Assembly (NCBI GenBank): GCA_024867545.1
Contig: JANFNE010000022.1
Location: 744,001 to 808,000, forward strand
Origin: Phytopythium helicoides
Taxonomy: Eukaryota; Oomycota; Peronosporomycetes; Pythiales; Pythiaceae
DNA: 64,000 nucleotides
Direction: 5' to 3'
A program made the translations under genes and the position numbers. Within the stretch, counting starts at the first letter, position 1. Every line of letters starts with the position of its first letter. Below, in pieces: positions 1-64,000 of the stretch. Below the pieces are notes generated by a model. The model was not told where the DNA came from and searched no databases. It worked only from the letters and a program-made list of their open reading frames with translations.

Positions 1-198
1 TACCCGTGCGTGCTCAACGCGCTCATGATGCACGCCAACGGCGACCACTTCCAGGACGCGCCCGTGGACAAGGCGGACGCCGACGCGGCAGCGCCGGCAG
101 GCCCCAGCGCAGGCACGCGGAGCCGCGCGCGGCGCGCCAGCGACCTCGAGGGCTTCGGCTGCGAGGACGGCAGCGCCAAGCGGTTGCGCGTGGCGTGA
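1..198 (+). CDS. C-terminal end of an unknown protein (partial)
   Basis: An open frame enters from the left edge in frame 1 and ends at TGA 196-198. The visible 65 residues are a short ordered stretch (YPCVLNALMMHANGD), then an Ala/Pro/Asp-rich low-complexity tail with basic clusters (RSRARRAS, KRLRVA) that could be a nuclear localisation signal. No domain can be recognised from so short a piece. The high GC and open frame match the coding style of neighbouring genes, so I take it as the end of a real gene. Confidence 0.45.
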   Translation, partial: YPCVLNALMMHANGDHFQDAPVDKADADAAAPAGPSAGTRSRARRASDLEGFGCEDGSAKRLRVA

Positions 199-970
199 GG
201 GAGCAGGTTGTAGACAGTAGAGCGAGCATGTACCAATAATGAAACCATAGGCCTGTAGCGATCTATCCATCATTCATCCTTCCTTCCTTCCTTCTATCTA
301 TCTCTCCGCGCTCCCGCAGGGCCGGCGGCGCTTCATGTGCATCTTCCTGTGCTGCGCATCGCTCGTCGAGTCGAGCGTGGCATGGTGGGATCCACCGCGA
401 TACCAGATCCTCCACGAGTACTGTACACGTGGCGCAGAGGTCCTGGACCGCGGGTCACCCACGGCCGAGACACCGCCGGCGAGCCCCGAAGCCATGAGCG
501 GCCTCTGCAGCGGTCCAACTCGCCGTGCAGAAGACCGCGCCAGAGGGCACAGTGGCACGAGGTCATCACGCCTTGCCAAAGCGCGGCGGTCCCGTTCGCG
601 ACCTTCACCCCTGCGACACGGAACTGTGGGAGCCTGGGGCGGAAGGATGGCGGAAAGGCCCGTGATGGCAGGCCGGACGAGTCGGATGATCACCGACGCA
701 CCAGCACAAGCATCCCCTTTCAACCGCGGCGCCGCCCGCGGCCACTGAAAAAGCGGGAAAAAGTCGGTGGCCACTGACTGCGGAAGCTCACCCACGCGAC
801 AAAGGGCGGCACGCGAGCAAATCCCAGCGGGACCATCCGTAGGCGATTACGTCCGCGGGCCGACTTCGGAATCATCAGCGTCGCCTCTGCTCCCGCGCAA
901 CCGGGCGTCAGTCATCGCGACAGCCGGGACGTCCTCCTGCGGCCTGTCCATATGTCGCGCCAAGCTTCGC
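199..970. other. Intergenic stretch, no gene recognised
   Basis: Downstream of the partial gene I see no protein-like reading frame. The open frames across 298-795 occur on both strands at once and have no recognisable composition, as expected from GC-rich non-coding DNA. The only distinct element is a pyrimidine microsatellite near 277-306. Confidence 0.5.
277..306. repeat. CTTC/CTAT microsatellite
   Basis: A short run of TCCT units followed by TATC units lies about 80 bp after the stop of the partial gene. It is a simple-sequence repeat with no other feature attached. Confidence 0.8.
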
Positions 971-1535
971 ATGCTATCCTGCATATCGTCGGCCCGCTTC
1001 AACTTGAAGCGCTCGGTGCTGTCTGCGTGGCTTTTGCAAGGCATTCCACCGGGCAGCACACTCGTCGGTCGTATGCAGAGCTCGAGAAGACGAGTCGATC
1101 CGCTCGAATCTTTAGTATGTACCTGACGAGATCGGCGTCGTGAGACTGCACGCGACCTGGCTCAGTAGCCTTACCCACCGTCATGGACGATGTCGAAATA
1201 GCAAAAGCACGAGGACACCAACGTGTCGTTGAGACGTAAGACGAGTAGCACGCAGCTCTACACCGAGTCAGGGAGACTGTGCCTTGCCTCCTTCAGAGAG
1301 GATTTGACGAGTTCCAAGCATCACAACACGAAGAATGGAGCTTGCACGTGAGAATGGCAATGCCCTAGGCAAGCCAAGAGCACCTCCACCTCACACCAAG
1401 CGAGTCGAGAAACCCCACGAGGAGTCTCCTTGTCGAGAGAGATGCCGTGGAAACCGGATGTGCTCGCAGCCTATCCCCACCGTAGCACTCGTGACCTGGC
1501 ACCTATCATGGGTCCCATGGTGGTGCGGGAGGTTC
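968..1535 (+). repeat. Diverged direct repeat, left copy
   Basis: About 550 bp here matches 3464-3990 in the same orientation, with many substitutions and small indels. Shared blocks include CTTCAACTTGAAGCG / CTTCAACTGGAAGCA, ACGAGATCGGCG, GTCGAAATAGCAAAAGCACG and the block coding ENGNALGKPRAPPP. The block at 1335 keeps a short protein-like frame in both copies (ARENGNALGKP), so the repeat may derive from an old coding sequence. No terminal repeats or transposase are visible. Confidence 0.75.
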
Positions 1536-1724
1536 ATTGATAGCTTTATTGAAAGAGCCTCGTTGGCCCACGTTACCTGAGCAAGAGCCGATGGTGGAGC
1601 TGGCAAGGACCTAGAAAACAAGCAGTAGCAAATGCCGAGGACGCCGACGGAGTCGCTGCAGGTCAAGCCGATCTTACATGCCAAAAAAATCTCGACGGAC
1701 TGGATTGGGCAGAGTAGAAGCATT

Positions 1725-3276
1725 TATTCAGTGCCATGCAGCTCTTCATAGAGCTTGCACATGATTGCAGCGCGGTCGAATGGCGTCTGCGCTGAATTCT
1801 TACGGAAATAGCTACTCTAAAGAGCGTTCATGCACTCAATGGCGCGGTCGAAATCCTCGAGCGGAACAACTCTGTTGACTGGAACGGGTTTGAGTTTTTG
1901 TCTTTCCGCTGATGGTTGTGGAAAGCGTCCACACACTTCTGCACCAGCTTCTCTCCTTTCTTGAAGCTCTGGCAAAAGACACTGACTGAGTAGACGATCT
2001 CGATTTGGGGGTTGTCCTGGAATGTTGTTTATTGGGATCTCAGCTGTCGCAACGCGACGTCGCTACAGAGTCCGAATTTGAAATACAAGTCTCCGAGATG
2101 AAGCAGGTAGAGTCTACCTTTGAAATGGATTTTCATCTTGTCATGAAGAACCATGTCGAAGCCAGCAAGTGTTAGCACCATGACTTGGTTTGCCGTGTTT
2201 TGGTCTGTGCAGAACAATTAGTGCGTCCCCTCGACGTATTCGATAGCCTCGTTCCGCGTAATCGACCTCAAGGTGAAAATGAAGGCGTCCGTGAAATCCT
2301 TCGCGTTGAAAAGTATCCCGGTGTAGGTGCAAGACCCATATAGTCTGACTCGGTGGTGATTCCCGTCTCGATCTACCAATTCGTGAAGCATGGAGGCAAC
2401 GGCTGATTATTTTTGTCCCCCTTCCTTCAACCCGCTCACACCGAATCCATTTCTCCTCCTCAGCAGTCCATGTTGTCAAACTCGCCATGGCGCGCAAAAC
2501 CCCCTCCTTGTTGATCTCGGCCACAACCTGTTCACTTCAATCTCTCTTGTCTCTCTTGTGCTGGTAAGATGTTTCTTGGTTTTAGAGCCTGGTTGAGTCG
2601 ACCTTCCATGATTTGCACGTCCTGAAAGTCTCCGAGCTGCTGAAGTTGCGGATTCGTATCCCGTGGTCTCTGGGGGATCTCCTGTTGAGAGCTCTCGGGG
2701 TGCAACGGATCAGTGCTTGGGGTCTCGATCCAGCGCTTGTAGAGTGGACGTAGAGCGAATCTGGTACAAGGGGATGGAGTAGCAATTTCCGACAGATCAC
2801 CTAGTAGGTGCTCGCTCCGCGACGGCGTGTCCACTAAAGCAGTGCTTCCATACTCAGACAACCTCTCGCTGTCGCCATAGCCCTTCATGCCCTGCGTCAG
2901 CGACTCCTCTGCTTCTACTATTCGGCGTCGGTGGGTACAGCATCGGTGGGCTGAGTGTGCCGAGATGCCGCATGTCCGTCGCCATCTCCGATCCAGAAAG
3001 CAGATCAAACCCCGGCTCTGTGGGCGTGTCCACTTCGTATTCTCCGAGCTGACCATCTCCGTCTTGAACACTCCAGAGACTGAAGTCTCCGTTCCGCACA
3101 ACCCTACTATCGACATGGCTCTCGACTCCACGAACGGGAGCGGGTGGGGCGGGAGTGAACGATCGCTTGGTACCGGCAGCCCACTCATCTTGACATTCTT
3201 CTTTAGAGCCCCTGCTTGCTGCGCTTCGCAGATTGCATCTTCGGAAGTGAGGCATCGCCTTCATCGTGCTCCCCAT
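1725..3276 (-). pseudogene. Decayed gene of unknown family, several frame breaks
   Basis: Reading the minus strand from 3276 gives a protein-like frame that hops between frames. The pieces are roughly 3276-2880 (MKAMPHFRRCNLRSAA), 2880-2532 (PLYKRWIETPSTDP), 2520-2400 (VVAEINKEGVLRAMASL), 2392-2222 (MLHELVDRDGNHHR, then FNAKDFTDAF), 2220-2029 (CTDQNTANQVMVLTLAGFD) and 2010-1725 (VDAFHNHQRKDKN, LYEELHGTE). Each piece has natural amino-acid composition and the next continues where the last breaks, so one ancestral protein of about 500 residues is likely. At least four frameshifts or stops separate the pieces. I do not recognise the family. It lies exactly between the two diverged direct repeats. 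Confidence 0.55.
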
Positions 3277-3463
3277 TGAGTTACAACATTTCGCACTGCT
3301 TTGGTATCAGCTTTGTGTTTGTGTTGTTGGAGCTCGCTGCCAAAATCGTTCGAGGCAAGCCATTTATTGGCACGACAGACGAGGGAGAAGCTGGCAGGGC
3401 AGACGAGAGGAAGGCTCGTTGCTGCAGAAGCTGGCTATAATGATCACCTTACGCGTTTTGCAC

Positions 3464-3990
3464 GCTATCGTATCGTCAGCCCACTTCAACTGGAAGCAAT
3501 CGGTCTTCGAGGCTTTTGCAAGAAACTTCACCGGCCTCCCACCTCAACGCGGTACACCCGTCGGTCTCATGTAGAGAAGTCGAGTCGATCCGTTCGAAGC
3601 TTTAGTATTGACTTGACGAGATCGGCGGCGTGAGACTGCCGCCATGGACGCCGTCGAGGTCGAAATAGCAAAAGCACGGAGCAGCAATACCATTCTGAGA
3701 ACGACGAGGACAAACACGTAGCTCAACAGCTACTGTAGTCACGCATCGGAGAGGATTTGACAGATCGCTTCCAGGCATCACAGCTCGACGGATGGAGCTT
3801 GCGCGCGAGAATGGCAATGCCCTAGGCAAGCCAAGAGCACCTCCACCTCGCATCAAGCAAGTCGAGAAACTCCACGAGGAGTCTCTTGCCGAGAGAGATG
3901 CCATGGAGACCCGACTGTGCTCGCAGCCCATCGGCACCGTAGCACTCGTGATCTGACTTGACACCCATGGGTGCGGGAGGGCCGGAATCT
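3464..3990 (+). repeat. Diverged direct repeat, right copy
   Basis: This is the partner of 968-1535. It keeps a slightly longer protein-like frame than the left copy, from 3792 (MELARENGNALGKP, then IKQVEKLHEESLAERDAME, coiled-coil-like, ending at TGA near 3956). It ends about 60 bp before the MATE transporter start, so it forms most of that gene's 5' region. The two copies bracket the decayed gene 1725-3276. Confidence 0.75.
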
Positions 3991-4046
3991 CAGAGAAGCA
4001 CTTGTCCAAGCGGCACAACAGTAGATCCGGCGGGCGCCTCCTGGCC

Positions 4047-5603
4047 ATGGTGGCGGTGCGGCAGGAGCTCCGCGCGCTGCTGGCGCTGGCGCTGCCGGCG
4101 GGCGCGTCCACGTACTGCTTCTTCGCCATCTCCATCACGGAGCTGAGCGTCATGGGCCACCTGGGCGTGGCGCCGCTGGCCGCCGTGTCGTACGCGCAGG
4201 TGGCGCTCGACCTCTCGATGCTCGTCTTCATGCAGGGCTTCAACGGAGGGCTCAACGCGCTGGCGGCGCAGGCCTTCGGCGCGCGCAACTGGCACCTCGT
4301 TGGCGCCTACGCGCTGCTCGCGGCCTTCATGCTCACGCTCGCCTGCCTCCCCGTCGCCGTGCTCTGGTGGAACCTCGGTGATCTGCTCGCGGCCATGGGC
4401 ATCGACGTCGAGGTCGCCGGCTTTGCGCGCACCTACGCGCGGCTTGCGCTGCTCTGGCTGTGGCCCAGGAGCATGTTCCAGGTGCTCTCCATCTTCTACC
4501 AGGCGCAGGAGATTGTCGTGCCCACGGCCTGCTTCAACGCCGCTACAGTCGTGCTCAACGCCTTCCTGGCCGCGGGGCTCACGCACGGCCGCTTCGGACT
4601 GCCAGAGCTCGGCTTCGTCGGCTGCCCGCTCGGTACGGCCATCGCGCTCACGGTGCGGCTCATCGGCTACGCGCTCTACATGAACGTCTACCGCAAGCTG
4701 CACAGGAAGTGCGCGTGCAAGTGGGACGGACAGTTCCTTGACGCCAGGCTCGTGCGCCAGCTCCTGAGCGTAGGTGCGCCGCTCGCTGCCGGCATGCTCT
4801 TCGAAGACGCGCAGCTCGTCGTCATGACGCTGTTCGCCGCCAACATCGGCGAGGTGCGCCAGTTCATGTCGAGTTGCGTGGTTGAACACGGCTGACCGAT
4901 ACCTGACACAGATCCAGCTTGGCGCACACAACGCCATGATGGAGTTCTTCATGTTTATGACGAGCCCAGTGTTCGGCGTCATCCAGGCCGCCGTCACGCG
5001 CATCGGCATCCACCTCGGCGCCGGCAAGCCGAACGTCGCCTTGCTCGCCGCGCAGATCACGGCGTGCGAAATCGCACTCATTGCGGTGGTCAACGGAATC
5101 GTCATCGTCTCGTTCCGAGGCCAGCTGGGCAAGATCTTCTCGGATGACCAGCGCGTCGTGGACCTCTTTAGCCAGATCTGCGCCTTCGCAGCGCTCGCGT
5201 ACCTCATCCTCTCGTTCTTCTACTACGCCATAGTACGAAGCTGCTGCTTGTCGTGAGTGCTTGTGGTGGCGGCTCAATGCTAACTGTTTTGTTGTTGTTG
5301 CAGGCTGTGCTGCGAGCTCAAGCGCGGCCGCTGCCACTGATGGTGGGGTTCGCGACGGGAGCGTGGCTCGTGGGTATTCCATCAGCCTACTACATGGGCC
5401 TCGCATCCGGCATCAAGAACCTGCTGGGCATCTGGCTCGGAATGATTTGCGGCTACTCGGTCACGTCGGGCATTGCGTTTGCTGCCGCGTTCGGCCGGCC
5501 CAACTGGGCTCTCGAGACTGAGAAAGCAGTAAAGCGCTCGCACATCAAGGAACGCGAGCTGGCGGCCGCGAACGGCGAGGTGGACCCGCTCCTCGCGCGC
5601 TAG
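4047..5603 (+). CDS. MATE-family multidrug/toxin efflux transporter
   Basis: Multi-pass membrane antiporter that exports organic cations or metabolites using an H+ or Na+ gradient. Proposed exons are 4047-4853, 4912-5232 and 5304-5603, giving about 475 residues, normal for MATE. Introns are 58 nt (donor GTGCGC) and 71 nt (donor GTACGA), both phase 0. MATE hallmarks include an early ITELSVMGHLG segment, QAFGARNW after helix 2, and in the second half RIGIHLGAGKP, the pseudo-symmetric counterpart. About twelve hydrophobic segments are visible and the tail is charged (EVDPLLAR). The start is the first ATG in frame. The 5' region is occupied by the diverged repeat. Its last codons and 3' flank recur at 8357-8440 and, inverted, at 32240-32310. 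Confidence 0.88.
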
Positions 5604-5639
5604 AGAAGAAAGTAGAGCTCGACACCACTACCGTGTTGA

Positions 5640-5819
5640 GGGTACATTGCTAGCACTCGCCTTCGGCTCGCGGGTATGGCCGTGGTAAACCCGGCATCCT
5701 ACGATAAAAGACGATGACTGGGAATGGAACCCAGTGAAAATGTAACAATGCCTGAGTATACAGTGCTATCTGCGGGCAACGCTGAGCGCACCTGCAGACA
5801 CTTTGTGGCCCCTGATGTG
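5640..5819 (-). ncRNA. Candidate guide (omega) RNA region 3' of the dead Fanzor
   Basis: This is the 180 bp directly after the stop of the minus-strand Fanzor. Fanzor and TnpB guide RNAs normally overlap or follow the 3' end of the nuclease gene, which is the only reason for the call. The stretch holds a short UUCG-type hairpin (GCCTTCGGC at about 5660) and no protein-like frame. I have no family model for it, and the far end of the element is not defined. Confidence 0.2.
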
Positions 5820-7530
5820 TTAAGTTGGCGCTCGGCAAAAAAAAAAGTTAGGTCTTGGTTGACCACCGAGCATGTAGAAGAGAAGCATGAGCATGTTCTT
5901 CGAGGCGTTGACGTCGCGGTTCACAGTAGTACCAAAACAGCCATTGGATCGACAATGGAGCACATTATAAACCTTGCACGTCCGCCATTCCTTGTCCGTG
6001 CTGTTCTTGACCTTGCAGAGGCGGAGACTGTACTGGTATTCTAGCTGCCGGTGGCAACGTGAGTGAAGCTTGCTGGTGCGAAACTCATCAATCGATTGCA
6101 CACGACAGTAGTTTCTCAATGTGTGCTCGAGTCTCTTGACCGGCCCCGCGGGGCACTTCTTAATGAGTCCAGAGTAATCGGTATTGCTCCAATCTCCAAA
6201 TCCAACCACCGTTCGCCTGCCTGCTTGCTGGGTCAGTCTCCGGCAGAGTTCATGAAGCTTTTTCTGCGCAAAGATGTACCGTCCAAAACGCAGGTTGCGG
6301 AATCCCTTCGTCCGTGAAAATCCTAGCAGGTTTTCCATACGTGGAATAACGTATCGTGTGTACGTTTCCAGCAGCTCGAGCGACGCGGTCTTCTTCGACG
6401 GCATCTGGCGCTCGGCCGCCAAAATGTCGGGACGCCGCTCCTTCCAGCAAGTTATCTTCTGGTTGCTCTTGTGGTAGCGAGCATCTTCGTAGAACTCACG
6501 AGAAGAGCAGTGGATAGTCTCGCCGTCCTGGTTGGTTGCTACAAACAGATCTCGTCTGCCAGGATCTAGGCCCCACATGACATCGTAGTCTTCTTCCCGA
6601 AGTGGGCGGTCTGTCGCCGGATGGGTTTTCCGCATGACGATGCTGACAGCCTTTCCGTCCGTCACGATCTCTCCTGCGAACTTCTTGTTGGCTGTTTCAA
6701 ACTTCTCGATATTGAATAGACTGTGCCACCAATCGTCTGCGACAGCATTCCAATCGTCACCTAAAGGAGGCACGCGAACACCAGCACGTAGAAGTAGGCT
6801 GCGGAGCGCCGTCTTGCACATCTTGAAGTGCGAGCACTTGAACCCATTCTTTGTCGGCAGGAGATTGAACGTGCGGGCCTCTGGGATGTCCTGTCGATGC
6901 TGAAACCGGCGATTCCTCTCTTCGATGTCGGTCAGAATCATGTAGGTGAGAGGAAGCAATCTGTTCGCCTCGTCGGACAAGTAGCCGCTCTCGTTGCGCG
7001 GAATCTGCTCTCGCCAAGCCTGCACCTCGGTATCGTTGCCGTTGTAGACAGGGTCCAGGATACTCTTGATCATGACGTAGGCCTCAGCACCATTCAAGTC
7101 ATAGACCCGCTTGATGTGACGGTGAAAGCGACGGTAGAAGTTGCGTTCTTGGTGTTAGTGGCCATCATTTGGGCTGCGTTCTGCTGCTACCCAGCGGTAA
7201 TCTGCCGGTTGCTTGCACGTCGAGCGTCCTCACCTCGCCAAGTGTTGTACAGCGTGACTGATTATTGGAATGCAGGAGATCCGAGTGTGGAGTTGGCGTT
7301 GCAAACACACGATAGGCATCTGTAGAAGAAGACCTGGTTGAGTGGCTCCACTGCATCGCCCAACTGACACATCCGCACGGCGTGGATGTTGTCGAGGACG
7401 TAAGCCTCCAGCGCGGCCTGGTCCATATCCGCCAGCACGGACTCCCACGGCAAAGTCATAGCCTCGTCGCTCTTGCAAAACGCCTTGAGCGACGTCTTGA
7501 CGCACACAAGCGAGGATTTGGCGTTAGCTG
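5820..7530 (-). pseudogene. Fanzor (eukaryotic TnpB-like RNA-guided nuclease), Fanzor1-like, broken
   Basis: Eukaryotic relative of TnpB/Cas12, an RNA-guided DNA endonuclease carried on mobile elements. The C-terminal 425 residues (7097-5820) are open and hold the RuvC core: first Asp in WGLDPGRRD (codon 6564-6566), a GFGDWS segment where the usual second acidic residue should be, Glu in DEFRTSK (6084-6086), a degenerate zinc knuckle (CRSNGC) and the third Asp in NRDVNASKN (5913-5915). The N-terminal part continues to 7530 (ALEAYVLDNIHAV, FFYRCLS, then LYNTWRGEDARRASN, MMATNTKNA). It is broken by TAA at 7262-7264, TAG at 7187-7189 and a frame change near 7150. At 7530 it abuts the ARM/MATE pseudogene, which cuts off its start. 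It is therefore dead as a gene, although the catalytic positions remain. Confidence 0.8.
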
Positions 7531-8384
7531 CGTACAAGCGCTGCTCTCTGCTTGTTGGCATTCTGGAGTTGACGGACTTTTCGAGTCTTTCAAAGGAGTG
7601 CACTCGAACTCTCATCGAAGTCGCAGTTTTGCTTCTGACATTGATTGGGCGGGAGACCGAGGAAGAGACGAAGCAGGACACCGACGAAAGTGTCCCGCCA
7701 TCTCTAAGTCACGCGTTCGCCATGAGTATCATCCAGTACCTGACTCTTGTAGTCGGCTGGCCTGCTCTGCGTGCAAAATTGATGAAAAAGAATGCGCTTG
7801 AGCAAGTTGTCGTGCTGTTCAAGCAGCACAAGCGGTTGGTGTCAATGAGTCCGGAGTCCAAGGCTATCGCAGATGCAGCCCGCTCGCTCATCAAGGCGCT
7901 TTGCATTGACGACATTCCGAAGCTTGTGTCACTGAACGTCATTGAAATCATGTTAGAGTTCCCGTCCGGTCAGGAAGGCGAAGCAATGAGTCTAGAGGAT
8001 GTTGAAGGCATGCTGGACACAATGAACGCAATTGCCGACTGCGGTGCTGCAGGCAAGGCAGTGCTGATGGATACAGATGGAGCGCTAGCAAACTTGGAGA
8101 GAGCGCTCGCACTAGTCATGGGTGGCGCAGACAGCGATTTGAATGCTCAGCTCGTTTCCGGCGAAGATAGCGGCAAGAAGCTCGACCTAGCCTGTCGCAT
8201 TGCTTCCCTTGTTATGAATCTAGCTCGTCGCGCCGCCTACAGAGAGCAGATTCTGCTCGTACCGGGTCTCTGTGAGCGCATCATCACGCTCTTGGAGTGG
8301 TTCCCATCAGTTTTCGAAGCTGGAGAAGCAGACTTGCAGTCCTCAACGGTGTCAAAAGAAGTGGACCCGCACCTAAGGTGCTAG
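7531..8384 (+). pseudogene. Chimeric fragment: ARM-repeat segment fused in frame to a MATE C-terminus
   Basis: From 7531 ([16 protein letters not shown]) to about 8352 the frame is nearly identical to residues encoded at 18486-19307 of the large ARM protein. It then switches, still in frame, to VDPHLRC and TAG. These last codons and the following 60 bp match the end and 3' flank of the MATE gene (VDPLLAR, then CTAGAGAAG...GTGTTGAGGG). There is no start codon or promoter of its own, and the 5' side is cut by the Fanzor remnant. An inverted copy of the same chimera is at 32283-34490, so the fusion predates the duplication. Copy-to-copy differences are mostly synonymous or conservative, but expression is unlikely. 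Confidence 0.8.
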
Positions 8385-8540
8385 AGAAGTAAAGTTGAGC
8401 TATCGTGTTGAGGGATCATTCATACGATTGACGCGCTTTCATTTCTCGAATTACGCTCTTCGTCTCGCGGACGGCACTTGATATGGAAGCTTACAATTTG
8501 CGTGTGGAGCGATATGCCCACCCTGTTTGTGGTCTTGTCC

Positions 8541-9764
8541 TCACGACAGCAGCGCGTGAATGCTCATGCGCTTCGACACGCTCTCCTTCGGCTGCGCCGA
8601 CGTCTTGGTGGACGGCGACGCGTGCACTTGGCCGTACAGCGAGTCTCCGGGCTCGTCAATGGTATGATGGACAGACAGGTGGTGACGCGTAGTAGCGGCT
8701 CTGGTCCTCGTCAAACCCCTTTGATGTAGGCGTGTGGATAGGCGACGGCTCATCCTGAGGCTGCGTTGGCGATTTGTCCTCTTCATACGGGTCGCTGGCG
8801 TCGAATTCGACTTGGTTCGAGGAGCTAGAGACAGGCTCGATAGGACGCGGACGCTTATGGTTCTTGTCTGGAATGTCTGTGTGTGGACGGGAGGTGTCGT
8901 AGACGATTGCCGACCCCTTGAGGCGCGCCGAGTTCATGACTGCAGCAACCTTCTCGAGGTTCTGGAGCGCAGTGGTGAGACCCGCCACAAAGTCGACGAC
9001 GGCGTCGTGACGCACCACTCGACCTCGCTGGTCGAAGTAGATGGTGATCTCGCACGGATAGACGATCTCGCTTCCGATGAGGCGTTGCACCGTGACCTCG
9101 TCGAGCAGCAGGTGCGGGAACATGACCTGGATGGTTTGTCTGGAGACCCTGACCCTGAGGTGGTTCCTGGCCACGATGATGATGGAGTGCTCCTCGCCCT
9201 TGGGGCTTACCTGCGTCAGCTTGGGCTTCTCGTAGTAGAAGAGCGAGTGGAAGAGCGTGTAGCCCTGGCACTGAGCGATGAAAGCGTCAAGTCCCCTTGC
9301 CAGAGGCGAAGTCGACATTCTCATCGAACACGGCGCGCAGGAAGTCGACCTTTTTAGCAAGTGTGATGGCAGGACGCAGGCGTCTCGCGGCCCAGGCCGT
9401 ACTGGATCTTGCCGAAGTACTCGTGCACGATGGCCATGAGTCCGCAGACAGACGTGACGTGACCGGCGAGCCTGTTGGCCTGCAGGATGCTGCGGACGAC
9501 CTCCAGGTCGGCGATCTCCTGCTTGAGGAAGTTGACGTCCAGGGCCAGCGACTCGGCCTGCGACCGCTCCACGTCTCGCCGCAGCCGCTGCGTGGCCAGG
9601 TACTTCTTCTTGGGCTGCTGCTTGCGCTCCATGACCTGCTCAGCGAAGAACAGCCGCCGCTGGTTGCGTCGGCCACGGCGGGCCGGCTGCGGACGCGCGG
9701 ACACGACCGCTGTGGACGCTGTGGACGCGGATGCGGCCGCGGTCGTGGACATGCGGCCGTCCAT
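8541..9764 (-). pseudogene. bZIP-like transcription factor, frameshifted copy
   Basis: Left-arm copy of the intact gene at 30909-32126. It starts at ATG 9764 (MDGRMSTTAAAS). The basic region and coiled coil (RRGRRNQRRLFFAEQ, then DVNFLKQEIADLE) read through, but one extra base near 9372 shifts the frame at RETPAS. A second extra base near 9300 (after DENVDFASGKG) shifts it again, and a third change near 8672 (YYASPP) puts the last 45 residues in another frame, ending at TGA 8541-8543. All three breaks are absent from the right-arm copy. No in-frame stops occur beyond the shifts. I call it a pseudogene, but the density of single-base indels in this window leaves some room for assembly error. 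Confidence 0.75.
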
Positions 9765-10984
9765 GGTGAGCTCGTCCGCGGTTTGTACTGTAGCTTGCGG
9801 CCAACCGTGTGGACGCGAACTCGTGGCCGTGGGAGGGGAAAACAGGAACTGGGGAGGGAAGAGCGCCGCTGGGCGAGGGTGTGTACCGTACAGTTCGGGT
9901 TGTGACGATATACTTTGGTCAAGTGTACTGGACAAGTGGCAGATGGAAGGTTGATGACCGAGATTGTACAGTAGATTTCCATACAAATCCCAAGATGCAT
10001 GGTGCGTCTGCGGGAAGTGTGCCAATTGGGTCAAGTGGGACGACTGGCGTTTACGATTCTCTTAGGTTCATGTTTCTAAAAATTGCCATAGTGAAGGTGT
10101 GGACTACGCGAAAGCTATACTTAAATGGATATATCACAACTCTTTTGTCTCAATTGGAAAAACTATTTCAAGCACGACAAGACGACTGCTCCAGTATACT
10201 GAAGCCAAGTCCGATGGGTGCCTCCCCTGGTGCGATCTTTTGGCTGTCGCGACGCCCCGCCTCGATTGATCACTACCTCCTGTTGCGTTCAATGGACTCA
10301 GGACGGATGGCATGGACTCGAAATACAATCCAACTTTCTGCCGAAAAGGAGCTGATGACTGTGATGTGTGGGATTGATGGACCGCGCGCAGCCGCGTGGC
10401 ACGGCATCGCGTGCTACTCGCGAGATGGTCTAAGCGGTCCACAACGCTCTCACAAAGGCGCACGTATACGCAGCGCACACATGAGCGAGGCTTACGGGGC
10501 GCGCGGGTTCTCTTCGTGCAGACGACTCGCAGCCGGCCTGTCCGCGAGATCTCGGGGGATCGTGCCATGCTCTGCACTTTGATTACAGAGATGCAAAGGG
10601 AACTTGCAACCGATCAGCCGTGCAATTTTCGAGGTCGAGACCTTCAAGGATGAGGTCCAGTCCTGCCGCCGACGGGACACGAGCAAACAGCTCAAGGTCT
10701 ATGCTACATGCAGGACTCATCAGCCGACACTGTAGTGCACCCACGTAAACAAAGCATTCTCGGCACATCGCCTGGCAGCACCCAAACCGCATCCGCGCAG
10801 CAGACGACTCGACCCCTGGAAATGACTGACCATGCCAGTGAGACCCAAGAGGGACGCGCTCTCAATCAAATGACAGTGCACTTCAACTACGTATTTCAGC
10901 CAATCCGAGTCCCCCTAACCTCTTTTCGCCCAATCGGATCCGCTGAACCCGTCGCAATTCCCATCCGTTCATCGCGAGTCCAGC
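9765..10984. other. Non-coding block between bZIP-like and methyltransferase genes
   Basis: This divergent intergenic block also occurs, inverted, at 29686-30908, with a small length difference near 10110 (right arm about 20 bp longer). Open frames here are short and not conserved between arms. Just before the methyltransferase start are two CCAAT motifs (10900-10904 and 10930-10934), also kept in the other arm. Nothing else is recognised. Confidence 0.6.
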
Positions 10985-12040
10985 ATGACCGCATCCGCTC
11001 GCGACGGCCGCTCCTCGCTCGAGCTCCTGGGCTTCGACGCCGCCTCCGCGCTCTTCTCGCTGCGTCTCCGCCATCAGACAGGCCGCGAGGACGCGTCGCC
11101 CTCGAGTTCCCGCGTCCTGAGGCGCGACTGGAGCTCGTGGCGCGCCTGGGACCGAGCGCTGCGCAAGTCCAGCGCCAAGCTGCCGGTGCGCAAACTGCGG
11201 CGGCTGATGGAGTGCTCGTGGGTAAAGGGCGACGAGTCGAGCGGCTGGAGGCTCGAGATGGTCAAGAGCGTGGCCGAGTGCGAGGCATGGGTCAACGCGG
11301 CGCTCCACCAGCTGCCGGAGGCTGCGCGGAGCGAGTTCCTGGACGACGACAAGCACCTCAAGGCGCAGAAGCGGCGCCGAGACGAGCGGGAGGCGGTCAA
11401 GAACGCCAGGGACCTGCAGCAGTTCTTCACGAGCCCGGCACTCGTGGACGTCCTGGTCGAGACGGTGCGTGAGAGGCTGCGCGAGAGGCAGATCTCCATG
11501 GAGAGCGTCGTGTTCCTTGAGCCGTCGTTCGGCGACGGTCGTGTCGCTCGCGCTCTCGTCGACAGCGGAGCTCGCAACGTCATTGGATACGAGATTGACG
11601 AGGACCTCCATCGCGAGGCAGAGGGTAGCTGCGATTTGCAGTGTCGCCTGCTTTGCGGCGACTTTCTCGCGTCCAAGTGGGCTGACGTCTGTGACATGGA
11701 GACCGTCAATGAAAAGGTGGTCATCGCTGTCGGGAACCCGCCGTTCGGTGACAAGAAGGAAAATGCGAGCGAGCCGGGCCACGCGCCTGATCTCGTGTTA
11801 CGGTTTATGGCGCACGCTGCAGCCGAGTGGCGAGCCGAACTGCTCGCATTCATCGTGCCCGAGCGCTGCAGCAAGTCGTCATTCGTGACGGCAGCGCTCG
11901 CTGCACTATCTGATGCAGCTCCACACTTTCAGTGGGAGCTCGAGCAGTGCAAGTCCCTTGACGATTGCACGTTTGAGCTCGGTGCGAAGCGTGTCAAACA
12001 GCCGAGTGTGCTGCAGCTCTTCGCATCGCGATCGGCATAG
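10985..12040 (+). CDS. Class I SAM methyltransferase with NPPF motif (N6-adenine type), copy 1
   Basis: Predicted SAM-dependent methyltransferase of 351 residues. Visible motifs are an FxxPxx motif-X-like segment (DLQQFFTSPALVDVL), motif I in a form typical of N-methylases (FLEPSFGDGRVA), an acidic strand end (GYEIDED) and motif IV NPPF (Asn251) in AVGNPPFGD. NPPY/F motifs methylate a planar amino group, on adenine N6 in DNA or RNA or on a glutamine side chain; the substrate cannot be told from sequence. This is not the DPPW motif of MT-A70 enzymes. Residues 1-130 are basic and Arg-rich with no recognised domain. The frame is intact and intronless. Two CCAAT motifs lie 50-85 bp upstream. It is paired with an intact paralogue at 28630-29685. 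Confidence 0.8.
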   Translation: MTASARDGRSSLELLGFDAASALFSLRLRHQTGREDASPSSSRVLRRDWSSWRAWDRALRKSSAKLPVRKLRRLMECSWVKGDESSGWRLEMVKSVAECEAWVNAALHQLPEAARSEFLDDDKHLKAQKRRRDEREAVKNARDLQQFFTSPALVDVLVETVRERLRERQISMESVVFLEPSFGDGRVARALVDSGARNVIGYEIDEDLHREAEGSCDLQCRLLCGDFLASKWADVCDMETVNEKVVIAVGNPPFGDKKENASEPGHAPDLVLRFMAHAAAEWRAELLAFIVPERCSKSSFVTAALAALSDAAPHFQWELEQCKSLDDCTFELGAKRVKQPSVLQLFASRSA

Positions 12041-13600
12041 CAACGCGTACATGCAACGCGACGCATTTTTGGAAAGCCAGCCAGCAGTAAGGCAGTATCC
12101 ACCTCACCCGTTCTTCGCGCTGCCACTGGCAACAGTTGCATGCTACCCGTGCATCGCCGTAGCTGTCCTTACTGCTGTCGGATGAGACGATCTTGGTGAT
12201 GCCAATGACAGCGACGAGGCTAATTCTGCGGCAAACGATGCGCGTAGCACTGCATTTGTGGCATCCCGAGAGTGCCACCCGGTGATGACTTGATGGCGCA
12301 AACCAGTGTAATCCTACGTCGGCTACCTCAACGGCACACAGGAAGTGAACGTAGCAAACGAGCAAACACCTCGTTGGCAGAAGACAGTCCGAGAATCGAC
12401 GTGTTGTAGTTTGAATGCGCGTGAGCTTCGAGCTGATCGCCATCGAATTCGAACTTAGCCAACTTCGCGCTTGATGAAGTTCAAGTGCGAGAAAGCGAGT
12501 TCCGTCAGTCTGCACGAGGCGAGGGTGAGATCTGTGCGATTGTAGCGGGAGCGGCGAAGTATGAAGCGCGTACCAAGTTGATAAACGAGCAAACGGAAAC
12601 GTTTGAGTTTGAGTGGGTTGTGTTGTTTCTGAGTGATCGACACAAGTTCCGCAATGAAGACAAACCGGAGTGTGTGATCGACTAGCTGCGGTATCTGTCA
12701 GTCACAAGCAATCTATAACATGTCGGCAGCCTCGGAAATCGAGCTCAAGTGTATGATACGGCAGGACGTGTTGCTTTTTGGTGCGGTGGATGTGAATTCT
12801 CGCTTGGAGGATACCTTGGTATCCCGAATCCATGCTCAACGCCGCGTTACTTGCAGTGTGTGATCACTCTGACACTGATCAAGACTTCCTTGATTCGGCA
12901 TCCAATACACATGCACTTCTGCTAACTCGAGAGAACGTGATTGCTTGGGGACTGCTCTTTAGTGGTGGCATCCTGATGCAAAGTGCATCTTTTGTGAAAG
13001 CACTTTGGAGCGCACTCGGTTAGAGTACTCATTGGTTCCGCTCCATGCCTGCATCAGTTTGTTGAGATAATTACTCGAGGGGGCACCACAGAGTACCTAA
13101 GCTCTCCATTGAGCTCGGCATTCTGATGTAATTGATCCACAAACTATCCACACGAACTTTGAGGTACGAACGAGCTTTTTCCTCTACGCACGCGCAGAAG
13201 TATTCACCGTGATTGCGTAGCGCTGGGGAATCGCAGACCTCCTCATTGCTGCGGGACACATCTATGAGTTCGTGAATGATGGCACCCGCGTACAATTATT
13301 TGAATGCGAGCACCATCGAGCTCGGTGCTACCCATTTCGTGCAAACAAACCATTCTTACGATATGCCAGCACCGTGTTGAACATCCGAGTATCGGCAAGA
13401 TCTGGCCCGGTTCCAACGATAAACTCTGGAGCTGCGATAATCCGAAAATGGTTTCCGAGGGATACCTCTTGTTGCACGTCCAAGAGAAGTAGGATCTCGA
13501 GTATTCGACTGAGGTCTCAGTTGGGACTTGCTGACTACGGGCGTTGCACGATCAGGTACCTTTGAATGATGGGGTATTGGAGTCGTTGGGGTGATAATGC
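12041..13600. pseudogene. Gene debris shared by both duplication arms
   Basis: No complete gene, but several short frames look like protein and persist in the other arm. On the plus strand near 12550-12680 are AKYEARTKLINEQTET and LFLSDRHKFRNEDKPEC. On the minus strand near 13500-13350 are VQQEVSLGNHFRIIAAPEF and FNTVLAYRKNGLFARN. On the minus strand near 13290-13075 are EEKARSYLKVRVDSLWINY and IRMPSSMESLGTLWCPLE. On the minus strand near 12450-12340 is LEAHAHSNYNTSILGLSS. They sit in different frames and on both strands with stops between them, so at least one, perhaps two, dead genes are present. I do not recognise the families. Confidence 0.45.
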
Positions 13601-13759
13601 TCATCAAGAAGGACACTTTTCTATCAAGTCGCGCTCCCATGTCAATGCCTTCAACTTGCCTTGCAACACCACGACGCTTTCGTGCCTTCGCGCGAAAATA
13701 TATTTTATCGATCGGCCATGATGGAAAATTTTGCTGTGCATCCAAAAACCTCCTTTCAC

Positions 13760-13859
13760 CCAATCCGCGCTCGTTCCGTCCCTCACATCCCCCTCTGATT
13801 GGCTAACTCCCGCCAATGGGTGCAAGGGCCGGCGTGAGTGGGTTCACAATCCAGCCAAT
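13760..13859 (+). promoter_or_regulatory. Cluster of CCAAT boxes upstream of the WW/FYVE/ARM gene
   Basis: Four CCAAT cores lie within 100 bp: 13760-13764, 13798-13802 (inverted, ATTGG), 13813-13817 and 13855-13859, 113-212 bp before the start codon. Clustered, alternating CCAAT boxes are common NF-Y type promoter elements. No TATA box is evident. Confidence 0.4.
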
Positions 13860-13971
13860 CAGCGCCGACTCCCTCTTCTCCGCCTTCTCCCGAGGCTAAT
13901 GCGGCCCCATTGCGCGAGTTGAACCGCCTGTCTCGAGCTGCGCAGGCCCCGCGCGGAGCGTCGAGGCCGCC

Positions 13972-16900
13972 ATGCAGCGCGCGAGTGACGCGTCGACGTC
14001 GTCTGCGCGCGAGGGCGCGTGGCAGCGCGTGCAGGACGCGCAGGGCCGCTTCTTCTACGTGAACCACGCGACGCGCGAGACGTCGTGGACGCTGCCGACG
14101 CGCGAGCCGCTGCCGCCCGGCTGGCAGGAGCTCATCGACAAGGAGGGCCGCGTGTACTACGTCGACCACAACACGCGCACCACCACGTGGATGGACCCGC
14201 GCGCGGGGTCGAGGAGCGCGCGCGCGTCGGTCGCGTCGGTCGCGTCGGCGGCGCCGGGGAGACCCCCGTCGATCTCGGGCGGCTCGAGGAAACCAAGCGG
14301 CGGCTCGGACAGACGCAGCGGCGGAGGGAGCGTTGGAAGTGCCAACAGCCCGCGAGGGTCGGCGGCCCAGGCCCCAGCAGGGGTCGTGCGCATCGGAAAC
14401 AACAATGCCGGAGCGCAGAGGACGCAGGTCAACAGGTACAGCATGCTCGAGCGCATGCAGACGTCCGTGGACCCGAGGGAGAAGACGATTGATCCCAGGG
14501 AGAAGACGATTGATCCCAGGGAGATGACGATCGACCCGAGGAACATGACGATCGACCCGCGGGAGAAGACCATCGATCCCAGGGAGATGACCATCGACCC
14601 TAGGGAGATGACCCTGCAGATGGACACCAAGGCGCTCATCCAGAAGTTCCGCAAGCAGCAGACTGGCGTGGCTAACGAGCCCCCGCCGGAAAAAGACCCC
14701 TACGCGACGACCACGTCGCTGCCAGCGGGTGCTGACGACTGGTTCAAGGATGACACCGACGCTCCGGGTGCGAATACCCAGCCCGCCACTGACGCGCGAC
14801 CTGCCGAGATGAACCGCGCTGGATCACTGTTCAAAAAGCCGAGCGACTTTGGACGCGCCGAGTCCAAGGCGCCAGGTGCACTCGAGACAACGGGTGATGT
14901 CCAGATGGTGCTGCGTCGGCATTTCCCTCCGGTCGTGGCCCGGGACGACTCGCCTGCGTGCCGTCAGTGCCGCAACAAGTTCGGTACATTCCGTCGTCGG
15001 GTGCGTGACAAGGCATCACATTCCATAGATAAATTGAGCTCGACTAACATTTATTGTTTGCTGTGCAGCACCACTGCCGATTATGTGGAGACATTTACTG
15101 CTACGAGTGCACGGCCAACAAGGTAGAGCTACCCATTGATGCGCCAGGTTACGACGGCAAGCAGCCTGTGTGTGCGCGCTGCTTCCGAAATGTCCGTGTT
15201 GGCGATTTTTACTCTATTGTCGGATTACGCCGTCTTCTGGACGAGCCGACCTGGACTTGTTGAGACGGTAGGAATTATCTTTCTTTGTTGTTGCATCGCA
15301 TCGAGCTAACATGATCGCGTTTGCAGAAAGTGGAGCAACTCGGGCAACTGGCGATGGCGCTCCGCACTGGGCGTGAAGAGACCGCTTCAGGAATGGGACT
15401 GCACCGCATTTCTCAGCTGAATGATATCGAGGCAGCGGGTGGTGTCGCGTCATTCTGCAGTCTGCTGAACTCAGATGTGGAGGCGGTGCAGATCATGGCG
15501 CTCGAGGTGGTTGCGAACTTGATTGCGCTTCAAAACGGCGCAGGGAATGAGCTGTCAGCGGGAGAGTCGGTCGCCCAATCGGGAGCTTGCGTGCAACTGG
15601 TCAAGCTAATGGGGAGTCGTGCTCTCAACTTGCAGCAAGGCAAGTCCATGCGTCCAGAGGTCGAGCGAAAGGCCCTCCGAGTTGTCTTCCACATTTGTAA
15701 GTCTCCCGCGTGTCAAAATGCGCTGCGACGGGCAGGGGGCTCTGCCCGACTGTTGGAGCTTCTTTCCAACGACTCTCCTGCGGCATTAGAAACACGCGTT
15801 GAAGCCGCGCGTTGCTTGAAGCGGTTCGTATATCAAAACCCGGAAAATATTGCTGACCTGACGGCAAACAACGGAGTGAAGCTATTATGTGAACTATTGG
15901 GAGACTTTATCGAGCTCGAGGGAACCAACAGTATGGTGCTGCGCTCGATTTCGCCAGGGTATCATAACGAGAGGGTCCCACGGGACGAATCCAAAGACAT
16001 TGCAATCGAAGCCATTCTACGCACGATCTGCGAGTGCATCAATATGTTTGACGGCGGGGGCTTTGGTACTACCACTCGTGCCATCGAGCAGATCCCTCCA
16101 GCCACGATCCGATCGTTTGTCTCTGTACTGCAAAACAGCGATCGGATGAACCGGATGCTTGCGTCCCAAGTGCTCACAAAGGCTTCGCGTGAACCTTCGC
16201 TTGTATTCATCATGGCAAACGAGAAGCTATTCATCCAGGAGCTTATGTGGATGCTTGATAGCGATGAGGACTACACGATCGCATCCGAGATACTCCATGG
16301 TATTTGCTCAACATCGCTCAAGCAGGCTGAAGTGAAGGTTACTGGGGGCGAAAAAGTCGAAGGCGATGCACACTCCAATGTTCTGCGCATCATTTTCGAC
16401 TTGGAGGTGTTTGACGTGGTGCTGAACAAGCTCAACGCTTGTGTGATTGGCGAAGATCAATTTATCGGTGAGATTCGGTTCCAAGAAAACCTTCTGGGGA
16501 TTACCAAGAGCTTCAGCGCTGAGTCAGCTGCGTATGCCGATTACATTTGCTCGCATGGTTGTGTACGCACTCTGTCTGCATTCTTGCTGTCTCCTCGCAA
16601 ACAGCCGCTTGTACCAGTGTGCGCTCAGACTCTGATGAATTTGTGCGAGTTCAACCCGGCTATCTTCGACGAGCTTTACGACCGGAATGCGTCGGACTTT
16701 TTCCATCGCATGTTGCAGACTCCGCCTGATGAAAGTCGATTGTCGGCGCTGCGGTATTTCCAGTCGCTTCTCTCAAAGGGCAAATGCATCTCTACTGGGG
16801 TGCTCGATACTCTCTTCCTTATGGCATCTGGACGCGACTCGGTGCTCAAAACGAGGAGTTTAGAAGTGATTGCGCACCTAACCGGAGTCAGGTCTTTGAG

Positions 16901-19900
16901 CTCGTTGATGGAGCCGCTGGAGCCACCGCCAACTCCAGAACACGCAGACTTGGTCACGAAGCTGAAGGACCGCGTCGTGGGAATTGCCTATTTTCCAACG
17001 TTGATGGGTACCGCGACAACTGTAGGAGACGGCGAGATGCGCTCGAATGCTATCAAGTGCATCCGATGCGCTATCGACGGTGGAGATGATTTCGTCGCGC
17101 GCATGCTTGACCAGGAAATGCTGCGCGCGTTCTGGATGGGCATGCGGCGCTCTATGGATACGCCGATGGAATCGTTGTCTCCCACAGATCTGGCAGTTAA
17201 CCGAGCGATAGTCCAGCTGTTGTACATGATCCTGAGCTCGCCATCAGCAAAGGTAGAGGGGATTATTGGCGACCAGGTGACAAACCTCGTCGCGGTCGTC
17301 ACGGAGTTCATTGTATCCCAGCCTAGTCGGCTGTCGATGGGCATTCGCATCATCCGGCTGTTTGTAAGCCATGAGCCATGGAGGGTCAAGTTCTTTGCGC
17401 TACTCGTGGACTCCACGACGATGGGGCTCAAATTTATGGAAGCGCTCATGAATGGTATCGAGCAATCTATTGGCGGCGCAGAGGAAGCAGACAAAGACTC
17501 CGTTTTTGACGACTCCCTAGCAGTTCTGAATGCGCTCGCCGGCGACACAACAAATGAGGCGATGGTGAATCTCGTCATCAGTGCGCGCGTGCATATTTCA
17601 CTGCTCGAGTTCCTCAAAGAGGATGCCAGCAGCTACGTCATTGTGAGCGCGCTGACGTTGCTGGACAGCTTGACGCAAACGCGACGTATCCGCTTACTTG
17701 TGCTCGAGGCGGGTCCGGCGCTGAAGCCGCTGGTCTCGATGTACGAGTCGACGACCAAGGACTTTGCAGATGCTGATCCGACACGGCAGGAGATCGCTAC
17801 TCGCATCGGCAAGATCCTAGTGCACCTAGCGAGCGATCCGCTCGAGTTCCGTAAGACGCTGTACGACCACCGCGACGTGTTACCGCGCATTATTCTCGGC
17901 AACATTTTGTCTCCAGCTGAGGAAGTTTCGAGTACGGCAGAAGAGATTGTTTTGCTGCTGGTGGAGTCGGATTTCGCGACATGTCCACTCTGGATTGACC
18001 TTATCGAGACGGTCAATGTGCAGCTAGTCTTCCAGGTCCTTGCAGCGTCCAAGCGATCATCCGTGCAGGTATTCTCTCACCCAGAAATCCTCGAAAACGA
18101 GGAGACGGGGCTGTCGGCAGTAGAGAAGAACACGCTTGTGACGATGCTCATCACGTTCTTTGTGGACTTTGACCCGCGCACGTCTGTTGTTGGCGTGCTG
18201 GCGCTGGCACTGCTGCTCAGGAACGGCCAGCAGTTCAATCACGAGCAAATGGAAAAGATTGCGGTGGACGGTGCCGTGTCACTTGTGTACTGGATCCAGA
18301 AGGGCACTGAGCGGCACCAAGAGAATGCAGTCAACATCCTGTTTGACGGCGTCTCGGATCCAGAGGTGAAGCTCAAGTTCTTTCGCCAGCTCCAGTCGCC
18401 GTCAGTTCAGCGCGATGCTGCGTTTATATTGGAGCTCGCTCTTCAACTGCTCGATAGAGATGAAGCTGCAGACACAGAGGGGATGTACAAGCGCTGCTCT
18501 CTGCTTGTTGGCATTCTGGAGTTGACAGACTTTTCGAGTCTTTCAAAGGAGTGCACTCGAACTCTCACCGAAGTCGCAGTTTTGCTTCTGACATTGATCG
18601 GGCGGGGGACCGAGGAAGAGACGAAGCAGGACAACGACGAAAGTGTCCCGCCATCTCTAAGTCATGCGTTCGCCATGAGCATCATCCAGTTCCTGACTCT
18701 TGTAGTCAGCTGGCCTGCTCTGCGCGCAAAATTGATGAAAAAGAATGCGCTTGAGCAAGTTGTCGTGCTGTTCAAGCAGCACAAGCGGTTGGCGTCAACA
18801 AGCCCGGAGTCCAAGGCTATCGCAGATGCAGCCCGCTCGCTCATCAAGGCGCTTTGCATTGACGACATTCCGAAGCTTGTGTCACTGAACGTCATTGACA
18901 TCATGTTGGAGTTCCCGTCCGGACAGGAAGGCGAAGCAATGAGTCTAGAGGATGTTGAAGGCATGCTGGACACAATGAACTCAATTGCCGACTGCGGCGC
19001 TGCAGGCAAGGCAGTGCTGATGGATACAGATGGGGCGCTAGCAAACTTGGAGAGCGCGCTCGCACTCGTTATGGGTGGCGAAGACAGCGATTTGAATGCT
19101 CAGCTCGTTGCCGGGGATGATAGCGGCAAGAAGCTCGACCTAGCCTGTCGCATCGCTTCCCTTGTGACGGATCTAGCTCGTCGCGCCGCCTACAGAGAGC
19201 AGATTCTGCTCGTGCCGGGTCTCTGTGAGCGCATCATCACGCTCTTGGAGTGGTTCCCGTCAGTTTTTGAAGCTGGAGAAGCGGACTTGCAGTCTGCAGC
19301 GATGTCTAAATCATTCTGTCTCGTTTTCAGTAGTGGACTCCCGTTCCTCGAGATTCTCACCATCTCCGAGTTTAGCGCTCTCACTGCTTCTCGAACAGAG
19401 CGCATTCTGCGTCAGTCGCTGTCTACTTTCGTCGACGGCCACAAGTCAAGCGACGTGTACATTGAGGCGTGCGCAGCCTTAATGGTTCTTTACGAGACCC
19501 CTCGAGCTCGTCGTGAGCTTGGTGTGTCTCATCTCGAAAGCTTGGAGCCTCTGCTCAAAGATCATGCTCTACGCAGCTTGAAGGCCGATGTCTTCTCGCT
19601 GGAATGCGTCGTCGCGATGCTTAAGCTTGCGGATGTCGTGTTCGTCGCCGATCTCGCTGACGATAAGGCGATTGCCGACCGGAACTCGTGGATCCTTGCA
19701 GTCGTCCTCGATGTACTGTTCAAGTCAACAGAATGGAGTGACACACTCGATGTCTCGGTGGTCCTTTCACTGCTTACTCGATGCTGTGTATCGGCCTCTA
19801 CTCGACGTCTACTAACTGAGCATCTCGAATACCATCGTCTGCTGGAAGTGATCGGGTATCTCGCAAGCGAAGATGAGTGGAAGCGATACCGACGCCGCGC

Positions 19901-20860
19901 TATGAAGCTGCTATCGCTGCTAGGCGAGGAGGATACCATCCTGGAGGCATCTGCGGTGGCTGAGCGGCAACAAACGAGTCTGTTCCGAAGGAAGAACAAC
20001 AACAGCACGACGTCACTAAGCTCTCTCGGCTCCACGGCTGATGTGCCAAACACCAGACAGCCTTTCATCATTCGATGCTTTCATTGCCGACAAGCAGTGC
20101 ACGTTGTCTCGAACTCTAATTTGCTCTCAATCAACTGTCCATCGTGCCAGAGGAATGCTGTGGAGAGCACAGACACTGCCGCGTCCTCGCTTCACGCTCT
20201 CCCATCTGTGAATGAAGCCGCCAATGCAAGTAGCTCACACATCAATGTCGAGTTGGATGAGAAGAACTCTGAGGGTGCCTCCTCTGATCCTGACGCTTCT
20301 TCACCAAGTAGTAACGAAGTATCGTTCAAGTGTGTGAACTGCGAGAAGACACTGCAGCTCCCTGCTGGTATTAGTTCGGATGAGGTTGTGTGTCCGCACT
20401 GCATGCACCTCGCAGCTACCCGTAAGACGAGCCGCACGGCCGCCCCAGGTCTAAGTGAAAGCGGGTCGATTGAATCTGGGCAAAGTACGCCCAAGAGCAG
20501 CAGCGAGGCAGCGAACCGGCCATCGTCAACGACTTCACTTCCCGGTATTGACGTGCGTGATACCAAGGTCGTGAGTTGCGGACACTGCGGGAAGCACCTG
20601 ATTGTGAAGAATGGTGCATCGGCCGTTAAATGCCCTGCTTGCGAAGGCATCTCCAAGCTTTCGAGCACAACCAGTACGTGAAGGCAACTTGCTTTGCCCC
20701 ATATCAAATGCTGCTGTGATGACTAATGTATTTGTATCTGTTGTGTATCCAGCCCAAGAAATGATGCGGTGCCGAAACTGCAACACGCTGCTGAGCCTGC
20801 CGGCCTGGCGCCAAGGCGTACAAGTGTATGAAGTGCCTGCAGACAACACGCTTGTCGTAA
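13972..20860 (+). CDS. Giant WW-WW-FYVE-armadillo-zinc-ribbon protein
   Basis: About 2,220 residues; proposed exons 13972-15000, 15069-15258, 15331-20673 and 20753-20860. Order: two WW domains ([36 protein letters not shown], residues about 14-75), seven tandem heptads [14 protein letters not shown] (about 165-215), a FYVE-type double zinc finger ([27 protein letters not shown]) split by intron 1, about 1,500 residues of helical armadillo-like repeats, then three or four LSD1/zinc-ribbon fingers ([40 protein letters not shown]). FYVE binds PI3P, so a scaffold on endosomal membranes is likely. Intron 2 is the least certain: the donor at 15259 with acceptor 15330 keeps frame. One extra base near 20806 disrupts the last finger. 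Relative to the pseudogene copy it lacks 30 bp near 18067. Pieces recur at 7531 and 32283. Confidence 0.85.
14464..14618 (+). repeat. 21-bp tandem repeat coding DPRE(K/M)TI heptads
   Basis: Seven near-identical 21-bp units encode [14 protein letters not shown] or DPRNMTI between the WW pair and the FYVE finger. Unit-to-unit changes are few, so the array has expanded or been homogenised recently. It likely forms a repeated short linear motif. Confidence 0.9.
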
Positions 20861-20996
20861 CCGTGCGTGTCTGTGTGTTGCGTGCCAATCAATGAAAGTC
20901 GAGGGCAGGTTACATTGGCCATGCCAATATGAATCAACAGTGTATTCGCTTCTGCATATATCGGTTCGCTCTGTCAGACTTTGCCACCACTGCGAT

Positions 20997-22414
20997 CTAG
21001 TTTGCGGCTGAGTCCATGAGGTCGAGCAGGTCATCGCCCGCACCCTTGTCCTCCCGTTTGCTGTCGCTGTCGTCGTCAGCGAGCTTCAGATCGCTCAAGA
21101 CGCGGTCCGCTGGATGCTTTCTGTCGCTTGCTGCATCGATCCAGATCGTCGGCACTTCCTCTCCGTCGTCATCCTCTTCTTCGTCCTCAAACTCGTCGCC
21201 GCCTCCTCCGGTTTCCCCTTCCTTTGATTGCCGATGACGTCGTGCTGCACTTGGGAACAGATTGATGCGGAGAGGTTTGCTCTCGGGGTCGGCATTGCCC
21301 AACAGGTTGGCCAGTAGGTTGAGACCGTCCTCAGCGGTGGCCTTGAAGAGCTTCTTGGGGCTCGCGCGCTTGGCCTGCTTGGCGTCTGCCAGCAGCTGCT
21401 TGGTAGAACGAGAGAAAGCTCCAGACCCACCGCCGGGGCTCTTAGCGACATGTTGAAGCCCAGGTGAGCGTTGAGCTGCTCACGCTCAAGCACAGGCACA
21501 TCGGGGGCACCGACGGCGTCTGTAGAGCTGGCGATGGCAAAGCGCTCCTCTTCGTCCACACGCCCGTGTTCATCGAAGTAGCGCACGGAACCAGGCACGC
21601 GACCACCAGTGGCTGTGAAGCCGTCGTGCCGCAGAGATAGTGTACCGTCGGCTCCTTGGATGCCGTTCTGGAGGAACAGCGACACCTTGATGCGCGTGTC
21701 CTGGAAGAATCGGCATAGGTATTGCCGCAGCTGGTAGAAATTGGCTGGTGACATGGACCCGAACGCCTGCATTTGGTGCATTGAAAGACTCGTAAGCGAC
21801 GTCGACTAGACCAGACCGACACGAATTTGTACCTGCGTGCACATCACGGTCGTGTCGTCGATCATCCGCTTGACCTCCTCCGCCTCGATGAGCTGCCGGG
21901 TGTTGCGCAGGTGGTTAACGGTCACCTGAAGCAGCTCGTCAGCCGACGAGCACGACAGCAATTGGTACTTGAACCCCATGCGCATGAGGTCGTAAAGCTG
22001 CCGAGCAAGGGAAGGTGAGGGAGCTGTTCAGCGACGATCTATCCGATATCACATGACGCCCAGCTAGCGCACCCACCTTGTCCATGCTGTTCGTGTTGAG
22101 CCGCATGATAGAGGAGTGTGCGAGTCGATCGAAGATCTGACGCGTCGACACGTTCGAGTACATGCGATGCGGCCGAAAGAGCTCAGCCATGAACTTCTCG
22201 TTGTGCATCGTCTTGATGATGTCCTCGAGCACTAGGCAGTCGGGTTAGAAATTGCCACAACCGCCACTGGGGAGGACAGATGAAATATCATCTTACCTTT
22301 CGAGCTCTTCTCGCGCGGGATGTTCTGCGCCTTGAGTCGCTGGTCCAACACGTATACCATCTCGGCGCCCATGTTGATAACCAACATGGGCATGGTCATG
22401 AGCGCGCCAGCCAT
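20997..22414 (-). CDS. OSCP1: OSCP1 (organic solute carrier partner 1 / NOR1) homologue
   Basis: Conserved eukaryotic protein, mostly of ciliated organisms, linked to solute transporter trafficking and cilium function. Proposed exons 22414-22297, 22231-22077, 21997-21833 and 21766-20997. Exons 1-3 join in frame and match the family closely: MLVINMGAEMVYVLDQRLKAQ, then FMAELFRPHRMY, RLAHSSIMRLN, and YDLMRMGFKYQLL. The acidic C-terminus (DEFEDEEEDDDGEE) ends LLDLMDSAAN. A single missing base near 21449 (after LGFNM) breaks the frame; with it the final exon would be 771 nt and fully open, so I suspect an assembly error. Presence of OSCP1 fits a lineage with flagellated zoospores. Confidence 0.88.
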
Positions 22415-22626
22415 GGTCGTCCGCGCGTCGCGAAGATCTCGGGAGTCGATCTAAAAGGCACGAAGCAGGCTGCCGCTGTTGTGAAGAGATCTGAAATAGC
22501 AACGGGGCGAGTACAATCCAAGCAACGGCTCGGAGTGGCGTGCGGCCGCAGGCAGTCGTTTCGGATTATGAGAGACCCGTCGAGATCAGGTAGCCATGCT
22601 ATATGGGTACACAAGTTACCGCTGTT

Positions 22627-24083
22627 CTAGTCCATGAAGTTGTAGGCGGCGCAGCCATCGAGGTCGGCGACACCCGACGTGAACGCGCTGCCATCAGATG
22701 TGGTGAAGCCCGAGGGAACCCACGAGCCTATGCGCTTGTCTTGGCCCTGAAGTAGGCATGCGTTGTTGGTCGATGGCTCGTACGACTTGATGTACTGGCA
22801 CGCCTTGACGTAGAACCCATTGATACACGTCGAACTGCTCTTGAGTCGGTTGTTGGTGTGTACAACGCCATCTCGTACGGTTGCAAGCATCTCGCAGTCG
22901 CCGTCCGAGTCCCCGGATGCGTAGACGGGTGGCTTGTTGTTGTGCTGCTGGCGGATGTAGTCGTTGACGATGGCAGCCTTGCCTGGACCCCATGTGATCG
23001 GGTAGTCATCGATTAGCTGCCCAGTGAACGTCTCGGAGCCATCGTATCCGCTAGTAAACTTGAAGCGCACCCCGAACACGTTCGTGTTGGGCACGAGGTA
23101 CGAGAGTCCTCGGAGAGCCCCCACTTCCTCGACGAAGATCTGGGGCGACGCGCTGATGATGTAGACATCGACACTGTTGGCTCGAAGCGCACGCATGGTT
23201 GACTCCTGGCCGTTGAAAACTCGAAGCCCAGCAGGTGTAAGTGCCCTGAACGGCTGAGGGTACCCGTGGACGTGTAGGATGGAGAAGCGATGGCGGCTCC
23301 GAGGTTCCAACGAATACTGCTTCTGATCAGAGTGCGGATCTCCGTCTCCGTCATGCCCACAAGGGTCTGCGGAATACAGTCATGCCGATCTTCATCGTGC
23401 ATGGCAGATGGTCGTTGCCGTCCATCCATCGCTTCCAAACCGTACACAAGGAACGCGAACTTGGCGCGGAAGTTGGTGTACTCTGTCGTTTGCTTCACCT
23501 CATCCAGCGACATTGCAACTCCCGTTGTCAGTTGATACTGCGGTCCAATGTACGCGTCGAATAGAACTTTGTAGTCTGCGGCTGTAGAGTTGAGGGCCGC
23601 ATTGAAAGTTACTGGATTGCCGTTCACGTCGTTGCCGATGACCGAGTTGATGCCATCCTCCAGGCATTCGTCGCATACTGTCGATGTGTATCCCAATGAA
23701 AAGGCTTTGACGAAAGCGTCTGGCGTCAAGCGAAAATTGAGGGTGTCGACCTGGTAGTACACGGAGGTATATGAGATGTCCCCGAACATGCACGTGTTGT
23801 CCCAGTCGAAGACAGCGTAGGCTTCTCCTGACTTGCGTGGGCATCGAACATCGCTAAGAAGCTCGTTTACAACGTGGTTGTTGTAGTCTGGCGCTTCGGC
23901 GGCAATAAACGAAGTGCACGCCCGCTCTCGATTGTGTCCATCGGAGTGCTAAAACGGGTCGGCCTGTCGACCTTGAGTTCCCCGAAGTGCGGTAGCATGC
24001 GGTGCCATCACAGCCACGAGGAGAAGAGCCGAACGGATGAGCAAGGTACACGAGAGGACCATTGTGATGGTTGCTGGTGGTGA
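22627..24083 (-). pseudogene. Secreted HAD-superfamily phosphatase, disrupted
   Basis: Oomycete-type extracellular haloacid-dehalogenase phosphatase, related to phosphorylcholine phosphatases. It begins with a clear signal peptide (MVLSCTLLIRSALLLVAVM, 24083). Motif I is FDWDNTCMFGD, followed by YYQVDTLNFRLTPDAF and SLDEVKQTTEYTNFRAKF. Motif II/III blocks are DVYIISASPQ, ITWGPGKAA and YASGDSDGDCEML. Breaks seen: TAG just after the signal peptide (near 23946, in line with the frame; a very short intron is the alternative), a 4-base tandem duplication near 23418 (GATGGATGG) followed by a compensating one-base loss near 23372, and a further shift near 23263. All active-site motifs survive, so the loss is recent or some breaks are errors. 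The total would be about 480 residues. Confidence 0.75.
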
Positions 24084-24533
24084 AGCACGCGCGACGAAGA
24101 GAATCGAATAGTGGCTGGAGGATGACTTCGAGCACAAAGGACCTCGACTTGAATCCTGAGCCACAGGCTGCCTGACGAACGCCCAGGTAGAGCCATGATC
24201 TCCCAGCCGTCACAATGCCCCCGCCTCTTCAACGCGATCCGACTGGTGGTGGCAGTGGCGTCTGTTGCTCGCGACTGGTCAGCATCGCAACAAGAGCGCG
24301 TGTCATCTTCAACATCGGCGTTCATGCTTGAAGTCATTGGAGACTTGATTCATAACATGCAGTCTTCATCACTTGTGCTTTTGCCTGTTGGGAATCATAC
24401 TCCAACAATTGATTGACACATTCTGGTCCAGCACAAAAAACGTGTAGCTTGTAAATGGGGTGGCCCCACGCCGGTAAGTGTCGATGTAGCTCTCTTTCGT
24501 CGAGGTGGTGCTGCGGTCGAAGCTGCTGTCGCC
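24084..24533. other. Intergenic stretch with one possible dead fragment
   Basis: Between the divergent HAD and MMACHC-like genes there is no convincing gene. A minus-strand piece near 24560-24390 (ESYIDTYRRGATPFTSYTF) has natural composition but no start, no homologue I recognise and no extension. Confidence 0.4.
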
Positions 24534-26961
24534 ATGCAGCGCACCATGACTCCCTTCAACACTCTGAAATGTTATCGAGCGCATCTAAATTCAATTTCAG
24601 AGGCATCATGGACTCGGATAAAGTATGCAATGTGCGACTCGCGGCAAGCGTGTCATCTCGCCATGCTGGCGGACCCGCTGCGGCGCCAGCGCGCGCGCGT
24701 GTGCTCGCTGCTGCGCTCCGCGCTCTCTCCGTAGTACGCGCGGCCTCTGCAGCTCTCTCCTCACTCGCCAGTCGCTCTTTTCGCGCTCTCTAACTCGAAA
24801 AACTCGCTGCGGCAGCGGCCTGGACGTGGTGATCCCGCTCACGCTCGAGAAGTACAACGCGTTCCTGGGCGACGCAGCGCTGGAGCGCTTCCAGCTGCAG
24901 CCCCCGCCCGCCAGCGGCGCTCATCACGAGGGGAGCGAGCACCTGCTGGTGCTCGTGGGCAACTCCAAGGCGCTGTGGACGCCCTTCGTCAAGTTCGCGG
25001 AGCGAGAGATGGATGAGCGCGGCGGAGACATCGCGGACGACCCGATCGACCGATACATCAAACAGAGCGTGAGCGCGGCGCTCGCGCAGGCTACAGTCTC
25101 CCCAGCGAACGTGCGGGGTGCGATTACAGTGGAGGTGACTGGCTGGTGTGGCTGAGCTTTGCTGTCCGAAACAGGTCTACTGGGTCGCCGACATGCAGCC
25201 GGGCAAGATGATCCTCGCGCAGAAGATGGCGCTCGTGGCAAGGGCTGCCTCACACTGCCCTGTAAGAGTCACATTGTGATAATATGCATGGCAAACGGAC
25301 TGATGGCACTCTCAATGGTTGGCAGGCATCCCAGCTTTGTCTCCACCCGACGCTTGGTCCGTGGCTGGCGTTCCGCTGCGCCATGGTGTTCCCTATTGAG
25401 CCGAGCTTGGGCGATGACTCTGAGGAATTTGACGATGAGCAAGTTGTCGAAGAACAACCACCATTGTGCTCGCATGACGAGAAGTTGCACGAGGTACTGA
25501 AGAAGCAGATGGATAGAGCGTTTGCGCAGAGCGCTGCTGCCAAGCCTCGGGATTTGACGCCAGGACGCATTCCAGCAGATGCCTGGCGTGCATGGGCGCT
25601 TCCGCGACTCACTTTGGCGCCAAACCACCCTGCAATGTATCCTCCTGAGCAGATCCTGTATCACTACACCAAGGATGTGGCATTCCTCGCTCGAATTATT
25701 GCCGCTAAGCGAGAGAACAGGAGCATCGACTATCTCCGCGAGCCTGCTCCATCGTCAGCTGTGCTTGAATGTCGCCGATTGATCCAGCAGGTACTAAGCG
25801 AGATCGCCGAGTCGAGCGAAGATGCAAAGATCGATGGGATTTTGCTTAGCGGCGGGTTGGACACCTCCATCTTGGCGGAAGCCACGGCACAGCCCTTCGA
25901 GCCTCCATTCTACAGTATATCGCTTGATAAGCGCGATTCTGACGGCAACCCCCGCCCAATCCTACGCTTCCGCCATGGATTTACTGTGCAGGCACACGAA
26001 AAAGCACTGGACGCCGAATACGCCTCGGGGATCTTCGACCGTCTCCGCGGCGTCTCGCTGGGCGAGCTCCACATCCTTAAAACGAGTCTGGGTGATATCG
26101 TCGCACCTGAGAGTATCCGTGCGGTCTCCAAGCTGCTGCAGTCATTCGATCCGATGGAACTACGCAATTCGCTTGTCGTTTATGCGGCGCTGCTCGAAGC
26201 GAAGTCTCATGGCGTCCGCCGGGTTGTGACAGGCGATGGAGCGGACGAAATCTTCTGTGGGTATTCGTTTTACCATTCAATGAGCGAGGAAAAACTGCGG
26301 GCTTACCGCGACCAGATTGCGATCGGTGATGAACTTCACGGCGTCGACGCTCGCGGCGTCTCTCGGAATCGAGGTCATTAGTCCCTTCCTGGACAAGCGA
26401 GTCGTCGAGTTTGCGTCACGGCTGGAAAAGAACGACCTCGTCGGTGAACGCACCCCTGTGCCACTCGAAGGTGAGGGTGGCTTTCACGGCAAGCTGGTGC
26501 TTCGCCAAGCGTTTCCTGAGGCATTCTCTCAGTGGCGCCCCAAGCAGCCGATCGAATCTGGCGCGGGTTCGACCGCCCTGCGCCTCGGTTTCTTTGACGA
26601 CATCTTTTCCGACTCCGAGCTGCAAGCTCGAAAGGTGCGCGCTTTCCACGACCACGGTATCGTTCTGCGCGATCGCGAGCACAGTGTGTACTTTGACGCA
26701 TTCCTGGCCGCGTATGGCGGCGATCTCGGCAACGTTCCAAAGCGAAGGCGGTCCCAGTGCGTGTCTGACGAAGGCTCGAACGGGTTCTGCCCCGCCTGCG
26801 GCTTCGAGCTCTCGCACCCGGCTCAGGACTTTTGTGTGACCTGCGGCTTCTGGCCCGCGCGCGCCAACGATGCCAACAACCGCGAGGGCCTCGCCACGCG
26901 CGCGTTGATGCAGCTCGAGCGCGAGAAGGCCGCACTGCGAGACAAACGGGCACAAATTTGA
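24534..26961 (+). CDS. Probable fusion of MMACHC-like cobalamin reductase and asparagine-synthetase-type ATPase
   Basis: Proposed exons 24534-24730, 24816-25110, 25175-25261 and 25326-26961; all junctions keep frame. The N-terminal half resembles MMACHC, the cytosolic B12 decyanase/dealkylase: LVGNSKALWTPFVKF, YWVADMQPGKMILAQKMA, HPTLGPWLAFRCAMVF, and YHYTKDV. It runs without a stop into an AsnB-type PP-loop ATPase domain: LLSGGLDTS for ATP binding, TGDGADEIFCGYS, and PFLDKRVVEFA. The end is a small zinc ribbon (CPACGFELSH...CVTCGFWP). No glutaminase domain is seen. The frame breaks near 26327 with one extra base; otherwise exon 4 is open. The start codon is uncertain (24534 or 24631). The fusion is inferred from an uninterrupted 25326-26327 frame. 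Confidence 0.68.
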
Positions 26962-27028
26962 TTTGCTGGCAGTAAAAGGCGGAGCTTCCATCAGGAAAGC
27001 TGGACAAACCTCATCCAAATGATAAAAG

Positions 27029-28629
27029 TTGTCTGTCTCGCTAAACATAATCACCGCAACGACTGCAATACTCCATTCTTCTGAGGTGCCTGGGCGTACA
27101 TCGTCCGCAGTCAGCAAGTCCCAATTGAGACCTCAGCCGAACGCTCGAGATCCTACTTCTCATGGACGTGCAGCAACAGGTATCCCTCGGAAACCATTTT
27201 CAGACCATCGGAGCTCGAGAATTTATCGTTGGAACCTAGCCAGATCTTGCCTTGCCAACACTCGAGTGTTCAACACAGTGCTGTCTTGTGGTGCGAATGA
27301 TTTGTTTGCACAGGATATGGAGAATACTGAGCTCGATGATGCTCGCATTCAAGAAATTGCACGCAGGTGCCATCATTCGCGAGCTCATAGTGTGCCCCGC
27401 AGCATTGAGGAGTTCTCTGATTCCCCAGTGTTGCGCACTCGCTGTGAATCCTTCCGCACGTGCGCAGAAGAAAAAGCTAGGTCGTACCTTCGAGGTTCGC
27501 GTGAACGGTTTGTGGATCAATTACATCAGAAAGCCGAGCTCAATGGAGTGCTTAGGTGCTTTGTGGTGCTCCCTCGAGTAATGATCTCAACAAACTTCTC
27601 CAGGCATGGAGCGGAACGAATGAGTACTCTAACTGAGTGCGCTCCAAAGTGTTTTCACAAAAGATGCACTTTGCACCAGGATACCGCCGCTAATGAGCAA
27701 TCGCCGAGTGACCACGCTCTCTCGAGCTAGCAGAAGTGCATGTGCATTGGACGCCGGATCAAGGAAGTCTTGATCAGTGTCAGAGTGATCACGCACTGCA
27801 AGTAACGCGGCGTTGAGCATGGATTCGGGATACCAAGGTATCCTCCAAGCGAAAACTCACATCCACCGCACCAAAAAGCAACACGTCCTGCCGTATCATA
27901 CACTTGAGCTCGATTTCCGAGACTGCCGACATGTTATAGATTGCTTGTGACTGACAGATACCGCAGCTAGTCGATCATACACTCCGGTTTGTCTTCATTG
28001 CGGAACTTGTGTCGATCACTCAGAAACAACAAAACCCACTCAAACTCACATGTTTCCGTTTGCTCGTTCATCAACTTGGTACGCGCTTCGTACATTGCCG
28101 TCTCCGCTACAATCGCACCTTTGCACCCTCGCCTCATGCAGACTGACGGACCTTGCTTTCTCGTACTTGAACTTCGTCATTCGCTAAATTGGTTGAGTTC
28201 GAATTCGACACCGCTCAGCTCGAAGCTCCCGCGCATTCAAACTACAACACGTCGATTCTCCGCCTGCCTGGACTGTGCCTTCTGCTGACGAGGTGTTTGC
28301 TCGATTGCTACGTTCACTTCCTGTGTGCCGTTGAAGTAGCCGACGTAGGATTACACCGGTTTGCGCCATCAAGTCATCACCGGTGGCACTCTCGGGATGC
28401 GGAGCCGCCACAAATGCAGTGCTACGCGCATCGTTTGCCGAGAAGCAGCCTCGTCGCTGTCATCGCCATCACCAAGATAGTCTCATCCGACAGCAGTAAG
28501 GACAGCAACGGCGATGCACGGGTAGTATGCAACTGTTGCCAGTGGCGGCACGAAGAACGGCTGAGGTGGATACTGCCTCACTGCTGGCTGGTTTTTCCAA
28601 AGTCCCGTCACGTTGCACTATACGCGTTG
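27029..28629. pseudogene. Gene debris, right-arm counterpart of 12041-13600
   Basis: Contains the same shattered reading frames as the left arm but with different breaks. On the plus strand at 27150-27310 the LLLLDVQQ-like frame now has a TAG after EFIVGT. At 27340-27590, EEKARSYLRGSR and VNGLWINYIRKPSSMECLG are split between frames. On the minus strand near 28110-27990, YEARTKLMNEQTET is kept. Because different positions are broken in each arm, the segment was probably at least partly coding when it duplicated. No family recognised. Confidence 0.45.
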
Positions 28630-29685
28630 CTATGCCGATCGCGATGCGAAGAGCTGCAGCACACTCGGCTGTTTGACACGCTTGGCGCCGAGCTCGAACG
28701 TGCAGTCGTCAAGGGACTTGCACTGCTCGAGCTCCCACTGAAAGTGTGGAGCTGCATCAGATAGTGCAGCGAGCGCTGCTGTCACGAATGACGACTTGCT
28801 GCACCGCTCGGGCACAATGAATGCGAGCAGTTCGGCTCGCCACTCGGCTGCAGCGTGCGCCATAAACCGTAGCACGAGGTCAGGTGCGTGGCCCGGCTCG
28901 CTCGCATTCTCCTTCTTGTCGCCGAACGGCGGGTTCCCGACAGCGATGACCACCTTTTCATTGATGGTCTCCATGTCACAGACGTCAGCCCACTTGGACG
29001 CGAGAAAGTCGCCGCACAGCAGGCGACAATGCAAATCGCAGCTACCCTCTGCCTCGCGATGAAGGTCCTCGTCAATCTCGTATCCAATGACGCTACGAGC
29101 TCCGCTGCCGACGAGAGCGCGAGCGATACGGCCGTCGCCGAACGACGGCTCAAGGAACATGACGCTCTCCATGTGGATCTGCCTCTCGCGCAGCATCTCA
29201 CACACCGTCTCGACCAGGACGTCCACGAGTGCAGAGCTCGTGAAGAACTGCTGTAGGTCCCTGGCGTTCTTGACCGCCTCCCGCTCGTCTCGGCGCCGCT
29301 TCTGCGCCTTGAGGTGCATGTCGTCGTCCAGGAACTCGCTCCGCGCAGCCTCCGGCAGCTGGTCGAGCGCCGCGTTGACCCAGGCCTCACACTCTACCAC
29401 GCTCTTGACCATCTCGAGCCTCCAGCCGCTCGATTCGTCGCCCCTTACCCACGAGCGCTCCATTAGCCGCCGCAGCTTGCGCACCGGCAGCTTTGCGCTG
29501 GACTTGCGCAGCGCTCGGTCCCAGGCGCGCCACGAGCTCCAGTCGCGCCTCAGGACGCGGGAACTCGAGGGTGACGCGTCCTCGCGGCCTGTCTGACGGC
29601 GGAGACGCAGCGAGAAGAGCGCGGAGGCGGCGTCGAAGCCCAGGAGCTCGAGCGAGGAGCAGCCATCGCGAGCGGGTGCGGTCAT
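28630..29685 (-). CDS. Class I SAM methyltransferase with NPPF motif, copy 2
   Basis: Right-arm paralogue of the gene at 10985-12040, also 351 residues and intact from ATG 29685 to TAG 28630. It keeps DLQQFFTSSALVDVL, FLEPSFGDGRIA, GYEIDED and AVGNPPFGD. About seventeen residues differ, most outside the motifs (for example RHQTG/RRQTG, MECSWVKG/MERSWVRG, QISMESV/QIHMESV). The same pair of CCAAT boxes lies upstream. Both copies staying open while the bZIP-like, ARM and debris regions decayed suggests selection on the product. Confidence 0.8.
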   Translation of the reverse strand: MTAPARDGCSSLELLGFDAASALFSLRLRRQTGREDASPSSSRVLRRDWSSWRAWDRALRKSSAKLPVRKLRRLMERSWVRGDESSGWRLEMVKSVVECEAWVNAALDQLPEAARSEFLDDDMHLKAQKRRRDEREAVKNARDLQQFFTSSALVDVLVETVCEMLRERQIHMESVMFLEPSFGDGRIARALVGSGARSVIGYEIDEDLHREAEGSCDLHCRLLCGDFLASKWADVCDMETINEKVVIAVGNPPFGDKKENASEPGHAPDLVLRFMAHAAAEWRAELLAFIVPERCSKSSFVTAALAALSDAAPHFQWELEQCKSLDDCTFELGAKRVKQPSVLQLFASRSA

Positions 29686-30908
29686 GCTGGACTCGCGATG
29701 AACGGATGGGAATTGCAACGGCTTCAGCGTATCCGATTGGGCGAAAAGGGGTTAGGGGGACTCGGATTGGCTGAAATACGTAGTTGAAGTGCATTGTCAT
29801 TTGATTGAGAGCGCGTCCTCTTGGGTCTCGCTGGCATGGTCAGTCATTTCCAGAGGTCGAGTCGTCTGCTGCGCGGATGCGGTTTGGGTGCTGCCAGGCG
29901 ATGTGCCGAGAATGCTTTGTTTGCGTGGGTGCACTACAGTGTCGGCTGATGAGTCCTGCATGTAGCATGGACCTTGAGGCAAGTTGAGCTGCTTGCTGGC
30001 TCGGATTATCTTCGTGCAGACGACTCGCAGCCGCCCTGTCCGCGATGTCTCGGATAATCACGCCATGCTCTATACTTTGATTGCAGAGATGCTAAGGGAA
30101 CTTGCAACCGATCAGCCTTGCAATTCTTGCCGAGACCTCAAGGATGAGGTCCAGTCCTGCCACCGCCGGGACACTTCCCCGCATGGGCGGGCCGTAAGCC
30201 TCACGAGCGTGTGCGCAGGACGTGCGTGCGCCTTCGTGAGCTCGCTGTGGACCGCTTAGACCATCTTGCGAGGCCCGAATCGAGCCACAATGCCATGCCA
30301 CGCGGCTGCGCGCGGTCCACCAATCCGACCCATCACGGTCATCAGCTCTTTTTCGGCAGAAAGTTGGATTGTATTTCGAGTCCATGCCATCCGTCCTGAG
30401 TCCATTGAACGCAACAGGAGGCAGTATTCAACCGGGGTGGGGCGTCGCGACAGCCAAAAGATCGCGCCACGGGAGGCACCAATTGGACTTGGCTTCAGTA
30501 TAGTGGAGCGGTCGTCTCGTTGTGCTTGAAATAGTTTTTCCAATTGAGACAAATGAATTGTGACACATCTCAATACGAATTGCGATACACCGTTTTAAGT
30601 TTCGTTTTCGCGTAGTCCACAAGCTTCATATAAAATGTTTAGAAGCATAAACCTAAGCGAATTGACGACGCCAGACGGACATCTCGGGATTTGTATGGAA
30701 ATCTACTGTACGATATCGGTCATCAACCTTCGATCTGCCGCCTGTTCACTTGATCAAAGTATATCGTCATAATGCGATAGTGTACGGTACACACCCTCAC
30801 CCAGCGGCGCTCTTCCCTCCCCAGTTCCTGTTTTGCCCACCCAAGACCACGAACTCGCGTCCACACGGCTGGCCGCGAGCTACAGTATAAACCGCGGACG
30901 GGCTCACC
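29686..30908. other. Non-coding block, inverted counterpart of 9765-10984
   Basis: Shared intergenic sequence between the divergent methyltransferase and bZIP-like genes. It presumably holds both promoters. CCAAT motifs near 29735 and 29765 face the methyltransferase. No conserved reading frame. Confidence 0.6.
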
Positions 30909-32126
30909 ATGGACGGCCGTGCGGTCGCATCCGCGTCCACAGCGTCCACAGCGTCCACAGCGGTCGTGTCCGTGCGTCCGCAGCCGGCCCGCCGCGGCCG
31001 ACGCAACCAGCGGCGGCTGTACTTCGCCGAGCAGGTCATGGAGCGCAAGCAGCAGCCCAAGAAGAAGTATCTGGCTACGCAGCGGCTACGGCGAGACGTA
31101 GAGCGGTCGCAGGCCGAGTCGCTGGCCCTGGACGTCAACTTCCTTAAGCAGGAGATCGCTGACCTGGAGGTCGTCCGCAGCATCCTGCAGGCCAACCGGC
31201 TCGCCGGCCGCGTCACGTCCGTCTGCGGACTCATGGCCATCGTAGATGAGCACTTCTGCAATATGCAGTACGGCCTGGGTCGCGAGACGCCCGCGTCTAC
31301 CATCACGCTCGCTAAAAAGGTCGACTTAATTCGCGCCGTGTTCGACGAGAACGTCGACTTCCAGTCTGGCAGGGGCCTCGACGCCTTCATCTCTCAGTGC
31401 CAGGGCTGGACGCTCTTCCACTCGTTCTTCTACCAGGAGAGGCCCAAGCTGACGATGGTGAGCCCCAAGGGCGAGGAGCACTCCATCATCATCGTGGCCA
31501 AAAACAAACTCAGGGTCAGGGTCTCCAGACAAACCATCCAGGTCATGTTCCCGCACCTGCTGCTCGACGAGGTCACGGTGCAGCACCTCATCGGGAGCGA
31601 GCTCGTCTATCCGTGCGAGATGACCATCTACTTCGACCATCGAGGTCGAGTGGTGCGTCACGACGCCGCCGTCGACTTCGTGGCGGGTCTCACCACTGCG
31701 CTGCAGAACCTCGAGAAGGTCACCGCCGTCATGAACTCGGCGCGCCTGGAGGGGTCGGTCATCGTCTACGATACCTCCCGTCCGCACACAGGCATCCCAG
31801 ACAAGAACCATAAGCGTCCGCATCCTATCGAGCCTGTCTCTACCTCCTCGAACCAAGTCGAATTCGACGCCAGCGACCCGTATGAAGAGGACAAATTGCC
31901 AGCGCAGCCGCAGGATGAGCCGTCGCCTATCCACACGCCGACATCAAAGGGTTTTGACGAGGACAAGAGCCGCTACTACGCGTCGCCACCGTCCGTTCAT
32001 CACACCATCGATGACCCCGGAGACTCACTGTACGGCCAAGTGCACGCGTCACCGTCCACCAAGTCGTCGGCTCAGCCGAAGGAGAGCGTGTCGAAGCGCA
32101 TGAGTATTCACGCGCTGCTGTCGTGA
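30909..32126 (+). CDS. bZIP-like transcription factor with oomycete C-terminal domain
   Basis: Nuclear DNA-binding protein of 405 residues, single exon. Residues 25-90 hold an Arg/Lys-rich basic region (RRGRRNQRRLYFAEQ, KKKYLATQRLRRDVE) running into a coiled coil (LDVNFLKQEIADLEVVRSIL). Residues 130-275 match the SnoaL/NTF2-like domain common downstream of bZIPs in oomycetes: VFDENVDFQSG, VRVSRQTIQVMFPHLL, and IGSELVYPCEMTIYFDHRG. The last 100 residues are Pro/Ser/Asp-rich. The basic region departs from the classic bZIP consensus, so DNA specificity cannot be guessed. It is the only intact copy; the left-arm copy (8541-9764) is frameshifted. Confidence 0.75.
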   Translation: MDGRAVASASTASTASTAVVSVRPQPARRGRRNQRRLYFAEQVMERKQQPKKKYLATQRLRRDVERSQAESLALDVNFLKQEIADLEVVRSILQANRLAGRVTSVCGLMAIVDEHFCNMQYGLGRETPASTITLAKKVDLIRAVFDENVDFQSGRGLDAFISQCQGWTLFHSFFYQERPKLTMVSPKGEEHSIIIVAKNKLRVRVSRQTIQVMFPHLLLDEVTVQHLIGSELVYPCEMTIYFDHRGRVVRHDAAVDFVAGLTTALQNLEKVTAVMNSARLEGSVIVYDTSRPHTGIPDKNHKRPHPIEPVSTSSNQVEFDASDPYEEDKLPAQPQDEPSPIHTPTSKGFDEDKSRYYASPPSVHHTIDDPGDSLYGQVHASPSTKSSAQPKESVSKRMSIHALLS

Positions 32127-32282
32127 GGACAAGACCACAAACAGGGTGGGCATCTCGCTCCACACGCAAATTGTAAGCTTCCATATCAAGTGCCGTCCGC
32201 GAGACGAAGAGCGTAATTCGAGAAATGAAAGCGCGTCAATCGTATGAATGATCCCTCAACACGATAGCTCAACTTTACTTCT

Positions 32283-34490
32283 CTAGCACCTTAGGTGCGG
32301 ATCCACATCTTTTGACACCATTGAGGACTGCAAGTCTGCTTCTCCAGCTTCGAAAACTGATGGGAACCACTCCAAGAGGGTGATGATGCGCTCACAGAGA
32401 CCCGGTACGAGCAGAATCTGCTCTCTGTAGGCGGCGCGACGAGCTAGATCCATAACAAGGGAAGCAATGCGACAGGCTAGGTCGAGCTTCTTGCCGCTAT
32501 CTTCCCTGGAAACGAGCTGAGCATTCAAATCGCTGTCTGCGCCATCCATAACAAGTGCGAGCGCTCTCTCCAAGTTCGCTAGCGCTCCATCTGTATCCAT
32601 CAGCACTGCCTTGCCTGCAGCACCGCAGTCGGCAATTGCGTTCATTGTGTCCAGCATACCTTCAACATCCTCTAGACTCATTGCTTCGCCTTCCTGACCG
32701 GACGGGAACTCCAACATGATTTCAATGACGTTCAGTGACACAAGCTTCGGAATGTCGTCAATGCAAAGCGCCTTGATGAGCGAGCGGGCTGCATCTGCGA
32801 TAGCCTTGGACTCCGGACTCATTGACACCAACCGCTTGTGCTGCTTGAACAGCACGACAACTTGCTCAAGCGCATTCTTTTTCATCAATTTTGCACGCAG
32901 AGCAGGCCAGCCGACTACAAGAGTCAGGTACTGGATGATGCTCATGGCGAATGCGTGACTTAGAGATGGCGGGACACTTTCGTCGGTGTCCTGCTTCATC
33001 TCTTCCTCGGTCTCCCGCCCAATCAATGTCAGAAGCAAAACTGCGACTTCGATGAGAGTTCGAGTGCACTCCTTTGAAAGACTCGAAAAGTCCGTCAACT
33101 CCAGAATGCCAACAAGCAGAGAGCAGCGCTTGTACATGCCCTCTGTGTCTGCAGCTTCATCTCTATCAAGTAGTTGAAGAGCGAGCTCCAATATAAACGC
33201 AGCATCGCGCTGAACTGATGGTGACTGGAGCTGGCGGAAGAACTTGAGCTTGAGCTCTGGGTCCGTGACGCCGTCAAACAGGATGTTGACTGCGTTCTCT
33301 TGATGTCGCTCAGTGCCTTTCTGGATCCAGTACACAAGTGATACGGCACCGTCCACCGCAATCTTTTCCATTTGCTCGTGATTGAATTGCTGGCCGTTCC
33401 TGAGCAGCAGTGCCAGCGCCAGCACGCCAACGACGGACGTGCGCGGGTCGAAGTCCACAAAGAACGTGATGAGCATCGTCAAGCGTGTTCTTCTCAACTG
33501 CCGACAGCCCCGTCTCCTCGTTTTCGAGGATTTCTGGGTGAGTGAATACCATGTCAACGAGCTTGCGTACAGCTGTGACCTGCACGGATGATCGCTTGGA
33601 CGCTGCAAGGACCTGGAAGACAAGCTGCACATTGACCGTCTCGATAAGGTCGATCCAGAGTGGACACGTCGCGAAATCCGACTCCACGAGCAGCAGAACA
33701 ATCTCTTCTGCCGTACTTGAAACTTCCTCAGCTGGAGACAAAATGTTGCCGAGAATAATGCGCGGTAACACGTCGCGGTGATCGTACAGCGTCTTGCGGA
33801 ACTCGAGCGGATCGCTCGCCAGGTGCACTAGGATCTTGCCGATACGAGTAGCGATTTCCTGCCGTGTCGGATCAGCGTCTGCAAAGTCCTTGGTCGTCGA
33901 CTCGTACATCGACACCAGCGGCTTCAGCGCCGGACCCGCCTCGAGCACAAGTAAGCGGATACGTCGCGTCTGCGTTAAGCTGTCCAGCAACGTCAGTGCG
34001 CTCACAACGACGTAGCTGCTGGCATCCTCTTTGAGGAACTCGAGCAGTGAAATATGAACGCGCGCACTGATGACGAGATTCACCATCGCCTCATTTGTAG
34101 TGTCGCCGGCGAGCGCATTCAGAACTGCTAGGGAGTCGTCAAAAACGGCGTCTTTGCCTGTTTCCTCTGCGCCGCCAATAGATTGCTCGATACCGTTCAT
34201 GAGCGCTTCCATAAATTTGAGCCCCATCGTCGTGGAGTCCACGAGTAGCGCAAAGAACTTGACCTTCCATGGCTCGTGGCTTACGAACAGTCGGATGATG
34301 CGAATGCCCATCGATAGCCGACTTGGCTGGGATACAATGAACTCCGTGACGACCGCGACGAGGTTCGTCACCTGGTCGCCGATAATCCCCTCCACCTGTG
34401 CTGACGGCGAGCTCAGGATCATGTTCACCAGCTCGGTTAACGAAGAAGCGGCCGTGCACGCGCTGCATGGTGGCCTCGACGCTTGTCATG
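32283..34490 (-). pseudogene. ARM-repeat pseudogene: parental start codon, large internal deletion, MATE tail
   Basis: Truncated copy of the giant ARM gene. Reading the minus strand, 34490-34440 carries the parental start context (GCGTCGAGGCCACCATGCAG) and a shrunken first WW piece (GRFFVN). It then jumps directly to the sequence of parental 17205 onward, so about 3.1 kb of gene (WW2, FYVE and early ARM repeats) is missing. The junction shares GTTAACC/GTGAACC. The ARM frame runs 34428-33480. Loss of two bases near 33480 (after VEKNTL) shifts it, and the rest (33470-32283) ends in the MATE-like VDPHLRC tail. It holds 30 bp (AVRKLVDMV) near 33545-33575 that the parent lacks. Confidence 0.85.
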
Positions 34491-34590
34491 ACAATGGGTT
34501 CGCAATCTCACACGTCGCATTCCGTTCGTATCTGCCGTGCTGGCCGTTATTGGTCTCCGACCCCTTGGTGTCAGCGAGCCAAAGCGCATC

Positions 34591-36163
34591 ATGACGGCCG
34601 AGGACGCGCTGGACTTCCGCGCTGTGAGCGCGTTCCGCTGCAAGAGCGACGCGCTGCCGACGCGCACGCTGCGGGACCAGGACGAGTGCGAGCAGAGCTG
34701 CGCGCTCTTCTTCTTCCCGCTGGAGCTGCTGCCCGTGGACCAGCAGCTGGAGCTGCAGGACGTGGGCTTCGCCAACGCGGAGCTGCAGGTGGGGGCTCGC
34801 GCTGGGAGAGATGGAGGGCGGCGCTGACTGGGGGTGGAGGCTGCAGCCGCGACTCATGAGGGACAAGCACGTGCGCTTCCTGCTGCGCGGACTCTCGCGG
34901 CTCCCGGCGGGATTCGTGTCGCTCGACGCCAGGTGAGGAACGCGGCGATCGTTCCTTCCAGCACAGCGGAGAGGCTGACGGCTTGTGGTGACGACCTGCA
35001 GCCGCCCGTGGATCATCTACTGGATCCTGCACGCGCTCGAGCTGCTGGACGCGCTGCCGGAGGAGCGCTTTGGCGAGGCCATCGGTGAGTGCAAGTTGTG
35101 AGCGCCACTGGATGGGAGAAACCTGGTGCTGACCCAGGACGCGACGGAACAGATACGCTCAAGACGTGCTGGAACTCGACCGTGACGATCAACGAGCCGC
35201 ACCAAGGCGGGTTTGGAGGCGGCCCGTGGCAGCTCGGACACACGGCGACGACCTACGCGTCGTGCCTCGCACTGGCGCTGATCGGCACGCCCGAGGCGCT
35301 GGACGCAGTCGACCGCCACGGACTGTACCGGTTCTTCCTGTCGCGGAAACATGCGTCAGGTGCCTTCACGGCCCACGATGGCGGGTGCGGCCTGCGCTTG
35401 AACGATAGCCGTGGTGAAGTTCATTTCAGACTGACTTCTCTTCTACCCGACCTTTTATTCTCTAGTGAGGCGGACGTACGCACGACCTACTGTGTCGTGG
35501 CGATCGCCAAGCTATACGGCATCCTGACGCCCGAGCTCGAGGCGGGCATTGTTGACTTTGTGGTCTCGGGACAGACGTACGAAGGAGGCTTCGGTGGTGA
35601 GCCAGGAAACGAGGCGCACGGTGGCTACGCATTCTGCGCGATCGCGACGCTGTACCTGCTGGACGCGTTGGATCGCATCCGCGACTTTGACGCGCTGCTC
35701 TACTGGCTCGCGAACCGACAGATGCCGTTCGAGGGTGGTTATCAGGGACGCACCAACAAGCTTGTAGATGGCTGCTATAGTTTCTGGCAGGGTGCTCTGC
35801 CGGCGTTGCTCGCCGACACCATCAAAGCCAAGTACGGAGATGGAAGCGAGCTGCCGTTCCAGTGTCACCGATCGCAGCTGCAAAAGTACATTCTGCTGTG
35901 CGGACAGCAGGTCGAGGGAGGGACTGCGCGACAAGCCTGGCAAGCCTCGTGATCACTACCACACGTGCTACTGCTTGAGTGGCCTGTCGATCGCACAGCA
36001 CGGTGCGTTGGGGAGCACCAACGAGCCTGTGGTCGTCGGCGACGCCAGCAACCTCGTCAAGCCCACGCACCCTGCCTTCAACATTGGCCCCGACAAGGTC
36101 GAGAACGCACGCGCATACTTCGACGCCAAGGGTCCGTTCGATCCGTCAGCTTCTGCCCGGTGA
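34591..36163 (+). CDS. FNTB: Protein farnesyltransferase beta subunit
   Basis: Zinc-bearing catalytic subunit of CaaX farnesyltransferase, working with an alpha subunit in the cytosol to prenylate Ras-like proteins. Proposed exons 34591-34788, 34847-34932, 35002-35084, 35138-35384 and 35466-36163, all in phase. Hallmarks: SRPWIIYWILHALELLD, GGFGGGPWQLGHTATTYAS, the repeated prenyltransferase barrel motifs (YEGGFGGEPGNEAHGGY, FEGGYQGRTNKLVDGCYSFW), and HTCYCLSGLS. Zinc ligands Asp and Cys (VDGCYSFW) and His (HTCYC) are present. One extra base near 35925 breaks the frame between QQVEGG and LRDKPGKPRDHYH; both sides match the family, so I suspect an assembly error. Length about 430 residues. Confidence 0.92.
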
Positions 36164-36229
36164 AGGCGAGGACGTGTAGAGCGAGACTTCCATCAGGTCA
36201 GCCTTGAATAATGTCAACAAGTCGTGTTG

Positions 36230-37285
36230 CTACAGGGGCGGTAGCTTGTCAGTGGATGTGATGTCGGAAGTGCTGTTACAACTATGATGACTTGAGGAGA
36301 GGTGGGCTGTAGGCGGCCAGTGGTCTGCCACTGCCATGGACGCGTGGATGTGTGCAGCAGACGGAGACATGGCGAGTTTAGGGAGCGGTGATTGGCTTGG
36401 GCTTGATTGTTGGGATCCGTGAGGCGCGACCTTGGACTTCCTGCGCTTTCCTTTTTCACGCACAGTGACAATATTCGCAGTTGGGCTTGGCAGCGGGTCG
36501 TTTGCCACGGAGATGGTCTTTGAAATTGGTCCACCAATCATTGGTTGGTGTAGCTGTTGCTGCTGCGGTTGCTGCAACTTGTTCTTTAGCCGCTGCTTCT
36601 TCTTCTCTCGTCGCTGGAAAGGCGTGGCGCCATCCTCTGTTGGTTTGTCCTTCCCTGACTTGGTCAATTTCTTGCCTGCCTTGCCGTTTTGCCTGCCCTT
36701 CTTTCTCTCTTCGTCTCCATCCGAGCTGTGCCCATCACTGTCATCGCTCGAGTCGTTCGAGACGCCTAGATACGAGTCAAGTGACATTCCAGGCACGACT
36801 ACAGGCGCCTTGATAACTTTCGGCTTGGTTTGTTTTGCTTCAGTCTTCTTGACACTCGCGGTCTCCTCATTCACAGGTGCCACGTGCATGTAGTCGCTCA
36901 GCGAGAGTCCCGCGACGCTCGTGTCCTCTGCCTTGGGCTGCTCCTTCGCAGCACCAACTTTGACGGCATCATCGCTGTCCTTGACCACTGGAACATCCTT
37001 CTCATCAATCAAAGTAGGAGCAGCAGGAGCGCTGTCTACGGGTGGTTCCTCTACCGCGAGCGGCTCGGAGGCCAGCGCGTCGTGCGTCGGCGTGCCGATC
37101 AGCAGGTGCGTCGAGACCTGTCCGGATCCGTGGTGCGCCGCGAAGTAGTCCTCGAGCGTGCCCTCGATAGTCGCGTCCGCCCGCTGCTTCTTTGGCATGG
37201 CTCTCGCTCGCTCCGCAGCGCCATGCAACGCTCGCTCTGCCCGCTCCCGCAATAGCTCGTCCAGCGCTATTTCAAGTGTAGCCAT
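36230..37285 (-). CDS. Unknown charged low-complexity protein
   Basis: Open frame of about 351 residues from ATG 37285 (MATLEIALDELLRERAERA). The N-terminus is helical, followed by short repeats of the form LSLSDYMHV and MSLDSYLGV, suggesting a repeated S-L-x-x-Y-[LM] peptide motif. Then come an acidic Ser/Asp tract (NDSSDDSDGHSSDGDE), a Lys-rich stretch, Gln/Pro runs and a Ser/Pro/His tail. No domain recognised. The composition suggests a disordered nuclear or RNA-associated adaptor. It is divergent with the PPR gene 130 bp away, so they may share a promoter. Confidence 0.6.
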   Translation of the reverse strand: MATLEIALDELLRERAERALHGAAERARAMPKKQRADATIEGTLEDYFAAHHGSGQVSTHLLIGTPTHDALASEPLAVEEPPVDSAPAAPTLIDEKDVPVVKDSDDAVKVGAAKEQPKAEDTSVAGLSLSDYMHVAPVNEETASVKKTEAKQTKPKVIKAPVVVPGMSLDSYLGVSNDSSDDSDGHSSDGDEERKKGRQNGKAGKKLTKSGKDKPTEDGATPFQRREKKKQRLKNKLQQPQQQQLHQPMIGGPISKTISVANDPLPSPTANIVTVREKGKRRKSKVAPHGSQQSSPSQSPLPKLAMSPSAAHIHASMAVADHWPPTAHLSSSHHSCNSTSDITSTDKLPPL

Positions 37286-37414
37286 GCAGCACTTCAACCG
37301 CATCCTGCGACGTGTGCCGTCCGCGTGGTCCACACCGCCACCCACAATCGACTGGTGGCCATGCCCATGATACTGCGGCGGTTCATTCGCGCTTTCCCCT
37401 CGAGAAGAGCCATC

Positions 37415-40400
37415 ATGCTGCGCGCGGCGCGGCTCGTGGCGCTGCGTCAGCGCCAGGCGCGCGCTCCCCGCGTGGCTGGCGGCGCCTCGCGGCTCTCAGC
37501 GCTGCGCTCGCTGTCGACCGACGCGCTCCCGACGGCTCCGCGCGGCGCGGCGGACGCGGAGGCTGCGGCGCTGAGCGCGGCGCTCGAGGGCTGCCGCGAC
37601 TCTGGCGACTGGCGCAAGGCGCTCAAGCTGCTGGACGCGCTGGACCAGCGCGGCAGCGTGGACGCGCGCATGTACGAGCACGCGGTGGCGGCGTGCGCGC
37701 GCGTGGGAAAGATGGACGTGCTGCCGGGGCTGCTGCAGAACATGCAGGTGGATGGGCTGCGGCCCGACCCCCGCCAGCATCGACTTTGTGGTGCAGGCGC
37801 ACCTTGGCGCGCGAAGAGTGGAGAGAGCTAGCCGACTACGTCGCGCGAACGGCAGAGATGAAGGTGCCGCTGTCCTCGGCAGCCTTCCAGGCGGCCATGG
37901 AGGCCTGTGGACAGGTGCGCGACGCACACGCGGCCATGAGCATCATCGACAACATGAGCAGCACCGAGCTCGATGCTGGACACTACGCCGCCGCCATTCG
38001 CGCGGTGGGCATGGGCGGACGCGCCGACCTCGCCGTGCAGCTCTTCTCGGCCATGGAAGACGAGGCCAGCGGTCGCGCGCTCCAGGCAGACGCCGGACGT
38101 GTTCACGCAGCTCATCCGCGCGCAGATCGTGAACCGCGCGCTGTCGCAGGCGTTGCGCACCATTGCGACGGCTGACAAGCGCGGTGTGGCCGCCGAGCTG
38201 CCGGAGTCCATCTTCACAGCGACGGTGGACGCGCTCGTCAAGAACGGAGACTACTGGCAGGCGGCACGTCTGTTTGAGCACATGCTCGCGCTCGAACTCC
38301 GCCCGTCCGCGTTCTGTCTTGGTCGCGCTATGGTTGCGTACGTGCGCAGCAACAAGAACAACATGGCGTGGGCCGTGTGGGAGAAGCTTCAAGTAGCCGC
38401 GGATACCACCGCTTCGGACAGCGCCGGACCGAACCTGAATACGCTCTTCAAGTTCGTCAAGCTGCTCAACGAACTTGCATCAAGCAAGAACGCCAAACTC
38501 GCAGTCGCCGTGTTTGAGTGGATCTACGCGAGGTACGATTTGCGCGATATTCGCACCGCGACTGTGGCGATTGCAATCCGCTCGTACGGCCGAGACGGAC
38601 AGACTGACAAGGCTATGGCGCTTTTCGACGCCTTTACGGAGTCGCGTGCCAACTCGCGACGGCCCATGCCACGAGACGCTGCGGTGTATGTTGCGGCCTT
38701 CAATGCCCTCAGTCGTGACGAGGCGCGTGATCCGCGCCAAAACACTCACGACGCCAAACATGTGTGGAGTCTTATGGTCAAGAATGTCCCCGTGGTGCTT
38801 CCTCCCGCGTACGCGAGTCTTGCTGGCGTATTTGCCAGTAGCGGTGAGCTCGATACTCTTGAGCAGGTGCTTATGCAGGCGGGTGCGTCTGTGTCAGTCG
38901 ACGATGAAGAAGCGTCGGCAGAGTACAGTGATGACGAAGACGAAGAGGAAGTTCTTGCTGACATCGATATCGGCGATCTGGGTGACGTTAGTGACGATGA
39001 TCATCGTGCAGACAGCAACGACGAGCTGCTGTTCAATGGTGTCATTAGTGGCTTTGCGAAGGCTCGTCGCGACCAGAGCAGCCACATCCTCACATACTTG
39101 AAGCTCATGCGTTCGCGCGGTCTGACGATCAACGATTCGATTGTGCGCGCGGCAACTGATGCTTTCGTGCGTCATGAGCGATGGCCGCTTGTCAACCAGC
39201 TTGCAGGTTTTCTGGATATTTCCAAACTCCAAAATCCCGATGTTTGCTTCGGAGACACCATCTCAAAGCTTCTCGATGCGAAAGCAGACGGTCCAGCCCG
39301 CCACTGGCTGACACTCGCGCACTCGAACGGCTTGAACCCTCCAATCCGCAACAAAATGATAGTTCTGCGTCGGCTGCGAGAGGCGGCTGAAACGTCCTCA
39401 CGTTCAGACGCTGAGTGGAAGATTGCGTACGCGCTCGCCAAGGAGACACTCAGTTTCAAGCAGCTAAGCGCAGCGCACGTGGAGAGCGTGGCCGACGCCA
39501 TTGATGTTTGTATCGCGGCAGGCCGCTCAGACCTCGCAAGCAAGCTCTACCACCAACTTGCGCAGGCACTGAACAGCAACGCCTCCGAGTCTGTGATTCC
39601 ACTTCGCGTGTACAAGCATGTCGTGCTCGCACTTCTGCGCGAACGCGATGCGCGTGATGCCGACCAGTACGAGAAGCGCGTGCGCGAGGCCGAATCCATC
39701 TGCGCTGACATGCTTCGTGTTCACGGCAAGAATCTGGACGGTGATGCCTTGTCTCTGGCGATTTCGCTCAAGGCAACAATTGGTGATGACGACGATGTTC
39801 GTGCGATCTTCGAGTCGATGCAAGCGATGTCGCTGGAGCCGAACTCGTATGCCGAGAACGCAGCGATTACAGCGTATTCGCGCGCAGGACAGTCTGACCG
39901 CGTCCTCGATATTTGGCGTCGCTACGCTGACGACACTGTTCGCCGCGCGTCCATCGATAAGAACGTGCTTCGCTCGCTACTTAAGTCTCTTGCGTTTGCG
40001 AAGGAGGATGAAGCTCTTCTCCGCACGGCGAACGAGTTTCCCAGCTGTGATATGAACAGAGACGTAGTGCCGATGCTGCTGGCTGCGAACCGACCAGAGC
40101 GTGCTGTGGAGCTCGTCGATGCCGCAAAGCTCGATGACCAGCGCTTCCGTGAGATGCTGATGCGGCTTCTGTCGTCTGGAAACCGCAAGGCTCCTAGTGA
40201 CCCGTTGCTGGCTGCTGCACTGTTGCTCAAGCGCATCCGCGCTGTGGGCATGGACAGCGTGCCGGCGAACGATGTGCTCCGCGTCACGAAACGCCTTTTG
40301 TCGAATGAGCAACTTGTTGAGGCTGAGCGGCTGCTCAGCATCTACACGTCAAAGTCTTCCGACGGAACGACACCACTCCGCCGTCTCAAGCCCTACCACC

Positions 40401-41114
40401 AGAAGGAGGTCATGGAGTCGCTGCTGTTTGTGCATGGCGAGCAAGGGCGATTTGATGAGCTGCATGCATTGCTCGACAGTAACCCGCTGGCGTTCCCACT
40501 GACTGTTCAGCACTACGAGACGGCAATGGAATTCGGCGTGGATGCTCCTGAAGGTAGCAACAGCGGACCGCTTGCCAGTCTTCGCATGTTCAAGACCCTC
40601 AACGAGCAGTTTGTCAAGCCCAGTGGACAAGTTTATGTGCTGGTACTTCGTGCGTGCCGCCGCGTCGGCTATCTCGAGACGGCTGGCGCAGAGCTTGTCG
40701 ACGACTGTGTCGACCAGGGCTTTGCCGGGCTTCTGGCACACGCTATGACCCTCCGCGCTGATCTGGCAGTGCGCGAACGAGCGGCTTCTACTGAAGAAGA
40801 GGAGGTCGAGACGGAGGTTGACGCACAAGAATTGGCAGAGATCGCGATGATTTGCCGGAAACGCCGTGTGCGCCTGCCCTGCAAAGCTCGTGACCGCACT
40901 GGGCAAGCTCAGCGCTGAGCTGAACTCTGACACTCGCAACGAGGTCATGTATCTCGTCGACATGCAGGAGAAGAAGCAAAAGAGCCCGTCGCGAGTGGAC
41001 CCAGCGCGCCTGAGTTCGGAGCAAACAATGAGAATGACGGCGGGCTTTTCCTGCACTCGCTCGACGAGTTCGAGCAAAACCAGTAGACATGTGGTACATC
41101 TAGACTGTAAGTAA
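37415..41114 (+). CDS. Large pentatricopeptide-repeat protein, probably mitochondrial
   Basis: PPR proteins bind organellar RNA through tandem 35-residue helix pairs. The N-terminus is Arg/Ala/Ser-rich without acids and ends RLSALRSLSTDA, a typical mitochondrial presequence. PPR-like repeats follow (GDWRKALKLLDALDQRGSV, DYWQAARLFEHMLALELRP, QTDKAMALFDAFTE, DDVRAIFESMQAMSLEPN). A strongly acidic insert (YSDDEDEEE) lies near residue 510. The main frame 38088-40860 is open. One extra base near 37771 (GLRP/TPASIDFVV), a shift near 38085 before RSRQTPDVFTQL, and probably one near 40856 break continuity; none introduces clustered stops. The end is 40918 in the main frame or 41114 after the last shift. 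About 1,200 residues. Confidence 0.75.
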
Positions 41115-41299
41115 ATGATTGGAGCTTGGGCTCACATCGCTGTGAAACATTGATCGCGATGTGTTTTGAGTTTCATCAAGAGATGAGGATCATCATATTG
41201 GGCACTATTGGAAAAGTTTCCTGGTCATGCGAACAAAAGATGCTCTAGTTCCTTTCAACAGCGCAAAGCCGTACCAGCTCACCTCATTCGAGCTAGCTA
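41115..41299. other. Short intergenic region between converging genes
   Basis: The PPR and dehydrogenase genes converge here. Nothing recognisable beyond presumed 3' UTRs. Confidence 0.5.
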
Positions 41300-42468
41300 C
41301 TAGTACCCAAGTGTCCAGTCGACGGCGTAGCGCACCGGCTTGCCGGTCAGGTACCGATCTAAGTTGTCGACAAAGAGCTCTGCGACGTCGTCAGGGAAGA
41401 CTTTGCCGGCCACGTGGGGTGTTAGTAGCACACGTGGGTGCGTGTACAGCTCGCTCGTCTTCGGCAGCGGCTCCTGCTCAAACACGTCCAGCACCGCAAA
41501 CGACAGCGCGCCATCGTCGCTGCTCAGCTCTTTCAATAGCACGCTCTCCGAGATCACGTCTCCCCGTCCGACGTTGATGAACACGGGGCGACGCGCGCGG
41601 CACTTGTCGAGCCTTTCGGACGTGAGCAGTCCCTGCGTCTCTGTCGTACTCGGGAGCACGCTCACAAGGTAGTCGCACTGCTCGAGCACGTCGTCGAGCT
41701 GATCTGTGACCACGTCCGCAGCCGGCAGAACGCTGTCCAAATCGTCGGTCGAGGCTGCATTGAGGCGGCGCTTGTACCCGATGACTCGGTACCCTGCCGA
41801 TCGCAGCATGCGTCCAATGCCGCTGCCAATGTCACCCAGTCCAAGCACGCCAACCGTGACCGCGCGCGGGGGAGCGGTACTCCCACATGGCGAGCCTCTC
41901 GTACTCACGCTTGGCCTGGAACTCCATCCCCTGCAGGAACTTGCGCTCGAGCATGGTCACGTAGCCGAACACGTACTGCCCGATGAGCCTCGACATGTAC
42001 CCTCCAGCCCTCGTGACGGTGAACTTGGGGTCCGTAACGCCCTCCCCCGTCTGCTTGTTCCTCTCGAGCTGGTCCAGGTACATCTCGACTCCCGCGTAGG
42101 TGCCCTTGCACCCACTGGAGCCGCTCCAGAATCGTCTGCATGCCCTCCGGCAGGTTCTCTTGCGGCGCCAGCAGCAAGCGGCCACCCGAGTGCTCGTCCA
42201 TGACGACAATCTCTGCATTCCTCACGATCTCCTGCTGCTGCTGCGTCAATTCCCACAGCGGACGGCCCGGATCCTCCTCGTACGGCCCCGTCACCGGGTT
42301 CTGCTTGTTGCCCACGAGCCGCGGGATCGGGATGTCCACGACCTGCAGCTGGCCCGAGCGGAAGAGCTGTGCCGCGTGAGACGCGTTGTGTGACTGCAGC
42401 TGCGAGCGGATGCAGTCGCCGATGCCCTGGATGAACGTGGCGACGGGCACGACGCGTGGAGCCGGCAT
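41300..42468 (-). CDS. D-isomer 2-hydroxyacid dehydrogenase, copy 1 (frameshifted)
   Basis: NAD(P)H-dependent reductase of the glyoxylate/hydroxypyruvate reductase A type. Tandem paralogue of the intact gene at 42950-44140. Parts in order: MPAPRVVPVATFIQGIGD (start 42468), LVGNKQNPVTGPYEEDPGRP, then TYAGVEMYLDQLERN in a second frame (shift near 42112), then the NAD-binding GLGDIGSGIG in a third (shift near 41880). Catalytic residues are kept: Arg in NVGRGD, Glu in DVFEQEP and His in LLTPH. Both shifts are single-base and no stops lie inside the true frame, so it may be functional with assembly errors. An upstream open extension to 42690 is not shared by the paralogue. Confidence 0.75.
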
Positions 42469-42949
42469 GAGGATCGAGGCGAGCTGGTCCGGTGTCGGTC
42501 CCTTGCGTTTTGGCCAATGACGGACCGAACCGAGCAGAGGTGTTTGCTCAAACAGCTGAAGGACGAGCATCTTCAACTTGTCAACATGCGTTGACAAGCA
42601 AAGATACCGACGGAGCACTGCTTCGAGAAGACGCTGGTGATCGGCAAACGGGAACGAGACGCAGGGCTCGCGGCACTCATTCTTCGACACGCCACTGGAG
42701 AGAGTAGATCGAGAAGTACATGTTGAAGGTCGAAGTCATAGTTGACAACCGATCCATTGCTGCCGCTACCTCCCTGGTGACCGATGTGGTTGATCGCGAC
42801 GCGAATGATGCATTTGATGATGATGTTCTTTGAAGCCCAGCAGCGTTATCTGTTCTCTTCTTTTACATCTACGGAAATGGTCTTCGTATCTCATCTCGAT
42901 TAGCTCCCGAGAATTGAGACCAGAGTTTTCAATGCAAGAGTAAGCTCGA

Positions 42950-44140
42950 TCAGTATCCCAGAGACCAATCCACGGCGTAGCGCACCGCCTTGCCGCTCAA
43001 ATATCGGTTCAGGTTGTCAATGAACAAATCCGCCACATCGTCTGGAAACACCTTGCCCGAGATGTGCGGCGTCAACAGCACTCGTGGATGTTCATACAGC
43101 GCGCTCGACTGTGGTAGCGGCTCCTGCTCGAACACGTCCAACACTGCGAACGAAAATGCCCCCTTTTCCTCGTCCAGCTCATCGACCAGCACACTCTCGG
43201 CGATCACGTCTCCTCGACCGACGTTGATGAATACGGGACGGCGTGCGCGGCACTTGTCAAGCTTCTCCTTCGTCAGCAGCCAGCGAGTCGCGGCAGTGCT
43301 AGGGAGTACATTGACCAGGTAGTCGCTACGCTCCAGCACCTCATCTAGCTGATCGGTCACAATGTCGGCCGCCGGCTCGACGCTCTCCCCGTTCTCCCCA
43401 GGACTCACGTCAGTACCAGCATTCACGCGGCGCTTGTAGCCGATGACACGATACCCGGCTGAGCGCAGCATACGTCCGATACCACTGCCAATGTCTCCGA
43501 GTCCAAGGATGCCGATCGTGACAGTGCGCGCAGAGCGGAACGAAGCCATCTGCAGCCGCGCGTACTCTCGCTTCGCCTGGAACTCCTTCGCTTCAAGAAT
43601 CTTGCGCTCCAGCAGCGTCACGTAGCCGAACACGTACTGCCCGATGATGCGCGGCATGATGCCTCCGGCCCTCGAGACTGTGAACTTGGGCTCAATGACA
43701 CCCGTCCCATCCTCCTTGTTCTTGTGTAGCTGGTTCAGATACACGTCCACGCCAGCGTAAGTGCCCTGCACCCACTTGAGCCGCGCGAAGATGTCCGTCT
43801 TGTCGTCCGGCAGGTTCTCGAGCGGCGCCATGAGCACGGGGCCGCCCGAGTGCGCGTCCATGACCACAACCTCCGCGTTCCTCACGATCTCCTGCTGCTC
43901 TGGCGTCAAATCCCACACGGGGCGACCCGGGTCCTCCTCGTACGGCCCCGTCATCGGGTTCTGCTTGTTGCCCACAAGCCGCGGGATCGGCACGTCCACG
44001 ACCTGCAGTTCGCCCGCGCGGAACTGTTGACCTGCAGCAGTCTGCGAGTCCTCCAGCTGCGAGCGGATGCTGTCGCCGATGCCCCGGATGAACGTGAGCA
44101 CGGGGACGACGGTGGGCGTGTTGGAGAGCTGCGACGGCAT
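42950..44140 (-). CDS. D-isomer 2-hydroxyacid dehydrogenase, copy 2 (intact)
   Basis: Intact 396-residue paralogue of 41300-42468, in the same orientation. The N-terminal substrate-binding part carries LVGNKQNPMTGPYEEDPG and YAGVDVYLNQLHKN. The Rossmann motif is GLGDIGSGIG near residue 215. Catalytic Arg (NVGRGD), Glu (DVFEQEP) and His (LLTPH) are in the order expected for the family, ending VDWSLGY. The family reduces glyoxylate, hydroxypyruvate or related 2-oxoacids; the exact substrate is not readable. No signal peptide is visible, so it is probably cytosolic. It differs from copy 1 mainly in the linker after GYKRR. Confidence 0.85.
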   Translation of the reverse strand: MPSQLSNTPTVVPVLTFIRGIGDSIRSQLEDSQTAAGQQFRAGELQVVDVPIPRLVGNKQNPMTGPYEEDPGRPVWDLTPEQQEIVRNAEVVVMDAHSGGPVLMAPLENLPDDKTDIFARLKWVQGTYAGVDVYLNQLHKNKEDGTGVIEPKFTVSRAGGIMPRIIGQYVFGYVTLLERKILEAKEFQAKREYARLQMASFRSARTVTIGILGLGDIGSGIGRMLRSAGYRVIGYKRRVNAGTDVSPGENGESVEPAADIVTDQLDEVLERSDYLVNVLPSTAATRWLLTKEKLDKCRARRPVFINVGRGDVIAESVLVDELDEEKGAFSFAVLDVFEQEPLPQSSALYEHPRVLLTPHISGKVFPDDVADLFIDNLNRYLSGKAVRYAVDWSLGY

Positions 44141-44564
44141 TTGGCGACGGTGATGGGGACCAGATGAGTGTGATGAAGACGCTGGCGATCTGCGGCGGAT
44201 TGCGAAGTGAGAAGTCGAGCAGCTGAGTGCGTGATTGGCAAAACCGGTGGCACACCGGTACGGCTCGCATTCGCTTCAACTTGCTCCAGTCGCACGTTGC
44301 ACCTCACGGAGGTGATGACATGGAACTTTCGGGGTGTTGTCATCACCTCTTCCGCGCCGAGGAGCCCTCAAAATGCAAAAATGCTGAGGTCGATTGGGAA
44401 GCGTCTACATCTCCATTTATCGTTGCTTTAGTGATCAGTAGATAGATAGGGAATACATAGCGCCGCTGCCAGCTCCGTCGTTCATGGAGAAGCTCGCAGC
44501 GTGCGGGAGTAGGTCGCGGACTCGGCAGCTAATTTTGCAACTAACCTTCCCCCGCGCCAGTGCA
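44141..44564. other. Intergenic region, nothing recognised
   Basis: Upstream region of dehydrogenase copy 2 and downstream region of the FHA gene. No conserved frame or RNA gene seen. Confidence 0.5.
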
Positions 44565-45907
44565 TTAGCTGGCAGCAGGGGCTTGTCTGCTGCGTCTGCT
44601 CGAGTCCGTGGAGCTGCTACTGCTATCGTGGTGGCCACTTCCGTTGGCAGCCAGGAGGTCCAGCTGGTGAGAGTACTCGACCAGGAACCGGTTGGACCCG
44701 ACGCCAAAAACGTCGCCGTGCATCAGATACTTCCGCCGGCTCTGCTTCCCGCTTGGGCTCAGTCGCAGCGCCGTGCCGTTCGTGCTGTGCAGGTCTGTAA
44801 TATAGAACCCGTTGCCGATGTACGAGATGACGCTGTGCCGACCCGAAATCGAGTCGTCGTCCGTCACGCACAGTGCGTTGGAAGACCGGCGTCCAAGCGT
44901 CACGGGCGACTTACCGATGGTCTGCCCGACACCTGTGAGCGGCCCTTCCGTGAAGCAGATGCGCATGAACGGCGTGCCTGTCGTCAGGTTTTCGTCGATC
45001 GCGACGACTTCAAATTCCGTGTCGCCAAGCTTGACGCGGTCGTGGATGTGCAGCCTTTTGGGCACGTCGGGCTTGAGGAATACGAACGTGCCGGTCGTGC
45101 TGCCGAGGTCCTGCAAATAGTACTCCTTCTCAAGCGGGTCGTACTGGATCTGGAAGTGTTGACGGCTAACGAACGGGTCGTCCGAAATGATCTGGTTGCT
45201 CTGGTGCCGCCCGCCGCGCGCGCCTTCGCGCGGGTTGAGGATGATCTTGCCGTACACGGCGCTGTCAGAGCGTGTGCGCGCCTCGTGCACCTTGCGCTCG
45301 TCCTCAGACGCCGTGCTGAGGCGCATGCCCGAGATGTTGCAAATCGTCTGGCGCTCCTGGGAAAGCGAGGTGACGATGAGCAGGTCGTTCTCGTCGACGT
45401 CCTCCACGTCGTTCAGGTCGCTCTCGCTCGACTCCAGGAACTTGTCGAGTCCGTGGTGTCGGTGGCGGCGGCGCGCCTTGCCGCTCTTCTTGGCCTTGTT
45501 GCTGCTCACTGTCTTGCAAATCTTCTCGACCGAGTGCACGACGGCGTCGCTGATGCGGCGCACGGGGCGGTGCAGGCGATACTTGCGCGAGAGTACGAGT
45601 CCGCCGATCCATACGAGCAGCGCTAGCACGACGAGCAGCCAGCGCAGGCGCGAGGCCACGAGCGACAGCAGCACGTGCAGCGCGTCTAGGCGCTCGCCAC
45701 CGAGGCTGGCGATGTTGGCGAGGCTGAGCAGCAGGTCGTCGTTAACCTGCTGGCGGTCGGCGCTCGCCAGGTACACCGACAGCTCGCTGTGCATGTAGGC
45801 GACGGACGGCGACGATGGCCGAGGAGCACGCCGTGGCGTGCAGCCAGCTCCATCGCACGACGCCTGCGCGGCGGCCGCGCCTTGTTGCGCAGCAGCGCCT
45901 TCTCCAT
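44565..45907 (-). CDS. Membrane-anchored protein with two FHA domains
   Basis: FHA domains bind phosphothreonine peptides. From the N-terminus: a basic start (MEKALLRNKARPPRRRRA), a helical region (LLLSLANIASLGGERLDAL), one strong transmembrane helix (LLVVLALLVWIGGLVLS), a basic linker, then FHA1 (ISDDPFVSRQHFQI, LQDLGSTTGTFVFL) and FHA2 (TLGRRSSNALCV, ISGRHSVISYIG, LHSTNGTALRL). The end is Ser/Arg-rich. FHA signature residues (R, S-x-x-H, N-G/T-G) are present in both. The start is uncertain: the ATG at 45907 lies in a different frame from the main body and needs a one-base correction near 45820. Divergent with ALG11. Confidence 0.75.
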
Positions 45908-46432
45908 CCGCGAGTGAGTGGGCCGAGGAGCCTGCGCTTCCTGTCGATCCAGTCACGAGCGGACGACGGCCGCAGGTGTAACGCGAGCAGACGGCGGGCG
46001 GAGCGCGGGGGTCGAGCGCCAGACGGACTGGCGGGCCGGGGAGCGCGGCCGCGGGAGAAATGCGGCCGCTTGGAGGCGCAGGCGGCGGCAGGCGGCAGCA
46101 GGCGCGGGCAGGGAGGGGGAGGGGCCGCGCGAGGCGATTCGTATGGCGCCCAGTATGGCGGGAAGTGTCGCCAGCCGGAACGGACACTGCTTGGCGAGAA
46201 GGGAGGGGTGAGAAGTCCGCGCCAGAGGATGTCGCACTCGGCGGGCTGGGGCGCTCCAGACGGATCTCGGATCTGATTGGCGCAGAGGAAATTTCTACGC
46301 GCCAATCCGAGGCGAGCAGCAGCTCGCTCCACATGTTGCGCGAAGGACCATACTGAAGCGCATACAAAACCGGTTGCCACGCGGCAACCTGGCGCGCATA
46401 CTTGGCGCCATACAAAGCGACAGGCGGACGCC
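45908..46432. other. GC-rich divergent promoter region (FHA / ALG11)
   Basis: About 525 bp between two divergent starts. It is very GC-rich, with open frames in most phases and no protein-like content. It presumably contains both promoters. No clear TATA or CCAAT cluster was picked out. Confidence 0.5.
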
Positions 46433-47932
46433 ATGGTGAGCGTGCTGGTGCTGGCGGCGGCGCTGGTGGCGGCGTACCCGGCGCTGCTGCTGGCGGCGCT
46501 GGCGCTGTACCTGCTTAAGCAGCGGCGCGAGTTCGCGCGCCACCACCGCAAGGAGGCGGCGGCCGGCGTCACGGTCGCGCTCTTCCACCCGTACGCCAAC
46601 GGCGGCGGCGGCGGCGAGCGCGTGCTCTACTGCGCGCTGGTGGCGCTCGGCGCGGCGCTTCAAGCAGCCGGGGAGCAAGCTGCGCGTCGTGCTTATATGC
46701 AGGAGACGACGGGCTCAGCGCGGCCGAGCTGGTGGCGCGCGCGGCCGAGCGCTTCAACCTGCCGGAGCTCGAGGCGCTCGGCGTCGCCGACTGCGTCACG
46801 CTCGTGCCGCTGCGACGCCGCGAACTGCTAGACCCGAGCCGATACCCGCGCTTCACCATGCTCTGGCAGGCGCTGGCGCACATGCGGCTGGCGCTCGAGG
46901 CGTTTGCGGCCGGCCGCAAGCGAGGGCTGTACCCCAAGTACTGGCTCGACACGACCGGCTGCCCGTTCTCGTACGTCATTGCCAGCCGTGCGCTACGGAT
47001 GCACCGTCATGGCCTACGTGCACTACCCGATGATCTCGACCGACATGATCGCCAAGGTGCAGCAGCGCGACTCGGGCTTCAACAACGACGCCGCCATCGC
47101 CGCCAGCTCCTCGCGCTCCTTGGCCAAATACGTCTACTACCGCCTCTTCGCGGCCGCGTACAGCGCGGTGGGGCGCTACTGCACCGATGTCGTCATGGTC
47201 AACTCTACGTGGACGCACAATCACATTGCGCAGCTTTGGGGAAAAGCGCCAAAGATCGTGTATCCTCCGTGTGGTACGATGGAGGAGTTCATGGAGTTCG
47301 ATCTCAACAACCGCGAGCTGCTAGCGCTATCAATCTCGCAGTTCCGTCCCGAGAAGAACCAGCTTTTGCAGCTTCAAGCACTCAAAATTCTGCTCACAAA
47401 GCACGCCGACGCGATGCAGACCACCTATCGAGGCTTCAAACTTGTGATGCTGGGCAGCTGCAGAAATGCAGACGACGAAGAGCGAGTGGAGACTCTGAAA
47501 GAGCAGGCCATAGAGCTCGGTGTCAGTGACTACATCGAGTTTGCTGTGAACGCGAGCTTCAAGGACATGAAGTCGTATTTGCGTCGAAGCTCGATCGGTA
47601 TTCATACCATGTACAATGAGCACTTTGGCATTAGCAACGTGGAGATGATGGCGTCGGGCATGGCGCTCATCGCCAACAATTCAGGCGGACCCAAGCTAGA
47701 TATTGTCAAGCCAGGTGCAGGATACCTTGCGCTAACTGCTGACGAGTACGCCGATCGCATGTGGGAGATCCTGAGTGAGAATCCCAAAAAGTTGAGAGAG
47801 ATGCGGCAAACCGCGCGCGATCTCTCGCTCCGGTTCTCAGACCAAGAGTTCGAAGCCCAATTCATGTCAGCGATGGAGCCGGGCTTCGAGCATCCGTTTG
47901 AGAACCCTGCTAATAGTTTCAAGCAGAATTGA
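46433..47932 (+). CDS. ALG11: ALG11 alpha-1,2-mannosyltransferase
   Basis: Adds the fourth and fifth mannoses to the dolichol-linked oligosaccharide on the cytosolic face of the ER for N-glycosylation. The N-terminus has the membrane anchor (LVLAAALVAAYPALLLAALAL) followed by VALFHPYANGGGGGERVLY. Middle: FTMLWQALAHMRLALEA, AYVHYPMISTDMIAKVQ, DVVMVNSTWTHNHIAQLW. C-terminal GT4 core: ISQFRPEKNQLLQLQAL and the E-x7-E region EHFGISNVEMMASG. Three single-base breaks (near 46662, 46698 and 46985) split the N-terminal half into frames, with each side matching the family. An error-prone assembly is the simplest reading. Length about 498 residues. Confidence 0.9.
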
Positions 47933-48524
47933 TTGTTGCAAATCAAATGAATCTGATGAATATGGAGAAGATTGTGGTATTGAGTTTAGAGGTGATGAGC
48001 ATTGGCCATGCTGCCAATGCACGCATGGGCGAACAGCGGCAAAGTGGGGGGCGTCTCATCTTCCAGTTGCCCCGACCAAACGCTTTGCTCAAAAAGTATC
48101 CGAAGCCATGCGCATCAATTTCATCCCCGAAAAAAAAAAACTCGATGTTCTCTGGCGGGACACAACCAGCACAAACGCTGCCTTGCTTTTGTGCTGGTCG
48201 AGAATAACACCTGCGGTGGTGGTTTTCTCCTCATGGCCGTTGCCAATGTGCCATTCGTATCCTGAAAAAGACGTGGAGAAACGACTGCATTGTGAGCAAG
48301 AAAACCATGCAGCTATCTTGGGGCGGCCGCGAAACTCCTGAAAGCCAAGGTGAAAGGTTGCGACTTCGCAGGCTGCTGCGCCTCCTCACTGCCGGATTCG
48401 CGACTCGAACGGCCCATCGACCGATCAGCAACGCCATGGCAGAGTGAGAAAAGCGACGCGATCACAGAGTGTTTTCCGTTCCTAAAGAGCAGTGCCCAGC
48501 CTTGGCGTTCAAGTCGCAACAGCC
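47933..48524. other. Intergenic region before the P-type ATPase
   Basis: Contains a poly-A run at about 48131-48140. Open frames here are short and overlapping with no protein-like content. It presumably carries the ALG11 3' UTR and the ATPase promoter. Confidence 0.5.
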
Positions 48525-51500
48525 ATGACGCAGGACGTGCCGCCTCGCATCTCGTCCGCCGAGATCGTGGCCGTCACGACGGAGTTGCGGCACCGACAGG
48601 CCAACCGAAGACGCAAGAAGGACGGTAAGAAGAACGACAAGGATGACGCCAAGCGCGAGCTCGTGATGGAAGAGCACAAGCAGGGCATTGCCGAAGTGAT
48701 CGCTGAGCTTGGCACTGACGTAACCAACGGCATGACGACGCACGATGCCGAGGCACGTCTTGAGACTGAAGGTTTTAACCGCCTCTCCCCTCCCAAGCAG
48801 ACGCCAGAGATCGTCAAGTACTTCCGCGAGCTGACTGGACTGTTCAGTATGCTGTTGTGGGTCGCCGGTGCCTTGTGCCTGATCATCTACTTCGTCCAAG
48901 GCGACCCTAGCAACTTGTACCTGGCGATTGTGCTGTTCCTTGTCGTCATCATCACAGGCACGTTTTCGTACGTGCAGAACCGCAATTCGTCCAATTTGAT
49001 GGAATCGTTCAAGAATATGATGCCAACGATCACCACCGTCATTCGAGAGGGCAAGACTACCAAGATCGACGCGACCCAGCTGGTGCGAGGTGATATCATC
49101 GTTCTGAAGGGTGGTGACAAGGTCCCTGCGGATATACGTGTGCTCGAGTGCTCGGACGACATGACTGTCGACAACTCATGTTTGACAGGCGAACCCGAGC
49201 CACTCAAGCGCGTCCCCGAATGCACTGACGAGAACCCGCTCGAGACCAAGAATCTTTGCTTTTTCGGCACCTTCATCCCTCAGGGATCAGGCAAAGGTGT
49301 TGTTATCCGCGTGGGTGATAAGACTGTCATGGGTCGCATTGCCCGCCTGGCGACGTCTACGACAAACGAAATGACGCCCATTGCCCGCGAAATCAACCAC
49401 TTTGTGCATATCATTGCTGCAGTGGCAGTCGCAATCGGTGTAATTTTCTTCATCATTGGATTCATCATCAAGACGGACATTGTGACCAATATTGTGTTCA
49501 TGATCGGCATCATCGTTGCTAATGTACCAGAGGGTCTGCTTGCAACTGTGACTGTATGCCTCAGTCTTGCAGCCAAGCGCATGGCGCACAAGTCGGTGCT
49601 CGTCAAAAACCTCGAGGGCGTCGAGACACTGGGCTCTACGAGTTGCATCTGCTCTGACAAGACAGGCACGCTGACCCAGAACGTCATGACGGTTGCCAAT
49701 GTCGTGTACAACAACAAGATCTTCGATGCGGAATGCTCGATTACGCCGACTGGTAACTACAATTTAGAGGACCTGTCATTCCAGGCACTTCAGCGATGCG
49801 CAACGTTGTGTAACAATGCTGTGTTCGATGAAGAGTCGAAGTATGAAAAGGTGCTCAATGAGGATGGATCGGTCTCTCGTGGTAAGGCGAAGCCATTCAA
49901 GGTTATGGTGACGATGGGCGACGGTGCCCAGCTGGGCAAGGTCGCGTGGGAAACAATAGGTGACGCGTCGAGTCTGCCATGATCAAGTTTTGTCACGACA
50001 AGCGCGACATCATTGAGTTCCGCGACCAAAACCTGAAGCTGAAGGAAATCCCGTTCAACTCAAAGAACAAGTACCAGCTATCTCTTCACAAGCAAGATAA
50101 TGATGACTCGAAGCCGATTCTTATGGTCATGAAGGGTGCTCCCGAGCGCATCACATCGCGGTGCGGCACGGTCCTGATCGAAGGCAAAGAGGAGACGATG
50201 TCCCCAGAGCGTCTTGCTGAGATTGAAAAGTGCCAATTGGAGCTGTCTAAGAAAGGCATGCGCGTGCTTGGGTTTGCCCAGAAGCTGCTCGACCCTGACG
50301 TCTACACGGCGTCGTACGAATTCAACACTGACAACCCGAACTTCCCTCTTGGTGAGAAGAATGTTGACTACGAGGTCGTGCCGAAGCCGGACTCTAAGAT
50401 CGAGGAGCCACTTTGCTTCATCGGCCTAATGGCCCTCATTGACCCTCCTCGCCCGGAGGTGCCGATTGCAGTCGAGAAGTGCAAGACTGCTGGTATTCGA
50501 GTCATCATGGTTACTGGTGACCACCCGATCACAGCTAAAGCTATCGCCCACAAAGTCGGAATTCTTTGGGGGCCAACTTGCGAGGATTTGGAAGAAGAGA
50601 ACCAGGCAAAGGGTCTAAAGGCTGGTGACTACGGCTGGGTGGACCCGACCACTGCGCCTGCAATCGTCGTGCCCGGCTGGACAATCAGCGTGGATACTCC
50701 TATGGAGGAATGGGACCGTATCCTGGATCACACGCAAGTCGTGTTCGCCCGTACGTCTCCGCAGCAAAAGCTCATCATCGTCGAGAACTGCCAGCGCCGT
50801 GGAGAGATTGTGGCTGTCACCGGTGACGGTGTAAATGATTCGCCGGCTCTAAAGAAGGCTGATATTGGTATTGCCATGGGTATCATGGGCTCAGCCGTGT
50901 CCAAGGATGCAGCGGACATGATCCTACTTGATGACAACTTTGCGTCGATTGTATGCGGTGTTGAGGAGGGCCGCATCATTTTTGACAACCTCAAAAAGTC
51001 GATTGCGTACGCGCTTGCTGCCAACATCCCCGAGCTCGTTCCGTTCTTGCTGTATGCGACCATCCGCCTGCCGCTGCCGCTCACGACCGTACTTATGCTT
51101 CTCATTTGCCTCGGCACGGACATGATTCCAGCCATTTCGATGGCGTACGAGAGTGCCGAAAACGATATCATGTTGCGAGCGCCGCGCAACGCCAAGGTCG
51201 AACACTTGGTGACCAAGAAGTTGGTTTTCTTCGCGTACCCACTGGTTGGCATTATTGAGGCAGCAGCCGGTATGTTCACTTACCTGATCGTCATGAACGA
51301 TTTTGGGTACCCTCCAGCGATCCTTCCGGAGCTTGGGTATCTGGACAAGTTTGGTAAGCAAGTACTGTGGTGCAAGACGACTAAGGGCCGCTACTGCACG
51401 GCTGGTGGATTCTACAAAATGGGAGGTCACAAGATGCCTCTTGGCGCCAAGCTGAGCCAGGATGGCGAGTCACACTGCCAGGAGAGCTATGAGACCTCGT

Positions 51501-52543
51501 ATCCTCCTGATGGCAACTACTTTGATGCGCACATCTTCTACGATGCTGGAAACGAGGGTAAAGTTGAAGATTGCCAGTTCCCATTCGAAAATTATGCGTC
51601 CAGTGGTAGCAAGCCAAACGGCTTTGAAGTGCGTGACCCGAGTACGTACGGAGGCTACAATGGTGGGGCGGACGTGGTGACGTACCAATCGATGAAGGCG
51701 GCGTGGGAGCGAGGATATCGCCCGTACTACCCGATCACAGGCCCGTCGTTCGTCTTTCTTCAATCGCGAGTGGTTCAAGTATGACACGACCAAGACTGGT
51801 GTCGCTGGGCTGACTAGTGGGCTGGATGAATCGCTCTACTTTTCGTACCAGCCGATGGGTGTGTGGGCCATCACTGGTACCAGCAATGACGATGGAACGG
51901 CTACGGTTCTTGGGGGAGCTGACGATGCTTTCTCTGGCGCATCGGTCAAGATGGTAGACGCAACGACAGGCAAGGAGACCAGCACTGCTTTCACTGCTCG
52001 ATAAGACGCTGTACAAGACAGGCGCGATGTTCGAGAAGATCAAGAATGCGCAAGGTGCCTCTCCCGTGTTCGGGCGAACAATGTCTTCTCGACTTCCATG
52101 CAGGCTTTGCCATGCGTGACTCATCCAAGACATACTTGAACGTTGCGTCGCGCATGATGCAGCTGCGTTCACTTATGGTGGCTCAGACCGCGTTTTTCGT
52201 CGCAATCGTCGAGATGCAGTGGTCCAACGTTCTCATCTGCAAGACGCGATACCTATCTCTCACGGTGCAAGGCATGTACAACAGCGTGCTCAACTTTGGG
52301 CTCATGTTCGAGTTCATGCTGTGCACGGCGCTCGCGTATGCTGGATTCATGCACACCATCTTCGCGACAGAAAACATGCGGCTGGTGCACTGGTTCCCGG
52401 CGCTGCCGTTCGCCATCTTCCTCGTTGCACTCGACGAGACGCGTAAGTATATGATGCGGTCAACGTCTCGCAGCGTCATTCGCAAGGACACGGGCCGCAT
52501 GATCCGCTACCCAGGTTGGCTCGAGGCCAACACGTACTACTAG
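48525..52543 (+). CDS. Type IIC P-type ATPase, Na+/K+-ATPase alpha-like
   Basis: Plasma-membrane cation pump. Key motifs: ATP-phosphorylated Asp378 in CSDKTGTLTQN, nucleotide-binding KGAPERI, MVTGDHPITAKA, TGDGVNDSPALKKADIGIAMG, and the M4 PEGL motif (NVPEGLL). The C-terminal helices are present (TALAYAGFMHTIFA), and the protein ends LEANTYY. The N-terminus is Lys-rich. The actuator loop reads LTGEPEP where animal pumps have TGES. Start chosen at 48525 (MTQDVPPRISSAE). Single-base shifts near 49965 (GDAS/AMIKF), 51755, 52000 and 52110 break the frame, each flanked by conserved sequence. About 1,340 residues, long for the family because of an insertion in the extracellular M7-M8 region (51360-51980). 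Confidence 0.9.
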
Positions 52544-52825
52544 CAATCGGATGTGCTCAGACAAGGACTCTTGCTTATAAGGAAGTGGCGAGAACTCGTG
52601 AGCTTCTCGCTATAGCCATGAAAACTTTCATTTGCTACACATTTTTTTTTTCTCTTTGGACGTGAGCACCATTAGCACTTCAACGCTTCCAACTTGAAGA
52701 GACTGACTACTTGCCACATGACGTGCTGCAGTGGCCAGAGCGACGGCTTTATACATTTGCGGCCGTGCCGTGCTGTACACACCCATGGCACACCAAAACG
52801 GTCCCAAAATCCACTAGGACGACGA
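52544..52825. other. Intergenic region between converging genes
   Basis: Converging 3' ends of the ATPase and RWP-RK genes. Holds a poly-T run at about 52646-52655. Nothing else seen. Confidence 0.5.
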
Positions 52826-53670
52826 TTATGGCACCTCAGCTTTGAGCGCCTCACCCTGGACGTCCTGCAGCGACCCGATGGATGCTGTCCTCAGCCGCTG
52901 CCCAGGGTCGCCCTTGGGCAGCGCCGCGAGCTTGCGGTGGCTCGGAGAGATGAGGTCGACGGGCGGTATCGGCGACGTCGCCGCATGCACCGGCGTCGTG
53001 AGGTTCCCTGGCTCGATGACTGCCGGCAACGGCGGGATCTGCACGCCAAGCGGCGGCGGCGGCGAGGCGACTCTGGCGGTCGATGTCGAGATGGCTACTG
53101 CCGCTTCTGCGAGCAGCGATGCGTCCTCGAGCATGTCGTCGTCGACGTATCCGGAGGAGGAGGTGGAGGTGGAGGACGCGCTTGAGAGCGCTTTTGGCCC
53201 CGCCGGTAGCTTCTTGACGCGCTTGATCTTCCCTGGTCGTCGGGGTTCTCGAACACGGCGCGCTGCTTGGCCTCGACGATCGCAATCTGTCTCGCGTACT
53301 TGTCTCTGTCGATGGCGCTGTCCGCCTGCGCCTCGAGCTGGCGCAGCATGTGGATCGTGCGCGCGAGCGAGCGGATCTGGCGGTGCGGCCAGCGCTTAAT
53401 GCCGCAGCGGCGGCAGATCTTCTTGAGGAACGTGGTGCAGATGCCGAGCTCGCGCGCCACCTGCACGATGGGCTTGTCAAAGTGCGCGCGCAGCTCGTCG
53501 AGCGTCAGGTCGCGCGCCAAGCGAGCTGAGCCGGGCGTGGCGCCGGCCCTCGCGCGCCGCGCCGCGCGCCACCGCGAGCACGAACGACGCGTCTCGCTGG
53601 CCCTCGGGCTCGCTCATCATGCCCAGCAGCGACAGACTCGCCTCGACCTCGCGGTCGCTCACGGCCATGG
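52826..53670 (-). CDS. RWP-RK transcription factor
   Basis: RWP-RK proteins are DNA-binding regulators of plants, algae and oomycetes. The domain is complete at 53520-53350: LTLDELRAHFDKPIVQVARE, LGICTTFLKKICRRCG, then IKRWPHRQIRSL, with the RWP-x-R-x variant HRQ in place of RK. It is followed by a coiled segment (ARTIHMLRQLEAQ). The N-terminus (MAVSDREVEASLSLLGMM, start 53670) and the Pro/Ser-rich tail ending GEALKAEVP are in other frames, needing single-base corrections near 53545 and 53240. The tail includes an acidic helix (DDDMLEDASLLAEAAVA) that could be an activation region. About 280 residues. Confidence 0.82.
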
Positions 53671-53984
53671 GCGGCGACGCTTGACGCGCTGGAAAAAAAA
53701 GAAGAGCAGCAGGGGGGAAAAAGCCTTTCACGGCGAGGAGGCGCACGTTTTTGCGCATTGCAGAAATGGAATACCTGTGGGATATAGTGAGAGTTGGGAT
53801 GTGTTTACTTGTATTTTATTATCTACATGCTAATGCAGCAAGTGATTACCCGTGGGAAAGGATAGGTAACCGCGCTCGGTGCCGCTTCGGCTCCCCCTCT
53901 ATCCAGCAACCACCGCTTCTAAACTGACATCAACGTTGCACAATAGGGGGGCTTCCCACTGAGTGCTGTGAAAAGCCGTCGTTC
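53671..53984. other. Intergenic region left of the Fanzor locus
   Basis: AT-richer than its surroundings around 53790-53830. No gene seen. The left limit of the Fanzor-related sequence is somewhere in 53930-53985. Confidence 0.4.
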
Positions 53985-54143
53985 TTCCAGTAGCGAGGGA
54001 CAACGACGGGGACATGGTGGTGGAGTTTTCCCTCATTTACTCGCTGCCTTCACCTTCGGAAAACACCTCCAGAGCTCCTGCACTCACACAGCGCAAAATG
54101 TTGAAGGCCGCGTGCTCGTCTCGGCCGGCAGTGAATGAGCAGG
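53985..54143 (-). mobile_element. Inverted remnant of a Fanzor 3' end
   Basis: Reading the minus strand from 54143, the sequence matches the end of the nuclease gene at 56381-56520: TCSFTAGRDEHAAFNIL, then SAGALEVFSEGEGSE and a stop at 54037, then the shared 3' flank (CCACCACCATGTCC, GCTACTGG). About 150 bp, roughly 85% alike by eye. Similarity ends abruptly at 54143, inside the zinc-knuckle codons. Either a second, mostly deleted copy inserted head to head, or this is a long terminal inverted repeat of the element. Confidence 0.8.
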
Positions 54144-54330
54144 TCAAGTTGGAAGTATTGAAGCTCCACTGGCAGCGACGTGGCAGCACATGTAGGCTAC
54201 AACGAGATCGCATTGACGTCGGGTGCCATGGGTTTCGCATACTGTCTCCACCCCCTTCGCTCTCTAACGGTGCGATCCACTCGATCGATATCCTCGCTAG
54301 CCTCACAACTAGTTCTTCTCTGTCGCGATC

Positions 54331-56478
54331 ATGAGAGCGGTCGTTCGGCACGAGCGCCCGCCTGATGAGGACGACCCCATGCTTGGCGTTGATGCTGGTG
54401 GAGATCCAAATGCAGCTGATCAACCAGCCGAAGAGCCCGTCCAACAAGGAGTGCGAAGAATTCGACGCCCGCGTTTGTTGGCTCGAATTCAGAGAAGGTT
54501 CCGTGATGCGTTTGCTATCGTGCGAGCGTTCGTGTTCGTGCACACGTTGGACGAGCTCGTCTGCATGCGGGTCCGCCATTTCCTGCAGTTCCACTACGCC
54601 AACATCTTGTGGATGGTGCTGTCTGCTGCGGTGCACCGTCAGGGGATTCGTCAAGAGAGGCAGCTGGACGAACTCCTGGGAGCGTTCGCTGCGGCGGTAC
54701 CGACCTCTGAGCGAGCGCCACTGCAGACACACCAGCTACTGGTATCGCTGGCAGAGCTCGTGGAGCACGTCTTGCTGTACAACATTCGCGACTACAGCCC
54801 GCTGCAGGACAAGCTGACACGTGACCAGTGGAATGCGATGGACGAGCTCTTCGATGCCGAGTACAAGCGTGAGATCTCGGCCGGAGGAGAGCTTCAAGAA
54901 GACACCAGTTTTCACTCATGGTTTACGATCAGGACACGGCAGCCAGAGACGCCAATCCAGCGCACGTTGCAGGACCTCGCTGTGTTTCCCCACACCCAGG
55001 CATGGTCAGTCAGTAGGCAAGATCATGAAGCTCGGACTCGTGCGTATGCGAGGCGTGGTGAGTTTGCATCAGGGCTGGCGGCGATCAAAGATCAAAAGGC
55101 TACAGCGACCGACGTGCGGGACATCTTGATGGGATTCAACTCGTGGGGGGAGGCGAACCAACTCGCGTACGCTCGGTTCAATGAAGAGAGAGATGCCGAC
55201 AAGGCCCAAGTGCTCGTCGAGAAAAAGCTCTTGCTGACTCGCTCGCGACGCTACCGCCTCTTTCCGACACGCGAGCAACGGCAGACGCTAGGGTGCTTTA
55301 TGGGGACGTGCAGAGCAACGCACAACATGGCGGTCAACTACTTCCGAGCAACCGGCGACCACAACTCCGGTAGCCTTCAGAAGCTGTTTGTTAGTAAGAA
55401 TCATCGCCAACCTGTCGTGTACCCAGAAGGTATTGCACCTCCACCAGCTTGGGTGCACGAGACGCCCCACAATTTGCGTTACAATGTGATGCGGAAGTTT
55501 CATTCGTCTGTCAAGAGCTGCTTCACGAACCTGAGCCGCGGGAACATCAAACACTTCACGATGCGCTTCTCCAACAAGAAGCTTGACCCCAACTTCACGC
55601 TGTCAGAGGATGCCCAACGTGTCAGTATTCGTGAGGTTCCGCCTCCCGTTTCGTCGGCTCCAGGAACCAAGCATCAGTTCTTCCTATCCATCACGGGTCT
55701 CAAGGACATTCGAGTGAAGATGCAGTCACACGTTGATATTGCCCACCAGATCGAGATTGTGCTCGACAATGGCTCCTACTTTGTCGTTATCCCTGAGACG
55801 GTCGAACCAGGACCGTACTCGGAGCTTCAATCCTGTGTCGCGATTGATCCGGGTATCAAAGCATTTGCGACTGGCATCGACTTGCAGGGCAAGGTGTTGG
55901 AGTTTGGGCGAGGCACAAAGGACTACTTGAGCTCTCTTCGTCAGCGGAAGGCGCGAGCACAGAGTGTAATCGACCGATTTCACAACCAGAAAGGCAGAGC
56001 GACGCGGACCCAGTTCCGCGCGTACGCGAGATCCAAGCGTGAGTTTGCCTTTTGCTGTGCCAAAATGAAGAATTGCGTCAAGGAGCTTCACTACCAGACA
56101 GCGTCGGCCCTCGTCAAGAGCTACGACGTCATTCTCCTGCCGCGCTTTCAGACCCAACGCATGATTCTCCGCAGCTCGCGACGTACACACGCCTTCAACA
56201 CTGCAATACTGAGCTTGAACCACTACGCGTTTCGTCAATTGCTGCGTGCCAAGTGTCAGCGGATGGGGAAGGGGCTCGTGGTGTGCTCCGAGATGTACAC
56301 GTCCAGGACGTGTGCGCATTATGAGCGGGTACACATGACAATGCGGGATGAAGACATTTTCACGTGCCCGACCTGCTCGTTTACTGCCGGCCGAGACGAA
56401 CACGCGGCCTTCAACATTTTGCGCTACGTGAGTGCAGGTGCACTGGAAGTGTTTTCCGAAGGAGAAGGCAGCGTTTAA
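54331..56478 (+). CDS. Fanzor (eukaryotic TnpB-like RNA-guided DNA endonuclease), Fanzor2-like, intact
   Basis: Uninterrupted, intronless frame of 715 residues. The TnpB-like part starts near residue 300 (RRYRLFPTREQRQTL, MGTCRATHNMAVNYF). RuvC-I Asp506 is in AIDPGIKAFATG. The RuvC-II position reads LLPRF (Arg605), lacking the usual Glu, but Glu654 in CSEMYTSRTC is the alternative glutamate known from Fanzors. The zinc knuckle is C...CPTC and RuvC-III Asp689 is in AGRDEHAAFN. Residues 1-295 are an extra N-terminal region, with a Pro/Asp-rich start, an Arg patch (RRIRRPRLLARIQRR) and helical segments, that I cannot assign. The family performs guide-RNA-directed cleavage and is thought to help its transposon persist. 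The intact frame and catalytic set suggest recent activity. Its own 3' end recurs inverted at 53985-54143. Confidence 0.88.
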   Translation: MRAVVRHERPPDEDDPMLGVDAGGDPNAADQPAEEPVQQGVRRIRRPRLLARIQRRFRDAFAIVRAFVFVHTLDELVCMRVRHFLQFHYANILWMVLSAAVHRQGIRQERQLDELLGAFAAAVPTSERAPLQTHQLLVSLAELVEHVLLYNIRDYSPLQDKLTRDQWNAMDELFDAEYKREISAGGELQEDTSFHSWFTIRTRQPETPIQRTLQDLAVFPHTQAWSVSRQDHEARTRAYARRGEFASGLAAIKDQKATATDVRDILMGFNSWGEANQLAYARFNEERDADKAQVLVEKKLLLTRSRRYRLFPTREQRQTLGCFMGTCRATHNMAVNYFRATGDHNSGSLQKLFVSKNHRQPVVYPEGIAPPPAWVHETPHNLRYNVMRKFHSSVKSCFTNLSRGNIKHFTMRFSNKKLDPNFTLSEDAQRVSIREVPPPVSSAPGTKHQFFLSITGLKDIRVKMQSHVDIAHQIEIVLDNGSYFVVIPETVEPGPYSELQSCVAIDPGIKAFATGIDLQGKVLEFGRGTKDYLSSLRQRKARAQSVIDRFHNQKGRATRTQFRAYARSKREFAFCCAKMKNCVKELHYQTASALVKSYDVILLPRFQTQRMILRSSRRTHAFNTAILSLNHYAFRQLLRAKCQRMGKGLVVCSEMYTSRTCAHYERVHMTMRDEDIFTCPTCSFTAGRDEHAAFNILRYVSAGALEVFSEGEGSV

Positions 56479-56560
56479 ATGAGAGACGATTCCACCACCA
56501 TGTCCCTAGCTACTGGAGGGACAACGACGAGAGCGAGGGGCTTCGTTGCCTGCGGGCGGT
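56479..56560 (+). ncRNA. Candidate guide (omega) RNA stem-loop at the Fanzor 3' end
   Basis: Just after the stop is a perfect six-pair hairpin, GTCCCT...AGGGAC with a 9-nt loop (AGCTACTGG), at about 56504-56524. The inverted remnant keeps the loop (CGCTACTGG) but changes the flanks to CGTCGTT...AACGACG, which also pair. Keeping the loop while re-forming a stem is what one expects of a structured RNA. Position at the nuclease 3' end fits known Fanzor/TnpB guide RNAs. The guide boundary is not determinable here. Confidence 0.4.
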
Positions 56561-56702
56561 GCAAGTGCACGCGTAGGTTTACCGTAGCAAAAAAGTCGTG
56601 CAATGTCTATAAAAGTAATTACTGCTTTCTTCCCAGCCCATATCCGCAACACTAGCCAGCAACCCAGCCTGCTATTTTGCAAGCATCATCTTCAGATACG
56701 AC

Positions 56703-57579
56703 ATGCACGTGGCGACCGAGGCGCCGGGCGAGGCCGCGCGCCGCGCGCCGCCCGCGTTCTTCGACTGCAACATCTGCCTGGACGCGGCGTCGAGCCCCGT
56801 GGTGACGCTCTGCGGCCACCTCTACTGGTGCGTGAGCCCGCGCCGCGCCGCCGCCTCGCGCCATTAACGCCCGTCTCCTCGTCCGTCGCGTGCAGCTGGC
56901 CGTGTCTGTACCAGGTGAGCGTCTTGGCGGCCGCGCGTTTGCCTTGAGCGAGGGCTAACGGGCGGTGGGCGCAGTGGATGGAGAGGCACAGCGAGTGTCC
57001 AGTGTGCAAGGCCGGCGTGAGCGAGGAGAACGTGATCCCAGTCTACGGCCGTGGCGCGGAGGCCGTCGACCCGCGGTGCGCTGGGTTTTTGGGGATTGGA
57101 GCATTGGTTTCGGAGCTGACGTGGCCACGTTGGGATGTGAAGCACGGTGGAGAACGCGGACATTCCGTCGCGTCCACGCGGGCAGCGGCCGGACGCTGAG
57201 CTGCTGAGGCGCCGGCGCCCACGCAGCAACGTACGAGCGGTGGGCTTTGAGCGCTTGATGCTGCTCGGCTGACTTTGTGTCGGTGTTGGGCGTAGTTCGC
57301 GCTCTTCCAGGGTCAAGGTTCGGCCTTTTCGCTGTCGCCGACCATCGGGTTCTTCCCCGCGCTCTTCGGCATCCCGTTTGTACGAATGTGTCCATGCATG
57401 GGTTCGTGGGATTCTTCTGACTGACGGTCATGCAGCAACCTCCGGCAGCTGCAACGCATCGTGCCGACGGCACGCCGCTTTCGCCTGCTGAGGAACGACA
57501 GCAAGTGCAGCAGGCATTCCTCTCTCGAGTGCTGCTGATCGTCGGCAGTCTCGTCATCTTCTGCCTTATCACTTTCTGA
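56703..57579 (+). CDS. RNF185/RNF5-like membrane RING E3 ubiquitin ligase
   Basis: ER-associated RING ligase for degradation of membrane proteins. Exons seen: 56703-56827, a 19-nt micro-exon 56896-56914 (CWPCLYQ), 56975-57075, one uncertain short exon between 57180 and 57235, 57296-57379, and 57436-57579. The spliced RING is [38 protein letters not shown], the C3HC4 pattern of this family. It continues with [10 protein letters not shown] and a C-terminal hydrophobic anchor ([16 protein letters not shown]) preceded by [13 protein letters not shown]. About 170 residues. The RING is assembled across two introns, so the micro-exon is essential. Confidence 0.83.
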
Positions 57580-57702
57580 ACTCGGGGTTTTTCATGTAGT
57601 ATCGCGCTAAATTTCATGTATTACTGCAGACTTACTTTCACTCACACATGCATCTCGAAACCTAAATATGAAGGACGCGCGACAGATCAGCGCGTCGGAA
57701 GC

Positions 57703-60369
57703 TTATGGTGCAGTCTCCATGGGCGTCGATACATCGAACGTGACTTGGCCGTTGCTCTCGGCGACCTCGACATGGCTCTTGGGGCGAAGCTGGCCGGCGA
57801 TGATTAGACGGCTCAAGTCCTGTCACCACGTGCTTCTCAATGTATCGCTTGATCGGACGCGCACCGTACTGCGGATCGTACGAAGCGTCCAGGATCGCGT
57901 CCAGCGCGTCGACAGTCACGTTGACCGTAATCTGCGATTCCTTCAAGCGCTTGACCACCGAGTCGAACTGCAGCAGCACAATCTGGCGCAACTCGCGGCG
58001 GCCGAGTGGCTCGAACACCACAATATCGTCCAAACGGTTGAGTAGTTCTGGGCGGATCGTGTGACGCAACTGCTGAAGCACGAGCTCGCGCTGCTTGGTG
58101 AACGAATGCTTCACCTCGTTCTCGGTCTGATCCAGACGCATCTTCTTGCTAGCACGCGGCGACAGACCCGACTCAAACAGTAAATGCTCGGCGCCAATGT
58201 TTGACGTCATGATGACCACGACGTTGGCAAAGTCGACCGTGCGTCCATGCGAGTCGGTCAGTCGACCGTCGTCCAGCAGCTGTAGCAGGATGTTGAGTAC
58301 CTTCGGATGCGCCTTCTCAATCTCGTCGAGCAGCACAACATTGTATGGGTTGCGTCGCACTGCCTCGGTCAGCTGGCCGCCTTCTTCGTGACCAATGTAG
58401 CCTGGGGGAGCGCCAATGAGACGCGCGACAGAGTGCTCTTCCATGTACTCAGACATGTCGATGCGCACCATGTGCTTGTCGTCGTCAAATAGCTCGAACG
58501 CGAGAGCCTTCGCGAGCTCGGTCTTGCCCACGCCGGTCGGTCCCAGGAACAAGAAGCTGCCAGTAGGTTGTTCAGAACGGGCCAATCCGGCACGCGAACG
58601 CAGCACAGCATCACAAACCGCCTTCACAGCCTCGTTCTGACCAACCACGCGCTCGTGGATACGCTCTTCGAGGTGCATCAAGCGGTCGCTGGTGCTGGAT
58701 GTTAGGCGAGACACTGGAATGCCCGTCCATCGAGCGACGACTTGGCAGATCTGCTCTTCGCGCACAACTTCCTCGACCATCTTGTGGTGGTTCTCGTCCT
58801 CATCCTCGCGCTTCTTCATCATCTCAGCCTCGTTGATACGGCGCTCAACATCAGGGATAGCGTAGTACTTGAGGTCCGCGACAGTCTGAAGGTCCTGGTT
58901 GCGCTCGGCGCGCTGCACCTTGAGCTGCAAGTTCTGCAGCTTGTCACGAAGCTCCCGAATCTCGTTCACCCTCGCCTTCTCCGCCTGGTGACGCAGAATC
59001 AGTGGACGCAGCTCGTCGCCAATGTTGTTCAGCTCTTCTTGAACCTTGCGAAGACGCTGCTTGCTCATCTCGTCCTTCTCCTTCGCGAGCGCGGTCGCCT
59101 CGACCTGGAGCTGGAGTTGCCGTCGTTCAAGCTCGTCGATGATTTCAGGCTGACTGTCGAGCTGGACACGGACATTTGCGCACGCCTCGTCGATGATGTC
59201 GATCGCCTTGTCGGGCATGAACCGCTCCTTAATATATCTGTCGGCCAGCTTGGCTGCGGCGACGAGTGCACTGTCCAGAATGCGGACGCCATGATGCGAC
59301 TCGTACCGCTCCTTCAATCCTCGCAGAATGCTCACTGTGTCGGGCACGGACGGCTCCTTCACAAGGACTTGCTGGAATCGTCGCTCAAATGCCTTGTCTT
59401 CTCGACGTACTTGCGGTACTCGTCCAATGTCGTCGCACCAATGCAGCGCAATTCTCCACGCGCAAGCATGGGCTTCAGCAGGTTGGCTGCGTCCATCGCG
59501 CCGGAGGTAGCACCCGCACCCAGGATTAGGTGCATCTCGTCGATAAACAGGATGATCTTGCCGTCGCTGTCCTTGACTTCCTTTAGCACTGCTTTCAATC
59601 GCTCCTCAAACTCGCCACGGTACTTTGCGCCTGCAATCAGCGCACCCATGTCGAGGCTGAAGACTTGGCAGTTGAGCGTCTCTGGAACGTCGCCAATCAC
59701 GATACGATGCGCCAGGCCTTCCACGATAGCCGTCTTGCCGACGCCAGGCTCGCCGATGAGCACCGGGTTGTTCTTGGTTCTTCGCGACAGGATGCGGATC
59801 ACACGTCGGATCTCCTCATCTCGGCCAATCACCGGGTCGATCTTGCCGGCCTCGGCTAGCTCGACCAGATTCTGTCCGTACTTCTTGAGCGCGTCGAAGT
59901 TGTCTTCCGCGGAGCTGCTCGTGACGGGGCGTCCTCCGCGCGAGACCTTGGCGGCCTCCTTGACCTTGCTCTCATCGAGTCCGTTAGCCTTGAAGACCGC
60001 GGCGACCTGTGCGTTCGTGAACAGCGCGAGTAGCAGTGTGTCGACCGCGATGTGCGTGTCGCCAGCGTCCTTGCGCAGCTTGGTCGCGCGCTTGAGCACC
60101 TTGAGCAGCCCCGAGTCGGCGGACACGGAGTCTGGCGCCGGCGTCTGCACTGGCAGCTTCCCGAGCTCGCTCTGCACGCCCTGCAGGATGCCGTCGGCAT
60201 TCGCGTTCGCCTTCTCAGCCAGCGAGCGCGCGAAGCCCTGGCGGTCCGCGAACAGCGTCTCCGTCAGGTGCAGCGCCGTCAGCTGCGCGTGGCCGCGCTC
60301 CTCTGCCAGCTCCTGCGCCGCGCGCACGTACTCGTTCGTCTTGTCGGTGAACTCTTGTGGGTTTACCAT
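57703..60369 (-). CDS. Hsp100/ClpB disaggregase (HSP101/HSP104 type)
   Basis: AAA+ unfoldase that rescues aggregated proteins with Hsp70. Order: N-domain ([20 protein letters not shown]), AAA1 with Walker [10 protein letters not shown] and Walker [15 protein letters not shown], a middle coiled-coil region ([20 protein letters not shown]), and AAA2 with GPTGVGKTE and [12 protein letters not shown]. It has no obvious organelle presequence ([15 protein letters not shown]), so it is probably cytosolic. Two single-base breaks, one missing base near 59395 ([13 protein letters not shown]) and one extra near 57816 ([14 protein letters not shown]), cancel in total length: 2,667 nt for 888 codons. The TAA at 57703 follows the corrected frame. 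Heat-shock elements lie 139-255 bp upstream. Confidence 0.92.
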
Positions 60370-60507
60370 TGTGTTGAGTCGCTTCTCCTTGTTGCTTGCC
60401 TTGGACTTGTCTGCGACTTGGCAAATTGGATACTGAGGCGACTTGGAGGAAAGGGAAATCTTGGCAACACTTCAACAGTGGGGGGTTAGCGGGGGTTAGT
60501 GGTTGTT

Positions 60508-60532
60508 AAGAATTGTCGAGACAATTCCAGAA
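60508..60532 (-). promoter_or_regulatory. Heat-shock element, proximal
   Basis: Five contiguous alternating pentamers, aGAAt-tgTCg-aGAca-aTTCc-aGAAt, three perfect and two near-perfect, 139 bp upstream of the Hsp100 start. This is the nGAAn/nTTCn array bound by HSF trimers. Confidence 0.8.
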
Positions 60533-60604
60533 TGCATGTCTCAATCATTAGGTGGATTGTATCGAATCGAATGGAGGTTGGTGAGTGTTAGAGGGTGTTA
60601 GACG

Positions 60605-60624
60605 TTTCTCGACGATTCGAGAAT
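60605..60624 (-). promoter_or_regulatory. Heat-shock element, distal
   Basis: Four contiguous pentamers, tTTCt-cGACg-aTTCg-aGAAt, three perfect, 236 bp upstream of the Hsp100 start and 177 bp upstream of the divergent WW gene. With the proximal element it makes a strong HSF target. Confidence 0.75.
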
Positions 60625-60800
60625 CATTGGCTGAAAATAGCAAAAATATCAACGAATCAAATTGCTCGAACGGGATCTTGATAGCCATCACACGTCGCAG
60701 ACTTGTCTTCAAATTTAGCGCTTCAACTTGAGTGGTCCATGGACCCTGAGGACGCTCGCTCTGCTTCTGCTTGGTGTTGCGGCCAACAAACACCAAGACG

Positions 60801-61521
60801 ATGGCGCCACCGTCTCGCACTCGAGACCTGCTGGACGGGGTGCGCCGTGCTGAGCACTTGCTGGCGACCGACTTTGTGCGCTACGACGAGCGGCAGGCGC
60901 AGTTTCGCAAGAAGTTCGCGCAGGAGACGCGCAAGCACAACCAGCTCATTTGCGAAACGGCCTGCCAGACCATCGCGTCTTCGACGAGCGTGGCAGCGAT
61001 ACTCTTTGCGCAGCACGATGTCTCGGACGGCGCGGTGACCACTGATGAGAGCGGCCGACCGCGCGAGGACGTGGAGCAGCCACGAACTGGCGACTTTGGC
61101 ATATTACGCCGACTCGCGCCGTTCTACACTCCACCTAGCGACGTAACGGATCTCATCTGCGATGGCTGTGGCGGGTTCCGCGGTGCTGCTCTCGTGCAGC
61201 CACTACCAGCACCATGGGAAGAGTTTACTTACGAGGTCACGGGCAAACATTACTACTTCCACAACGACAAGCGAGTCGTGAGGTGGAGACCGCCGCCAGA
61301 AACCGACCCACTGAGCATGCTAGTGTTTGAGCGCACAAACTCAGGTCCTGACCGTGTGTCGCTGTATCCCGTCGGCGGAGCGGCGGCGGCGATTGATGCA
61401 AAAGTTCCGCGAGTTTGCCGTACAGACAGCCAAGACTGAGACAGAAAAACGAGATCGAGACCTGCGCGGCGCCTTCAGCTCCCTAGCCATGTCCCTCGTC
61501 ACACCCAACGAGGGCCGATGA
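60801..61521 (+). CDS. WW-domain-like protein of unknown role
   Basis: About 240 residues from ATG 60801 (MAPPSRTRDLLDGVRRAEH). The N-terminal half is helical (DERQAQFRKKFAQETRKHNQ). A WW-like module lies near residue 140: WEEFTYEVTGKHYYFHNDKR, with the second aromatic position Trp kept in VVRWRPPPET. A CDGCGGF motif just before it resembles half a zinc knuckle. The C-terminal 40 residues (MQKFREFAVQTAKTETEK) are in another frame; one extra base near 61385 accounts for it. Divergent from Hsp100, sharing its heat-shock promoter region. Confidence 0.65.
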
Positions 61522-61588
61522 TCATTGAATCCATCGCTGTCTGTTGCTCTTCTTTATCAACGAGATGGATCGCTCGCAAGGCGCCAAC

Positions 61589-62731
61589 CTAGATATCCTC
61601 GCGGATAAAATGCTGGTGCATCTTGCCGTCCAAAAAGTTATGGAACTGCTTGCGTGAATCACACGAGAACCACATGCTCATGACGTATCGCGTGCCTGAT
61701 TCGACGCGCTTGACCTGGTGGAGGTTCTCTTTGCCGGACGTAAACATCATGAGCCGTCCACGCGCAGGCTCCACGACCTGCTCGGACTCTTTGTCGATGA
61801 ACGCAAACAGACCGCCCGTGAAGTCGTCCTCGTAGTCGGCGAGGTACAGAAGCCCCGAGTAGTCGTAGTGCTGCGTGTTGTCCTTGTCCACATGTGGGTG
61901 CCTGCGATGAACGTACGTTCTGAGTCCCCACTATCAGGAAAACTTGGCGTAATCACGGCAGCACGCACCAGTACTCGTCATGGATCTCTGCGGGAGACCA
62001 CGACTCGTTGCCGACGATGCGCGTGATGAACGTTGGGGCGGTGAAGTACAGCACCTCGAGCTGGAACTCCTCGATCAGCGCCTGGCGAATGCTTTCGATC
62101 ACCCTGTCCTCCAAGTTGCGCGTAAGCTCCCCTCCTCACATCCATGTCGCACGATCAAACCTGACCTGCGGTAGAGCGCAAACTGCTCGCGTGTGAAGCG
62201 CGGCTCGGGCGGCGACGCCGGCGTCTTCTGGTAAATGTTGACGAGTCCGTCGCCGTCCTTGACGTAGCCCGTGTTGACGTCCATGATGGTGGGTCCTCCG
62301 AGCCGCGAGCGGTTGGCCATGCCGATCTCCGCGATCTCGCGCAGCTGGTCGACCTCCTCCGGCGTTACGAACGCGTCCTTGACCGCCCGGCCGCAGTTGT
62401 TGCCCACGTGATGGCACCCCTGGTACCGCCCGCTTGCTCAGCTGGCGCGCAGTACAATGAGTCCCCCGCAGCGCCCACGCAAAGCGCAGAAGGCGAGCCG
62501 CACCTTCTTGAGGTGGCACTGCACGTCGAAGCGCTTGCGCTCGAGCTGGATGGTGGCGCGAGATGTACAAGGTCCTGCGTCCTGGCCGCGCGGCAGCAGC
62601 TGCGGGGCCAGCACCGCGAGCACCACGGCCGCCGCCGCCACGACGAGCGGCAGCAGCCACGAGCGGCCGCCGGGCGGCGCGGGGCGCTCGACGCGCGGCG
62701 GCCTGCGCTCGCCCTTGGCCTTGCGCGCCAT
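61589..62731 (-). CDS. OGFOD3: OGFOD3-like 2-oxoglutarate/Fe(II) oxygenase
   Basis: Type II membrane protein of the prolyl-hydroxylase-like 2OG oxygenases, active site in the secretory lumen. Start 62731 (MARKAKGERRPPRVE), signal anchor LLPLVVAAAAVVLAVLAP, then GNNCGRAVKDAFVTPEEVDQ and TIMDVNTGYV. Later exons give NLEDRVIESIRQALIEEFQL and TFITRIVGNESWSPAEIHDEYW, joined across a GTGCGT intron (61968-61902) to HPHVDKDNTQHYDYSGLLYL. Iron ligands are His and Asp (HPHVD) and a distal His (ENLHQVKRV); the 2OG Arg is in GTRYVMS. At least three introns; the one near 62430-62495 has uncertain borders. About 340 residues. Confidence 0.85.
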
Positions 62732-62837
62732 AATCGACTGAGGGGGAAATGAGCAGCACTTGGCCAACGTATTGCTGCTGCGATTGATAACTTATGTGCG
62801 CCACGCGAGATTGAAGGTGAGCGCGCATGGGAAGGAA

Positions 62838-63505
62838 TCACTGCTGCGGGCCGCTGGAGGGCGGCGCGGCCGCCTCGTGCTCCTTGTCCAGCACCGCGCA
62901 CACGTACTCGAGGTTGCCGGCGATGGCGCGCAGGTCCGCCTCGGCGGCGGCGGCCCAGTCGGCGAAGTTCTCCAGCCCCTGCGGTCACCAGCAGCGCGTC
63001 GTCAGCCAGTCGCGTCAACGCGTCAACGCGGCAGTCGCCGCCGCAGCTCAATAGCCCAGCGTAGCTGTTGAGCAGCTCCGCAAAGCTGCCGAGCAGCTCT
63101 GGAGGCGACAGCAACGCCTGCAACGTAGCAGCGCGGCAGTCGCCTCGGTCTCCGCCGCGGTATCTCCGCTCCCCACCTCAAGGTGCACGCGGAAGCGTCG
63201 CTGCTCGGCCTTCCACTTGGCCGCGCGCTGGTAGAGCGAGTTGACGCCCTTGGTGAGGCGCAGCGCGGCCTCCTCGACGTCCCGCTGCTGCGTGATGGCC
63301 CAGTCCAGGCGCTCGCCCACCTGCCGGCCCTGCGCGCGCTGCAGCGCCAGCAGCGCGCGCGCCAGCTGCGTCCTGGCCAGCGCTGGACCAGGAGTGAATG
63401 TCAGCGCGTCCGCCGCCTCCTTCTGAGCGCCATGGGCCACGCACCCGCCGCCTGCCGCCGCGCCGCCAGCTTCTCCTCGCCCTCCCGGATCGTCGCGGCC
63501 AGCAT
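62838..63505 (-). CDS. BLOC1S1: BLOC1S1/GCN5L1-like protein
   Basis: Small coiled-coil subunit of BLOC-1 and BORC, which position endolysosomes. Start 63505 (MLAATIREGEEKLAARR). The body ERLDWAITQQRDVEEAALRL and SLYQRAAKWKAEQRRF aligns with the family helix. After an intron (donor near 63180, GTGGGG; acceptor near 62978) the diagnostic end follows: LENFADWAAAAEADLRAIAG, then NLEYVCAVLDKEHE, ending at TGA 62838. The N-terminal join between ARRQAAG and QKEAADAL is unclear: a 22-nt gap with GTGCGT and CAG ends is too short for a normal intron, so a frameshift is possible. Divergent with the PTGR3-like gene. Confidence 0.72.
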
Positions 63506-63713
63506 CTCGGAATGCGGCCAAATCGCGCATTTGCGCGAGTTGAGTGTAGCATATGTGTAATTACTTCCGATCGTACGATTCCGTAATTAGTTCGCGTCTG
63601 GTTCAAGTTGACACGTCAACAGTACAGCGTCAAACGCCGCTGGGCCATGGCGCTCATTTGCGCTTCCACCACCTGCCACACAGCCGCCCGCCGCCCCCCA
63701 ACGCCCTGGAAAC

Positions 63714-64000
63714 ATGGTCAAGACGCGCAAGATCGTGTGCCAGAAGCTGTCGACCAACTTCGCGAGTGCACGGCCATCGTGGAGACGGAGCTGCGCGCGC
63801 TCAAGGCCGGCGAGGTGCTCGTGCAGACCAAGTACGTCGGCATCAACGCCTCCGACATCAACTACACCAACGGCGCCTACCTGCCGGGCGTGCAGCCGCC
63901 CTTTGACTGCGGCTTCGAGGCCAGTACGTTTCGTACTCGACCGTCGCTCGCAAGCTCTAGTGACTAATGATCGCAACATCAATCTGCAGTCGGCGTCGTC
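63714..64000 (+). CDS. PTGR3/ZADH2-like quinone or 2-alkenal reductase (partial, runs off the window)
   Basis: N-terminal part of a medium-chain dehydrogenase/reductase using NADPH. Exon 1 is 63714-63923 (MVKTRKIVCQKLSTNF), and exon 2 begins at 63990 and runs off the edge. Family hallmarks are KYVGINASDINYTNGAY and PPFDCGFEA, joining across a 66-nt intron to IGVV. One base is missing near 63767 (NF/RECTAIVETEL); adding it makes exon 1 join exon 2 in phase. The zinc-less subgroup is likely, but the rest is outside the window. Confidence 0.8.
   Translation, partial: MVKTRKIVCQKLSTNFASARPSWRRSCARSRPARCSCRPSTSASTPPTSTTPTAPTCRACSRPLTAASRPVRFVLDRRSQALVTNDRNINLQSAS

Follow-up and report, generated by a model that had tools for sequence, protein, structure and literature searches.

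The gene at positions 54331 to 56478 of the window (a stretch of 64,000 nucleotides of Phytopythium helicoides, C16:744001-808000 in a 49-Mb assembly of 100 contigs) is a genuine Fanzor2-lineage gene, of a kind already known. The explanation we consider probable is that it encodes a Fanzor2-lineage nuclease on a short transposase-less element, RNA-guided in the working copies of the family, and that the window copy itself is probably impaired. Such an element would be short and transposable and would carry no transposase gene of its own. For a working copy, the right end would be transcribed into an RNA that the protein binds, the host DNA adjoining it would supply the guide through its first bases, and matching DNA would be cut by Asp506, Glu654 and Asp689. 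Such cutting could restore the element, by copying, at sites from which it had been lost. This mechanism is carried over from the family, while family membership, active-site residues, purifying selection and a common right end were observed here.

The window gene and its domains

Translation of the plus strand yields a single uninterrupted frame of 715 codons in one exon, as a preliminary description of this DNA had claimed. The features of the gene and of a second Fanzor-type frame in the window are as follows.

54331..56478, plus strand: Fanzor2-type coding sequence, 715 amino acids; its ATG and length recur in the full-length sisters C16:691k and C21
55237..55338, plus strand: HTH_OrfB_IS605 segment, residues 303-336 (Pfam match)
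55846..55848, plus strand: Asp506, RuvC-I, in the DPG motif (IDPG, 505-508), placed by alignment and, in the model, at the end of the first RuvC strand
56140..56142, plus strand: Pro604, canonical-glutamate column of TnpB (alignment)
56290..56292, plus strand: Glu654, alternative RuvC-II glutamate, six residues before the first zinc cysteine, C661 (alignment)
56311..56376, plus strand: zinc ribbon with C661, Y664, C679 and C682 (alignment; Cys664 in the sister copies)
56320..56322, plus strand: codon 664 (Tyr); position 56321 is the sole difference from the C16:691k copy within 56000-56447
56395..56397, plus strand: Asp689, RuvC-III, in GRDEH (alignment)
5820..7154, minus strand: separate 5'-truncated Fanzor1-type frame of 444 codons (ORF list, comparison with own Fanzor1 frames)

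Pfam assigns two domains above cut-off, PF07282 (Cas12f1-like TNB domain; E 1e-13, residues 631-696) and PF12323 (HTH_OrfB_IS605; 2.8e-5), and one below it (PF01385, OrfB_IS605; 5.4e-5). Neither Pfam nor the profile search of PDB sequences favoured another RNase H fold family, in agreement with the expectation of a Fanzor/TnpB protein. A long open frame is unexceptional in this assembly, since at least 46 PF07282 matches occur in it and 30 of the 46 listed, the window gene included, lie in open frames of at least 600 codons. The earlier remark that the gene stands beside decayed copies was also correct, as an inverted piece of its 3' end is located at about 54009-54145.

Active site

Jiang and colleagues are said to have published a paper on the Fanzor active site in 2023. 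The Fanzor fingerprint, as given in PMC10711439, comprises DPG at RuvC-I and a glutamate placed six residues ahead of the zinc finger. The window protein displays DPG and this glutamate and has none at the canonical column. The fingerprint is common to all nine aligned proteins of this genome, with Asp506, Glu654 and Asp689 invariant (9/9), and DPG also occurs in four own Fanzor1 frames. The three catalytic residues were named at the right positions in the preliminary description. Its reading of the window gene as a Fanzor with a rearranged RuvC site is supported by profile, motif, PDB sequence matches, tree and fold.

To place the canonical column, 55 proteins were aligned: 41 frames from viral contigs and 14 Fanzor-type rows (eight own-genome proteins, five named oomycete relatives and P0017). 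Column 604 holds glutamate in 40 rows, proline in 14 and glycine in one, and column 605 is variable. The canonical glutamate is thus indeed replaced, as described earlier, but the replacement is Pro604 and not Arg605 (LLPRF). The aligned canonical glutamate of ISDra2 also stands opposite Pro604 in the comparison with the ISDra2 and ISFba1 TnpB proteins. Glutamate at column 604 is found in 40 of the 41 viral TnpB-type rows, and not one of the 55 rows combines it with Glu654. The latter occurs in 14 rows, 13 with Pro604 and DPG and one, the viral row L129, with Gly604; the 14th Pro604 row (P0016) ends before column 654. Of the 55 rows, 54 carry Asp506 and 54 carry Asp689. The viral-contig search with the own-genome alignment covered the best 80 of at least 231 relatives, and among the 72 frames listed L129 alone has the alternative glutamate. 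One viral row with the canonical glutamate carries DPG as well, so DPG alone is not decisive for a Fanzor. Judging from these alignments, the relocated glutamate is a family rule that has already been published and no peculiarity of the window gene; it marks Fanzors at large.

The predicted core model has a TnpB fold. Besides the placement of Asp506 given above, the model would set Glu654 two residues past the strand preceding the zinc ribbon and Asp689 at the start of the last helix. The whole-protein model (mean pLDDT 65.4, pTM 0.36) is too weak for claims on residues 1-295.

Placement among Fanzors and their relatives

The family profile, searched against PDB sequences, retrieved mimivirus Fanzor2 (9b0l) first, at 6.5e-26, followed by TnpB and Cas12 chains; no Fanzor1 chain was listed at E up to 1. 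As a control, the own Fanzor1 frame L142 retrieved only SpuFz1, Parasitella Fz1 and GtFz1 (E up to 0.01). A tree built from the RuvC region of 25 rows separates the four own Fanzor1 rows from all others by a branch with a support of 100/99. This tree carries a long-branch warning, above all for F1_C26, is midpoint-rooted for drawing only, lacks giant-virus and cyanobacterial Fanzor2 references and has a 218-residue piece of L79 as its sole outside Fanzor2. The HTH_OrfB_IS605 domain was detected by Pfam in all six further Fanzor2-type proteins versus neither of two own Fanzor1 proteins. Together, the PDB matches, the L142 control, the tree and the HTH domain put the gene on the Fanzor2/TnpB side, and by its sequence it belongs to the Fanzor2 lineage, apart from the Fanzor1 proteins of the same genome. 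Fold similarity was not used for this assignment: SpuFz1 is present in the Foldseek lists for the model, and Fanzor1 chains are absent from the rows shown of a second structural comparison.

That the window gene might instead be a Fanzor1, like many others in the genome, is highly improbable. Such a reading could draw on the presence of Fanzor1 frames in the genome (four examined), with one remnant inside the window itself, and on an active site that is alike: according to PMC10711439, Fanzor1 (SpuFz1, 8gkh; GtFz1, 9cer; Parasitella Fz1, 9cf0) has DPG and the alternative glutamate. However, PDB sequence matches, HTH domain and tree all point away from the own Fanzor1 proteins tested.

With residues 470-715 of P0002 as query, a wide protein search found seven relatives, six of them named and all six from Phytophthora or Nothophytophthora (Nothophytophthora sp. 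Chile5, Phytophthora oleae, P. citrophthora and P. nicotianae), which speaks well, if indirectly, for the oomycete setting. Whole-length queries (P0001 and the own-genome alignment) found none in the wide protein searches, probably because the search words come from the first 500 residues, which are variable in the family. No relative was confirmed in viral contigs with the second query alignment (A2), nor in genome contigs with the own-genome alignment. The oomycete relatives share 49-58% identity where residues 470-715 align (coverage 48-98%) and agree in the catalytic residues wherever they include that region; several of the gene models are shorter or fused. They differ at position 605, which is Ile in 6/6 (Arg605 in the window), and at position 664, which is Cys in all five with the knuckle (Tyr664 in the window); P0015, one of these five, carries Ser at 679. 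PMC3627910 already records, for three Phytophthora species, one Fanzor2 family each.

The common core begins at about residue 126 in mimivirus L79 Fanzor2 (9b0l) versus about residue 300 in the window protein, which therefore has a longer N-terminal part. We take L79 to be one of the Fanzor2 elements of mimivirus. Those elements are of IS607 type and come with a serine recombinase, as stated in PMC3627910; in contrast, none was found in the P. helicoides assembly (PF00239).

Zinc ribbon and condition of the window copy

A C4 zinc finger between RuvC-II and RuvC-III is listed as a Fanzor motif in PMC3627910, and it is present here at the level of the gene family. In the window copy, the four ligands are incomplete: the first knuckle reads C661-A-H-Y664, versus CAHC in the full-length sisters C16:691k and C21. 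Column 664 is Cys in 52 of the 55 rows. The three others are the window copy, P0016, which is truncated, and P0017, in which no ribbon can be recognised. Cys664 is kept by every one of the five named oomycete relatives having the knuckle, and CxxC...CxxC is complete in both full-length sisters and in four of five named oomycete relatives having the region, the Nothophytophthora protein P0015 carrying Ser at column 679. This Ser and the missing ribbon of P0017 mean that the ribbon is perhaps not strictly needed, or that both proteins have decayed too; the incomplete ribbon of P0015 makes the zinc argument slightly weaker. Tyr664 could also stem from a base-calling error.

Further changes point in the same direction. 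Among the three full-length copies, R321G and R322C in the HTH segment occur only in the window copy, and the HTH profile scores 23.9 bits there versus 31.1 and 29.1 in the sisters. With C21 as outgroup, 36 silent and 28 amino-acid-changing differences fall on the window branch, compared to 21 and 9 on the C16:691k branch (four differences being ambiguous). As dN/dS is about 0.13-0.17 in all three full-length pairs, the family has been maintained by selection, and the decay of the window copy is recent. The earlier labels 'full' and 'intact' are not confirmed in the functional sense, and the promotion of the window copy as a good candidate for an active endonuclease is weakened. Since a zinc ligand is lost here and kept in both full-length sisters, it is doubtful whether the copy encodes an active enzyme; following the recent loss of one of four zinc ligands it is probably weakened or inactive, and the sister copies look healthier.

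A fully active window copy, with zinc held by three cysteines and another residue or with a dispensable ribbon, is unlikely, if not negligibly so. It would fit the uninterrupted frame, the retained catalytic residues, the purifying selection between copies and the two relatives with incomplete ribbons. It has to contend, however, with Cys664 in nearly all rows and in both sisters, with the excess of changing differences on the window branch and with the reduced HTH score. An open reading frame does not equal a working nuclease. How much the ribbon matters could be judged from the full-length copies, a natural comparison in which two possess the fourth zinc cysteine and one does not.

Element limits and mobility

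The element and its surroundings comprise the following features.

54167..56591, plus strand: element, most likely extent; left limit common to two copies only (window and C21), right limit to six
53977..54145, minus strand: inverted decayed piece of the right end with the last ~35 codons (residues 680-714 match at 94%)
56479..56591, plus strand: non-coding right end, candidate guide-RNA scaffold, common to six copies
56501..56523, plus strand: hairpin TGTCCCT-N9-AGGGACA, first of three predicted stems (fold prediction)
56592..56786, plus strand: host flank leading into a RING-finger-like frame, also present after the C16:691k copy (RING likeness by eye)

The right limit at about 56589-56591 is common to six copies, three of which (C29, C33 and C16:711k) are truncated, two of these being interrupted by a stop codon within the match. 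In the genome, the right end was located at eight places, each beside a copy of the window gene's family. That the right ends at C29, C33 and C16:711k are orphans acting in trans was considered and rejected, nothing speaking for it beyond their presence. Inverted right-end pieces lie upstream of two of the three full-length copies, covering 56370-56526 in the window and 56486-56589 at C16:691k; at C21, nothing of the kind exceeds chance (p about 0.10). As the pieces are out of register and C21 shows none above chance level, we do not call the element a terminal-inverted-repeat transposon. Inspection of the flanks of the copies by eye revealed no target-site duplication. An IS607-type serine recombinase likewise went undetected: PF00239 gave 0 matches in the assembly and was positive in 10 of 14 control genomes.

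PMC10711439 describes Fanzor2*, a Fanzor2 residing in non-IS607 transposons of an alga and molluscs. The window element resembles it in combining a Fanzor2-type protein without serine recombinase with some inverted-repeat sequence. However, Fanzor2* comes with terminal inverted repeats and target-site duplications, versus out-of-register inverted pieces and no duplication seen by eye here. A terminal-inverted-repeat transposon that captured a Fanzor2 and is moved by a cut-and-paste transposase is accordingly a minority reading, to which we give some credence on account of the inverted pieces upstream of two full-length copies and the missing serine recombinase. Against it, the two left pieces derive from different parts of the right end, C21 shows none beyond chance, no duplication was seen, and every place at which the right end was found lies beside a copy of the window gene's own family. 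A more sombre possibility is that the whole family is dead, all copies being relics whose right ends are alike through recent common origin and gene conversion. Three of the six right ends do sit on truncated copies, two with a stop in the matched stretch, two copies show overwriting, and conservation is about equal in the right end and the coding stretch, with no clear excess in the former. Yet the low dN/dS in all three full-length pairs and a 709-aa relative in Nothophytophthora make a dead family rather improbable.

The non-coding right end

From the stop codon to the right limit, 113 non-coding bases are predicted to form the hairpin and two more stems. In the alignment fold of six sequences, 96.3% of the stem cells pair; double changes are found in none of 27 pairs, and shuffling alters nothing. 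The fold of the single sequence has a z of -0.76, with 39 of 200 shuffles folding as well. Conservation of the right end is similar to that of the coding stretch next to it; of 15 pairwise tests, one showed it to be more conserved (p 0.049) and the remaining ones gave no significant difference. A guide-RNA scaffold is plausible at this position; as the fold is no better than that of shuffles and double changes are absent, we do not claim a guide RNA as proven. If the right end is a scaffold, the guide would start at about 56590-56592, in host sequence. With up to three mismatches, the 26-nt stretch at this candidate guide position was found nowhere but at this site and next to the C16:691k copy.

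Copies of two further own Fanzor2-type subfamilies, whose proteins are diverged, share the motif GGCGTTAAAGGC near their right ends. It is exact in five of six copies (L055, L056, L057, L058, L059 and L060), with one mismatch in L057. These right ends are a better place to seek a conserved guide RNA.

Overwriting between two copies

Between the window and C16:691k copies, 90 differences fall within the 1054 positions of 54241-55294, but only 26 within the 1492 positions of 55295-56786, the latter with a patch of differences at 55794-55974. This clustering reaches a maximum chi-square of 91 versus 17.8 in 1000 random placements. The near-identity extends 195 bp into the host flank. At the window locus the RING-finger-like frame (by eye) continues. 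In the C16:691k copy (L047 6150-6388), the 195-bp host stretch is followed by a second, diverged 44-bp right-end remnant. The most likely donor of the overwritten stretch, from this arrangement of sequences, is the window locus. Ordinary gene conversion explains the overwriting, and guided cutting is a possible cause. A bolder scenario, which we regard as speculative and improbable, holds that oomycete Fanzor2 has outlived its IS607 serine recombinase and persists as a low-copy selfish family that is spread or healed by guided cutting and repair from sister copies. If true, the overwritten C16:691k copy, having gained much of the gene, the right end, the 195-bp flank and with it the guide of the donor, would be a footprint of such spread or healing.

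Fanzor content of the genome and other observations

The genome harbors Fanzor1 frames (four checked) as well as four Fanzor2-type subfamilies, with no serine recombinase found by Pfam. The presence of both Fanzor types without a detected serine recombinase bears on how Fanzor2 survives outside IS607 elements.

A longer relative of the Fanzor1-type frame at 5820-7154, a 622-codon frame, is located at C26:486800-490300 (L145). C58:205515-238498 holds five PF07282 matches with long open frames in a 33 kb span, and L143, a sequence from this cluster, falls with Fanzor1 in the tree. According to the ORF list, several frames are present twice and in opposite orientation at about 7473-12040 and 28630-34428 of the window, which suggests an inverted segmental duplication. 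Finally, L059 (C1:1936000-1945000) is a palindrome of 8.4 kb in total, with arms that are 99.3% identical and a truncated Fanzor2-type frame on each strand.
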